This document shows, piece after piece, positions 1 through 64,000 of a DNA stretch of 64,000 nt; the stretch's first letter is position 1, and every line of letters starts with the position of its first letter. Location: positions 12,292,648-12,356,647 of the forward strand of contig CM073329.1 of NCBI GenBank assembly GCA_037043015.1. Reading direction: 5' to 3'. The notes beneath the pieces are model-generated. The model ran no database searches. It was not told the origin of the DNA and saw only the letters and a program-made list of their open reading frames with translations. The DNA comes from Bryum argenteum (lineage: Eukaryota; Streptophyta; Bryopsida; Bryales; Bryaceae). Made by a program: the position numbers and the translations under genes.

Positions 1-187
1 TTCAGTTGTCTGATTCATCATAAATTGATAGAATCAAAGATTATGATCTGATACCAATCCTTCATCAAGGGCATTCGATGAATGAGAGGACGTTTGATTG
101 CGTTCAATACGGAAAACTGAAGTAAGTTTATCATTACGAATTCCAAGAAATTCTGAACATGTACTTAGGGCGCGCCTTATTAAGTCC

Positions 188-1506
188 TCAGGTTGAAGCT
201 GGCCCGGAATGCGACTCCAGCTGTCTGCTTATTCTCAAAACCGTGCCTCGGAACCATCTCCGTCGTGTACTCCCCCACAAGACATTGTACTGCACAAGGT
301 AATCTTCCATGGAATGCTGCTTCCCCTTGCCGAGCACGAGAACCAGTTTCAAAAATCCGAGCCTTGTTCCGATATCGACGTCTTCGTCAACAACGATTGA
401 CGCTCGCGGAGTGGAACCTCGATGGGCATGACCCCGTGGCCCTAAACTAGTCAACTCCAACGTGATCCCCCTCTAACTGGAAAACAAAAAACTGGAGAGG
501 CATGTATATGGAACCAATCATGTGGAGATTCTCCCATATGTAAGTTCTCTCGATACCCCTTTGAATGAGAGAGAAACACATCTAGCCGTGCTGGAATCAC
601 TGCAAACAGATGACCCATGCACTCCACCAGTTCTAAGTTGAGGAGAACGCGCTTTGTGCGAAACGAAAGATTGTCAGGATTCATCTCTTGCATACGCACG
701 TCGATGTAGTACGATTTGGTCAGAAAAGACTGGGTGCGTAGTTGCCCATGCCCAGAGTGGATGTCCACTTCGAAGAGCCTCGAGCTCACGACCGCAGTTG
801 AAAGGATGCATATGGGACTCCCAGCCAGTCTGTGGGCTTTCGCGAGCGCGTGTACTGGCATAATATATGTGAGGCCAATTCCAATCCCATGGGGAGGTGG
901 ATCCGACCCTGTCCCCGACGAAAGTTGCTGTAGAGGTAAATCAACATACCTCGTATCTTCCCAGTTCTTACCCACACAGCTGTAAACGAGCAGCTGGGGT
1001 GGAGACAGAATTCCATTTCTCTTCGAGCAGTTTGTAGCTATTCTCATCTACCATGATCATGAAGAAGTTCACCCTACCGTCAAACCAAGTAAAATCAAGG
1101 TTGTCATCGCATTGGGGAAGTGGGAAGTACTTGGAATTGTTTGGTGAGTGGGTTGGTCACCAACAAACATGACCGACCTCTAGCACTCACGCTACAAGGT
1201 GTATTTGAAAAATGCCTTCCATTCGCCCACGTAATCATTTCAAAGACGTCAATGCCTTCTAAACTTGTCTTAACAACATATCGTATCTCCATACAATTAG
1301 GGTTGCAAGTGCTCTCTCATGGGCCACTTAGGGCTAATGGGCAGCAGGTAGTCCATAGAAGGGAGCTTAGCGAGCTTTGATCTAGATGAGTAACATGCAG
1401 TAGCATGCCACATGGCATGCAACACCAACAATCTGTCACGTATGAACGGCAATAAGTACACTTGCACTTCTACAATCCACTTGGAGAAGAGCAAATTACC
1501 AATCAA
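188..1506 (-). pseudogene. Decayed F-box/kelch-like gene remnant
   Basis: Minus-strand reading gives pieces typical of plant F-box/kelch-associated proteins: a block ending in NPLTKQFQVLPTSP (about 1110-1150), a block 'SKLAKLPSMDYLLPI' (1300-1390), 'GRVNFFMIMVDENSYKLLEE' (about 1015-1075) and 'VLLNLELVECMGHLFAV' (590-650). The pieces lie in at least two reading frames, with stops between them. No F-box motif is visible at the expected amino end. Such proteins normally act as substrate adaptors of SCF ubiquitin ligases; here the frame is broken, so I call a pseudogene. A split gene with unusual introns is the alternative. Family assignment rests on local motifs only. Confidence 0.45.
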
Positions 1507-1559
1507 TCACTAGTATAGTATATGTATAGTATGTAATAGGCACTTAAGGTGTATAGTGT

Positions 1560-1905
1560 CATTGGCTATATTTTTGAATTAATTAATTAACAAGATGAAG
1601 CTTGTGGGGGCTTGTTTTGCCACAGTCATGGACCCGCTTAAGGAGGTGCCACATGGACTTGGGGTGCATTTAAAATCAAAATATCATTCCGTCCGGCCCT
1701 GCCCTCAACCCTCTTATACTTTTTAGGAAGAGGAAGCCGCTCCAAACAGTATGGGATAAATCCCTCCAAAACTCTCTCCCCCAAGACCCCGTCCCCAAGA
1801 CTCCCCTCACCCAAGAGTCCAAGACCCAGAACCCCCCCCCCCATACGTACCATCACCATGCCATACCATCACTATGACCTAGTAACCTAAGACCCCAGGA
1901 TCCCT
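1560..1905 (-). repeat. Dispersed repeat copy A with snRNA-like promoter
   Basis: Inverted copy of the family seen again at 8446-8810 and 8811-9145. Read on the minus strand it has, in order: a run of GTCTTGGG-like units (1760-1850), the motif GGGATTTATCCCATAC (1750-1766), TATAAGAGGG (1709-1718), a short stem CCTTAAG inside 'CCATGTGGCACC...GGGTCCATG' (1625-1665), and TTAATTAATTAA (1577-1590). The distance from TCCCAT to TATAAG is 38 nt, the same as in the U2 gene promoter at 28,678/28,716. Of the three copies this one has the best TATA box. Confidence 0.6.
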
Positions 1906-1946
1906 GCTCTTGAACTCCTCCCCAGTAAAATAAAGAACTACATTGA

Positions 1947-2233
1947 CACTACTAGTTAGAAAAAAGGGGGTAAGCAATGTCACAAACAATGCTTTTTGTG
2001 CAAACATTGCTTACTTGGGTAATGTATGGGCGCATGCTTTAGCACCATTCCCAAGCAAATAAGCAATGTCTTCAACCTCAAATCTATTAAATTGTAGATT
2101 TGAGGTTGAAGACATTGCTTATTTGCTTGAGAATGGTGCTAAAGCATGCCCCTATACATTGCCCAAGTAAGCAATGTTTGCACAAAAAGCAATGTTTGTG
2201 ACATTGCTTACCCCAGCCTCTTTTCTAGTAGTG
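1947..2233. mobile_element. CACTA-type MITE, near-perfect hairpin
   Basis: The element begins CACTACTAG and ends CTAGTAGTG, and is flanked by the 3-bp direct repeat TGA (1944-1946 and 2234-2236). This is the terminal sequence and target-site length of the CACTA (En/Spm) superfamily. Nearly the whole 287 bp is an inverted repeat with its centre near 2090 (arms contain 'AAGCAATGTCACAAACA' and its complement), so a transcript would fold into one long hairpin. It has no coding capacity and would depend on a transposase supplied elsewhere. Confidence 0.85.
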
Positions 2234-2249
2234 TGAGTGCAATCTATAC

Positions 2250-4400
2250 AAGACTGTTCTCTATCTTTCCTTTGATCTACTCACCTTTTTCTATGTGCAA
2301 TGTCATTCTTATGTATGAAAAAATTATTGTGTTTTTGTAAATGAAAGAGAAAAGTAATTTGAAAACATATCTCTAAGAAGGCCAAGCAACAATAAGTGAC
2401 ATCTTCACTTCTGCACAACTCGTACGCGCCTTTGATTATTAGTCATTGCTATGACTCCATAAGAGGGTGCATATCACAACACTAATGCTATAAATGAAGT
2501 TATGAATAAAATATACAAAACACAAAATCATAAAATGATGGAATTACTTACCAGCATTTACACCGGCATCGATCTTGTATCCCAACTATGTTGAATTCCA
2601 ATCTTCTTGTCGACTGGGATCCGAACCAGCATGGTGAAAATCGATCGAGAGCATCTGATCTCATTCATGGTATTGATTTAAACATCATTGTACATATTCC
2701 ACACACATCACATATTATTGAAATGACAGATATTGAGGTTGTACAACGAAGAAGCGTGACTGTACAACCAGCTGCAGAAATTAGAGGCTGAAAGGTAATT
2801 TTCATTGCTCTGATAACAATTAGAAGTAGAATCTGCTGTAAGCAGATACTGAGCAAATGAATAGTAACACAGACTACAAACCCTGTGCACACGAAGCTCC
2901 AAGCTCAAGAAATCATCAGAATCGTGCACCCACGTCCATCGACAAATCAACCCATCTAATTGCTGGAAGTGATGGACGACGAGCTAAAAGTGCTGGAGGA
3001 AGAGCTCGAACTGATCGACCAGGAGCTGGGGTTCAAGGTAGTTGGGAGCGATTTCGATCCAGTAACTGGCTCTGCCTCGAACTAGATGGCAATGATTTGG
3101 ATCGCTCAACTGGCTCCTTCCCCTTCAGGAGCGATGGAAAGCGCTCCTTTGGACAGGACTTCTTGAGAGATCGTTTTTTGTACACCACTTCACTGTCGCT
3201 CCTGTACAGAGGATGACTTGGACAAGCCTGGTCATGGAAGAATGGCCCGCAAGTGGCCAGGCATTCCCATGGAGTCCTCTCCGGCTGCTGCCAGAAAAGA
3301 AGGCCTCTGAACCAGGTCTTGATTCTTCGCCAAATCACGCTCGGCTTGGTCACCTGCCATGGTAGGCACAGCAACAGCATTGTGTCCGGGTCGACTTCGT
3401 ATGCTGGATCATACCCGTGCCAGCTGAGACGTTGACCATCGAGAATAGGTATCAGACCACGGCCGGGTGAGGATTTGAGCCTTTTCATCTGCTGCGACGG
3501 ACCACTTGGACCTCCATTATCGGGGGAAGTCAATTGCATCCGATCGTAATGCTGCAAGTTGCATTCGATCTGATCCTTCAACTCGCTCAGAGACACAAGA
3601 TTCGATGGGGGGCGAGACTTCTTGCCTCTGCACAGGCCACCTTCGCACCACATACAAAGACAAGGCAACCTTAGTGTCAGTATTATTGAAAACCCTCCCA
3701 AATGCTGCGCTCATCGTCATGGCCATTGGGCAAGGAGTTCATTGGCCTGAATACGCATCTATTAGAATCGCTAAAGCTGTTACAGCAAACCATCGGAGTC
3801 AGTTATGCTCACATTGAGATTGAAGAAAAATAAGGTAAGAAATGTTAGAGCTGAGGACCGACAATTTCCAAACCCTACTACCGAAACGAGAAAGAACGAA
3901 ACAAATTTACTGAGCTGAAAGGAGAAGCTCGGGATATGCGCATAGAAACTGCAAGCACAATTCAACATGTAAGTCACAATGATAGAACTTGAACAAGGTA
4001 ATTGGACAAAGAAACACCAGTAGCACGAAAAACATCGGAACGGGAGAGCTCAGATTGATCACCTCTAGCGGGGATCTTATGAAGAGAGGGGTGAAATGCT
4101 TACTGAGGGACCTGCTACCAAGGTTCATGGTGATGGCGGAGAAAGGCAAGTATGCAATGGCGATCGCTGCGGGCTGTGGAGAGCATAGCAGAGGTAGAGC
4201 TCTAATTTCTGCTGCAAACAAGATGCAGCTAAGCATGGTTTCTGGTCTCCACAACTCGAATTCTTTTACGGTCGTGGTGCCACTGTAGTTTGAATAGATG
4301 TGTCGTGGTTTTAGATGAGTGGTCGCCTTCAGCTCTCCCTTCAACTGTCAACCACCATCGTGCCGAGCTTTTTGTGTAATCTGTCAGTAGTCTGTAACCT
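2250..4400. repeat. Direct segmental duplication, unit 1
   Basis: This segment is similar over most of its length to 6010-8345. Shared landmarks include 'CCTGTGCAC(A/T)CGAAGCTCCAAGCTC' (2881/6762), a nearly identical ~100-bp stretch at 3316-3410/7205-7300, and similar 3' ends at 4375/8335. Several frames are open on both strands and I cannot decide which is coding. On the plus strand a heptad-like segment (ELKVLEEELELIDQEL, about 2986-3035) is kept in both units but follows an in-frame TAA in this one. A minus-strand frame (about 3100-3700) is also partly kept. I do not recognise a family. Confidence 0.6.
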
Positions 4401-4990
4401 ATCATTTCAGATTCCTCGGTTTACTTATGATAATTATGAAATTTAGTTAGCATGACTTTAGGAATATCTTTTTGGTAAGAAAGTTCTTCGGGATGATCGT
4501 AGGTTGCTGCAAGTATTATTCTACTCAAAGTCATACATAACATTATGAAGCAATGTTAGGTCATTTGTATGGTCATCTGTTGTGTACTCTACCAAGCACG
4601 AAAGAGTATACCTCGTAGCCGAAGAGAATAAGTTACAGAAAGCTCACTTGTGCACCTCATCACTAAGTAATTTCCTCTGTGAATCGCCGCCCTCGATATC
4701 GAGGATTCGACGTGAATCGAGGTTCACGATGAAAGATGAGATTGCGTCGACAGAGAACTAGAGGAAGATGCGGGTGCGGATGAAAGAGACTCATCTAGAA
4801 GAAGTGGAAATCTGGGGTCCCCGAGTCGAACCCAAGAAAGAGTGGCTTGGCCTCTAGGTAGGACTGGTTACCGCTACGACTCAAAGAATGAAACCAACTC
4901 ATTCCTCTGCTCATTGAACACAAGTGCACAAGTTGTGGTCTTGTCCACGAGATGTTGTACAACCACAAGTCCGGAATCTTCAGAGATGTT
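4400..4990. other. Intergenic, no feature recognised
   Basis: Spacer between the duplicated segment and the minus-strand open frame that follows. No gene, repeat or terminal signature was seen. Confidence 0.4.
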
Positions 4991-5357
4991 GTACAACCAA
5001 GTCCGGAATCTTCAGCGAATGCTGCCAGTGTCGCCACTGGTATTTGCAAACACAAAACCATCAAAGTACTATCGCGGTTCACGTTGTACTCGCTAACTGC
5101 AGGCACGTTCATGTCCTCTAACTCAACTTCACTTGCTGACTTGGTGTCCAGATGTGATTGAAGATGGCGAGCTGACCCGTTTGAGCCTTTGAGGTGCTCT
5201 TTGTTGGTTCTTATTTGCTCCATCAACTGATTCATAGAGGTGTATTGTTCTTCGGATCGCTCATATCCTGTTGCAGCTGCAATAGAAGTTTCTATACGAA
5301 GACCACAAACCGAATAGAAAACGCGTAAGGTGACAAGAGTCGACTTCAGTAGATTTT
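4795..5357 (-). CDS. Unidentified minus-strand open frame, possible exon
   Basis: An open frame runs from just below 5357 to 4795. The first ~90 codons look protein-like: an amphipathic stretch with 'MNQLMEQIRTNKEHLKG' and 'LQSHLDTKSASEVELEDMN' (about 5090-5235), preceded in frame by 'ERSEEQYTS'. The distal part contains a 33-34 bp tandem duplication (4950-5015, 'GATGTTGTACAACCA...TCCGGAATCTTCA') and looks non-coding. No start codon is obvious at the upstream end, so it may be an internal exon of an unrecognised or broken gene. No family recognised. Confidence 0.25.
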
Positions 5358-5359
5358 AT

Positions 5360-6010
5360 GAAGAATGAAATGCTCATGGGCAAAAACAGCAGCACAACAA
5401 GTGTCCTCTTTAACTAATTTCATGAGATTACAAAACCGATCATGCTCTCGAAAAGCCCACTATTCATCATGTAAGTCTGTAACCACAATTACCCCAGAGT
5501 ACATTAGCTTTAAAAAAAAAACTACACGGTTGCATCCAATTTATGGTTCAATGAAGGGTAATAAAGGGTATGAGCGAGCAACAGACTGTAGCAACGACGG
5601 AGGGCTCGGGAATGCAGAATTGTATAACTAGAACAAGAAAAAGCAAGCAGACAGAAGGCAAAAGATGCGGGAGAATGTTCAAAGCATCGAGCATAACTAA
5701 TGAGAGAGAACTCCCTAAAACTTCTATAACATCCAGCATTGTAAGTAGAGGAGAGAAGGAAAATTTTACTTTCCAGAGCGACTCCTCTTGCTGACCAAGC
5801 TCATGAAGAGGTCGATAGCTGGTGTATTGTCTTGCGAGGCCTTAAGAAGCAGGCAGGTAGCAACAAGAAAATTTAATGCAGTGAAATGCATATTGAGGAT
5901 ACGAGCCTTCGTTTTACAACGGTGATAGCAGGTTTGCACTCAAAAAGCTCTCAGCACATGCTTTGCATCTAAACTCCCCTTAAGGACAGCACTGAGTGGA
6001 ATGTGTACAA
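5360..6010. other. Intergenic, no feature recognised
   Basis: AT-rich spacer between the two duplicated segments. Only short frames without family features are present. Confidence 0.4.
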
Positions 6011-8345
6011 ACACAAATTATACTCCCTTCTCTTTAATCTTCAATCTCACCTTTTCCTATGTATAACATTCTTATATATGAAAGGAAAAATGTGCAATTG
6101 TATGAAACGTTGATAGCTAAATAAAGGAAAATGAAACACGAAGTCCTAAGCAATGTTCAAGAAGTGCCAAATTCACCCCTTAATACCTAGTTGACAAGAG
6201 ATCACAATGTAGAGAATAATGCCCTCAACTTCTCGTGGTGGCTATGAGAGGGTACATGTGATTTAACCAAACCCAATGGCTCAGAACGTACTCCTTCCTC
6301 CCCGTTAATAAACATTACAATACTGCTGTAACAAATAATAGAACGGATAAAACATACAAAACCCAAAACCACAAAATAATGCACTTGCTACCAGCATTTA
6401 CACCACGAGCAATCTTGTCTTCCAACCAAACATGATGAGTTCCAATCTTTTTGTCGTTTGGGATCCGAACCAACATGGTAAAGTGAAGAACTGAAGATCG
6501 ATCGAGAGCATATGTCCTCATTCATGGAATCGGTTTAAACATCAATGTATACAGTCGACACACATCACATATTCATGAAAATATATTCATGAAAAGGACA
6601 AAAAATAAGCCTGTACAACGAATAAGCTTGTGATACCAGCTGCAGAAAATAGACTGAAGGGTAACTTTCATCGCTCTCACTGATAATAATTACAAGTAGA
6701 ATCTGCTTTAAGAAGCAGACACAGCAAATGATATCAGCAAATGATATCAGGCTACATACCCTGTGCACTCGAAGCTCCAAGCTCGAGAAGTCATCACAAT
6801 TGTGCACCCACGTCCATCACCAAATCCACCCATCGAATTGCTGGAAGTGGTAGTCGCCAAGCTAAAGATGATCGAAGCCGAGCTCGAAATGATCGAAGAC
6901 GAGCTCAAAGTCAGGCTCGAGGTAGTTAGGAGCGACTTCGATTCAGTAACTGGCCGCTTCATCAAACTGGGTGGGCAAAGATTTACATCACTCAACTGGC
7001 TCCTTCCCCTTCAGCGATGGAGAGGGCCCCCTGGAGAGAAGAGGACTTCTTAAGAGACCGCATTTTGAACACCACTTCACCGTCGCTCTTGTACAGAGGA
7101 TGACTAGGGCAAGCCAGGTCATGGAAGATTGGCCCGCAAGTAGCCAGGCATTCCCATGATATTCTCTCCGGCTGCTGCCAGAGAAAAAGGCCCCGGATCG
7201 AACCAGGTCTTGATTCTTCGCCAAATCACGCTCGGCTTGGTCACCTGCCATGGTAAGCACAGCAACAGCATTGTGTCGGGGTCGACTTCGTATGCTGGAT
7301 CGTCCCTGTGCGGGCTGAAACGTGGACCATCGAGAAGCGGTATTGAACCACGGCCGGGTGATGATGTGAGCCTCTTCACATGGGCCGACTGAGGAGCACT
7401 TGATCCTCCATACTCGATCCGATCGTAATGCTGCAAGCTGCATTCGATCTATCCTTTAACTCGCTCAGAGACACAATTAAAACTCGATGGTGGGCGAGAC
7501 TTCTGGCCTCTGCACAGGCCACCTTCGCACCACAAACAAAGACAAGACAGGCAACCTTAGTTTCAGTGTCAGTCGAAACCCTCCCCAATGCCTGCCCTTA
7601 TCGACATGGCCATTGGGGAAAGAGTTCATTTGCTAGTATTTGCAGCAATTCGAGACATTAAAGCTGACAGAACAAACTATCGAAAAGTTAGTTGAGCGCA
7701 CAGTGAGTGAAATGAAAATGTTACAACTAAAGGGTGATACTCACAGACCCTACTGCCGAAACAAAGAAAGAACGAAACGAAAGGAAAGGATCGGGATGTG
7801 CGCACTCCAACCACAATTCAACATGTAAGTCACAAATCTAGAACACCAACAAGGTAATCTGGGACACGAGTATGAGCAAAACAATTCAATCAACGAGCAT
7901 GGTAATCTGACACACGAGTATTAGCAAAAGAACAGAATCAGGTTAGATCATATTGATCACGTGTATTGGAGACCTTATCTGAATGATGAGTGATCGATGA
8001 GAGGGATGAAACGCTTATCGAAGGACCTGCTCCCGAAGCGCATGGTGGCGGAGAAAGAGAGGCTGAGTGGAGGCAATGAATGGCGAGCTCGGAGTAGAGC
8101 CCGAAGTGGTATTGCATATAACGAGCATAACTGCTTGTTACAAGCAGCTCCACCATTATGGAGCCAATTCTTCTCGGCCCCACGATTGGAATCTTGTTTT
8201 GATTGAGATCCGGCGTCGTGGTGGCAAGGGACTCAATTACTGTAGTTTGAGTGAACGATGTGTCATACTTCATGACGAGTGCTCTCCTGAGCTCTCCCAT
8301 CAAATAAGCACCACTCGTGCCAAGCTTCTCGTGTAAGGTCTATTT
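6010..8345. repeat. Direct segmental duplication, unit 2
   Basis: Second copy of the 2250-4400 segment, about 3.8 kb downstream in the same orientation. It ends at a plus-strand stop (codon at 8334) in a context also seen in unit 1 (stop near 4376), with the upstream residues partly conserved (DE.SP....L). A plus-strand start region reading M.RG.K.L..DLLP...V.AEK is also shared (near 4079 and 7997). Divergence is moderate, so the duplication is not recent. Confidence 0.6.
6763..7053 (+). CDS. Coiled-coil open frame, unknown function
   Basis: A 96-codon frame with a charged helical core: 'ELLEVVVAKLKMIEAELEM' then 'IEDELKVRLEVVRSDFD' (residues ~24-62). The same frame is recognisable in unit 1 at about 2886-3085 with many conservative replacements, but a TAA precedes the core there. 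This suggests former or present coding function in the plus direction. A minus-strand frame also crosses the same bases in both units, so strand remains uncertain. No recognised family. Confidence 0.25.
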   Translation: MHSKLQAREVITIVHPRPSPNPPIELLEVVVAKLKMIEAELEMIEDELKVRLEVVRSDFDSVTGRFIKLGGQRFTSLNWLLPLQRWRGPPGEKRTS

Positions 8346-8445
8346 TTCATGCTAGAATCTTGACTGCCCGGTAGATCTCTAAGTCATTTGGTATCACCTA
8401 TCTCCCAAAATCTCACTTATGCTCCTCAAATGCGGACCACATTTT

Positions 8446-8810
8446 ACGTCGGGTAATGCGGAGAAGGGGGTCCAGAGGCGGGGTCTTGGGGGCTAGGTCT
8501 TGGAAGTAGGGGTCTTGGGAGCAGGGGTCTTGTGAGCAGGAGTCTTGGGGCTCTATAATTTATCCCATATTGTTTGTAAGTGCTTGCATACATGAGAACG
8601 TACAAGAGGGTTGTGGCTAGAGGCTCACTCATGGAACAAAATGAAAATATTACGTAATATCACCCATGGGGCCATGGGTCCATTTGGCATCCCCTCAAAG
8701 GGTACATGTGGCAAAAAAAGGCTTCCGGCTAATTAATTAATGTTGTTGCATAGTGAAGGTCACTATTTCCCCAAATCTCGTTATGGCCATGGAGTGCGAG
8801 CCGCAAAGTC
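8446..8810 (+). repeat. Dispersed repeat copy B with snRNA-like promoter
   Basis: Head-to-tail with copy C. Order: AATGCGGA start, a run of 'GGGTCTTGGG'-type units (8465-8550), TTTATCCCATATT (8560-8571), a degenerate TATA (GTACAAGAGG, 8600-8609) about 37 nt after TCCC, a GGCATCCCCTCAAAGGGTACATGTGGCA-like conserved block (8680-8715), TTAATTAATTAATG (about 8735), then a small inverted repeat ATAGTGA..TCACTAT. No coding capacity. Confidence 0.6.
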
Positions 8811-9145
8811 CGCCTAAAAATGCGGAGGGGTATGGGAGGGGTCCAACTGGAGGGTCTTGGGAGGGTCTTGGGGCAAGGGGTCTTGGAGAAGGGGGATCTT
8901 GGGGCAGGGGGTCTTGGGACTAAGGGCCTTGGGGAGGGATTTATCCCATATCATTTGCAACTACTTCCTCCCCTTGAAAATGTACAAAAGGGCTAGGGGC
9001 TCTCCTCCAAAGAAAAAAAATTACAAAATAAAGCGTGTTCATGGGCCCATGTGGCACCCCCTTAAGGGGGTCCATGTGGCAAGAAATACCATTAGGTTAA
9101 TTAATTAATGTTGCTGCATAGTGAATCTCACTATGCAGCAACATC
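8811..9145 (+). repeat. Dispersed repeat copy C with snRNA-like promoter
   Basis: Same order as copy B: AATGCGGAGG start (8811), GGTCTTGGG units (8850-8935), GGGATTTATCCCATAT (8936-8951), degenerate TATA (TGTACAAAAG, 8981-8990) 38 nt after TCCC, the perfect stem ACCCCCTTAAGGGGGT (9056-9071) inside a repeated CCATGTGGCA, TTAATTAATTAATG, and a terminal 15-bp inverted repeat GTTGCTGCATAGTGA/TCACTATGCAGCAAC (9110-9142). The 5'-most 16 bases of the promoter motif match the U2 gene promoter almost exactly. Confidence 0.65.
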
Positions 9146-9149
9146 TCAG

Positions 9150-11390
9150 GGATCCTAGGATTTGCTTGCCCCATGGGACCCCACGACTCCAGGCCTCTAA
9201 TGAATTAATGCCCCTGCAGGCAAGTTCCAGTGGATAGTAGCTCTTGTCTCTATAGCGGGTATCAACGATGTAAGTGGTTGATTCTCTCATCCAAGTAGCC
9301 GAAGATTAGAACACGTACTTGTTAAATGTTAATGAGAATCTCCTATGCACTGAGGCTTGAGAAGGCTGAGTTGACAAAAAGTGCGTTCATAATATCAACA
9401 CTGACAAAAAGTGCGTCCATAATATCAACACGTTCCAGACTTCTAGTAGGGATTTGTCATTGATGATGTTGGAAGTATGAGCATGGGTTACACAAACTAT
9501 CTCTCCTTTTCCAAGTGGGTGATTCTTACAAACTCGCTCCAACGCGCTAGACATGGCTCCCACACAAGAAAATAGAAGAAAAAAAAAATGTCACTACACA
9601 TAATCTAACTATAAGATTATCAAAAGCAAGTTCTCCATATGAAAGTCTAGAAACTGCCATGTCAATGATGCACATTTAGGATACTTGATTTCTAGGAAAT
9701 GTAATTGTGATAATTGTGTACATCAATTATAGAAACTAAGGAAAAAGAATACCCTGTAAACTTGTACTTGCACGGAAGCAAAAATAGCTTTGTAAGTAGA
9801 AACTAAGTTATATTACCACGCTCTTAAGGGTCTACAAACGGGAATAACAATTGGCATATGGAAAACATTAAACGGTGGTTCGTAACTTCAGTGTTATCCT
9901 CCCTACTCTTTTCTTCTACAGAAAATGGTTGCGTGTAGTTAACCGCCTCATCCTCTAAGGTCCTCTATGCCGTCTTATCACGGTATGAAAGAAAAAAAGG
10001 GGGGAATGCTTAGGAAAGAATAAACATCTCAAATGTTTGCACAAATCCGAACACACCTTTGACCGCAAGAAAAAAAAAAAAAAAAAAAAAAAAATCTCAT
10101 GCTGATTTTAATTAACGTAGAAGATCAATTTTATAAAACAAGAATTTTATTGCAACTACCACCATGTGCTAGTCTCACAAATATTGAAGCAACAATAAGC
10201 CCCTCGTGATGCTCCCAAACTTGTTTTCGCCATCTATTTATAGATAAATATTGATGAATAAAAGGTATTAAATACATCTCCTGTATTCAAGAAACCAACA
10301 TCAAAATATATAATAACTCATATAATTAAACGAGGAAGCTACCTATGGTTCAAACACAAAGCCTTATCTCTACTTATGGTACATACTTTCAACTTCAAAG
10401 TAGGCATTCAAATACAATGTAACTTATTTCTCTTAAATGTCCACTAGCCATTCAATTACACCATCGAAATCTCCTTAAAATTGTCCACAAAATACTTACA
10501 AAAATTTGATTGGTGCGTAAATGACAAATAGTACGAGTGTAAAACAATGTAAAAGCTTGTTTGTCAAAATCCTCAATATTGGCACATTTAGGAATCAACC
10601 CCATGATCTTATTTACTTCTGCACTTTCCATAATCAAGATTAGTTCAATATTGTGTAGTGAAATTTATCATGTCTTTGGGTTTAGACTTAAGATTGAGAC
10701 TACCGTAGTAAAAGAGAAAAGATTAACACGAAGATTGAGTAAAACTCTAACAGGCTGGTCACCTCCTCACGAGGTTATATTCCTGGCCATTCCCGCTGTA
10801 TTCCTTACAAGAAGCACACCTCAATTTGACATAATCATGGTGTGAAGAAGAGGCAAAAAATAGAAGAAGACGCAAATAATGGTAGGAATTCACCAAGATG
10901 CAAGTACTTATATTTTAAGTTTGAAGTCCAGGTTGTCAATACAAAACCTAAAGATCACATCAGCAATATCATATGATGATACACCGTTGGATGTAAATGT
11001 GTCAAAAGACTTGCAATAACATCCTGGAAATAAATCTTGCAAGAAACTATATATCTATATCTCTGTACATATATCTATATCTCTGTACAGAAATTCAAAT
11101 ACAGGAGGCTTCGGTGTTTCACCACCTACCTCTAAATGGTTGAAGGGTTCATCACGATTTGGGAACTGTTCAACTTAATCTGCTATATATTGTCAGACAA
11201 ATTTGTAAAGCTCTCGAGAGTTCTTGAATGAACTAATGACGAATGATTGATATCAGTTGAATCAGCGAATTTGCTATAGTATAGGGGTACTTGCGTCGGT
11301 TGGTTGTGGTAGTAAAGGGATACCTGCTTCCGTTGGTTGTGGAAGATTCAAGATCCCGTCATACTGTATAAGTATTTACATGTCAGAAGC
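9150..11390. other. Intergenic, downstream of NYC1
   Basis: No gene recognised. Holds a 30-bp tandem duplication (TGACAAAAAGTGCGT.., 9371-9430), a poly-A tract (10,070-10,093) and a 20-bp duplication ATATCTATATCTCTGTACA (about 11,050-11,090). The last few hundred bases should contain the NYC1 3' UTR. Confidence 0.5.
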
Positions 11391-11396
11391 AGGATA

Positions 11397-14300
11397 TCAA
11401 ATGCCAGAACTGCCATCTCCCGACATATTTGAGAGGATTACATATGCGAAAAGCACCGAAGAGGAGAATAGAGAAATCCATGCTCCACTGGGAACCATCT
11501 CCATGGCTGCTGTCACTGGAGATGTCTCTCGCCCTTCTGCCCACAGACGCAATCGCTCTGCCTCTGCTGCGTAAACTGCTCGTCCCTGCTCAAGTGGCAC
11601 ATACGTTTGCAATTCAACACATGCTCGAATAACCAGGAATAACCAGTGAAACAAACGGCAATCCCAGCGGCGGTGGCTCACGGAGCCATGTACAAAATAT
11701 GAAGGAGCAGAGACACGTACCTCTTGATCAAACCAACGACCACGTCTGAACCAAGCATTCAGAATGGCCAAAACGATGCGAGGGGGGGTCAAATAATTGA
11801 TAGCCTTGCCCGTGCCTTTCACAGACCTAAGGCCAGGTACCAAAGCTTGAGCAACGGTCTCCGGTTGCTCGCATATTATATTGAAAACTTGCTTGTTTTG
11901 CAGCGTAGCACCACTGCAAAACCAAGAAACCCGTTTCAGAAATCTATCTATAGCCCACCAATCAAATAAGAAGAATGAACTGCAGCATCGTAAGCTGAAA
12001 GTGTTCGCCAAACGTTCGGAACTTGTCCGCCAGATGATACCATACCTGAGGAGTAGATCGGTAAGAACCATGCCCGGGGAGGCAGTGTGAATTCCCACTC
12101 GAGAACGCTTACACTCTTGCAACAGGGAGGCGGATAGCTGCCGTAACCCACATTTTGTTGCTCCGTATCTGTTATCAGACATTATCCAAGTCAAATACTT
12201 TGAAGAAATCAGGACCGGCCAACAGAAAAAAGTAGTACAGATGTAGTATGTAAGCACTTTATGCAAAAGCAAGTAATACTAAGGGATGTATCAGGTGAGG
12301 TTCAGAAACTTGCGCGGCGGTCAATGGGGTACTTGTGCCTCCTGAACCAGCCCCATCCATGTTGAAGATGTGCCCGCCTCTAGGCTGTTTTTTCATGACT
12401 CGGATAGCTTCGCGTGTACATATCAAAGAGCCTGTCAAGTTTGTAGATACGATCTGCATACAGAAGTCCAATCAAGCCCTTCAGTGGTCGGAAGCTCTGT
12501 CCTCACCTCAAAACTCTAGACCTCTTTGAAAAGGATACAGGAAGATTGCAAGTGATCGACGTGGGAATTCTATTTGTGTCAAGAAGAGATCTTTAGTACC
12601 TGTTCAATTTCTTCATCTGAAAACTCAATAAGAGGCTTGAAACCCTTGTTCATTCCTGCGTTGTTGATCTGTATCCAGGCACAAACAATATCAAATCATG
12701 AGTATGATAACTGTGGCATATTTGTAGCCACTTGTACTTTACATCCTCGTCATGTGACGCAATCATAAGTGAAATCAAAGAATAATTCTTCATATGAAAC
12801 TAGTTATTATATGGCATATACGCTCAAATGTGAAGACTCTTCAAGATTAGTACCCACCCAAATATTGATGGTTCCAAACTCTCGAACAGCTGCTTCGGAA
12901 AGGGCATGCACGTCTTCACTCTTCGAAACATCACAAGGAACTCCGAAGACCTTTGGTAAGCTTTTTAAGCTACCTGCTCCAACCGCGTCCTCCGACTCAA
13001 GGAAATCGCGATGCATCTCTTCAACCTCTCGCCGAAGCTCCAACACTGTACTGTTCACAGACTCAGCGCTGTTCTCCACCACCACCAAAAGAACATTTTG
13101 TCAGTAGTCAATTACACTCAACTACAATTGCTACTCACATGCTCGACACAATACCATTCCAGCTGAAACTAAGCTCCCGAAAGCGTACTAGGAGCTGCCA
13201 ATAAAGCTAAACAACTGCTTCACTTCTAAAACAAAAGAGAGCTAGATCACCACCTCCGAGAAGTAACGAAAACATTGTCACCAGCTCGCAGAAATTCACG
13301 AGCAAGAGCCTTGCCAAGGCCGCGGGTGCTGCACAGAGAATGTTGACGTCATTAGTCAATTAACATCATTGATCTCCATCAACGACATCCTCTCTTCGAC
13401 AAAAAATTTCAAAACCAACCGGAACTCATAACACCTACATCATGAAGTAGGATAGTTGTTGCTACTCATGCTGAGGGTTATACAACACACAACATGCCTA
13501 ACAGAAACGTTCCTTAATGATAAAAACCCATGCTCATTACGGAAGTTGAGCCAAAGCCGATGCAGCAATGTGACGAGGTTTGCTATTCGTTAGGTAACTG
13601 CGGCATATGAACACCGTTGAAATTCTTAACGTGAATCTAACAATGACAGTTGTATCATTCTTTAAACAAACAAATACCTTCCAGTGATAAGTACATTGCG
13701 CCGACCTCGTCTTGCATGACCTTCCAAAACTTGTCCTGCTCCGATCATTGAGCCAATTACAATTCCAGCAAGCCAACTGAACCAAAGTAGTTCCTGGTGA
13801 ACATCATCTCCTGCAGGTGAAGGCAAGTTTAGTAAAACCAACTAGAACATGCATCCCTCGTTCCAGAGGTTCACAATCCTGTCACCGAATGGTTAAAGTT
13901 CTGCATGCCCGAAACGGGACCATAGTAGCAACAACAATATACACCTTCATTCGAAACACTTCAACATTGTCTGTACTATTGTTAAAGATTGCAGTGTAAT
14001 CAAATTCTAATTCTCAAAGTGAGCTGAAGATACTTTTACAAGAATTCCAAATTCGTCTTCCTGTAACATCATATTTCCAATATAATGGTAGGAGTATGTT
14101 GACATACCAGACAGCTGAAAACCTGTGGCTAAGATGGCTCCAGTTGCACCCATGATGAAAGTGAACTTCCCGAGCTGACTCGAAAACTGATAAAAGAAAG
14201 TAGAACACAAATCAACACAAGATAGCCCAATTCAAACCCCCAAAATGATAAAACAGAAGAAGACCTAGCAATCAGAAGAAGTTCCACGTTCTGACCCCTC

Positions 14301-15053
14301 CGTAAAAAGTAGTGCAATTTAGTGAAACAGGCCGCTTACCGCGAAGAAATCGTCCTCAGCTCTTCGGAGGCCGCTGAAAACTTTGTCCCTCAACTTCTCA
14401 GTTAACGACGGAGTAGAACCGTTCAAAAAACCAAGCGGATCCCAACGACCCTTCTTTTGTTGTTTTTGCTTAATAGTACTTGATAATTCAAGCACAGCGT
14501 CTTCTTGATCTTGGAGACCATTCAAGAACCGCCCGAATCTCCTAAGGATCTTGACTAACTTCGGTTGCTGCCTGGTGCTTTGATGCACAACATCCACTTC
14601 CATTTCCACTACTTCGGAGGAATCACTAAACTGGGAAGGTTCCGCAACCTCCACAGTTGATAAATCATCGCCATCATGCTCAGAAGGTAAAATCTCAACA
14701 TCACTTCCCGAAGTCACTTCCAATTTCTCGGAGGCTTCAGCGTCCTCGCCTCCTTCCGAAAACTTTTCACTAGCTCGCACCACAAATGAACGCCTCTTGG
14801 ATTCCTTAATGCCCCCTCGTCCGAAAATGGCTGACTTCCTCTGGACCACAGACCTCGGCGCAACAAATGCAGACCGATAGCACACGGAGCCTCCACCTCT
14901 TACCTCACGCCTCAAACGTACCTGCACTCTACTCCCACGCAACGCCAGCCCTGGAGAACGCATCCGCAATGACGAATGTCCTCCTCCACTCCTTACGGAA
15001 CTCGCGAAACTCGAGTCCGGCCGCACAAGCATGGCTGTCGTCATCGCAGCCAT
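11397..15053 (-). CDS. NYC1: Chlorophyll(ide) b reductase NYC1
   Basis: Short-chain dehydrogenase/reductase of the chloroplast thylakoid that reduces chlorophyll b to 7-hydroxymethyl chlorophyll a, the first step of chlorophyll b breakdown. Exons: 15053-14340, 14186-14108, 13810-13678, 13328-13254, 13068-12858, 12668-12600, 12453-12314, 12168-12046, 11913-11721, 11585-11397; phases close to about 641 residues. Features in order: transit-peptide-like amino end (MAAMTTAML), long acidic linker, two hydrophobic segments ('FTFIMGATGAILATGF' and 'WLAGIVIGSMIGAG'), NAD(P)-binding TGSTRGLGKA, INNAG, GAGSGG, catalytic YGATK, conserved YLTPPRI and RRGRWFD, and a carboxy-terminal hydrophobic segment. 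An in-frame ATG 12 codons upstream (15,089) is a possible earlier start; I prefer 15,053 because the typical plastid signal starts there. Longer than the roughly 500-residue angiosperm proteins I remember, mainly in the linker. Confidence 0.93.
12169..12313 (-). other. GC-AG intron in NYC1
   Basis: The intron between exons 7 and 8 starts GCAAGT and ends AG. Only this junction joins ..PLTAA to YGATK.. (GC + A makes the alanine codon). The neighbouring GT (CAA|GTTTCT) would shift the frame and hit a stop. GCAAGT is the consensus donor of the minor GC-AG class of U2-type introns. Confidence 0.85.
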
Positions 15054-15059
15054 GCTGTG

Positions 15060-16150
15060 TATCTCCTGAACTAAATATCTCCTAAACAAGAATTCTTAAT
15101 CTCAACAAACAAGCTCCCCGAAATAGAAACCGAAACCTGCACCAAACGAAATTCGAATAAAGAAACCAATTGAAGCCCCAATAGATGAAGCAACAGCAGC
15201 ACTGATAGCGAGGAGGGCAAGAGAATTCAAACGCGGAGCAAAACCGCACAAGCACGGCAACAGCGAAAAATCCTCATACAAAAAGAACCTACACAAAACA
15301 CTCGACAATCTTAATCTCAACCTACTTGCCAGCTTGCAAACTCAGAACAAACCAGAATTGACTGAACTACTCAGAAGCCAATTGAAGCAAAATGATGCAT
15401 CGAACTGAAATTTTAAGAAGCGAGGCCACAGAAGAAAGTGCAAGAGTCATAATAGAGAAACTCGAACAAAGAAAGAACCCTACACAAACTATTTCGCAAC
15501 GCACCCTCGCACGAAATGAAAACAAAATTGCGCTAGATAAATTCAAGTTGTAGCCAATTCAATCTCCAAGTAGCCGTGATGACGAAGGAAGCAGGAATGG
15601 AAACATGACCACACAAGCATGGCATCACCACAGCAGAAACAATAATATTAACCTCGACGCACCTGTGAATTGGCACTGCACAAAGAATGAATCCGATTGA
15701 AGTGCGTAAGAGATAAATTTGGAGTAGTGGAGGACGGATTGGCCTCAGAAATTGGTTGCGGCAAGTTACGTTAGCGGTAGCGGACGGACATGGACAAGGA
15801 CATGGAGCTAGCTAGCGGGAGAGAGACGCAAACGACCGATTGAGTTTGCGCTCGTGGCAGCAGCACGCGTTCACGTCAAATGCCTCTGCCTGTGACTCCC
15901 TCGTCTCTCCCTTTTTAGGCCACTTTCTAAAATATCGGCAAGTGACACTAATTCTCTACTTCTCCACCCTTGGACCGATCGGACGGATCCTCTTGCGCAT
16001 GGTGGCACCACCGAGGTCGACGCTCCCTTCGCCTATTGGTCGACGTAGCCCTCGATTTACGAAACCCTCTCGCTTTATGCATACTCCAGTGCTTAATGAC
16101 AATTGTATACTTTAACACGACACGAGGTCTTGTCCGTTTGGCAAAAAATT
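15060..16150. promoter_or_regulatory. NYC1 upstream region
   Basis: No gene recognised on either strand. Lies between the NYC1 start (minus) and the ERH 3' region, so it should contain the NYC1 promoter and 5' UTR. No specific element could be assigned by eye. Confidence 0.4.
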
Positions 16151-16249
16151 AACATCAGAGCTCAAGGAACAGTTTCTGATTGGCAGGTATTGCATCGTGA
16201 ACTTTCTGAAGAGGAAGTAAAACTCTCAGTCGCAAGCCATGTACTCTTT

Positions 16250-16340
16250 GAGTTATCGCAGTGGAGATGAATAGCATTTGACTTATCGCAGCGGAGATGA
16301 ACAGCATTTGAATTATCGCAGCAGAGATGAACAGCAATTA
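16250..16340. repeat. Three-unit ~29-bp tandem repeat
   Basis: Three imperfect units of TTATCGCAG(C/T)GGAGATGAA(C/T)AGCATTTGA. It lies in the interval downstream of ERH and upstream of NYC1. Non-coding. Confidence 0.7.
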
Positions 16341-16780
16341 TAGCTTTTCCAACATTTTGGTAGTGGCAGAAGTACTTCAATAAGATACATGGAGGAAGAG
16401 GTGAAAATATACGATAATAGACACAACTTGTTGACAGAACACTTCATAGTTTCGAGGAACAAGTAGCCAGATGCAACCTGGTCCGCAAGGTATTCAGCGG
16501 CTATCACGAACTTGTGTAGAATATGCTAAGGTACAATAGATGGATGAGTAAAGACAGCTCTTTCTATGACTATACCAAAGCAGATCAGGACTACACAGAG
16601 GAGTAGGACACTCAAAGAGTGTGAGAGAGTACTCTCGATCTTTGTGTGGTCTCTCATCCCAAATTACATGTCTCGCTTTTTTTTCAGTCGGCTATTTGCC
16701 GCTCGTCGACAACGATGACGATAGGTTTTACGACAGATCATCTCCCGCCCTTTCTTTCTAACAACCAAATGCATAACGCT

Positions 16781-17494
16781 CTAGTTCTTCGCCAGTCTCT
16801 TCAATCGTTGAAACGCCTGCTGCTTGATCCAGGATCGGTCGAATGGTGCGTAAGCTCTCATAGCTGGATCGAACCTGGAAACTCAACAATTCACAGTTTC
16901 AGACTAAAACACAAACAATCTGCTGCAGAAATTAAGTTGATCATCACGCAGAAACGTGCAACAATTACTTTGAATTGCTTGTTCGATGATTGCGATGGAC
17001 AAGGGAGCTTACACGAGGGCGCTCATGTCGGTGAGAGCTTCGATATACTTGTACAAGTCCGATATGTCGTAAGTGATGTTCCGCAAATTAGGATTCGCGT
17101 CTTTCAACCTCTTTTCGAATTGCCCGCAAATACCTGTTCCAAAGCCACGACACTGTCGATATTCTGATTGAATCTAGTGAGAAACTACGAACGCTACTAA
17201 AAGATCATCATCTCGAACTGTTACAGACAAGAACTACGTACCATCCATTGCCGCGGGCACGGATTCGTAGTCCATGAAAGTGCGTGTGGCTCGGTTCGGA
17301 GTAGGCTGCATGAGGATAATCGTGTGCCTTTGTGCCTGCCAACGAGCACATTTAGGCATCAACACCGTCGCTAGCTAGCAATCCTCCAGCAAAGCGCACT
17401 GGCTAGGGTTTTGCAAATCGGTCCGACAACCCTAATATCTCATTTCTACCAGCAACGCTGTAAAATGCGTACCAAAAATCTCCTCACGCACCAT
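16781..17494 (-). CDS. ERH: Enhancer of rudimentary homologue (ERH)
   Basis: Small conserved nuclear protein that forms homodimers and acts as an accessory factor in RNA processing and transcription in eukaryotes. Coding exons: 17494-17492 (only the ATG), 17335-17242, 17133-17013, 16874-16781; phases close to 103 residues, against about 104 usual. Recognisable blocks: RHTIILMQPTPNRATRTFMD (residues 4-23), NITYDISDLYKYIEALTDMS, and YAPFDRSWIKQQAFQRLKRL near the end. The first coding exon is split right after the start codon (ATG|GTGCGT), which is inferred from frame and family length. Minus strand, same direction as NYC1, about 1.7 kb upstream of it. Confidence 0.92.
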
Positions 17495-17640
17495 GGCCTC
17501 CAAGAAAACGGGAAAATACGACCAAAATCGGAGAAAAGAAGCGCGAGAAGCTCCAATTCGAACGATCAAATGCGGTTAAAGAAAAGCTGAGAAGGAAAAT
17601 TGCGAACATTTTTTGTGAGAGAGCGTGTACCATGGTGGAA
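17490..17640 (-). promoter_or_regulatory. Possible uORF overlapping the ERH start
   Basis: An upstream ATG at about 17,636 in a strong context (CCACCATGG) opens a ~49-codon frame that terminates at a TGA just past the ERH start codon, in a different frame. It matters only if transcription starts upstream of it. The transcription start is unknown. Confidence 0.35.
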
Positions 17641-17759
17641 GACGGCAAAACGAGGGGCGTCGAAGTCGATTGCGGAAGAAAGTGAGTTGTCGGAGTCGAA
17701 GCTGTGGCTGTGCGTCCGAGCTTGAGCCAATTTGCAAGCTCGTCGGGAGGAAGCACAGT

Positions 17760-19255
17760 GATCTGCCTTCGTGAAGGCTAGTGGAAAAAGCTCAAAGGTG
17801 AAGCATTAACTTTACGATTTAGAATACTCTTGGGGGAGCAAAGACGACTTGAAATTCTCCCTTCTTCTTTCTCGGATTCATACTTTTCCATTTACAAGCA
17901 TCAAATATTTCTTCAATTTATAGATGATAAGGTCATTTGCAAATGGGGTGGCAAGATTGTCTATAATTTGGCCTTCGGAGTGGGGAAATTGATTGCAAAG
18001 CTTAGAGTGCTTCACCGGACATATCATTGTAATCCCATTTGTTAGAGCTTCTTCACCTTTACATTTTTGACATAAACATTCTAATCTTTCTAAGATCCGG
18101 TAGTATCTATTAAAAGTGAGTAGTATGTTTTGTTTTCTAACATTATGATTTTGGGGGCCGCCATTCAGATCGGGCCGTATGACGTGTCCTTGGAAGCAGG
18201 TTTTTTAAAGAGTTGTGGAAAATAATCGTATCGCGAATTGGGCCAACGGATCTCGAGATATTGAATTTTCAAGTATTTATGGTTCGTAAATTACTTGAAA
18301 TTACGGAAACGACCTAATGTTATATTTAGCAAGGGAAGCAAGAAAAGCCAACCACGTAAGAGTTGCGTGGTTTTGAGTTACATAATCTATTATTTAAGGC
18401 GGATAGTTGGTTTTATTTGTGACATTATGATCTACCAAACTGTTGGTTGAATCAATTTGCATGAAGTGTTGGGAGCGGATTTGTTTTGTAGAGTTGTAGA
18501 AAAAAATTGGACTGCAAAACGGGTTGACGGGGTACGAGATATTGAAATTTGAAGTATTTATGGCCTCCAAATCACCAAAAATTATATAAATGACCTAATT
18601 TTAGAATTACAAGAAAACCAAAAGGGGCATGGTTAAAGTATTCAAGTGGGCGTGGCAACGCCGGGAGGACATATCTTGAGAATTAGAATATGAATGGTTG
18701 TTTAGCAAAAGGTGAGAAGGAGCAAAGGGAAGAGACAAGGGCTCACATTTTGAGGTCGAGACCTCCATTCTCAACTCCTATGTAACATCATGATTTTTTG
18801 CATATCATGATATTGATCGTCTCGATAATGACGGGTTGCTAAACGAATAATCACTAGAAATTATTGTGATTATATGAACATCTTGATTTTTGGTAAGATA
18901 TCACGATCTTGGTTAATGTGATAACTAGACGCCCACGCGGTGTTGCCACCCTTCTACAAATGGTTTTCATTCTTTATGGGAGCCAATACTTTTGAATTAG
19001 ATAGCTTCGGATCAGTCGATCCAATTTGCAATCCGATTGTTATGGAAAATTCTACATAAAATTCAACTTTCAACGACACCTCATGTGCTTCGATCTAAAA
19101 TGGCGGTGCCCAAGATCATGATATCACTCGCAAAACCAAATAAAACAAAACAAAACAAACTACATGCCTTGAATAATCATTAATTATAATAAATCAGGTC
19201 GCTTGTCGGGTGTACCCTCAAAACTCCATTAAAAAAACGAAAATCCAAAGAATGA
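17760..19255. other. Intergenic, AT-rich repeats
   Basis: No gene recognised. Two related stretches each contain 'ACATTATGAT' followed by GG-rich or CAAAC sequence (18,140 and 18,423), suggesting old repeat copies. No termini identified. Confidence 0.4.
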
Positions 19256-19259
19256 TTAA

Positions 19260-19831
19260 CCCCTAAGAGCCCAATCGACCATTTTATGGTCGATCCCGAT
19301 TTTTGAGGAGCTGTACCTGGATAAAAAAAGAATTTTTTTGGAATTTTTTTTAACATTCCAGAAGTTTGGTAAGTTGGGAACGACATCCAATTTATAGATT
19401 CATAGATTCAATTTAGATTCATATAGATTCAATTTATGGATTCATAGATTGTTCATAATAAGCCTTCAAACACAAACAGGGCAAAGTTTTGTTAGTGTAA
19501 GAAAACTTACTATTTTGGGAAACTAATAAGGTTCCTCATAGGTTACTTGTGGCCTCTCTTCATGTTATCATATAATATGTGATTTTAGCCAATCATAGCA
19601 ATTTCCAATTACTAATAATAGAAATTACATTTTATATTGATTTTCAAAGTTTTACTATCTTTATTTAATTATTAAAGAAGTCTTACTTATTTTAGGAGAT
19701 TTAACCGTATAGATCTAATTTAGGGTTTAAGGTCTTTATACTATCTTTGGAGCGCTACTTCATAAGGGTTACCGAATTCATATTTTATAACACATCTAAG
19801 TTTTTCTTCAAACCTCTCGGGCCTTTAGGGG
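19260..19831. mobile_element. TTAA-flanked non-autonomous element (copy 3)
   Basis: Bounded by TTAA on both sides (19,256-19,259 and 19,832-19,835). Termini are CCCCTAAGAGCCC and GGGCCTTTAGGGG, imperfect inverted repeats. 572 bp, AT-rich, no coding frame. TTAA target plus CCC-type ends is the hallmark of piggyBac-type elements. Confidence 0.6.
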
Positions 19832-19952
19832 TTAAGGCAAGTTTGAAGTAAAGGGTTACTTGGAAGAACCATTAATCTTACTCCAACACAAAGGTAATGA
19901 GAAAGGGACTATTCACAACTATCATTTCCGTTTCGCTTCTTTTTTACCACAA

Positions 19953-20001
19953 ATTGAATAACCTTTCTTGATTAAATCTTAATCAAGAAAGGTTATTCAA
20001 T
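19953..20001. repeat. Perfect 22-bp inverted repeat
   Basis: Arms 19,953-19,974 and 19,980-20,001 are exact complements (ATTGAATAACCTTTCTTGAT.. ) with a 5-base spacer. Not associated with a gene. Confidence 0.85.
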
Positions 20002-21368
20002 CAAAAAAACTTCTTATAAAAAATGTGCTGTTTATGTTGAAGTTTTCAGGATGGTAAGCAACTCCTGACTGACCAAAGTTTAAATAATCATTTTTCAGTT
20101 GATCAAGATATATTTCATATGATTGTAATGATCCTTTAAAGTTTTGCATCAATCACAAAATGATTGATTGGACACTTAGGAGTTGGACAACTTACACTTA
20201 GGGTCTTGATGGGGCCAATTTTTGAAATTGGCTCCAAGGATTTTACATGGGGAGTGGAAGCCAATTTTCCATATATGTATATTTTCATGGGTGGGGTTCA
20301 AGTAATGACACAACTCACACTCCAAAAGCTAAGAGCTACCATAATAAACGGCTTTATGACCTTTCCTTTATTTTGATTAGTTCTGATTTAATTTTCTTTT
20401 TTATTTCACTGTCATGTATTGATTCGAACAAATCAATAGCATAGAATGTGCCTAGAATCACAAATTGACCCCATGGACTTACTTTCCTTCTAAAAAGCGC
20501 TCCCAAGGGCTTTATATACAGAGAATTAGCCCACACCTACATTTATTTTCTAATGTGCTCTCCAGGGGTCCCATTAAACCAATTGGATTAAAAATGTGAG
20601 TTAATAACATGCAATTAAGCAATTATGCACTTGGCCATTTAAAAGTGCACTTGAAGTACTACGACGGTCATTGTGTGCAAAAATGATTTTTTTAATTTTT
20701 CAACTTAAATTTTTTTATAAAAAAGTTGTTATGTAAAAATATTGCGTAATGTCAAAAGTGGTAATATAAGAAGTCTTTTAATGGCATTGCCAACGTATTT
20801 TTGTTATAAATTCCTATAAATAATATGATTATCTTTGTCCAAGGATATTTGAAATGTATATTATATGCTGCAAAAGTTTTGTGTAGATTGTAGTTTATAT
20901 AATTCCTGGTTAGCAGAATGACGTAAGCACCAAATTGTTTACAAAACTAGGCATCAATGGACATTTGATAAAAATATATTCCATATTATACAATCTGACC
21001 ATACAATGAAATTGAATCCATATGTCCATCGCAACAACTTGTCTACAAATCATCTTTGCGATCTTGTACTATCTAGTACATATATACATCTAGAAACACC
21101 TAGCATACACAAAACACTCGGATTACATACTAGTATTTAATGCTACTTACAACCAGTCATCATCAATAGCTTCGGTTTGCATTACAATATATTCTAATAT
21201 GTGAGCCTTCGGAGATTGGATAATGCAAATGTTGCTTGGAACCTGTATTCCAAATACATTGTGATTTCTCCTCCAACTAGGGCCAGTCATGACTCTTTCT
21301 GGTTCACAACATACAACAAAAACTCAAATATTAGTGAAACAGTAACCTCTAGATTAAAAAGTCTTCTA
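20002..21368. other. Intergenic, AT-rich
   Basis: No gene, RNA or element termini recognised. Confidence 0.4.
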
Positions 21369-21372
21369 TTAA

Positions 21373-21628
21373 CCCCTAACTCTCGTTGCAAAACTGTCTA
21401 AGTCACAAAATGTGACCTTCTTTTGGATTAAGCTCAAACAATCTCAATCCAAGCATTCTTTAAAAGATTCAACCGTAAGATCTCAAAGTTCACTTGACAT
21501 TCTTCCCACATACCAAATTTGAACCGTTCATTCTTCCTCATTTGTAAGATTATAATGGTCAAAGTTGGCTGATTTTTTCTCCTGCGGAATCCTCCAAACC
21601 CGATTCGGGTTTTAAGGAGAGTTAGGGG
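21373..21628. mobile_element. TTAA-flanked MITE-like element (copy 2)
   Basis: 256 bp with perfect 12-bp terminal inverted repeats CCCCTAACTCTC / GAGAGTTAGGGG, flanked by TTAA at 21,369-21,372 and 21,629-21,632. The interior, read on the minus strand, shares a short module (ATAATCTTACAAATG .. AACGGTT .. AGATCTTACGGTT) with elements at 47.6 and 55.7 kb. No coding capacity. Confidence 0.75.
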
Positions 21629-21848
21629 TTAAAATCATTCAAATGTTTTGAATGTTTAATATTAGAAATTTTTCAAAAAAAACTTAAGATACAACAAAAT
21701 TTTTTTCATGCAGCAATACAAACACCTTTGATCAGACATTCCTTAACTAAACACTTTATTTTGAATTCATTTTTTTGTTACATTTGGAGGATTCCTTGGA
21801 GGTAGCAAAAAAATATTTAAGAATAAAAAATATTTAAAAGGTTTCAAA

Positions 21849-22080
21849 TACAAGGTTGGTTGATTTCCTTCAAGGGGTGTGCATATGTACACCCCTGAAA
21901 TATTCCTTGGAGGCAGCAAACAAACCAAAAAAATTAAAAAATATATATAATTATAATTTATTTTTTTTTAAAAACGATTAATTTTTTAAAAAGTTGTTAA
22001 ATTTTTTTCAAAAACGGATGGCTAATTTCCTCCAAGTGGCGTGCATACACACCCCTGAAGCATTCCCTGGAGGCGGGAAG
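21849..22080. repeat. Short palindromic GC-rich repeats, direct copies
   Basis: Two copies (21,855-21,920; 22,015-22,078) of a unit like GGCTAATTTCCTCCAAGTGG / CGTGCATACACACCCCTGAA / GCATTCC(C/T)TGGAGGC. The unit is itself near-palindromic. A third copy (22,194-22,250) follows a long A tract (22,086-22,128). Confidence 0.75.
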
Positions 22081-22082
22081 AA

Positions 22083-22083
22083 G

Positions 22084-22145
<62 letters not shown>

Positions 22146-22249
22146 CAAGAGAAAGAAAGAAAGAAAAGAAAAAGAAAGAAGGAAAGAAGAAGAGGATGGC
22201 TGATTTCCTCCAGGGGGGGTGCGTACGCACACCCCTGGAGCATTCCCTG

Positions 22250-22298
<49 letters not shown>

Positions 22299-22299
22299 A
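22083..22299. repeat. Long poly-A tracts
   Basis: A runs at 22,086-22,128 and about 22,250-22,297 separated by AG-rich sequence and one palindromic unit. They may be tails of retroposed sequence or simple expansions. Confidence 0.8.
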
Positions 22300-22329
22300 A
22301 ACTTTTTTAGGGTTTGTGGCGACGGCGGC

Positions 22330-22950
22330 GGCGACAACAGAGGTGCAGCTATGGCTATGGGAGGGGAGAAGGAGGGTCGAGGGAGAGAGAAGGGAAAAGT
22401 GGTGCAGATGTCGGAGAGCATCCTCGCAGATCTCCTTCCTCTCCCTCTCCCACATCCTCCACACCTACCGCCGCGCAAGACGCTCGCTTGACAAAATCGT
22501 CCGAGAGTCTCCGAGGTGCAAACAGATTCCAAACGAAGCTCGAAGTGCGTTTCATATCCTGGCATGGATCTTTGCTCCCGACCTTTACAAAGTGGAAATC
22601 GGCCACCGAGCATGGTGGTACCACTACCTCACGATCATTGTGAATGTACCTCACATCAACGTCATTCTCAGTATCACTGCAGTCTTCTCGTGGCCGTACA
22701 AAACTTCGGTGTTCCTCTTCATGTGTGTGCTCTTAGGCTCATGTGCTCGCCGCAAGTGCTTCGTCTCCGAGGATACTACAAGCTTCTGGAAGAGACTGGA
22801 GATGTTGCCACGATCTTGAAGGAGCACATGAAGATCCTGAACCAGCTGACAACGATCAGTCACCGGTTTCGTGTCTTCTTGTTGTTCGCGTTATTCTCCA
22901 TCATGTTCAGCCAGCTTGCATCGTTGTTTCAGATTCTGCTGCAAGGGGGG
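22330..22950 (+). pseudogene. DUF3537 family gene fragment
   Basis: A plus-strand frame reads 'SSQISFLSLSHILHTYRRAR', 'ESPRCKQIPNEARSAFHILAW', a WWY motif and 'VFSWPYKTSVFLFMCVL' up to about 22,735. The next frame then continues with 'VLRLRGYYKLLEETGDVATI', 'LKEHMKILNQLTTISHRFRV' and a hydrophobic stretch ending near 22,948. Order and spacing match plant DUF3537 proteins (multi-pass membrane proteins, distant relatives of insect gustatory receptors; function unknown). One frameshift near 22,738 and the absence of both gene ends mark a fragment. It is bounded by palindromic repeats in opposite orientation (22,194 and 23,045), as if carried by an element. Confidence 0.7.
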
Positions 22951-23109
22951 TACCTACGCAGGGGTCGCACACCCCTGGAGCATTCCCTGCAGGAAATCAG
23001 CCATCCAATTTTTTTTATTTTTTTATTTTTTTTAATATTGTTTTGTGCCTCCAGGGAATGCTCCAGGGGTGTGCGTACGCACCCCCCCTGGAGGAAATCA
23101 GCCACTTTT

Positions 23110-23149
<40 letters not shown>

Positions 23150-23215
23150 TTTTTTTTTTCTCCTTCTCCACCAAGGAATGTGTGCACGCACACCCCTTGA
23201 AGGAAATCAACTACC
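22940..23215. repeat. Palindromic GC-rich repeats, inverted copies
   Basis: A composite copy (22,945-23,012) and two units in reverse orientation (23,047-23,105; 23,172-23,212), separated by poly-T (23,116-23,144). Together with the left-hand copies they form an inverted-repeat frame around the DUF3537 fragment. Confidence 0.7.
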
Positions 23216-23219
23216 CCTA

Positions 23220-24540
23220 GCTTAAAAAATTAAACAATCAATAAATTTAAAAAGTAAAAAATCAAGAAATTAAAAAGAATTGTATTATTTTGCGAGACAT
23301 AACAAGTATAAATTCAGTTTGAAGATTGTGCAACTATTGTTGATTTTTTAAAATAACTTAAAATTAAAAATTGTTCTAGACTTTAGCAAGATATAATAAA
23401 TATATTAGTTTAGAGATTTTGCAATTAACATGATTCACATGAAGTCATTTTAGGAAGTTTTAAATAAAATTTGAACATACCACAAAAGTAATAGAATTTA
23501 CCGAGACATAGACCATTGTATTCGTGATTCTTTAACTATTGAACATCTTTCACATGAGGTTATTTTTAAATTTGAACAAGTAAAAATTACTATGTTAGAC
23601 TATATTAATATTGACCATGATGATATTGTGTTTCAATGATATTCAAAGTTGCCACGGCTTGCACCACCACAACAAATTCTACAATTGACAAGGATTGGGA
23701 GAAGCACGGATGGTTTAATGATAGGATTGTTATGTTTGATTGATATATTTGAATTAGGTATCAAAAGTTTGGTTATGATATTATACATGTTTGATTATAG
23801 TATTATCATTAATAGTTTGATTATGGTCTTTCCTGTTATTACTTATTAGTTTCTTAAGTATGGTTATGAATTGTTTGTATAGATTTGCATATAATATAGA
23901 GCGAGATGCTCCATATTTTCTCGTTGAATAGTACATGTTGGCCTTATATCTCTTATAAAGTATATTTGTTTTATGAATGCCAAAAATAGTATATATAGAG
24001 CCATATGTATATGTACAACATGGAAGTTTACATGTGGTGCACAAAATACTAAAACAAATGTTGGCAATCTTTGAACATGATAATTTGGCAATGTTCTCAA
24101 AGCAATAAAACATGATTTGGCAAAAGATTTATTATTAATCAATAGTATTTTTCATTAGTTCAAGTTTAGTGCATGCACATTATGCACAATCTTACGGAAT
24201 TAGTGAAAATTATTCACTTATGTACACATTGAGAAACCAATATTCCATGATATTGTCACAAAAATATAGCAAAGAAAAAATAGGGATTTTTGGGATTTTT
24301 TTCCTTCCAAAAAACATTTCCGTTCAAAATCTTGTTGTTATTGAGTGCCAATTAGCGCACTTGGCCAAGTGCATAATTGCTTAATTGCATGTTAAATTGG
24401 TTTGAAAATTTGTTGACCATGACTTTGGATGTAAATCATTCTTTAAGTTCATATTGATTTTCTTTTGTCATTCTACTCTACCTTAGTGAGATAAATTCAC
24501 ATGATTCTATCATCCATGTTTCAAACAGACCATTTACATG
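23220..24540. other. Intergenic, very AT-rich
   Basis: No gene or element termini recognised. Confidence 0.4.
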
Positions 24541-24954
24541 AAGTAGGCCTGTGGGGTAAACGGGCAGTGAACAGAATGAATATGTAGCCCGTTTAAACAC
24601 AGCACTAAATTTGGCGGGGAAAGTCCCAGCGCCAAAAAAATACGGCGTTCGTCGCTAGCCGACGAGATCGTTCGTCGCTTTTTCGATGATCGTTACTCGC
24701 CGACGTGATCGTTCGTGGGTTTTTTGATGATTTCGTTCGCTGCCATTTCGCGTCGAAGAGGGTTAGAAGCGGGAGCATGAGGAAGAGAGTGGCGGGAACA
24801 ACAAGCCCGTTGTAGCTACTTCATCTCCTCTTGCCTGGCTTAAGATTAAACGAGAGTTCAAACGCATCTCTCACTTTGCTCGTAATTCCCCAGTTCCATC
24901 CGCTCAATTTCTTCGTTTCATGCCAATTTCTTCGTTTTCTCGATTAGCATCGCG
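24540..24954 (+). promoter_or_regulatory. HAT1 upstream region and 5' leader
   Basis: GC content rises from about 24,610, with repeated CGTCGC/GATCGTTCGTCG motifs (24,645-24,740). This fits a promoter/leader of the HAT1 gene. The transcription start was not identified. Confidence 0.4.
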
Positions 24955-24958
24955 ATGA
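24920..24958 (+). promoter_or_regulatory. Short uORF ending on the HAT1 start codon
   Basis: An ATG at 24,920 opens a 12-codon frame (MPISSFSRLASR) whose TGA overlaps the main start codon as ATGA (24,955-24,958). If it lies in the mRNA leader it could permit termination-coupled reinitiation or lower HAT1 translation. Confidence 0.5.
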
Positions 24959-27900
24959 GCCGGGACAAGAAGGTCGTACGCGCGGAGCCGGAGCCGGAGC
25001 CTGCCTCCGATGATCGAAGCAAGCGCCGCAAGTTGGACACACCCGCAGGTGCGCGCAATCGCCACACCTTCATTTCTCGTCGCTCGCCGCACCTTCCCTC
25101 CATTTTACCATTTTCGTAATCGTGCCAGTATCAATTCACTTGTGGAGGCTTTTGCTTTAGCATAATGTGCCACCTCGGTTGTTGCAATCCGTCGCAATGT
25201 AATGTGAATGTTGGTTTTTGCTTTAGCATAATGTACCACCTCGGTTGTTGCAATCCGTCGCAATGTAATGTGAATGTTGGTTCTGAAGGGACCGGATCGA
25301 TGCACCATTTCAAGTCAGTGTACCCTTGTTTTCTGAAGCTTATTTTAGTTGATAGCGAGGAGCTTTACGAACCCTAATTTTTTCTTATTGCACTGTACTC
25401 TTTGTTATGCGATTGGTAATTGACCTTGCTGACGAGGTGCTCTCTCATTCTCGGAGGGTTGAACATTATAGCTGAAGTGGTTTGTGCATTGTGTAGTGGC
25501 TGGGAAGTTTTGCAACGCAGACGAATCAATCACATTGCATCTTGGTGAGTCCATGGATATTTTCTACGTTTGTTGTTTGAGAGCAGTAAGACGCTACTCA
25601 TTACTGAGATTTATTACTGTAGTTTACTTGTGTCCACTAAGACCTTGGAAGGTGGGTCGTTATTTGGGAGAGTCGTAAGTGGTTGTTTCGATCCAATGCA
25701 GTCAGGACTGCCGCTGATCTAGATGGAGATGAGAAGGAGTTTTCATTTCCTCCCGAATTCACGGAGCGCTTTTTCGGGGAAGAAGCAAGAATCTACGGAT
25801 ACAAGGGACTGAAGGTCTCTACTGTTTCCTACTAACGTTTAAGAAGTTGCTATAACCTCTTCTCAAGTGAAAGAGATTAACATTACATGGTGCCTGCAGA
25901 TTGACGTGTGGCTTCACACTGTCTCCTTCTATGCTTATGCTAATATCCACTACGATGTGAAACTTCGGGTATGTCGTCTTTCAAGGTCAATTATGCTTAT
26001 GATTATATCCATGATCATGACGATTCTGACGTTTTATATGAGTTACCTGTACGCGGTTGTTGGCTAGTTCTTATTTGGTGTCTATTTGACCTCTTCAGGA
26101 TGGGGGACCTGGTAATCCAACTGCAGATTTGCCAGCGAAAATGAAGGTAAGGATATCTTACGTTTTCAACATACCAATGTTTTCTACAGGATGTGGTACA
26201 TATATGTCTAGTTCAGCATGTAGTATTGAACTTCCGTGTGCGTGGTGATGGTATAGGAAATCTTTGGTGAGGCACTCATAGACAATCGGGAAACTTTCAT
26301 GAATTCGCTACCCCAGTCCACGGATTCTTTCTTGTAAGTGCCCTTGCGATACTTTTGTCGCGTTGCTTTTTGACATACTTTCCAAGTATGTTTGTTTAAG
26401 GTATACACCTGGTCGAAAGCTGGTGTCGTCCTTGTTACTGCTCGCCAACAGATTGGATGGGTGGGCGTGACAGACAAATGATCAAGGAGGAGGGGACTGT
26501 TGTCGATTCCTGGCGAGCAGATGACGTTGCAAAATCAACAAAGGGCAAATTGTCTCAGGTAGGTATAATTGTTTACCCTTCACGAGCGCGTCTCCCTTCT
26601 GCATGGAAGTTTGTGGGTAGGTATCATTTGTGGCTGATTCTGGACGTTTACAACTCATATAGCATGAAGAGCATTTTTGATGAAGAGAATCTGAATGTTG
26701 CATGCTGATGTGCTCAGACTCCACAAACTGTGCTGCTGCTGGAATAATAGTGAATGGTTTTGATACTCTCCTTGTTGAGTCTTATCGTTAATCGTACATT
26801 CTGGCACTAACTTAATGTTCCTCGGTTCCAGATTGTGCGCATGGAGTTAAACGATGCTCGAGTGAGGAAGTTCTACAACTGTCTTGTACCGTTAATCTCC
26901 TTGTTTATTGAGGGTGAGTTGCATGTCGAGAGATTTATATCTGTTTCTTGTATCCAGCAATTCAATTTTGTTGTTCGCAGCATCCTTCAAGAATCTCAGG
27001 GATATTCGTTCTACCTTCTGAATCGAACTATGGTGTAGGTGGGCTTCCTATTGAAAGCGATGATCCTCGATGGGAAATCTATGTAACATTGGAAGGAGAA
27101 GGTCCAGAGATTGTAGTTACTGGTTTTTGCACAGTTTATCGCTTTTACAGCTATCCCGAGAGCACAAGGCTGAGAGTTAGTCAGGTTTGCAATTATATCC
27201 CGTTAACTCTCTTAAACTTCATGCAATTCTAACGACGTATTCTGTCTTCAGTTGGCTTCTCAGTGTTCAATTCTCCTTTTTGAGACCTCTCTCTTTTTGA
27301 ACAGATCCTGGTTCTCCCTCCCTATCAGGGAAAAGGATATGGGTACAGAATGTTGGAGACGATCCACAGAATAGCAATCGAACGCAACTGCTACGACATC
27401 ACATTCGAGGATCCTTCAGACAGTTTACAGGAGCTTCGTGACTGCGTTGATGTACAACGTCTTCTCCAGTTCCCTCCCGCAGTTGCAGCTCTGTCCTTGT
27501 GTGTAGCCAGAATCCGCAGCATGGCAAGCAATGAAGTGGAGGTTGCAACTACTTCAGGACAGGATGCTTCTAATGGCAAGAACAAGGCCTCGGATACAGG
27601 TGTTGATACGAGTTACAAGACCATACTGGTGCCTCCCCCAGCGTTGATAGACGAAGCAAGGAAGGCTTTGAAAATCAACAAGGGGCAAATGAAAAGGTGC
27701 TGGGAGTCTTTGCTGTTTCTGCAGTTAGGATCATCAGAGCCGGCCATTCAGGAGGCATTCAGGGAGCTTCTCGCGAAGAAGTCGCACGCTGAGCTCTTTT
27801 CGAAGAAAGACGAAGATGTTGGTCTTGGCAAGCAGATCGTTGACACAGACAATGATTATAACATCGATAAGACGTTTACTATGATGCGTTTCCGACAGCA

Positions 27901-28072
27901 GGACGTTCAGGACCCCGATGCCAATAATACCGTTGTGGATGCCAGTGATGAAGAGAAGAAGTTGGAGGCTTTGCAAGATCTTCTAGAAGAACGAGAGGTA
28001 GAGCTGCAAGCTGTGGCCGACAAAGTCTCATCAAGGTGTAAAAAGCTTGGCATCTCTGTGATAGTCAAGTAA
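24955..28072 (+). CDS. HAG2: Type B histone acetyltransferase HAT1/HAG2
   Basis: Acetylates newly made histone H4 (K5/K12 in characterised orthologues), usually with an RBBP/MSI-type WD40 partner, in cytoplasm and nucleus. Exons: 24955-25048, 25497-25544, 25702-25814, 25900-25968, 26099-26146, 26257-26333, 26420-26558, 26832-26913, 26958-27184, 27305-28072; phases close to 554 residues. Features: basic start with KRRK, Hat1 amino domain (ERFFGEEARIYGYKGLK, IDVWLHTVSFYAYANIHYDV), LVPLISLFIE, DDPRWEIYV, TVYRFYSYPESTRLRVSQ, acetyl-CoA motif A LVLPPYQGKGYGYRML, and the acidic ITFEDPSDSLQELRD that holds the presumed catalytic Glu/Asp. A coiled-coil, acidic tail follows. The exon 7 acceptor (GAAAG|C, 26,419) and exon 9 acceptor (TATCCAG|C) were chosen because they alone keep the frame. 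Confidence 0.92.
25154..25285 (+). repeat. 66-bp tandem duplication in HAT1 intron 1
   Basis: Two units starting GCTTTAGCATAATGT(G/A)CCAC at 25,154 and 25,220, nearly identical. Recent local duplication inside the first intron. Confidence 0.9.
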
Positions 28073-28676
28073 GCCCATGTGGTTGTATTTAGATAGTCAT
28101 GCTCGAGTATGTACTCCTTCTTATCAGTCAGGAATTTTTTGAGAACAATGAGAGTTGTAGTCAGCAGTGTGAAGTTCACTGTGCACGTACATGACTGGCA
28201 TAGCAGCCCAGGAATCATACCAGTTTTGGATTGTTCATCACAATGAAGCTGTTTTTGGTTTTCTATCTGTTAATATAATTTATCAATGTGGCATGAGATG
28301 ATTATTTTGAGTGAGAACGTGTGCGTTCATGGTCATTCCATGGAATACATTTGGTATATCACATCAGTTTCAGTTAGAATTCTTCATAATTGCAAATACT
28401 TATCATCTTCGTCCAGTAAGGTCTTGGAAGTGTTCGAGCTGCATTAACATCGTGATGATCAATACTCGTCACGACAATACACTTCCTTTTACGAGAGATC
28501 ATTCCGTTGCTTTGATATAGCACTTAAGAGAAGCTACCACACCTACACTATGCAATCAGCTATGTGTACTGTGAGGTTCCTCTATTTACGAAGTACATGC
28601 CGGTCCATGTTTGTGGTGGTGCTCCATGCGAATGTGGCATGTTGTTCGGGATGACTGACAATAGTGAGCAGGATTT

Positions 28677-28722
28677 ATCCCATATCGATGGGGGCGAGAA
28701 GGAGGACGTGCTTGGTATAATA
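28677..28722 (+). promoter_or_regulatory. U2 snRNA promoter: USE and TATA
   Basis: ATCCCATATCG (28,677-28,687) matches the plant upstream sequence element RTCCCACATCG with one change. TATAATA starts at 28,716, 38 nt after TCCC and 31 nt before the RNA start. This is the spacing of plant Pol II-type U-snRNA promoters; Pol III-type ones are about 10 bp shorter. Confidence 0.9.
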
Positions 28723-28746
28723 AGGTTGAGTTCGTACTGCAGGAGC

Positions 28747-28942
28747 ATACCTTTCTCGGCCTTTTGGCTAAGATCAAGTGTAGTATCTGTTCTTATCAGT
28801 TTAATATCTGATACGGGGATCATCGATCCCCATGATATTAATCTAATTTTTCTTGGGAGCGGGTCTACATGGCAGCTTGCTGCCTGGACCCGCGCGCGTC
28901 GCTTTGGTATTGCACTACCTCCTTGGCCGGCGCAGCCCTCCT
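28747..28942 (+). ncRNA. U2: U2 spliceosomal snRNA
   Basis: Starts ATACCTTTCTCGGCCTTTTG and continues as canonical plant U2 for about 65 nt, including the branch-point recognition sequence GTAGTA (28,780-28,785). Stem II shows a compensated GGGGATC/GATCCCC pairing. The Sm site AATTTTTC lies at 28,845-28,852, followed by stems III and IV (GGGTCTA..TGGACCC, CAGCTTGCTG). The end is set by the usual ~196-nt length and the downstream 3' box. All promoter parts are intact, so this looks like a functional gene. It pairs with intron branch points in the U2 snRNP. Confidence 0.95.
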
Positions 28943-28953
28943 TCCCTCCCTTC

Positions 28954-28968
28954 CAGGAGGGAGTCCAA
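28954..28968 (+). terminator. Plant snRNA 3' box
   Basis: CAGGAGGGAGTCCAA fits the plant 3'-end formation signal CA(N)3-10AGTNNAA and lies about 12 nt beyond the mature U2 end. Confidence 0.85.
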
Positions 28969-28974
28969 TTCAAA

Positions 28975-29900
28975 CCCTAAACAGGAACAGTTCGATCTGA
29001 TACTTGAGCACTGAAATACTGTGTATAACTGCGACGCCCCTCGCAATTGTTAATTGTAAATAGACAAACGAAGTGCCTTCCTGGCAATCGAAGGCAAAGC
29101 CCGTGCCCAAGGGTGTGCCGTAATGCGCATTCGTTACAGTATGATTTGAAAGCTAAATCTGGAGCGAGAATGTGCCAACCCAGTTGTATGAAGTCATCAA
29201 ACTTTCAAGGTTTGCCTTTGTATACTCTGTTGGAGACTTTGCCTTCATTTCCTCTGTTGGAGGCTTCGCCTCCATGTATTTTGTGGGTAACCTAAAAATT
29301 TGTATTAGGTGATACCAAAAATTTTCGTGTATACACGCGTACTAAATTGAATCATGCAGATTATTTTTGACTAAGTTGAGTACTGCATTCCTCTACATTA
29401 TTAGCTCGAGCTCACAAAATTGGAATTTAAGTACGATATGGAAACAAGGGCATACAGTCAAAACCCTCCACCTAGCATTCAAGCAGATCAGACGAAGGGC
29501 GTTCCTGTTTGCATCGACGTCTTTAACGTTCATTACCCCCATTACCTTCCGGCCATGTTCTCTAAATTGGTACGAAAACAGTGCTTCATTAGAAATTGAA
29601 AGCACCATAAACTATTCATTCGACAATGACCTGACTTGTAAGAAGGTCTCATATTGTTTGTATACACATTTCTTGAAAAACAGATATACGTCACTTTGCT
29701 TGGTATCTTGAAAAACATCAACGTCGGAGAAAAGTTCCATCTCGTTCGAGGACTGCAACATCTCGTACTCGACGTTGATAGAGCTTCGAACAGGCTGGGT
29801 GTGCATGTTCCCATAGAGCAGTCTTCACAATGTTGCACACATGAGACGCTAAAATTGGGCAAAACAAGTGAACTCATCTACCAATCTGCTTCCCGGTCAG
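28975..29900. other. Intergenic between U2 and LAS1
   Basis: No gene recognised. Includes a short internal repeat (CTCTGTTGGAGACTTTGCCT / CTCTGTTGGAGGCTTCGCCT, 29,226-29,275). Part should be the LAS1 3' UTR. Confidence 0.4.
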
Positions 29901-29906
29901 ACCTTG

Positions 29907-32900
29907 TTAGAGCACACGAATTGCTGCCTGCAAACTGGGCAGCTCCTGAAGACCACCCATTTGCAAAACACCTCGCTGCAACAAACACCCTTGCCATGTA
30001 ACAGTGGTCACTTCTGGCTTCGAACCAAAGCTCATCGTATACTCCATGCCGCCATCGAATGTGTCGGCAACAGCATCTTCATCGCCTTCGAATGTGTCGG
30101 CAGCAACAGTATCTTCATCAACATCTTCATCCATAGGATCAACAGCAGCACATGTTTCATCCGTGGTAGTTTTGGGTTCATCATCCATGAGCTGATCATC
30201 GACTCTTACTCTTTTAGAATCAGTTTCGAGTTCGGACTCTTCCGGTGCTTTCCTCTTCAACTCTGGATCGCTGAAAAGAGAAGACAAACTCATGTCGGTA
30301 GAACGAACTTCAGGAGAAAGATCTGTATCCCTTGTTTCGGCTTTCAAGTCAAACTGGGGAATAATTGATTCGTGGCCGAATGCAGATGGAATCATTCCAA
30401 TTGCACATGGGGTCCACGTCTTCGCCTTCGACCAAGGTCCAGCAGCTGCTGCTGATGATTTCATTGCGTCCCTCAACTTTACATCGGCAATATATTTGGC
30501 TATCGACATCTGCCATACAAAAACACCCAAGTCAGTAAACATAGCACCTCAAACCCTTAACAGAAAAATGTGATCATGTGGGAAGCATGACAATCAATTT
30601 ACTAATCAGATATGTCACCTGTTGCAATTCCCGAGCTTCCACGAATGCAGTATCCACAGTCAACTCCCCATCTGCATCATTTCGAATACTGCAAGGCACA
30701 AGTGAACTAGATTACAGACTTGGTAATTGCAGTTACAAGCCACTTCTTCATACTACCTGCAAACAAAGGAACACACAGGCTGAGATTGATATACGAATGT
30801 ACCTGTCTGATTTATGCTCCCTCCCAGTTTCCTCGAACTCCGGGGATAATGATAGACTACACTTTGCGAGCAATTCAGCACGGCGACGGAAGGAGCTATC
30901 ATTGACCAGAGGCGAAAGATGAGAGACGAGCTTCAGGAGATATTCCCCATCAATCCTGCTGCGCATACACAAATGAGCGAGCTCTTTCAAGGTCTCTTGA
31001 GGGAACACTGCATGCATCTGCACGTTGGCACCTGTTTCGATGAACTTCGGCAAACCAACTTCTGCTTTCTGTTTCTTCGAGAGAGCAGAAGATTGATCAA
31101 GAATCCAAGTTGCCCACTCCACAAGCTCCTCTTTGAGGATTGCCGTCTTCGACGGGGCTATCAGGGCTTTAATGATGCTCGAGAGAAGAAGAGCAGGCAG
31201 CTGAGGCATGTGCTCTGCCAATTGAACGCAAGTGTGTTTCCAAGCAGCTACAGAGTTGTCCTCCCGTACCATGCCAGCATCTGAAGACGAAGAATCTGAA
31301 ACCTCTTCGTTATCACTGCTACTTCGATCAATCAGTGACGACTCCCTGCTGGGTGATGGAGAGCTGCAACTCGGATTTAGATCATGAACTAACAGGCCTT
31401 CGTTCACTAGCAGCGAAATCAATTCAGAGCTTCCAGAATGTGTCCGCTCCAGTAGCTCCCTTAATAGAGCTTGTTGTTGTCTCTTTGCGCCTGCGTATGA
31501 AAACGTCAAATACTTAGGAAGTCCACGAGCTAGTGAGAATGATGTTAACAGCGAAGGAATGTATTGCAACTACCTTCTTCGATAACAATCACTTCATTCT
31601 TTATTCCGGAAGGGTTAGAACTGCAGTAGTACCTGAAAATTTCATTAGCGCAAGGACAAGTAACATGCCACAGGAACTTCAGAGATGATATGTGCTTTGA
31701 GGTTTACACTTGGGCGTACCTTTAAGTGCACGCTTAAGAGCCAGTCTTTGTTGTTTGTTCTCGTGTCCCTTAGTCTCCTTACTGAGCAATTTCTGCTGTG
31801 TTACCATAATTTCAAACACCACTTGGGCATGTTCGAGAAGTTTAGTCTTCAGAGTGGCTTGAGTGTTGGGCAACAGGAGGTCCTGCTCCACCCAGTAATT
31901 TCTTTGCAACCATTCAAGCGCCTGAGAGTCATTACAATATCAACAAATGAGATAACATCCTTCCATAGCCAAAACTATCACAAAAAGCAGATCATGTGGT
32001 ATCACAACCAGCGGATAGTAAGAGTACCTGTTTGCTTGCATGCCGCACAAGAGGTAGCGATGGAAGCTCGTTATGTGAAGTCTCTGTTGAAAAACGTGAT
32101 AAAGAAGTAAGTGTTTGTAACGAGAAAGCGTAAGCCTTCGCTTGCAAAAGAAACAGAAAAACGCAAAGGTGATCGCAGATAATCAAACCAACACAGAACT
32201 CGCTGAGTTTCTAAGAGTACTCGGATGAAAGGAATTTGATGCGAACCATGGCGAATATCAACAAATGCACGCGGAAGGCCAGCATCCTCAGCCCTGTTCG
32301 CTACAGAGGCTGTATTGCGTCTTGCATTTTGGTCAACCACTCCATTCACCAATCTGAAAACCAACCAGTCTGTATCTTAGACAAAATAAGAATGACTAGA
32401 TTGTATGGGAAACTGCAATGAAGGTAAAAAATAGACATAGATGTACGTATATGCTTTAACTTACTGAATGCACTCAGATAACACATCACAGTCGATAATC
32501 AAACAGGTGCAGTACTTTAATGATCCATGGGAGCTGAGAACCTCACCTCATGATCGCCATGGCGTACATCATTCGAAGCATTTCTCCAGGTAACGCTATA
32601 CTAGGAGATACGTCTGTGCTGCAAAATACAACACGAGAAGCAAAGCCATGAGAATTGGGATGAGAAAGCCAGCCTCTGAAAAAGCAAAGAATCGAGGTTG
32701 ATTTGATACTTCATATATGGATCTCGTTGCTGTATGCTGATAAGTTCCGCGGTGATTTCCACCGCCACCGGTAGGCCTCCCCTGCTCTGCCATGCTGCAA
32801 CCTACAAACAAACAAAGACCGAAAAGCTAACTCAATGCAATCACCAATGTACAAAAGCATATTTGGGCATTTTCGAAAATCACAATCAAGATCTACACCC

Positions 32901-33054
32901 AAGAGAAGAGAACAAAGACCAAGCAAGGCAACTAAGTAGTCAGCAAGCTTACCCTGTCCAGAGCTTCAGCAACTTGGACAGGCTCATTGGAAAAGAAGCA
33001 GCAGCGCACATGATGCCACTGCTGCCAACTCTCCCAAGGCACCTGTCGCATCAT
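29907..33054 (-). CDS. LAS1: LAS1-like ribosome biogenesis protein
   Basis: Las1 family; in yeast and animals it is the HEPN-type endonuclease that cuts ITS2 during 60S subunit maturation, working with the Grc3/NOL9 kinase. Exons: 33054-32953, 32801-32710, 32618-32547, 32353-32247, 32083-32028, 31921-31710, 31632-31574, 31490-30803, 30688-30619, 30509-29907; phases close to 686 residues. Family marks: VPWESWQQWHHVR, AAWQSRGGLPVAVEITAELI, ALPGEMLRMMYAMAIMRLVN, GLPRAFVDIRHETSHNELPS followed by LPLVRHASKQALEWLQRNYW. RHETSH is the HEPN active-site motif (RxxxxH: R and H visible). The carboxy half has low-complexity Ser/acidic segments with a small internal repeat (DTFEGDED.. / DTFDGG). The exon 6 donor (CCCAA|GTGTAA) was chosen for phase; AAAG|GTACG is a frame-breaking alternative. 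Confidence 0.9.
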
Positions 33055-33239
33055 CTCGATGAAAAACCTCCCCAACTTCACGCAAACTCCCGGACTATAG
33101 AAAGCCGATGCTTCTTCACGATAACAATAGGCAGCATGCTCTGCTAGAAAGCGAACGTAACACTTTGCTCACTCCCTGCCGATGGTTGAGAACTGACCGG
33201 ATAGACTTCATGAGAAACAGAATAAGGTTCAAGAAACGA

Positions 33240-33820
33240 TGACAAATTCCAGATAGATATCTTACATGGGCTGCGCAAGGCATCTGAGATCAAAACTTCG
33301 TCCGGACGTACCTCAACATATGACTCTAATCCCAACAAACCCTAATACTGAAAAACGAATTAGTTACCTGTAGAAGGGTACCAACTTCAGGCTTAGGCTG
33401 AGCTGAATCAAGAATCTCCATTAACTGTGCCCTGTAACACGTTCACATTTTTATGATCATTCAGCGGCATTGAAACGCACCACCTACTTCGAATAATTCC
33501 ACACTTACAAGATAAGAAGTTCTATAAAAAACACCATACTCGTCATGTTTCCATTGCAGATACTTCAACGAAGGTCAACAGACTTTGATACTAGACTTTG
33601 ACCTCTCACGACCTAATATGAATTCGGCGACGGACAACCCCACGAAGGGCCACGCATACTGGCACAGCAAATTGCTCATGGAGAGCACAAACCCTGCGGC
33701 CGATGAAAATGCCGAATAGATATCTTACAGGTATCTAGGATCAAAACTTCGTCCAGACGTACCTCAACACGTGACTCTAATTCCTAACATTCAAAATTCG
33801 CCGAACCCTAAAATAAAAGA
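33240..33820. repeat. Duplicated ~90-bp segment upstream of LAS1
   Basis: 'ATCAAAACTTCGTCC(G/A)GACG' with flanking AGATATCTTACA and CGTGACTCTAAT-like sequence occurs at about 33,255-33,345 and again at 33,717-33,800, in the same orientation. Non-coding; may duplicate part of the LAS1 leader/promoter. Confidence 0.75.
33368..33421 (-). CDS. Possible upstream coding exon of LAS1
   Basis: An ATG-initiated 18-codon block, MEILDSAQPKPEVGTLLQ, is bounded by a good acceptor (GTTACAG|GG) upstream and a good donor (CAG|GTAACT) downstream. It lies just upstream of the LAS1 exon 1 used here. Joining it in phase 0 needs a weak acceptor (GTGAAG|TTGGGG, about 33,073) that would extend LAS1 at the amino end. 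Otherwise it is a 5' leader exon with its own ATG. Confidence 0.4.
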
Positions 33821-34354
33821 ATGAACTAAAAACCTGGTGATACTGAAGAAGTACAAGGTCAACAATCAGCAATGCAAGGAAGGTGAACCTCAATCAGGTT
33901 CGAATTGAACCGAAACCCTAAACCTCAGTCTCAGAATACGAAGTGAGCTCATATCAAGCGATAATATAAAAAACGAAACGAATTCCAGCACAGGGAAAGG
34001 AAAGGAAAGGACGTGCAACGAGGATTAGGTACCGGACGACGAAAGAAGGTTGTGAGAATTGCACGCCCCCAAAAGTTCGAATTATAATCTGAAAAGCAGA
34101 AGGGACTGATCCAGGCGTGAAAGACTTGTAAACGAATGAGAAAATTGTATTGACTTGCCTGTGAATCGTGGAATAGCTTGAGATCTTGTTGCGGTCACCA
34201 TGCTCGCCGTCGTGTTCATGTCGAAAAGCACAGAGCGTGCTTCATGTACGCGCTTGGACGCATACAAACGCCTTGATACGGATATGGAATGCTATATATA
34301 CGGTTCGTATGTATTTTGTGACCGTATACATGTGCCGTTTTAGCAGGTTAGGGT

Positions 34355-34450
34355 CGGCAGAAAACCAATGTGATTACGGTGTGAGCGGTGAGCGGTGAGC
34401 CGTGAGCCGTGAGCAGATTTTCCATGAGCAGTGAGCAGATTTTGAGGGAA
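34355..34450 (+). repeat. TGAGC(G/C)G short tandem repeat
   Basis: About eight units of (A/G)GTGAGC(G/C)G and CATGAGCAGTGAGCAGATTTT. An inverted relative with the same GAGCAGATTTT block lies at 43,310-43,380. Both are next to a GGCAGAAAACCA motif. Confidence 0.7.
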
Positions 34451-34578
34451 TATTCTAGTCCAAAAGAGAATATTAGTTGATTTTGTGTACCCCTAAAGCC
34501 GTGGGAAAGGTGCCGATACATAAGATTTTAGACCCTACAACCGTGGTGAATTGGACTTTTCTGGTGTTTGGCTCTTAA

Positions 34579-35091
34579 CCCTTTAGGGCCGAGCCTGCCA
34601 AATTTGGTCGATTTGTGAGGACCTTGGGGAATAAAAAATTAACAAGGGCTCAGCTGATTTTGAGGGCTAAATGAAAGTGGAGGGCATTGAAAGTGCGAAA
34701 CTAATGAGCCCATGCATAGTGAGTTTGGAGCCCACTTGGCCCCACAATGACAATTGACCTGAAACAAAGTTCATGTGTTCCGTATGGAGGCCGGTCTCAG
34801 CATCATCGTTTCTAAAAAATCAATCTCGTCAATCAAACCGACCAAATGTGCCCTCGTAGAACTGTATGTCATAATACATTCTGAATTTGTGTCAGTCGAA
34901 GCGTCCTCAAAAAAATTTCAATATTGTGATCCATGTGACCCAACGTTAGTGACTTCTGTCTATTGAGGGATCAAGCTGTTGAGATTCCATTGAGGGGATC
35001 CTCGGGGAACTCATTAAATTCTCCACGTTGTAATCCGTAGCTGACTTCAAATACTACCAGATCCAGGAAGGGCGCCCTCGGCCGTAAAGGG
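34579..35091. mobile_element. TTAA-flanked non-autonomous element (copy 1)
   Basis: 513 bp with 15-bp terminal inverted repeats CCCTTTAGGGCCGAG / CTCGGCCGTAAAGGG (one mismatch), flanked by TTAA (34,575-34,578; 35,092-35,095). No coding frame. The bases outside TTAA do not match each other, so TTAA itself is the target duplication. Confidence 0.75.
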
Positions 35092-35159
35092 TTAAATGGT
35101 TAAGCTAATTTGTGAAGAAAAATAAAGTTTTCAGATCACAATAAAGAAAAACAAGTTTT

Positions 35160-35640
35160 TGTATGGGAGAGGGGATGGCTGTGTCGGACTCTGTCATAAA
35201 GAGTGTTGGAGTGTCGGTGAATACGTCCCATGCACCGTGACGTGGGTGAAGCAAACAACATGGTCTCAGAACAAGATGTCGGTGCTCATTGTGATGTTGG
35301 ACCTCATGAGAGGGGACGGGTTGTGTCATAAAGAGTGTCAGAGTGTCGGTGAATACGTCCCATGTAGCTGTGCCATGTCGGTGCTCATTGTGATGTGGTG
35401 GTAGAGATGGGAGGAAAGGATGCTGGAGTGATTTGATTTCTCATGAGAATGTAAGAGAAGTGCAGTGTCGGTTTCCCTGCGAACTTGAACGTCGATTTTC
35501 ATGAGAATGTAAGGAAGTGCAGTGTCGGTTTCTAATTCGTTGGAATGTCGGTGCCTTCGAGAGTACAGTGCTGCAAAAGCTGCCGGTGCTGCCGGTCCTG
35601 TCGGTGCTGCCGGTGATGGGAGGACGGGTTGGTGAGGTTG
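35160..35640. repeat. TGTCGGTG-rich degenerate tandem repeats
   Basis: Two related blocks with GAGTGTCGGTGAATACGTCC (35,208 and 35,340) and two of GAATGTAAG..AAGTGCAGTGTCGGTTTC (35,446 and 35,506). They are followed by CTGCCGGT repeats to about 35,630. Open frames crossing it are repeat artefacts. Confidence 0.7.
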
Positions 35641-35699
35641 GATGTGACTCCAAGGTGAGATCAAGGAAATCCGGTATGCTCTCCTTTTATATAAGAACG

Positions 35700-36100
35700 G
35701 AGGAGCAGGAATGCCAGCATCTCAAAGCAAGTCGTTGGCAATCTCTCATTCAAAATCTTGATGAAAACATGTATTCTTTCGTTTAGTACTATTCCACATT
35801 AATCTTGAATATGAGGTATTATGACTCAAGTCTAAATCCACATGGCCTACAATAAGTCAATTGCAAGATTGTATGGTTGAGAACTTGAGATGTAAATAGC
35901 TTCCCTTCACTTTCATCTACAGCAGATTTTGAATATTTTTATTTCTCAGCTAACAAAAGGTTAAAATGTTTAAAAGTTGATAATTACTGTATTATATAAA
36001 TAATCCTATGACAAGGCGTTGCTATATAGTAACTATGTAAAACTTTACAACCAAACTAAACCTCAATATTGCTAACCTTCAATCCCTAAAGTACAAACCG
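35700..36100. other. Intergenic, AT-rich
   Basis: No feature recognised before the satellite array. Confidence 0.4.
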
Positions 36101-38020
36101 AATCTATTGTCCTTGACCACGTGGCCCTTTGTTTTCTATGAGGTGGCGGGTCCCTAATCAGAGCTTTATTTGCCAAAATGCATGCGATCACTTTAAGGCA
36201 TCTTGGGATTTTATGAGATTTCTACAACTCAAAGAAGACTTGATTTGAGATCCAACTTGATACATTTTTCCAATTCCCAAACAAGGTTAAAGGTTTCATG
36301 GCTTCTCAAAGTTGCCCTTTGTCTTCTAAGGGGATAGCGGGTGTGGGCTAAAACCTTCTTCCACGGCAATGCACGCCATCACTTCAACACATCTTGGGAT
36401 TCTCTGAGATTCCTACAACTCAAAGAAGACTTGAAACGGAATCCAATCCAAAAAAACTTCAACACATTCTGACACAAGATAAGGATTTGATGGCTTGTCA
36501 AAGTTGCTCTAGGTGTGCTAGGGGATGGCATGTCCCAGCTAAGTCCTTAACCAACCACAATGCAATGAAATTTTGTAGAAAAATAGAAGACTTAATCAGG
36601 GATGCAACGAAAAAAATATTGTTTAATTCCAACACCGGATGAAGATTTGGTGGCTTCTCAAAGTTGCTCTAAGTTTTCTAAGTGGATGAGAAGTGCACGC
36701 TGAGGCCTTGTCCCACCACAATGCATGCCATTTCCTCAAGGAATTTAGAGAAGCACTAGAATTTTGTAAACAAAAATAAGACTTAATGTGGAATTTATTA
36801 AAACAAATTTTGTTCAATTCCGACACTGGATGAGGATTTGGTGGCTTCTGAAAGTTGCTCTATGTGTTCTACGGGGATTGCAAGTGCCGGCTGAGGCCAT
36901 GTCCCACCACAATGCATGCCAGTTTTGAGGGCATTTTGGGATGCAAAGAGATCTTAACAACCAAAAGAAGACTTGATGTGGGATGCAACCCAACAAATTC
37001 CGTTCAATAACGACACGGGATGAAGATTTGGTAGCTTCTCAAAGTTGCTCTATGTGTTCTAGGGGATGGCAAGTGCCGGCTGAGGCCTTGTCCCACCACA
37101 ATGCATGCCATTTTTTGAAGGCATTTTGGGATGCAATGAGATCTTAACAACCAAAAGAAGACTTGATGAGGGATGCAACCCAACAAATTTCGTTCAATTC
37201 CAACACCGGATGAAGATTTGGTGGCTTCTCAAAGTTGCTCTAAGTGTTCTAGGGGGATGGCAAGTGCCGGCTGAGGCCTTGTCCCACCACAATGCATGCC
37301 AGTTTTGAGGGCATTTTGGGATGCAAAGAGATCTTAACAACCAAAAGAAGACTTGATGTGGGATGCAACCCAACAAATTCCGTTCAATAACGACACGGGA
37401 TGAAGATTTGGTAGCTTCTCAAAGTTGCTCTATGTGTTCTAGGGGATGGCAAGTGCCGGCTGAGGCCTTGTCCCACCACAATGCATGCCATTTTTTGAAG
37501 GCATTTAGGGATGCAATGAGATCTTAAAAACCAAAAGAAGACTTGATGTGGGATGCAACCCAACAAATTTCGTTCAATTCCGACACCGGATGAAGATTTG
37601 GTGGCTTCTCAAAGTTGCTCTAAGTGTTCTAGGGGGATGGCAAGTGCCGTCTGAGGCCTTGTCCCACCACAATGCATGCCATTTTTTGAAGGCATTTTGG
37701 GATGCAATGAGATCTTAACAACCAAAAGAAGACTTGGTGTGGGATGCAACCCAACAAATTTCGTTCAATTTCGACACCGGATGAAGATTTGATGGCTTCT
37801 CAAAGTTGCTCTAAGTGTTGTAGGGGGATGGCAAGTGCCGGCTGAGGCCTTGTCCCACCACAATGCATGCCATTTTTTGAAGGCATTTAGGGATGCAATG
37901 AGATCTTAAAAACCAAAAGAAGACTTGATGTGGGATGCAACCCAATAAATTTCGTTCAATTCCGACACCGGATGAAGATTTGGTGGCTTCCCAAAGTTGC
38001 TCTATGTTTTCTAAGAGGTG
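36100..38020 (+). repeat. ~190-bp satellite array, forward arm
   Basis: About ten units of a ~190-bp repeat. Clear unit marks 'GATGAAGATTTGGTGGCTTC' occur near 36,638, 36,827, 37,017, 37,207, 37,397, 37,587, 37,777 and 37,967. The units at 36,110-36,470 are strongly diverged. Each holds CTAGGGGGATGGCAAGTGCC, CCCACCACAATGCATGCCA and CCAAAAGAAGACTTGATGTG blocks. Some pairs alternate, suggesting a higher-order dimer. Open frames here repeat with the unit and are not genes. Confidence 0.9.
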
Positions 38021-38500
38021 ATCAGCCGGCGCCGGCATGGGGGTGGTTGGTGCCGGCTTAGGGGTGGTTGGTGCCGGCATAGGGATTGTTGGTGCCGGCA
38101 TAGGGGTGGTTGGAGCTGGCTAGGGGGTGTTTACTTACAACTTTATGGTGGGTACTTCATATTAAGGAATAGATAGTGCCCTCTCTTAGGTGCATGTATG
38201 TTATCCTTATTTGGCACTTACCACCCCCTACTTGTTACTAATCACGCCTAAACTACTCTAACTACCTAATAGAGAGCTCTAATCACCCCTAGTTGGCACA
38301 AAACACCCCCTAGCGGTTACAAAAAGCCCCCTAGTCGGCAAAAAACACCCCCTAGCCGGCACCAAGCGCCCCTATGCCGGCACCAACAACCCCTATGCCG
38401 GCACCAACCACCCCTAAGCCGGCCCCAACCACCCCTAAGCCGGCCCCAACCACCCCCATGCCGGCACCAACCACACCCATGCCGGCGCCGGCTAATCACC
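38020..38500. repeat. Spacer of the inverted satellite with GGTGCCGGC repeats
   Basis: Begins and ends with inverted GC-rich minisatellites (GGTGCCGGCATAGGGGTGGTT on the left, 38,030-38,130; its complement on the right, 38,340-38,490) around about 200 bp of unique sequence. With the flanking arrays it forms one large palindrome. Confidence 0.85.
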
Positions 38501-39265
38501 TCTTAGAAAACATAGAGCAACTTTGGGAAGCCACCAAATCTTCATCCGGTGTCGGAATTGAACGAAATTTGTTGGGTTGCATCCCACATCAAGTCTTCTT
38601 TTGGTTTTTAAGATCTCATTGCATCCCTAAATGCCTTCAAAAAATGGCATGCATTGTGGTGGGACAAGGCCTCAGACGGCACTTGCCATCCCCCTAGAAC
38701 ACTTGGAGCAACTTTGAGAAGCCACCAAATCTTCATCCGGTGTCGGAATTGAACGAAATTTGTTGGGTTGCATCCCACATACAGTCTTCTATTGGTTGTT
38801 AAGATCTCATTGCATCCCAAAATGCCTTCAAAAAATGGCATGCATTGTGGTGGGACAAGGCCTCAGCCGGCACTTGCCATCCCCCTAGAACACTTAGAGC
38901 AACTTTGAGAAGCCACCAAATCTTCATCCGGTGTCGGAATTGAACGAAATTTGTTGGGTTGCATCCCACATCAAGTCTTCTTTTGGTTTTTAAGATCTCA
39001 TTGCATCCCTAAATGCCTTCAAAAAATGGCATGCATTGTGGTGGGACAAGGCCTCAGCCGGCACTTGCCATCCCCCTCGAACACTTGGAGCAACTTTGAG
39101 AAGCCACCAAATCTTCATCCGGTGTCGGAATTGAACGAAATTTGTTGGGTTGCATCCCACACCAAGTCTTCTATTGGTTGTTAAGATCTCATTGCATCCC
39201 AAATTACCCTCCAGAAAATGGCATGCATTGTGCTGGGACAAGGCCTCAGCTGGCAGCGCATCGCA
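38500..39265 (-). repeat. ~190-bp satellite array, inverted arm
   Basis: Four units of the same satellite in reverse orientation (starts near 38,505, 38,705, 38,890, 39,080), less diverged than the far end of the forward arm. The junction with the spacer mirrors the left side. Confidence 0.9.
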
Positions 39266-39329
39266 TTCATCACGATTGGTAAGATCTTGTTTCATTTACG
39301 TTCGACAGTGTTGACAAGTGCTTTTTAGA

Positions 39330-39640
39330 CGCCGGTGCTGGCGGACACCTCTCGGCGCCGGCGGACACCTCTTTAGCTCGAGTGGACCCCTCTCTGTCCT
39401 GGCGGACTCCACCCCGGCGGACACTTCTCTTGCCCCAGCGTGGGCGGACCCCCCGTCGACACCGGCGGACCCCATCAGCGCCGGCCATCACTGCCGGCAC
39501 CGGCTGATACCCCCTTGCGCCGGCGGACCCCTCTCGGCGCCGGCTTTTCCATCCTCGCTGCCGGCGGACTGCTCCCCGGCGCCGGCTCACCGCCTCTCAG
39601 CACCGGCGGACCCTTAATGCTGGCACCATTAGCTCCGCCC
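39330..39640. repeat. GCCGGCGGACC minisatellite
   Basis: Irregular GC-rich units around GCGCCGGCGGACCCCTCTC. An isolated piece (GGTGCCGGCGGACCCCATCC) recurs at 42,893. The large open frames in it are composition artefacts. Confidence 0.75.
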
Positions 39641-39899
39641 CCCTCACCCGCCTTTCCTCGTGCCGGTCCCTTGCAATCATCTACAAGCACCTCATTTCCC
39701 ATCACTTGGTGTTCGTTGTTGTATTTGAGCTTAGGCATGAATTTATATTCCTTTACAGCTATCTGCGTCAGTCAGCAAATAAATCATATCTTCTGACCTT
39801 TTTTGAATTCGATTTATAGATATACATATCCAAGGCCGTTGTTATGGTCAGAGCGCTGCCACCTGGTACTCGACGTCAGCCTATCGACCTCCACATTAA

Positions 39900-40400
39900 G
39901 CTCAATCGGTCAATCTCCATACGCCAGGCGTCAACTTGAATACACAAGATATGTTGTTCAACGCTGTCGACGACCATAATCTTCTTCGCAAGGTGGATGG
40001 AAACCCATGGAGAGGTCCGAATGAGCGCACGGTGTTGTTCTTCAAGCCACTCATTTATGGAATGTGCCCCGAAAGAGGCCTTGTCATGGACTTTGGAGCT
40101 GCAACAGGTAAGCGCTTGCATGCACATGCATTAAAGGTTTGGAACGTGTAAGTGCTTGCTTCCACGTGAATTAATGAGGTGGAATTAATTTCTTTGACTA
40201 TATGATCACAACGATATCCGTAGGCGCATCGGTTCGGGTGCGCTCTCCCTAAACTGCAGTGTGTTGGCACTTGAGGGTGACCGTGAAATTTTCAACGAAC
40301 TCCTTCTACCACTCAGCATTCTAGCGCTCCCGCCGCCAAGCACACCGGACACAGTGAACGCAGAACTTGCCGGCGACAACTCACCAGTCCATGCTGCAAA
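39900..40400 (+). pseudogene. DNA-methylase-like fragment
   Basis: A plus-strand frame reads 'VNLHTPGVNLNTQDMLFNAV', 'DGNPWRGPNERTVLFFKPLI' and 'CPERGLVMDFGAATG' (to 40,107), then a donor GTAAGC. After a ~115-bp intron a frame continues 'GSGALSLNCSVLALEGDREI' (40,230-40,290). Acidic 'VMDFGAATG' followed by a hydrophobic strand and 'ALEGDREIF' resembles the SAM-binding half of N4/N6-type DNA methylases. The intron phases do not fit and a frameshift is needed near 40,235. Whether this is a transposon gene or an expanded plant family is unknown to me. Confidence 0.4.
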
Positions 40401-40499
40401 GCGTGATGGATTTTGTGAGTGGCACTCTGCTTTAATTAGATTTCCATTATGCAATCATTTGGTTCAATATTTTAATCAATGTGTCTCGTTGCTTGTGCA

Positions 40500-40702
40500 A
40501 TTTAGTGAGTGTATCTGACACATTCTCTAAGCTGCCAATTAGCCCTCCAGTATCGTTTAGGCTTCCTTCATACGCTGAAGGCCTTGCAGACGCCTTTGCT
40601 ACTGTTCTATCAGACTCCTCCCCGGATATTGTCCCCTCACGTCGGTACCATCCGGGAGTGAAGCGTTACTTAGACTTAAGTGCCTCGAAATCAGATTCAT
40701 GA
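40500..40702 (+). pseudogene. Possible 3' exon of the methylase-like gene
   Basis: A plus-strand frame 'LPISPPVSFRLPSYAEGLAD' .. 'VPSRRYHPGVKRYLDL' ends at a stop at 40,700, with codon usage like the preceding fragment. Likely the carboxy end of the same broken gene. No family recognised. Confidence 0.25.
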
Positions 40703-40969
40703 GGTCACTGAGTTTGTGTTATTCGTCATAACTTTGGCCATCTATATTTTCATTATTATTTCGTTATGCACTAAATCTCAAATCAGCTCATATTGGTGTG
40801 ATTTTAAGTTCACATCTTTGTGTGACAGTCATCCTCTACCACCGATGCGAAGAAGTTCAAAATTATCTATTTCTACTACAAAGGCATTGCACAAGCAAGT
40901 CGAGTTACACGCGGTAGACGTCATTAATCGAATCATGCTAGCACTAGGTTAGAAGCAGCAGTGGATGTT

Positions 40970-41900
40970 ATTTAGATATCATCATTGCTGACAATGCACA
41001 CTCATGTTTTCCGGAGGGAATTTGTGAACGACATAGCAAATTCAATGCTACATTCACATGATAGTTGTAAATTATATATCGATTATTATGGATCATGCTT
41101 GTGTGTACATTCCAAAAAAGCACCGTGACTCCCGAGCACGATCTGGTTACTGCATCCTGCTCCGCCCAATGCATCCTGATCCATCCACTGTGGTCCAAGG
41201 CCACGCACGCTGGGACCCTTATATATCGACTTCCGAGAATCCGCGCTTCCTCTGAGCTAGGGTTGCGCGTCCCGGCGCGCCGTAGCTTTAGAAGTCCCGT
41301 GCGCACCCTAAGTTCCGCCGTGTTTCGAATCGCGGCTCCCGCTGTCTCCCGAGTCCCGTTGTGTCTTGACTCCGGCGCCGGCTGTGTCCCGTAAACCGAC
41401 TCCCACTGTGTGCCGAGTACCGACACCCGCAGTGTCCCGAGTCCCGTGAGTGCAAAGTGAGGGTCACGAGTCGCGGCATTCGTTTCACAACTCGTACCAC
41501 AAATCAAGCATCGCTGTGTTCGAGGAAACCAATGCATCATGCATCGCTGTGCACAACACAATAGACTGTTTCGGTCCTATTATTCATACATTTCTTTTCG
41601 TTTACTCTGTGCACACTTCCAGATATCTACAAACAGAGGATGGGGAAAAAATTGTTGAAGAAAAATCTTTACAAATTACACCCTCAAGGGAAAATCAGTT
41701 AAAATTAGTTGCTTCATTTCTCTCAAGAAAACATTCAATTCCAGGCACATTCAAACCGTGGTGAAATAGTCTACAAAGGTGATCAGCAGCCTTGTTGCAA
41801 TTACATTGCACCATCGAATCCAAAATTAGCTCACACAGAAGTTCATCCTCTATCTATTGTTTATAACCATTTAATAATGCTAGAATTTGTTCAACTTGAG
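40970..41900. other. Intergenic with degenerate CCCGAGTCCC repeats
   Basis: GC-rich irregular repeats GTCCCGAGTCCCG(T/A)GTG (41,270-41,450) in otherwise AT-rich DNA. No gene recognised. Confidence 0.45.
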
Positions 41901-41912
41901 CAATCCTTTGAA

Positions 41913-42060
41913 TCAATGAAAGTATTCATTGTTGAACTCCGCCTCCAGTATGAGCCTTGATATATGCTCTGGGTTGCAAGCGAAGCAAGCCCAACACAAC
42001 TCGTCCACCATGTCCTTTTCAATGGAGTCGTCTCCCCAAGGCGAATAATAACTCAGGTAG
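41913..42060 (-). pseudogene. Partial duplicate of the ADD zinc-finger exon
   Basis: Minus strand repeats the 3' half of the exon at 42,362-42,574: GDDSIEKDMVDELCWACFAC NPEHIS.LILEAEFNN. The upstream half (CSWCGQ..) is missing or scrambled. It lies 420 bp from the first copy in the same orientation, a tandem partial duplication. Confidence 0.6.
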
Positions 42061-42361
42061 TCGCGTAAGCCCGTCGAGACACAGGAAGCGAGTGTTGTTG
42101 CAGCGAGTCCCAACCAAGTGTGACACGTGGTGCTGCAATGGTTTCAGGATAGTCTTGCATCAGAAGAGAGTCTGCCAACTCTCACCACTACGTGTTCCGG
42201 CGTGCCGTGTCCAGGCTCGGAGTGTTTCGTGGTGGTGTGAAGGAGAGAAAACTTCCTGCGAAGTGATAACGGAATGAGTACACAGGAGAGTAACGCCAGC
42301 CTCGCTCGAACTCGGGCCACTCAACGCCCTAAACCTTAAACTCTAAACTACAATTAGAGTA

Positions 42362-42770
42362 TTAGTTGTTGAACTCCGCCTCCAGTATGAGCCCCGATAT
42401 ATGCTCTGGGTTGCAAAGGAAGCAAGCCCAACACAAGTCGTCCACCATGTCTTCTTCAATGGTGTCGTCACCATAGTTTCGAATGATAAAAGCCGCGCAC
42501 CAGCTTAATTCGCAGCAGCTACACTCGGTGAGGTCTTCAGTCTGTCCACACCAAGAGCATGTAGCCATCTCCACCGCCTACAGAGAGTCCCACCTACTCA
42601 GCACCGACTGTGGCAGATTGATTGACCTCCAACTTCACAATTCAATGCTGCAGAAACGCCACACATCCCACACACATTATAACATGCAACTCTGGATGAT
42701 AATCGACCTCCTCCAAGCTCTCTATAGTCTCTCCGCAAGCGGTGCAAATCAGTGTCTTCTTCGCCATCAG
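42362..42770 (-). CDS. ADD-type zinc finger protein (ATRX/DNMT3-like domain)
   Basis: Minus strand: ATG at about 42,768 reads MAKKTLICTACGETIESLEE then VDYHPELHVIMCVGCVAFL. After an apparent intron (acceptor CTGTAG at about 42,581) a second block reads MATCSWCGQTEDLTECSCCE, LSWCAAFIIRNYGD, and MVDDLCWACFLCNPEHI, ending in LEAEFNN and a stop. The C-x2-C .. HP.L.V..C..C module followed by C.WC....L..C..C...FC..C..R..G......W.C..C.PE is the layout of the ADD domain (GATA-like finger plus PHD-like finger) that reads the histone H3 tail. No in-frame donor is evident before a TGA after FLQH, so the gene may be broken. Nothing beyond the ADD domain is visible. Confidence 0.55.
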
Positions 42771-42884
42771 CATCATCTGCACCTGCGAGCACAAATTCCA
42801 ATGGAGAAGCGAATAAATCGTCGATTGCTAAACATCCTCGAGCGATTAAGAATAATAATCTTGACACTACACATATCATCTCAC

Positions 42885-43310
42885 CCCATCAGGTGCCGGC
42901 GGACCCCATCCTGGCGGCAAAGTGATAACGGACTGAGTTCACAATAGAACAAGACTGGCCGCGCTCGAACTCGGGCTACTCATCGCCCTTAACCCTGAAT
43001 TACTCCGCTAACACTCGCCGCGTCGTGCCGTATTAGACGCCCTACTTTTAAATAATATAATGATGACGTCAGCCCTAATTTAGTTACTCCTAGTTATATT
43101 GTTATGATCGTAATACTCCACAACTATTACAGCCTAAACCCCATATCCATAAAACCATTCCTTGGATTCTTGATATTTAGTTTCCATCCCCCACACGGTT
43201 ATAGGATTTTTCACGGATTTACACACCACATGTTCACCTTTTTTTCCAAATTTAGGATTGATAGAGAGTACTTTGCACACTCCTAAGTGTCCAAAAAATT
43301 TCAAAAAATT
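42885..43310. other. Intergenic
   Basis: Repeats of a block also present near 42,260 (AAGTGATAACGGA(A/C)TGAGT.. CTCGAACTCGGGC(C/T)ACTCA at 42,260-42,330 and 42,910-42,980), part of the same local duplication as the ADD exon. No gene recognised. Confidence 0.5.
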
Positions 43311-43400
43311 TGCTCACCGCTGGTTTAAAATCTGCTCATCGCTCACTGCTCACGGCTCGCTGCTCGCACAACTGCAATCCTGGGCAGAAAACCAGAAGAA
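43310..43400 (-). repeat. Inverted TGAGC-type repeat
   Basis: GCTCATCGCTCACTGCTCAC and AAAATCTGCTC mirror the repeat at 34,380-34,440 in opposite orientation. About 9 kb of repeat-rich DNA lies between. Confidence 0.65.
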
Positions 43401-43664
43401 CGGTGAGACCGTAATGGCTTTGTCTTGACAAAATGAGGTACATAATTAATAGTTTTTTCTTTTAAATGTTCAGTTGCTATGTTATGGACTTCTCAAAAAA
43501 TTTATAATCTAATTTTTTAAATTTTGGATGTCTTTATCTCTAAAGGAGAAGCTCTATAGTGACCCCCACGGCCACATCTTAAATTTGTGTACAAAATTTT
43601 TAGAAATTTATTTTTCAAATTCCAACGGTTTGATCTGGTTTAATTAAAATATCTATATTACAAT

Positions 43665-44660
43665 ACAGGAGGCTTTGTCTCATACGACGGTTCCGCGCTG
43701 GAATCCGTCGTCGAGACTTGCCTCCTGTATCCACACTTCGCGCTCAACCGCTCAACCGCTCAACCAACCGCTCAATCAAGCACCGTCAAGGATTATTGGT
43801 GCACACCGACGTCCGCGAACTGTGTGGACAACGCACAGACGGCACCGCCATAGCTTTTGTTCAGGTCCTTTTACACTGGAATCAGCATCCATAAGTTGCT
43901 CGATGTTTATTTTTTTGTTTGTCTATTTTTTTGTAGAAATGGTAGCTCTTTTGGGTATTTTGGTAGCGCTTTTCATATAACGACAGACAGGGTAGCGCTT
44001 TTTTATATACTAGAAAACTGTATTTTCTGCATTTCATGCACAGACTTATGAGTTGAATTATGAGCTCTCAACATTCCTGTATGGCAGGTATGTGCAAAGT
44101 CTGCTGTGAGCTGAAGTATCAATTGGCACAAAACTCAAATGTCTTTTTGTGGGGGATGGATGCTGGAATATTTTTTGTGAATTTTGTGGACTTGTTACAG
44201 ATCTGCCAAGAAAAAGTGGAGTAAAGCCCTCAGGGTAGAGGATGTTTTCCCTTGAAATTGCTTACACTTATTGAGTGTGGAGTGACATGTTTGTTTTTGC
44301 TGCTGGTTTAACGAATGATGCAAACAGTTTGTATGAGAATTTGGAGTATTGGAGTTGACATGATGTTCATGGCTTTGGGTGCAGAAGCGTGTAGACGGAT
44401 CAGAAGTAGCTAAATTTAGTTTAGCTACTGATGTGTATGTTACATCAAGGATAGCATCTTGGATTATAGGGCCTTTTGATGAAGACAATGACATTTCGTC
44501 CACCGATTATGAGATATACACTCATGGCCTACGGTTGCTCAGTAGTGAACCTGCAAACGAACGTTATACTGATACCCTTTTACAAAGAGTAAAGGGATTT
44601 CAACGATCAATACCCATTTTGAGGAATGATCCAATGGAATGTTATCGTAAAATCAAATAG
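43665..44660 (+). other. Region with an unidentified carboxy-terminal-like frame
   Basis: CAGGAGGC..GCCTCCTG (43,666-43,726) forms a ~60-bp stem-loop, followed by tandem CAACCGCTCAAC. Further on, an open frame at 44,383-44,660 ('RVDGSEVAKFSLATDVYVTS', 'RIASWIIGPFDEDNDISSTD', 'LLQRVKGFQRSIPILRND') looks protein-like but matches no family I know. It begins after an AG and may be a last exon of a transposon gene. Confidence 0.3.
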
Positions 44661-44959
44661 AGACCATGTTTGAGACCACTGATGTATATTTTATTATTCT
44701 AAATATATGAATTCGATATGTATTTTTTAATATTTTCTGTATCAACTTATTTGAAGTTTATGAATGTTTTATAGCTTTAGGCAATCCAAGTTGAACGTGC
44801 TCAACGGCACGGGTCCCACTAGTATAACTACAATGTACAATTCTTTATGCAAGAACTAAAAACATCCTACATTACTTGTATAAAATGAAAGGACAAGCTA
44901 CAAAATGACTTTACAACGTAAATATGCAATGTCTAAGCAATTCAAATTACTACCACCAA

Positions 44960-45912
44960 GTAGAACCACCTTTTGCTTTATAAACATCACTAGCCCGTTG
45001 AGGCATGGATTATATCAACTTTCTAACGACATCAACTTCAATACTATACCAAATTTCTTGTATTGTCTCCCATGAATCACTTATAGTAGTATGTTTCCTC
45101 TCATACCCTCTCGTGCAACCTTCTACTTCATTCCATAGGATTGAGGTCAGGAGATTTAGGAGAATGCCAAATAAGCTCGATAAGCTCTACAACATAATTC
45201 ATAGTATGCCCTAGATCATTATCATGCTAAGTAATGACACTCTCTTCATCTAGACCTTGCATGCATATAGTCTCCATAAATTCTGTTTCCAAAATCTCTC
45301 AATAAATATATCTATCCATCTTCCCTTTAATCATATGAAATGCACTAATTCCTTCCCAATTCGTGCAACCCCAAACCATTATACTTCCTCCCTCATGTTT
45401 TACTGTACATTCCACATGCTCCTCTAAGAGACTTTCTCCACTCTTTCTCCAACAATATTGTCGTTCATTTGAGCCAAAGAGATTGAATTCTGACTCATAA
45501 GAGAAGAAATCAATACTCCAATCTTCTCAAGTGAAACAATTACACTTCTTTGCCCATTGGAAACGTTGTTCTCGATACTTCTTACTCAAAAGTGGCTTTT
45601 AGACCTTGACACGTGCTTGTAGGCCTAGCCTATGAAAACTCCCTTTAACAGTATCATCACTCATTTGCATGCCCATAGACCTCAACTCTTTTCCTGTAGC
45701 TCCACTAGTACTAGTAGTTTGATTGTTTAACTTCCTCATGTTATCACGATCATCGCACTCATCAAGAATTCGAGGTCTACAAGGTGAAGTTTTGTCTTTT
45801 ACACTCCCTATCTCACCAAATCTTTGTACTATATCATTGCAATTACTTCGAGAAACACCCAACATTGTTGAAATTTGACCATAAGAATTACCTCGCTTGT
45901 ACCTCTCCATAA
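44960..45912 (-). pseudogene. Tc1/mariner-type transposase remnant
   Basis: Minus strand. The amino part is open (45,910-45,599): ISTMLGVSRSNCNDIVQRFG, GSVKDKTSPCRPR and LRSMGMQMSDDTVKGSFHRL, the bipartite HTH with GRPR-like hook. Downstream pieces in frame but with stops: SYESEFNLFGSNERQYCWRK, VKHEGGSIMVWGC, DNDLGHTMNYVVELI, SPDLNPME. The first catalytic Asp (usual FSDES) is Tyr, several codons are stops, so it cannot be active. The spacing of the last two acidic residues fits a DD34D-type. Terminal repeats were not found. Confidence 0.8.
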
Positions 45913-45959
45913 CTACCTCTCTTTCACTCTCACATCTCCTAGAAGTTGTTATGAGTCAC

Positions 45960-46765
45960 TCAAAACCTCTCTCAAATCCTCTCTTAAACTCTAAAAGTTG
46001 TTGTACATGAAATCTTTGAAAACAATGTTAGCACTAAAATGGTAGTCGTATGCACAACTTGCATGCATATTAACCCTTAATTGACATCATTGTTTTGAGA
46101 AAAATGTGACCTCATTGTCCTTTGACCATATTTTAGCATAGATAATTAAATAAATTCAAAAATCCAAAATGGTGAGTGTCGAGCTAACTTGCTTTTGCTA
46201 ACTTATCCTGTTTTGTGAATATCACTCGTTGTTCGAACATTTCTACTTACCTCTGTAAGTGAATATATGCTTCACACTCATCACGCCGAGTGCAATCTCG
46301 CCAAGTACGCCCCTTACAAGTGAACCTTTTTTGCATGTCTTCGTATCCAAATCAATTAAAGACAAAACAAAAAGCATATACTATCTGACGAATTATATCA
46401 CACTGGTTATACTTACGAACCAATCCCTCATCCTCTATAATCTTGACCAAAACCTGACACTCTTTAGCTTTAAAAGCAATAATACTTGTCAGAATTCAAA
46501 AGTAGCCTAATCGGAGAGATATTGATAACAATATTGCAACGAAAGAGATATCCTACCGAAGAATGAAAAGTTGAATTAGTTGGTACCTATCTAATAGAAT
46601 CAACACTTTCTTAGTTTGCTGTCTAATTTGAGTAGAGATCACCCATTTGGAACAATTTTAAGACATTTCTTAAAGCATTGACATAAACATTTGGAGAACA
46701 TGACAAGGCTTGAGTGGCATTCGAACTCTTGTGTAGTGCACATGTGGTGTGAGTAGAGGGTTGAA
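45960..46765. other. Intergenic
   Basis: AT-rich, no gene or element termini recognised. Confidence 0.4.
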
Positions 46766-46766
46766 C

Positions 46767-47851
46767 CACTACAAGGAGAATAGTATCCTAATTGACGAAA
46801 TTTTGACAGAAACCTGCCAATTGCTCCGTCAATTAGGAGACCCTGATTCGGTCACTCAATTGACAGAATTCTATCATTCATTTGTCAATTTGGACGAAGT
46901 TCCACAATGCAAAAAAATTAAAAATTCGGAAATTTTGAGGAAACATTTCTCTGCCCGGGCACGCCGGGCAGCAACGTTGGCACAACGAAAAATAGCGCGG
47001 GCCCCATGAAGGGGGTAGCGAGGGCCCTACTGCGGGCAATGCGGGCTCCACATGTGGAGGCTTACAAGTGGTATGCTAGGGGATTCGATCCCTTGACCTC
47101 ACTGGTATAGTCCAAGTGACTAGCCAACTCACCTACTATCCAATTTCATGTCCGAGGATGTGTTTTTTTTTATATATATATGCTTTAAGTACAAGTACAA
47201 TAGACTTTGAATATTTTTCACGATGTAAAAAAAAAAAAAAAATTCAAATTTTTTTTTTGAAATATTCCATGCAGGTATTTTTTTATATGTATAAAAAATT
47301 TCAATTTTTTTTGAAATTATTATTTTTTTATGCTAGGGCCTTTTTTTACTTCCGAGCAGACTTTGAATATTTTTCACGATGTAAAAAAACTTTTTTTTTT
47401 CAAATTTTTTTTTGCACTATTTCATGCAGGTATTTTTCTATATGAAAACCAACCCAAGTGATTTTGTCCAAAACGGAGTCCGGATGAAGAAGTTATAGTT
47501 CTTCAAAGTTTCTGCCCTTCATGCAAAATGTCGTATTTTGACATTTTGCATCAACTTTGAACATTATGATCTCACAAATGGAGAAGATCCAACGGTTGAA
47601 AATTTCAGCGGTAGCTCAAAAACAAGTCAATTACAAGATCCTACGGTTAAAGTCTACAAAAAGTTTTAGCAATTCCATGCTTGTCGTAAATAAAAAAAAT
47701 TGACAAGAAGTTGACTAGAATTTGACAAGAAGTTGACAAAAACATTAATAATGTCCAAAGTGACAGAGTTGGGCTGCGAGATGCTGACTTCGTCATTTCG
47801 GACATTTTTTTGTCAACTATTTGTCATCTCGGGCCCCATTTCCTTGTAGTG
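46767..47851. mobile_element. Non-autonomous CACTA-type element, copy 1
   Basis: Begins CACTACAAGG and ends CCTTGTAGTG with target duplication AAC (46,764-46,766; 47,852-47,854). 1,085 bp. Left part has AATTGACGAAATTTTGAC / GTCAATTAGGAGACCCTGAT blocks. A tRNA-like sequence lies at 47,071-47,141 (minus) and the right end repeats TTGACAAGAAGTTGAC. The same blocks occur in the element at 54,699-56,330. No transposase frame. Confidence 0.85.
47071..47141 (-). other. tRNA-like sequence in CACTA copy 1
   Basis: Minus strand: starts GGATAGTAGGTGAGTTGGCT (D-arm/A-box-like) and ends AGGGATCGAATCCCCTAGC (T-arm with B-box-like GGGATCGAATCCC). Length ~71 nt. The acceptor ends do not pair well, so it looks like a tRNA-derived promoter module and not a working tRNA gene. 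Confidence 0.55.
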
Positions 47852-47855
47852 AACT

Positions 47856-50579
47856 CACGAACGGAATGGAAACTCTTCGAGGCTGAGCTCCGTCTTTTCT
47901 GGTGAGAGGGGTTCGAGGAGATAGTCGCAGGAGAGTGCTCGTTGCCAACGAGAGTGCTGGACTCGTTGCTGCTGAGCCCCATCGCGCCCTTTTCTGCGAC
48001 TAGTGGTGTGTGTGTGCGCCTGGTATAGTGTTGGCGAGGGCTCAAAGGTCAAATCTACGGGAGATGTATGAAGGAGAGTTGTGCGTATTCAGCTCTCAGA
48101 AAGCGAATCTGATAGCGAGGCAAGGGAAGTAGTGTTGGAATTAGATCTCAGATCTGTACTACGAGACTATCCTGATCACACTCTCGTTATTTGATCTGGA
48201 TTAGATTCTAAGAGATAGCACACACACCCACTCTGCTCTTTAGAACCCTGACCATCAGATTGCTCCATTTCATTTCATCAAAATCAAAAAACTCTTCGAC
48301 TACATTAGCACCTAGCTCGAGTTTCCTAGAACCAGCAGTGATTAGAAACATCTACACCAACACGGCAACACCGCTTCTGCTTCAGTACCCTCATAGAAGC
48401 ACTTGCAAGATCCACCAAGCAACAAGCCACTCTCTATGCTCACAACTTGGCAGATCCACATTTTTCGGATCTGGGATCAGTTGAAGTAGTAGACCTCCGA
48501 CGAAGCAGCTGAATCGCCAAGCGTAGCCCACCTTTGCATCATCATCCTCGAAGAAGCACGTGCAAGAACGCAACTTCAAACCCGCAGCAGACTCCAATTG
48601 AAGCCGCTGCAACCCAAACCTCAACCGGATTCTCACATGTTGGACGGCAACAACTCGCATACTCCAGCCGATAACCAACAGAGAAGTCTTATTCTACCAC
48701 ATTCTCTGCACATTGCTTACTAATCTTTGCTAAAGATCCTCTCTTGCTTTGCATTGCATCGTTTGCTCACAGTGTGTGCAGGATACAGAAAAATCACCTC
48801 CAAAGGCATACAATCATCCTCTCGGCTCAAGGATAGCTGTCGCACCGCCTTGCTGCGCATTGTCGTCCTGCACCACATCGTATACCTCACTACCTTGTTT
48901 GACGTATTGTGGTAACAGTGCCAAAGCAAAACGCTCCGGAATAGAGAAGTGCAGACCAGCTTGTCCTATCGACTCACAACGACATTAGCAAAGTGTTTAC
49001 ATCAGCGACAACACTGGTGCAACAACTCGCAGCACCGAAAAGCACAGCAACAACGCAAACGCAATCTGATAAGCTTTCCTTACCCAATCTCCATTGTTCT
49101 TTGTTGTGATTCAACTCATCATAAACCGCCTTGTAACCAAACTCAACTAACATAAAAATAAAAACAATCGATTCCAACACCCTGTACCTCCTCGTCCCAG
49201 TAGTTTTAAACTTACGGATTTGATTCCAGCTCCAACCGAAATCCATTGATTCTAACACCGAACTTGTACCTTTTCGTCCCAACATTGTTTTTAAATAATT
49301 AGAGATCTGTTTGACTGATCACACTTTCATTTTTCTCTCCGGCCCAATATTGCAACTTTTCTAAGAATCATTTCTCCACTATAGATTTGTGAACTCAAAG
49401 ATCAAATTACTCTCATCGTGTTCGTGAAAGCTGTGTTTGTTGAGTAGAGCTGAAGAGTAGCCCTCGAAGCTTGAATCGGTGCGCTCCATCACGGCAGTGT
49501 TCAAGTCACGTTGAACTACCTGCTTGGCTGGAGCTCGCAGCAGTACCGTACGACCAACTCCAACATTCCTTGTTGAGCACACCACGGTTGGCAACAGCGA
49601 CATTACCGATCGACAAGGACATTATCGGCAACAGCGACATTACCGATCGACAACGGCATCATCGACAACAACGACATTACCGATCGACAACGACACTACC
49701 CACGACAACACTCTGAAGACTCCGCGCGGCCATCTCGACACAACAATCTGACTGGACTGAACGGCATTCAGCACCCTGAAATCGACACTCAGCTCCATTG
49801 GAGTATGCGATCGGCACTCAGCCGGATAACCCCGATTAGGGTTTCCTGCAACAACACACATGCATCCATCGACCGTAGCCAACCGACACCTGCAAGCGAC
49901 ACTCAAAACAAAAAGTAAGCGGCACTTCTGCTTACCCCGACTTCTACTTACGGAGCACACCTCCAACTTCTGATCTGCAGTTTTCACCGCAGCATCGAGT
50001 TTAGAACTCCGCTTCCAAAGCGTACCTGCACTGTCATTTGAAACCGGGAGTACTAACAACACTGATATCGCTGCCACAAAAGTCGCCAACAGCAACGCAC
50101 CAACACCATTGATACCGCCGCTACTCACGTCCCCAACAGCCACGCACCAACAACGTCGATACCACCTCTACTCACGTCGCCAACAGCAACGCACCAACAA
50201 CATCGACACCGCCGCTACTCACATCGCCAACAGCAACGCACCAACAACAGAGCGTCACCAGCCTCACTACCTGTGCAGCCTCGAGAAACCTTGATCGAAG
50301 TTGAAGGCGAGAAGAACACCTGCTGTGACTGCCCGCATTCAACTACGCTCTGTCTAGGGAGGAAAAGGTTTGGATGGTCATAATTTGTCCTTGTTTGAAG
50401 AAAATCAGCCCCGGCTCAGTAGGTAAGGTACAGGTTTGTCCCTAAACACTTTTGCATTACATTACATTTATTTGGACAGTGCATTATCCTTAAAAAAACT
50501 GTTCGTGTATTTGTGTTGTTGGTACCAAGTATAGTTCTCCCTCCTTGTGTGTTAGGTACTGGCCTTAAAGTACTGAAAC
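47856..50579. other. Non-coding leader-like region upstream of ORF1
   Basis: No gene recognised. C/A-rich sequence with a repeated ACATTACCGATCGACAACG (49,600-49,700) and about 3.5 units of a 48-bp repeat (GCCAACAGCAACGCACCAAC.., 50,085-50,250). It could be the 5' UTR of the element carrying ORF1, given that it runs into that frame on the same strand, but no terminus was found. Confidence 0.35.
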
Positions 50580-52202
50580 ATGGAACAATCTAACACCCAA
50601 AGGAACCTCGTTTTTGATAGAATGGACATAGAGACACCTGTTGAGAGCCTTAAGAGAATCCACAATGAAAAGAACACCAAAGGTAAAAAGAAAAGAAGTA
50701 CTAATGAGCTCAATGCAAGCCCCTACTCTTCTAACCCAGAAGTGGAGGGATTTAAATTTTGGTTGGGATTCCATGTGATGGAGTCTTTGGCCAAAGAGGA
50801 GGGCTTGGAAGAGCTTCTATGGGAGGAGCCCATAAAAGATATGATTACAAGAGGCTTTCTTGAGAAAGAAGCAAAAGAAGCAAGATCGGCAAGAATGGCA
50901 TTTCCAAGAATCCCCCAATTGCTCTATCCAAGCACGTGGAGTGGGGGTGAAGGGCAACACTACAACATCACGCAAGTCCCCCAAGATGTCATCACCAACA
51001 TAAACACCGGTTTGTCATTTGATTTTCATATTGCAATTCATTTTGACCAACCTAGAACTCCTATATTATATGATCAAATAAAATACATGGTTCTAATGAG
51101 ACTCAAAGTTATGGACATTGCATTAGGGGAGGATCTCATTGAACCCCTCAACATTGTTTGTCTTAGTATTAAGCAAAGTGGAAGGAAAGGGGTGTGGGCC
51201 GGGATCATTAAACTACACCTACTAAAACCTGAAATAGATGGCATTGCATTGTTGAAGGGCTTAAGGCCCTTCATTCTTGTTCTTGATGAAATGCCAATGA
51301 TTGGGAAAGTATGTAAAAGCTTCCATAACATCTCTACTAACTCTAATCTAAGTGTGAAGATTAAGGGTGAGTCTTTGAAGGGATTGTTGGCGCCAAGTGT
51401 TTTCAAGGAAGTCCTTTGGAGTAGCTTCAAGAGAGGCCACATGTTGGAGATTACGGGAGTCCAAAAAGGCAAAGAGGAGAGCTTTGCCTTCTTGATGACA
51501 ACCACACCATTACAAGCTAAGAAGATAGAAGAATTTCAAGTGACATTGGGAAGCGAGATTGTTGAGACCAAGAGAGCTACTAGGGGAGAGAAGATGACGG
51601 AGGAGACAAAGGCAAAGAAGGATGCCTTGTCTCTCACACTCTCTCACCTTCCTATCCTCATGAAGGTAGAGGAGACAAAACAAGCCATTGAGAAGGTAAT
51701 GGGCATCGCCAATGTTGTTTCAATATGGTTTCACAAAGAGGATGGAACAAGGCACAATGGGAGTGCCAATGTGGAATGTTCCAACCCTATTGTCTGTAGA
51801 CAATTTGTGAATAAAACCCTCCAAATTGGAGGGTTTTTTGTGGAATTTGTTCCACATAGGAGAAGCTTGGAGGGGGTGGAGCCTCCAAGCTTGGAGCAAA
51901 TTAAAAGTTTTGGGTTCCAAGATGTGAATGTTGCAATGGTAAACACCATTGAAACATTCAAGATGCTTGAAACTCAACCACTAACTAAGAAGGAGATTGT
52001 TAGTCTCATGGAGGAGGTTGTGGAGGAGAGCAATAAGAAGATGAGAATGGAGACAAGGGAATTGGTGGAGGAGAAGCATGAGGAGTTGAAGCACCAAATT
52101 CAATCCATTCAAGAGACCCTCATGATGACCTTATCAAGTATTCAACACATCATGGGGAACAAATCCCCTCTTTTTATTGACAAATCAAAAAACGTGGATT
52201 GA
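50580..52202 (+). CDS. ORF1-like protein with RRM-like fold and coiled coil
   Basis: Intact 540-codon frame. Basic amino end (KGKKKRSTNELN), central region without recognised motifs, an RRM-like segment about residues 355-435 ('VSIWFHKEDGTRHNGSANVE', 'CRQFVNKTLQIGGFFVEFVP': beta-alpha-beta order), then a charged helical tail (~465-530, 'EESNKKMRMETRELVEEKHE'). This order resembles ORF1/gag-like proteins of plant non-LTR retrotransposons, which bind element RNA. A purine-rich composition differs sharply from the A/C-rich ORF2-like frames after 53,330, so it may not belong to the same element. The intact frame suggests recent activity. A host gene of unknown function is the alternative. Confidence 0.5.
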   Translation: MEQSNTQRNLVFDRMDIETPVESLKRIHNEKNTKGKKKRSTNELNASPYSSNPEVEGFKFWLGFHVMESLAKEEGLEELLWEEPIKDMITRGFLEKEAKEARSARMAFPRIPQLLYPSTWSGGEGQHYNITQVPQDVITNINTGLSFDFHIAIHFDQPRTPILYDQIKYMVLMRLKVMDIALGEDLIEPLNIVCLSIKQSGRKGVWAGIIKLHLLKPEIDGIALLKGLRPFILVLDEMPMIGKVCKSFHNISTNSNLSVKIKGESLKGLLAPSVFKEVLWSSFKRGHMLEITGVQKGKEESFAFLMTTTPLQAKKIEEFQVTLGSEIVETKRATRGEKMTEETKAKKDALSLTLSHLPILMKVEETKQAIEKVMGIANVVSIWFHKEDGTRHNGSANVECSNPIVCRQFVNKTLQIGGFFVEFVPHRRSLEGVEPPSLEQIKSFGFQDVNVAMVNTIETFKMLETQPLTKKEIVSLMEEVVEESNKKMRMETRELVEEKHEELKHQIQSIQETLMMTLSSIQHIMGNKSPLFIDKSKNVD

Positions 52203-52438
52203 AGAACAACCAAAGGGGAGTACTTTTTAACTATGTGGAATTGAATGGAAGTAGTATATTCTGTAGTATCATTGATAGACTTTATAGATATGGTATTTCA
52301 TACGTATATGAGTACTTTATGCTACCTACAGTAGAGTGTTTTATACGGTATACCACCGTATGTATGGCTTTCCAATACATATTTTTTCTAGTATACTTAT
52401 ATACTAAATACAACTCTATGTATATTTGTATGTCCACA

Positions 52439-53198
<760 letters not shown>

Positions 53199-53602
53199 AC
53201 ACATGAAAATAAAAATACATACACAATTATAAATACAAAATTTTTTGTCCTTGAACTTCTTGGAAACCCCAAGCTCATACTATGGCTACTAAGGAATCCC
53301 AAGTTTATACTTGGGCTACTTGGGGATAACACATTAAACAAAACAACAAGAACACAAATCTACACATTACACCAAAAACAAACCTATCTCCCCCACAAAC
53401 CAAACGGAGCTCGGCCTCCCGGCCTCGCCAAAACATTAATACACCAAAACACACCCTATCTCATAAATAATACAACAAAAACCAACCCAACAAAACAAGA
53501 TAAATACACCAAACAAAAGGAAAATTCTAAGATACACAAAACAAATTGGTCCCCCTCCCAAACACAATCAAAACCTAAAAATCCCAAAATGCCCAATCCT
53601 AA

Positions 53603-54076
53603 AACAAACACCATATTACATCTTGCGGACCAAAATCCAAAACTCCCAAAGGCAAATTCATCCCAAACTATTTATTTCTCCTACTCTGCGGTGACGTCGA
53701 ACCAAACCCAGGCCCCATGCCAAATATCCTACACACCCACCCCGCCAAGCATAGACGACACAACAACACATACTTCATTCCCAGCACAATCATATTGTAT
53801 CCAGAATACAAACCCCTCGCAAAAATATTCTCCTCCACAATCCAAACCACACACCCCGACCACCCAACAAGTATAAACAAATACCCATGTCTAACACGTT
53901 ACATACATAACCACCCCCAATACCCACCAACAAATTTTCTATACGCACTAATTACCACCATTGGTCCTCTATTAACAATGTGTGAACAACATATATTATC
54001 AAACCCATCTCCTGATTGGACTACATCATTACTCAACAAACTTTCCGTTTACCAAACATCCCCTCCCGTCACTTAA
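53603..54076 (+). CDS. LINE amino-terminal frame with 2A-like peptide
   Basis: The frame is open from the stop at 53,600-53,602 and reads through a hydrophobic stretch into LFLLLCGDVEPNPGP (53,672-53,716), followed directly by MPNILHTHPAKHRRH. D(V/I)ExNPGP is the 2A ribosome-skipping consensus, with the break between G and P. There is no ATG upstream in this frame; an ATG at 53,589 lies in another frame, so one indel may separate them. In the 2A-bearing LINEs of animals and trypanosomes the motif also sits near the amino end, often behind a hydrophobic stretch. The frame stops at 54,074, before the endonuclease, another sign of decay. Confidence 0.7.
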   Translation, partial: NKHHITSCGPKSKTPKGKFIPNYLFLLLCGDVEPNPGPMPNILHTHPAKHRRHNNTYFIPSTIILYPEYKPLAKIFSSTIQTTHPDHPTSINKYPCLTRYIHNHPQYPPTNFLYALITTIGPLLTMCEQHILSNPSPDWTTSLLNKLSVYQTSPPVT

Positions 54077-54961
54077 ATAATCCTCACCCCTACACTAAAT
54101 TTTTAGAAACACACCAACACAATATTACACCCTCTCGCACGATACACAAAGAATTATATAATTATATCACAAACATAAACAACAATGTAAATCTACAAAC
54201 ATTAATGGTTGAATTCCCATACATGCCAAAAGAACTACTAATCGAAGCCTTAAAATGTAAAAACACATTCCCCAGTACTCACACCCACCACCACTCCCGC
54301 CTACCCTCCCTCTTCAACCCCAACCCCAAATTACTACATACCAAAGCACACTTATGACTACCGGAATGCGACTTCACTCAATCTCCGCACTTCCCAACAT
54401 CCACCAGCTCGCGGATAACCTTCCCGCCATCATTACCATACAAGAAACAAAACTCACTGCAAATAAATCCACAAAACACATACAACGCATGCTACCACAA
54501 TATAAATTCATCTTGAACAATACACACGCCTTCACTAGATGTATACAACAAAGATTAAGATACACACCTACTAGAGGCGGCCTTCTCACCCTAATCCACT
54601 ACAAATATGCTTCCCCAGGAAATGTCACCAAGATCCCAACACCAGCAAACATCTCACCATATGTACAAATCATACATATTGCGAACAAACCTCTCATACA
54701 CTACAAGGATATATGTGACCTGATTGACAAAACACTGACGTAATTCGGTCAACTGTCCCGTCAATTAGGAGACCCTGATTCGGTCACTTATTAACAAAAA
54801 CATGTCGATTCGGCTGTCAAATCGGACAAGACTACACGTCAGCAAGTTCTTATGGTGAGAGGAAAAAAAAATACATTTTTTCCGCTGCCCGAATTTTTCG
54901 GGCAATAGTTACTTTCAAAAAGATCTCCAGCGATTCCAGGCCAGTTACTGCTGACGTCCCG

Positions 54962-55026
54962 CGCCTCGCCGGAATCGAACTCGGGACCCCGTACTTCCAA
55001 ACCACTAGCTTACCAACCCGCCCTCC
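54962..55026 (-). other. tRNA-like sequence in CACTA copy 2
   Basis: Minus strand: GGGCGGGTTGGTAAGCTAGT (A-box-like) .. GTCCCGAGTTCGATTCCGG (B-box GAGTTCGATTCC). Same position and strand within the element as the copy 1 sequence. Confidence 0.55.
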
Positions 55027-55567
55027 ATTCAACTCGATGAAAAGGAATTTGTTTCAACTATATAGTCTTGTTGTTTTCAAACTCAGCAGACTTTGGCGGC
55101 CATTTTGACATAGTAAAACAACTTTTTTCAAAAACCTTTAGACTAAGAAAAGCTGGTAAATCAAGTTATGTTTCATCTCCAAAAATCCTTTTGTCATTTA
55201 AAGCCTCCATTCAAAAGTTATAGACAAAATTCAAAGAGGGTGTTTGAAAATATCAAAAAAGAAAATTCCTTGCTACCCCTCTTTGAATTTTGTCTATAAC
55301 TTTTGATTGGAGGCTTTAAATGACAAACGAATTTTTGGAGATGAAACTTTACTAGGTTTACTAGCTTTTTTTATCCTAACAATTTTTGAAAAAAACTATT
55401 CTACTATGACAAAATTCTTGCTAAAGTCTGCTGATTTTTTTTAAATCCCTAAATGACCTTCACGCCCCCATGCGGCTTCTAGAAGTAGGAAGTGAGAAAA
55501 TTATGGTTCTTAGGCTGTGAATTATAGGATGACATGTAAATGTTGGGTATTTTTCAAGTTTTGTTAA

Positions 55568-56140
55568 CCCCAAACTGTCCGTGTGTGTTTTTGGGAGCTC
55601 AAAACCTTGAAACTACGATTTTCTACCTCTATGCATTCCCAAGGCTGTAAACCAAAGTTATTTCTTTTTTTGAAACTTCCAACCGTAAGATCTTGTACTT
55701 AAGACTATTTTTAGTTACTGTTCAAAAAATGAACCGTTGGATGTTTACCATTTGCGAGATCATAACATCCAAAATTTGTCTCCCAAGCTTTTTTGGGCAT
55801 TGTCAAGATTGGTTTGGAAACTTTGGAGGCTGCCCTTGTAAAATTGGTAAACTTTTTGACCAAGAGCCCTTAGGAACTTAAGTAGTACTTTGGTTATGAA
55901 CATAATTCCAATTCTTTTTTGAGAACCTAAATTTAAACTGCCCGATCTTGGCTCGCACATCGAGAATTGCCCTAGAATATTCAAAAATTGAAATTCCACT
56001 TTGCAAATTTTACCACACCCACTTTGCAGTATAAGGAGCGCCAAGTAAAAATATTAGACAGAAAATATTACCTTCAACACCTTTAACTAGGTTGCCCGAA
56101 ATTGCAAAAACCCATTTCGGGCTCCAAGGACGGTTAGGGG
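55568..56140. mobile_element. TTAA-flanked element nested in CACTA copy 2 (copy 4)
   Basis: 573 bp, termini CCCCAAACTGTCC / GGACGGTTAGGGG, flanked by TTAA (55,564-55,567; 56,141-56,144). No coding frame. Interior holds, on the minus strand, the ATGATCTCGCAAATGG .. CCAACGGTT .. AGATCTTACGGTT module shared with other elements. Confidence 0.65.
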
Positions 56141-57689
56141 TTAAGTGCCCCCATTTTAGCAATTCCACGCTGGTCAAAAATAAAAAAGTTGACAAGAAGT
56201 TGACAAGGAGTTGACAAAAACATTTATAATTTCCAAAGTGACAGAAGTTGGGCTGCAAGCCTGCGACTTCGTCATTTTGGACATTTTCTTGTCAACTATT
56301 GGTCATATCGGGCCCTATTTCCTTGTAGTGATACCATGGATTCTTATCCATCTCTACATGCCGTCCCATCCCGAAGATATAGGACTAATCCCCTCCATTC
56401 AGCAAACAATTACCACTCAAATACAAACACATCCAAATCACACCCATATTCTTTGTGGTGATTTTAACAGAGACATCGCACTCATAGGCAGACAAAATGA
56501 ACATACCACAACACCACCACAAGACGAAGACATTCAATGGCGCACCTTCACCGATAGTCTCAATCTAAAGTACATTCCTACAAACAGCCCATTCTCTAGA
56601 CAAGGCGGATACAACTATACAGAATCGAGCCTTATTGACGGTTACTACATAAATTCCACCAATCACCATCTTTTCACCTCGACTACCAACCACACACAAA
56701 ACCTTAACTCAGACCACTCACCAGTAAATCTTCACATACCTCAACAAACACTAATAGCCCGCCCTCCACCAATATCAATTAAAACAACCCCTCGTATTCT
56801 AAACCCCATCCCCCAAGCCAACTTAGACTCATTTAATACTGCATTCTTTGAACAAAACGCACTCTCTATTAACAACCTTACGACTATTTTAAAACAAGAA
56901 CAACTCACTCGCACTGAATGGACCACTGCATGTACACAATTAGACCTCCTCATAAACTGCACCACAGAAACATTGCTAAAAACTTGTACCGCCCCCCCTA
57001 TCCCCACTCTCACACCACAAACTAACCATCAGGGTGGATTTCTACCAAGAAAATCACAAAAAGACTGGAAGAGACACCTCTCTACATACCACTTAATTCG
57101 CAAAACAATCTACATAGCCAACAACAACGACACTTGGAGAACACACCCAATAATACAAGAAACACAACAACACACACATGCAAGCATACCACCCCCCCGG
57201 ACACAGATGACACTAAAAAAGATTGGCTAAACACACTAGCAGATTTAGCCAAAATCGCAAACAAAAAAACAAGGGCCATTACCACGAAATACACCCGCCA
57301 ATCCATCAAGAACGCCATAACAAAATATCGACAACTTTATAACACTAGCCCCAAGAAAATAAACAACCGTGTTTTCAAAAACCTAGAGACCCCACCACTA
57401 GATTGCATTACCACTCACAACAATGAAATCCTGACTAGCCCAGACGACATAGCCCAAGAAATCTTCTTGCAACAGTCCATCACCAACCGCCCAACCATCC
57501 CAACATGCTATTATCAACCAGAACATCCCCAAAACTGCACATGCGCAGTCCGCCAATACCCCTGGCATGGTTTAGATGGATTTATTCTTGAAAAGAGAGG
57601 TACTCCAGAAACTCCGTTACACACATACTACAATCGGGAAACTTTTGACATCTGCTTAAAAAATCTCTCACAAAACAAAGCTCCCGCCC

Positions 57690-59537
57690 AGATAAAATCC
57701 CTAACTCCATTCTCAAAAATATGCCTGACTCATTCCACACCCTTCTACACCTCTTCTTCTCCCAATGATATAAACAAAAACAAATACCTGCATCTTGGAA
57801 AACCAGCCTTACTATACTTCTTTACAAGAAAGGTGACCCCTCACTTCTCCCCAACCATAGACCCATTGCCCTCGCTAATACAATATACAAACTCTTTACT
57901 AGTACCCTTACATTCATTCTATCAGCATACGGCGAACGCCACCAAATCCTTCATGACAGTCAAGAAGGCTTTCGAGCTGAAAGAAGTACCTCTAGACAAA
58001 TCCAACTTCTTACGGCCACACTTGAAGATGCTAGAATCACAAACCAAGACATTTACATAATGTACATCGATTTCAAAAATGCATTTGGATCCTTAGACCA
58101 TGCTAGACTACTAGCAATAATGGCTGACCTGGGCTACCCAATAGATGCTGTTGCACTAATTGGAAACATTTACTCACATTCCACCACCATATACACTGGA
58201 GAACACTTTGGAAAAACGAAACCAATACCAATCCAACGGGGCACCATCCAAGGCGACACACTAAGCCCATATCTTTTTATCATATTCCTAGAACCCCTTT
58301 TGAGATGGCTACAACTAGGAAACCATGGTTACAAATTTGGTACATCAAAATCAATAATTAACTCTGCTGCATATGCTGATGACCTAGTTGCTCTCACTGA
58401 TACCCTTCAAGCGCTACAAACACAAATGAATAAAATTGAAAAATTCAGTGATTGGACTGGACTCGAAGTAGGTACACAAAAATGTGCAGTTACCGGCTGC
58501 CCAAACAAATCCAAACTCACACCCACCGCCTTCAAAACCCTTCTTCAAACACAAAACATCAACTACAAAAATGAACCATTACCAACACTACACCAAAATG
58601 AAGCCTACCCCTACCTCGGTATTCAAATGGTACCAACTCTCAAGTGGAAACTCCAAACACACATAACCACCAAAAAACTTACTGAACAATGTCAAAAACT
58701 CTCTAACTGCCCTGCCACAATGAAACAAAAAATCAATATGGTGGATACAGTCATACGCGCAGGCCTTGCATATAGCTTCTATGCAGTACCCTACTCACTA
58801 CCAATGATCAAAAAACTAGACAAGAAAATCACCAGCATCCAAAAAACAATATGTGGGCTTCCTAAATGTACGGCAAATGTTATTGCACAATTACCACATG
58901 AAGACTTTGGCCTTGAAGCTTTCTCTCTTAAAAATGCTTACCTCAAATGCATTGGAGACCAACTTACAAATGCACTAAATGACAAAGGTAAACTTGGCCC
59001 AATCTACCAAGGTCTCATTCAACACATTCTAGCAAAATATGGTGGATCCCAAGAAATCCCCCGAATAAAATACAACGATTGCATACATTCCCCAATCACA
59101 AGAACAATCTTCCTACTTAAAGAAGCCGGTGGACTACACCTCAAATGCACACTTGACAACTTCCAACTCCAAGCCACCGAATTAGAAACGCGATGGCTGA
59201 TCCAGGCATCAATTCTCCTACCCCACCTACATCCCAAAGTCTCCCTCAAATTATTACATAAACTACTACTTCTCAAAATAACCAAAATAAGCCACCTTAC
59301 ACTCCCAAATGGAACCACCCTCATGTCACCTATAGATTTCAAAATATACTATAAAAATCCCAGTAAATTAGAACGCAGCGCTCTCAATCTTGCTCAACAA
59401 CTATTTTGCCAAAAAATATGCACCCCCGAATGTTCACAACCGTGCAACTCACACTCACCATCCCATCTTCTATACAACGAATACATAACACATGACCACG
59501 AATTATCCCCACCTACTCCTCCACTTCCAACACATTT
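57690..59537 (+). pseudogene. LINE reverse transcriptase region
   Basis: From a frame change near 57,690 the frame gives the RT fingers and palm (HRPIALANTIYKLF, EGFRAERSTSRQ, YIDFKNAFGSLDH, QRGTIQGDTLSPYLF, AAYADDLVAL), then thumb and carboxy domain to 59,537. A TGA lies at about 57,767. The catalytic aspartates are intact. The true carboxy end is lost because the copia LTR starts inside the frame; the last residues before the stop at 59,593 are LTR-encoded. Confidence 0.85.
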
Positions 59538-59859
59538 TGTTGAGATACAACCTAGGCGACCCAGGAACTTTCTACCCCTAGGAATTAACTCCTAGTAACT
59601 TTCTACCCCTAGGAATTAACTCCTAGTAATTACCTTGGAATTAACTTCCACGGATAGTAAACGGGCAGTTTAGTTGTAGTTATTGGATAATAAAGGTGTG
59701 GTCGTTGTGTTATCATCAAGTTATCACTAGAGATAACTACTCTCTCTTTTACATATATATACTAGAGGAGAGCCTTGCCCTCCTCACTTCTTTGCTTTCA
59801 CCTCTCTCTCTTGCTTATTTCTTAAGCTTGCTTGCTTGCTTTCTCTTTTGGTCTTAACA
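59538..59859 (+). mobile_element. 5' LTR of a Ty1/copia element
   Basis: 322 bp, starts TGTTGAGA and ends TCTTAACA (TG..CA, short inverted repeats). It contains a 30-bp tandem duplication (AACTTTCTACCCCTAGGAAT.., 59,568-59,627), a TATA-like CATATATATACTAGAGGAGA (59,752) and a CT-rich leader. A primer-binding-site candidate GTTATCAGCAC follows at 59,861. The other LTR is outside the window. Confidence 0.75.
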
Positions 59860-60348
59860 CGTTATCAGCACATGCTTTGCTCTATTCCTTAGTTTTGCTT
59901 TCCTTGGTGGTTGTGGCTATTTTATCTTTCCTTTTAGCAGTGACACCTGAGAGAAGGATAGTTACTTACTCGTTTTATTTGTTTTATTTTTCTTTTGCTA
60001 CATGCACTGCTGCTGTTTTGTTACAACAGCCGCAGCCCTGCCGAACAATAGACACAACCTCATTTAGCCTATACTCTGTCGCCTGAAGATATTTTATTCC
60101 TCTCTGTTTGTTCTAGTTAATTCTTTCGTGTGGTTGCTGGGACCAGCTGTCTAGCCGGTGTCCGCAGAGCCACAGCCCCGGAGCAAGCTGCTGCTCCTCT
60201 ACCTCGCAGCAGACTGCCTGGTTTTCCCCGCTGCCCCTTGCAGCCGTTGTTGTCCCGCTCCTGCTCCCTGCAGGCCCACTTTCTGTTATTTTCTCCATTT
60301 TTCTTTCTTTGGCCATCTTTGTGGCAGGTGCTCAGCATTTGCACCAAC

Positions 60349-61725
60349 ATGACTACCGCACGTGAGTCTCGTACCCAAGCTCTGCTTTTTGACGCTCTCG
60401 CAGTAGACGGCAACAATTTTCTCGAATGGACAAACGACGTTCACACCTACCTCAGCGCGGAAGAACTTGAAGGTGCCTTGTACCGAGCTACGGCGGAGGG
60501 GATGCCAAACTCCAAGTGCCAACAAGCGTTGATGATCTTACGCCGTCACATGGAGACCTCACTACGCCAACAGTACCTGCAAATTTCGGACGCGGCGAGC
60601 CTGTGGTCTCAAATCCAAGCACGCTTCGAACATCACCAAGACTTGCTGCTTCCTCAAGCCCGGAGCGAATGGGTGAACCTTCGTGTTATGGACTTCCCTT
60701 CCATCCATGATTTCAACTCCGACCTCCACCGTTTATCTGCTCAACTCCGACTGTGTGGCGAACGCATCACCGACGCTGACCTCATCGACAAAACCTTATC
60801 TACTTTTCCACCTGCAACAGCTATTCTTGCCCAGCAGTATCGCAACATGCGCTTTACTACTCACTCTGAGCTCATGTCCAACTTGTTGATGGCAGAGAAG
60901 CAGCAGCTCTTGCTTGTGAAGAATGCAGAATCTCGGCCGGCGCGGGAGATCCATACGACCGAACCCATCACCACAACCTCCGCTACTCCAACTCCGCCAG
61001 CAGCTGCTCCGGTTTCCTCCACCACGCCAGCAACAAAAGCCGTAGAAGCCAACAATACCGAGGCCGCACGACGACCCCCACGCGGCGGCAGAGGACGTGG
61101 CCGAGGCCGGGACAACCGCTACTCAAGCAATCGCGACAACTACCATCGCGACAACCAGTACTCTGACTCCCGTGACGACCGACAGACTGACCGCCGTGAC
61201 GATCGCCGCGATTACCAACGGTATTACCAGGACCGTCGTGAGCCTTATGATCGTCACGATCGACCATCAGGTCAGTCTAGTCAATCTTCCCGTTCCGAGT
61301 CATCTAGAGGGGCTTGTCACAACTGTGGTCGTATAGGGCACTACGCGCGCGAGTGCCGCACCCCATGCTATTGGGTCGAAATTTTCCAGGAACTTCAAAA
61401 ACTGAAAGAGGGGAAGAGGGAAGTGCACTCCCTTGATGCACCCTCGTTCAATGAAGTAGATCCAGAAAATTTCATGGTCCTTTCCCCTGGACTTTCAATG
61501 CCATTAGACAAGGCACTCTTAGATAGCGGGTCCACTCATACAATACTTAGGAAACCCGAATTCTTTGATTCATCTTGTTTGTGCGGACCCTGGCAAGAGT
61601 GTGAAATACTCACCATTGCCGGAAGCCGGAACTTCAAGTTCCGGGAGGGCCGGGCAACGATAGTATTGCCCGGGGGATTCCCCCTCGTGTGTAGTAAGGC
61701 GATGTATGCGCTGGACGCCCCGTAG
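60349..61725 (+). CDS. Copia gag and protease region
   Basis: Gag frame from the ATG at 60,349. Order: capsid region ('FLEWTNDVHTYLSAEELEGA', residues ~24-43), RG- and RD-rich linker, zinc knuckle CHNCGRIGHYARECRTP (~330), protease LLDSGSTHTIL (~395; DSG active site). The frame ends at 61,725 inside the protease-to-integrase stretch, where a frame change follows. Encodes the particle protein and protease of the element. Confidence 0.85.
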   Translation: MTTARESRTQALLFDALAVDGNNFLEWTNDVHTYLSAEELEGALYRATAEGMPNSKCQQALMILRRHMETSLRQQYLQISDAASLWSQIQARFEHHQDLLLPQARSEWVNLRVMDFPSIHDFNSDLHRLSAQLRLCGERITDADLIDKTLSTFPPATAILAQQYRNMRFTTHSELMSNLLMAEKQQLLLVKNAESRPAREIHTTEPITTTSATPTPPAAAPVSSTTPATKAVEANNTEAARRPPRGGRGRGRGRDNRYSSNRDNYHRDNQYSDSRDDRQTDRRDDRRDYQRYYQDRREPYDRHDRPSGQSSQSSRSESSRGACHNCGRIGHYARECRTPCYWVEIFQELQKLKEGKREVHSLDAPSFNEVDPENFMVLSPGLSMPLDKALLDSGSTHTILRKPEFFDSSCLCGPWQECEILTIAGSRNFKFREGRATIVLPGGFPLVCSKAMYALDAP

Positions 61726-62682
61726 CTCCGATCGGCCACGGGATGTGCGCTCCAATGGGATCCACATTTCCACAAGTTTGGAAAATGATGATGAACACAT
61801 GGCACTACAAGTGGGCACTCAAACCATCACGAAGATTCTGCTGGACCTTCCGGATTGTATGAGATACGAATCTCTCCGACTACAGAGTCTGCGCTCCTAT
61901 CATACACAACGGCACTACCCAAGGCCCGGATATGGCATCGTCGATGGGGCACCCAAGACGACCCTTTCGCGCCGCATGATACCGGTCCTCACCGCCACAC
62001 TCTCAACCCCCTGATGATGCGGCCAAGGTCGATGATCGCACCGCATGTATACAAGGCAAGTACTCGAAGCACCCATCACGGTGGACGCTACCCACGGCCC
62101 GGCCTCACTTGGCTGGAACGATTACAAGGTGACATCTGCGGACCCATTAACCCCGTCTCAGGTCAGTTTGCCTACTTTCTTGTTCTAGTTGATGCCTCTG
62201 GAAGCCATGCAGAACTATCCCTCCTTAGCACCCGGAACATGGCATTCCCCAGACTCCTCGCGATGCTTATTAGATTTCGCAACCACTTCCCGGATAAGCC
62301 CATCAAGACACTTAGAATGGATAATGCCCAGGAGTTTAGATCCCATGCATTCGAAGACTATTGTACCGCCTCAGGGATTGATCTCACGTATTCTGCTCCT
62401 TACGAGCATTCCCAGAACGGATTAGCTGAAGCATACATTAAGAAAATCCAGTTGATCACCCGCCCCCTCCTGATCCATGCTAACCTCCCTGCATCTATGT
62501 GGAGTCATGCCGTTCTTCATGCTGCTAACCTTCTCCGATTCAGACCAACTTTGCTCAATACCCAAACATCTCTCGAACTAGTATCTGGCCGTGTACCAAA
62601 TATCCGTCATCTCCGTGTCTTTGGATGCAGTGCGGATACCGCACTGAACCTCGAATCCGCACCATTAGTGCCCATCGCCTAG
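61706..62682 (+). pseudogene. Copia integrase region
   Basis: After the frame break the integrase core is readable from about 62,100: LQGDICGPI (first D), TLRMDNAQEF (second D), EHSQNGLAEAYIKKI (E), then LRVFGC. The upstream HHCC finger is only partly preserved (WHRRWG). The frame stops at 62,682. Confidence 0.8.
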
Positions 62683-62689
62683 AAGGATT

Positions 62690-64000
62690 ATATGTAGGCT
62701 TCGATTCTCCCAAAGATCATCGGTACATAGACCCCAAAGAATGGCACCCTACACAAGGCCCGTTTTGAAAATTGCAGATTTATAGAGACGGTTTTTCCAA
62801 AACTTGATTTTCTCCGGTTTTGCTCCTCTCACCTTCCGTGCCGTCGAGTCTCTCTCCATGAACCCCGATCCACGCACGGCAATCGCCGAAATCAAGTTAA
62901 GAAACTTCTCCACCTACAAACCTTAGCTCAACAGATCCCGGATAGCTTCAAACTAGCCCTCGTATTCTTCGCAACCCAATCCCAGGATCCGGAAACCCAC
63001 CCCTTTCAAAAAGAGATTACCCCCAACCGAAACCCAGCCCACGACTAGCCAAGTCTCTCCGATCATCCAAGGAACCGGCGACTTCCGAATCTCAGTACAT
63101 GGAACCCGAATGTCTCATCTCCGACGTTTCAACCTTCGCCACCAAGCTTCTCAACCTTGATCATGAACCCACTACCCTTGACCAAGCCAAGGCCAGACCA
63201 GATTGGCCCGACTGGCAACATGCACTAACAGCGGAGTATGACTCTCTCCGCAAGCGTGGCGTCTTCGGCAAACTGCACACCAACTTATCACCCTGTCCCA
63301 TTGGATACAAGCTGGTTTTCACCCGCAAGAGGAATGAGCACGGCGAGATCGTTCGATACAAGGTCCGCTGCGTGGCACAAGGATTCAATCAGCACCTCGG
63401 AATTGATTATCATCAAACCTACTCCCCAGTGATGGATTGCTCTCCTGGTTATGCAATTCTTGCTGTTTACGTTGATGATATCAACATTATAGGGACAACA
63501 CCTGAATGCCATCATGTTGAGAACTTGCTAAGAAGCCAGTTTGAGATCAAATTGTTAGGCAAGACCACATATTGTTTAGGCGTGCAGATACAACACTTCC
63601 CAGATGGTAGCATCCTGCTCCACCAAGAATCCTACACCCGCAAGCTTCTTCAGAACTTGGGCATGGCCGATGCAAATCCGACCTCAGCACCAATGATCGG
63701 GCGGAGCAAGACTGGCGAGGATCCATACCGCCCGTGCGAGGAGGAGGAGGAAGAGGTGGATAAACCCAAGTACCTCTCTGCGGTCGGCGCGCTCTTGTAC
63801 CTCGCCACCCACACTCGCCCCGACATCTCATTTGCAACCAGCGTTTTGGCACGCCACAGCAAGAAGCCTACTCAACGACATTGGGCTGCCATCAAACATT
63901 TGCTAAGGTACCTTCGTGGCACAGAAGATTTGGGTTTGTACTTCACCAAAGCTGCAGATGCAAAGATAGTAGGATACGCCGACTCCGGGTTCCGGACGGA
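62690..64000 (+). pseudogene. Copia reverse transcriptase/RNase H region, deleted
   Basis: Pieces of copia pol: PDWPDWQHALTAEYDSLRK (63,205), YKVRCVAQGFNQHLGIDYHQ (63,360), TYSPVMD, then directly YAILAVYVDDINIIG (63,450). The central RT segment between SPVMD and YVDD (over 100 residues in intact elements) is missing, so the enzyme is dead. It continues into the connection (LSAVGALLYLATHTRPDISF, 63,775) and the start of RNase H (GYADSGFRT) at the window edge. Confidence 0.85.

Follow-up and report, generated by a model that had tools for sequence, protein, structure and literature searches.

We report here that two-ORF LINEs forming a large clade in what is probably a moss genome are likely, judging from sequence comparison, to carry a genuine 2A (StopGo) motif near the amino end of ORF2, where it would free a leader from the enzyme polyprotein. 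In these elements the motif lies in frame with the enzyme domains, is retained between families and precedes those domains in a defined order. One copy lies in the window, by which we mean the whole stretch of 64,000 nucleotides analysed (C9:12292648-12356647 of a genome of 258.8 Mb in 25 contigs). Positions 53672-53716 (+) of the window translate as LFLLLCGDVEPNPGP, and the codons directly after NPGP read M-P-N, as the original prediction had it when it recognised D(V/I)ExNPGP followed by Met-Pro at this place. The motif also agrees with the 2A/StopGo core, (D/G/C/N)(V/I)ExNPGP, as defined in the available text of PMC12846837, and it is the sole instance in the window, no second NPGP or DxExNPG being present in its six frames. 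In describing a LINE with a 2A, the original prediction was thus right about the motif and its frame, while it overlooked an upstream ORF1, two insertions and extra domains. The features of the window copy are as follows.

50580..52202, + strand: ORF1 of the LINE, 540 aa, open here and ending at its own stop; a similar protein occurs genome-wide
52450..53205 (ends approximate), + strand: TACACA/TACAAA-type microsatellite between ORF1 and ORF2
53603..53692, + strand: leader of the window copy, which has 30 codons and no Met between the preceding stop and the octapeptide
53672..53716, + strand: 2A-like motif LFLLLCG-DVEPNPGP, from translation, six-frame scan and family conservation
53693-53716, + strand: octapeptide of the 2A-like motif
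53717..54357, + strand: N-domain of ORF2 (unnamed, ~200 aa in relatives), interrupted here by a change of frame and by a stop codon at 54074-54076
54354..54698, + strand: first part of the AP-type endonuclease; relatives match Exo_endo_phos families and Exo III structures
54699..56330, + strand: presumed CACTA-type insert with termini CACTACAAGG.../...CCTTGTAGTG and ATA on either side
56331..57230, + strand: second part of the endonuclease and the region after it (Exo_endo_phos_2, E 7e-07)
57134..59537, + strand: linker and reverse transcriptase in several broken frames (RVT_1, E 4e-18)
59538..64000, + strand: Copia-type LTR retrotransposon inside the LINE (Pfam gag and CCHC)

The window copy is dead. 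A stop falls 119 codons past the motif, and the endonuclease is split by the 1.63-kb insert at 54699-56330, which we take from its termini to be a CACTA element and which is lacking in the related copy L065; alignment of the window copy to L065 picks up again at 56331, and the similarity ends at 59537. A Pfam search with the endonuclease piece at 54354..54698 alone returned no match, and in the Copia-type element the gag match reaches 25.6 bits, just short of its cut-off of 27, with the CCHC match above its own cut-off. The LINE seems to continue past the window, because a PCIF1 match lies beyond the window end at C9:12358072 (equivalent to position 65425).

2A-bearing LINEs form a large and diverse family in this genome. 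Exact D(V/I)ExNPGP codon matches number 167 (89 + 78, with positions given for the first 100 of the 167 sites), against a chance expectation of ~0.27 per genome and ~7e-5 per window under a rough first-order model derived from the window, and the reversed codon pattern used as a control gave 0 and 0 matches genome-wide. MPN or MPD follows the motif in 27 of the 30 fetched sites. In viral contigs the motif pattern had 0 matches, and 600 stretches found there with the reverse transcriptase profile confirmed no relative; a search of five loci against Rfam for an HDV-type ribozyme or other RNA likewise gave 0 matches up to E 0.5.

Key to our interpretation is the conservation of the motif in sets of elements picked by other means. 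The original prediction depended on the NPGP residues being conserved in related copies, and this is what was found. Among copies picked by DNA similarity to 53440-54680 (41 matches in the window's own genome, 30 fetched), the octapeptide is kept in 22 of 30 and lost in eight through single changes or a frameshift. A second set was picked by the N-domain, which is mostly 40-58% identical to the query (150 matches scored, counted on C1-C5 as far as the listed motif sites reach, with two C5 rows past that point left out), and the exact octapeptide stands in register in 71 of the 92 elements so counted, the other 21 lacking the exact in-register form; where the open frame measures at least 1,000 aa, the proportion is 20/23. 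Furthermore, a set was picked by the PCIF1-family domain (150 matches scored, 86 rows on C1-C5 typed, one past the motif list dropped), and an exact 2A was found upstream on the same strand within 12 kb for 52 of the 85 matches, 49 of these 52 sites standing 4.7-5.8 kb before the PCIF1 match, with 0 and 0 sites downstream or on the opposite strand within the same 12 kb. Among the nine plus-strand pairs with open frames of at least 1,000, five have the 2A and the PCIF1 match in a common frame, and over all 30 such pairs this holds for nine, from which it follows that most copies have decayed.

The six codons before the octapeptide, which were part of no search key, are under purifying selection. 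Their pN/pS is 0.37 over 53 distinct elements (pS 0.72, pN 0.27), and five groups give 0.06, 0.11, 0.20, 0.24 and 0.00 (n=28 for the window family, picked by DNA, then 4, 5, 3 and 3, picked by the motif); the 13 codons after the octapeptide give 0.33 over the 53 elements. The value of 0.10 for the octapeptide itself over the 53 elements is biased, the set having been defined by the motif, and its values of 0.00-0.06 in the four smaller groups prove nothing, since the motif was the search key there. In the group of 28 it stands at 0.98: among the young copies of the window family it drifts freely, as does the remainder of these decaying sequences, and the case for selection on the octapeptide therefore rests on its retention between families (71/92). 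Codons -6 to +7 taken together give 0.26, 0.05, 0.11, 0.14 and 0.00 in the five groups, values that are low relative to those further upstream (0.54-0.88 for codons -25 to -7 and 0.29-1.10 for codons -110 to -26, with L029 and L030 outside the range), and amino-acid constraint therefore starts before the Met that follows NPGP.

Frame and domain order are seen together in L071 (C2:19700800-19710000, minus strand), a relative in which a single frame of 2,613 codons extends between two stops and has its 2A at codon 270, flanked on both sides by coding sequence. A motif out of frame with the endonuclease, which by the original prediction's own account would have told against it, is thus not what this open-frame relative has. 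The order in L071 is 2A, AP endonuclease, reverse transcriptase, PCIF1-family domain, RNase H and CCHC end, and its parts match L065-L072 in order; Pfam searches with pieces of L065, L066 and L071 returned Exo_endo_phos, RVT_1, PCIF1_WW and RNase_H. Compared with known structures, the L071 reverse transcriptase matches R2 (E 7.5e-35) and human L1 ORF2p (~4e-18), and the endonuclease profile matches Exo III (9e-05). The element therefore has an AP endonuclease and then a reverse transcriptase in the order of an APE-type LINE. Its C-terminal end reads CPIC...H...C, RHN, KPDLLCVIG, IEFTYC, KY, and by eye this CCHC and KPD...E-T end resembles an R2-type restriction-like domain, a search for which gave no match to a Pfam profile or PDB structure sequence.

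The PCIF1-family domain, which sits between the reverse transcriptase and RNase H (e.g. L066, L071, L072), matches PF12237 in all seven members searched (best E 1.3e-16), and the profile built from it matches PCIF1 structures at E 0.0011. Searching with PF12237 gave 150 scored matches in this genome and none in 14 control genomes. The catalytic motif of PCIF1 is NPPF, and at its expected place in the protein all seven members read GIGYAH(P/T)(H/Y), so that none has the signature of an active PCIF1 methyltransferase. A chromodomain, suggested by the look of the sequence before the PCIF1 domain, was dropped when Pfam gave no match there up to E 5.

A separate ORF1 upstream of the 2A-led ORF2 is part of the LINE. 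Proteins like the window ORF1 account for 83 rows in the genome, at 93-98% in the window subfamily and down to ~33% elsewhere, and for 49 of the 83 one of the 150 N-domain matches follows on the same strand at a distance of up to 6 kb, while 0 and 0 have one upstream or on the opposite strand; the gaps measure 0.8-3.2 kb. No Pfam family matched the 540-aa protein above its cut-off. The microsatellite lies in the spacer between ORF1 and ORF2; it is present in 27 of 28 copies (L001-L028, the exception being L016) and consists of units of 6-nt type, A/C-rich in the element's sense, which range from a few, as in L023-L025, to more than 1,000 nt. Its reading as the 5' end or the target of the element was dropped in view of the ORF1 upstream of it.

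The leaders are of two types, an L-type (PNYLFLLLCG) and a K-type (KYHLTKCG, HHLLKCG), and G precedes D in 50 of the 53 elements. The upstream context of the L-type, with LLLCG before D and often S at p15, fits the L-rich class, for which the available text of PMC12846837 gives (A/S/C)G directly ahead of D and a preference for S at p15, and of which motif 6 has been tested there. The K-type agrees with the described context only in CG before D, and its hexamer KYHLTKCG falls outside the upstream classes described in that available text, which speaks against a 2A. In most L-type leaders the best 10-residue hydrophobicity mean is ~1.5-2.5, the stretch lying behind a basic part, and in 11 of 33 distinct upstream stretches it is 0.33 or lower, mostly below 0, with the 2A still kept. 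An in-frame Met lies between the upstream stop (or locus edge) and the motif in 43 of 53 elements and is absent in the other ten; some leaders are open over hundreds of codons.

If the motif acts as a 2A, ribosomes on ORF2 would pause at NPG|P and release the leader, which in many L-type elements would measure ~37-50 residues, if translation begins at a Met located 30-43 codons ahead of the octapeptide, and would continue into an ORF2p starting Pro-Met-Pro-Asn. In this way the 2A may serve to give the enzyme polyprotein a clean and constant amino end wherever translation began. Such an amino-end normaliser seems the likeliest use, given that the 2A persists from family to family next to a leader and a microsatellite spacer that are both highly variable. 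In addition, the loss of part of the ribosomes at the 2A would lower the output of ORF2p relative to ORF1p. In L012, L018 and L019 a degenerate 2A (KCDDIETNLGPMPNIL, NLGP) stands ~35 residues before an intact ALLLLCGDIE-NPGP, which looks like the replacement of an old leader, and turnover of this kind, with a spoiled 2A ahead of a good one, would fit an amino-end normaliser. Exact 2A pairs 723-727 nt apart occur at four loci among the matches listed, namely L067 (C2:30585954, 30586680), where both sites lie within one 585-codon frame, C3:18760953/18761679, C5:7223685/7224408 and C5:14694873/14695600.

A 2A has to be weighed against the idea that the Met directly behind NPGP is the start of ORF2 and that the motif is untranslated, being kept as an element of the DNA or RNA. 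This Met is present in 51 of 53 elements, although a skipped product would have no need of it; the ten elements with no in-frame Met between stop and motif, together with the ratio near one for the octapeptide in the window family, also count for a start at this Met and against a 2A, as do against the latter the octapeptides lost within that family and the 21 elements that lack the exact in-register form. However, the start context of the Met is poor in all 51 of 51 cases (C at -3 and +4), the six codons upstream of the octapeptide vary synonymously and little otherwise, as their ratios of 0.00-0.24 in the five groups attest, and different families retain the octapeptide while encoding it with different codons, all of which makes such a start unlikely. 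A chance resemblance, for which the shortness of the octapeptide might be cited, is wholly improbable in view of the 167 sites, the empty reversed control and the retention of the octapeptide while its flanks diverged.

Two further explanations would grant the motif a role in translation but assign it another one. The original prediction had raised an alternative signal sequence of the kind found in sea urchin NLR proteins, where the uncut product would enter the secretory path and the cut product remain in the cytosol. The hydrophobic stretch behind the basic part of most L-type leaders would suit this, and the dual use is published for SpNLR2A according to the available text of PMC4981915; but a hydrophobic core fit for a signal peptide does not run throughout the moss family, a third of whose distinct upstream stretches (11/33) lack it and keep the 2A regardless, and a LINE enzyme should need to reach the nucleus. 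Because the second, K-type lineage has no hydrophobic stretch, a general role of this kind is very unlikely; the idea fails across the family and could hold for the L-types at most. Alternatively, ORF1 and ORF2 could form one polyprotein parted by the 2A, like a viral capsid and replicase. At C7:2211333-2215217 the ORF1 and N-domain matches do share a frame, each being recorded with an open frame of 1,643 aa that spans the 2A position, and the leaders open for hundreds of codons point the same way; open frames are cheap, however, because the strand is T-poor, the window ORF1 ends at its own stop, and in the 49 pairs of ORF1 and N-domain the relative frames 0/1/2 are mixed (20/9/20). We consider a single ORF1-2A-ORF2 polyprotein improbable and have rejected it on account of these frames. 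A genuine 2A near the amino end of ORF2 remains the reading that we favour.

A 2A placed likewise, close to the amino terminus of an APE-type LINE and in frame with the enzymes, is reportedly found in L1Tc and other trypanosome LINEs, which differ from the moss LINEs in host kingdom and in which we know of no PCIF1-like or restriction-like domain. In animal APE-type LINEs the enzyme ORF is said to begin with an L-rich stretch followed by (C/S)GD(I/V)ExNPGP, a layout shared with the moss elements in a different host. The 2A is also said to have accompanied the loss of ORF1 in LINEs, whereas the moss LINEs keep an ORF1 upstream of it. Compared with Dualen/RandI, a group defined in part by a reverse transcriptase branch between R2-type and APE-type LINEs, the moss LINEs have in addition a 2A, a separate ORF1 and a PCIF1-family domain, none of which is known to us from Dualen. 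The last of these shares its family (PF12237) with PCIF1, from which it differs in being part of a LINE and in the replacement of the catalytic NPPF.

The occurrence of 2A in LINEs of trypanosomes and a range of other species is documented in the available text of PMC4981915 and PMC11512398, and 2A functions in plant cells according to that of PMC4981915. The available text of PMC12846837 (2026) likewise has StopGo working in plants, and reports that no evidence was found for its use by plant viruses. With the L-rich StopGo motifs 2/6 of RNA viruses described there, the moss motif shares (A/S/C)G before p12 = D and the favoured S at p15, and differs in residing in a retrotransposon and in having P at p15 in the window copy and mostly T in the K-types. 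The combination of APE, restriction-like endonuclease and RNase H is given for Dualen/RandI LINEs in the available text of PMC4640811 and PMC3636483, so that an element uniting both endonucleases with RNase H would be of this kind; the moss LINEs have the same APE, reverse transcriptase and RNase H, along with the CCHC and KPD...E-T end read by eye and a reverse transcriptase nearest to R2 structures.

It is conceivable, and we propose it tentatively, that the moss LINEs provide the first case of StopGo being used naturally by a land plant, in elements that would combine ORF1 and a 2A-led ORF2 with two endonucleases, with RNase H and with a captured domain of cap-methyltransferase type, and in which a normaliser may tolerate microsatellite growth and leader exchange, with two 2As per frame in some subfamilies. 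The titles and abstract openings of the papers listed in literature searches showed no plant LINE with a 2A and no LINE with PCIF1. A natural plant set of 2A sequences with intact and broken variants would offer a view of 2A evolution inside a cellular genome, and would be a possible source of plant-adapted 2A sequences for multigene expression. Furthermore, the moss LINEs would allow a test of the idea that the 2As of LINEs replace a lost ORF1, because both are present here, and the PCIF1-type domain raises a separate question about the handling of RNA by such elements.

The land-plant host that the original prediction had supposed is supported by the presence of LEAFY, SAM_LFY matches being found at 5 places in this genome and in none of the 14 control genomes. 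The best match reads ...KPKMRDYVHCYALH...GAWCQACYYPLV..., and Asp at 312 with Cys at 345 are, from work on LFY specificity, moss marks of LEAFY, so that the host is probably a moss. The four extra SAM_LFY matches above the cut-off (L032, L033, L034 and C3:17027128) are not ordinary LEAFY, and the three of these loci that were fetched, L032, L033 and L034, adjoin frames that by eye resemble BED-type zinc fingers.
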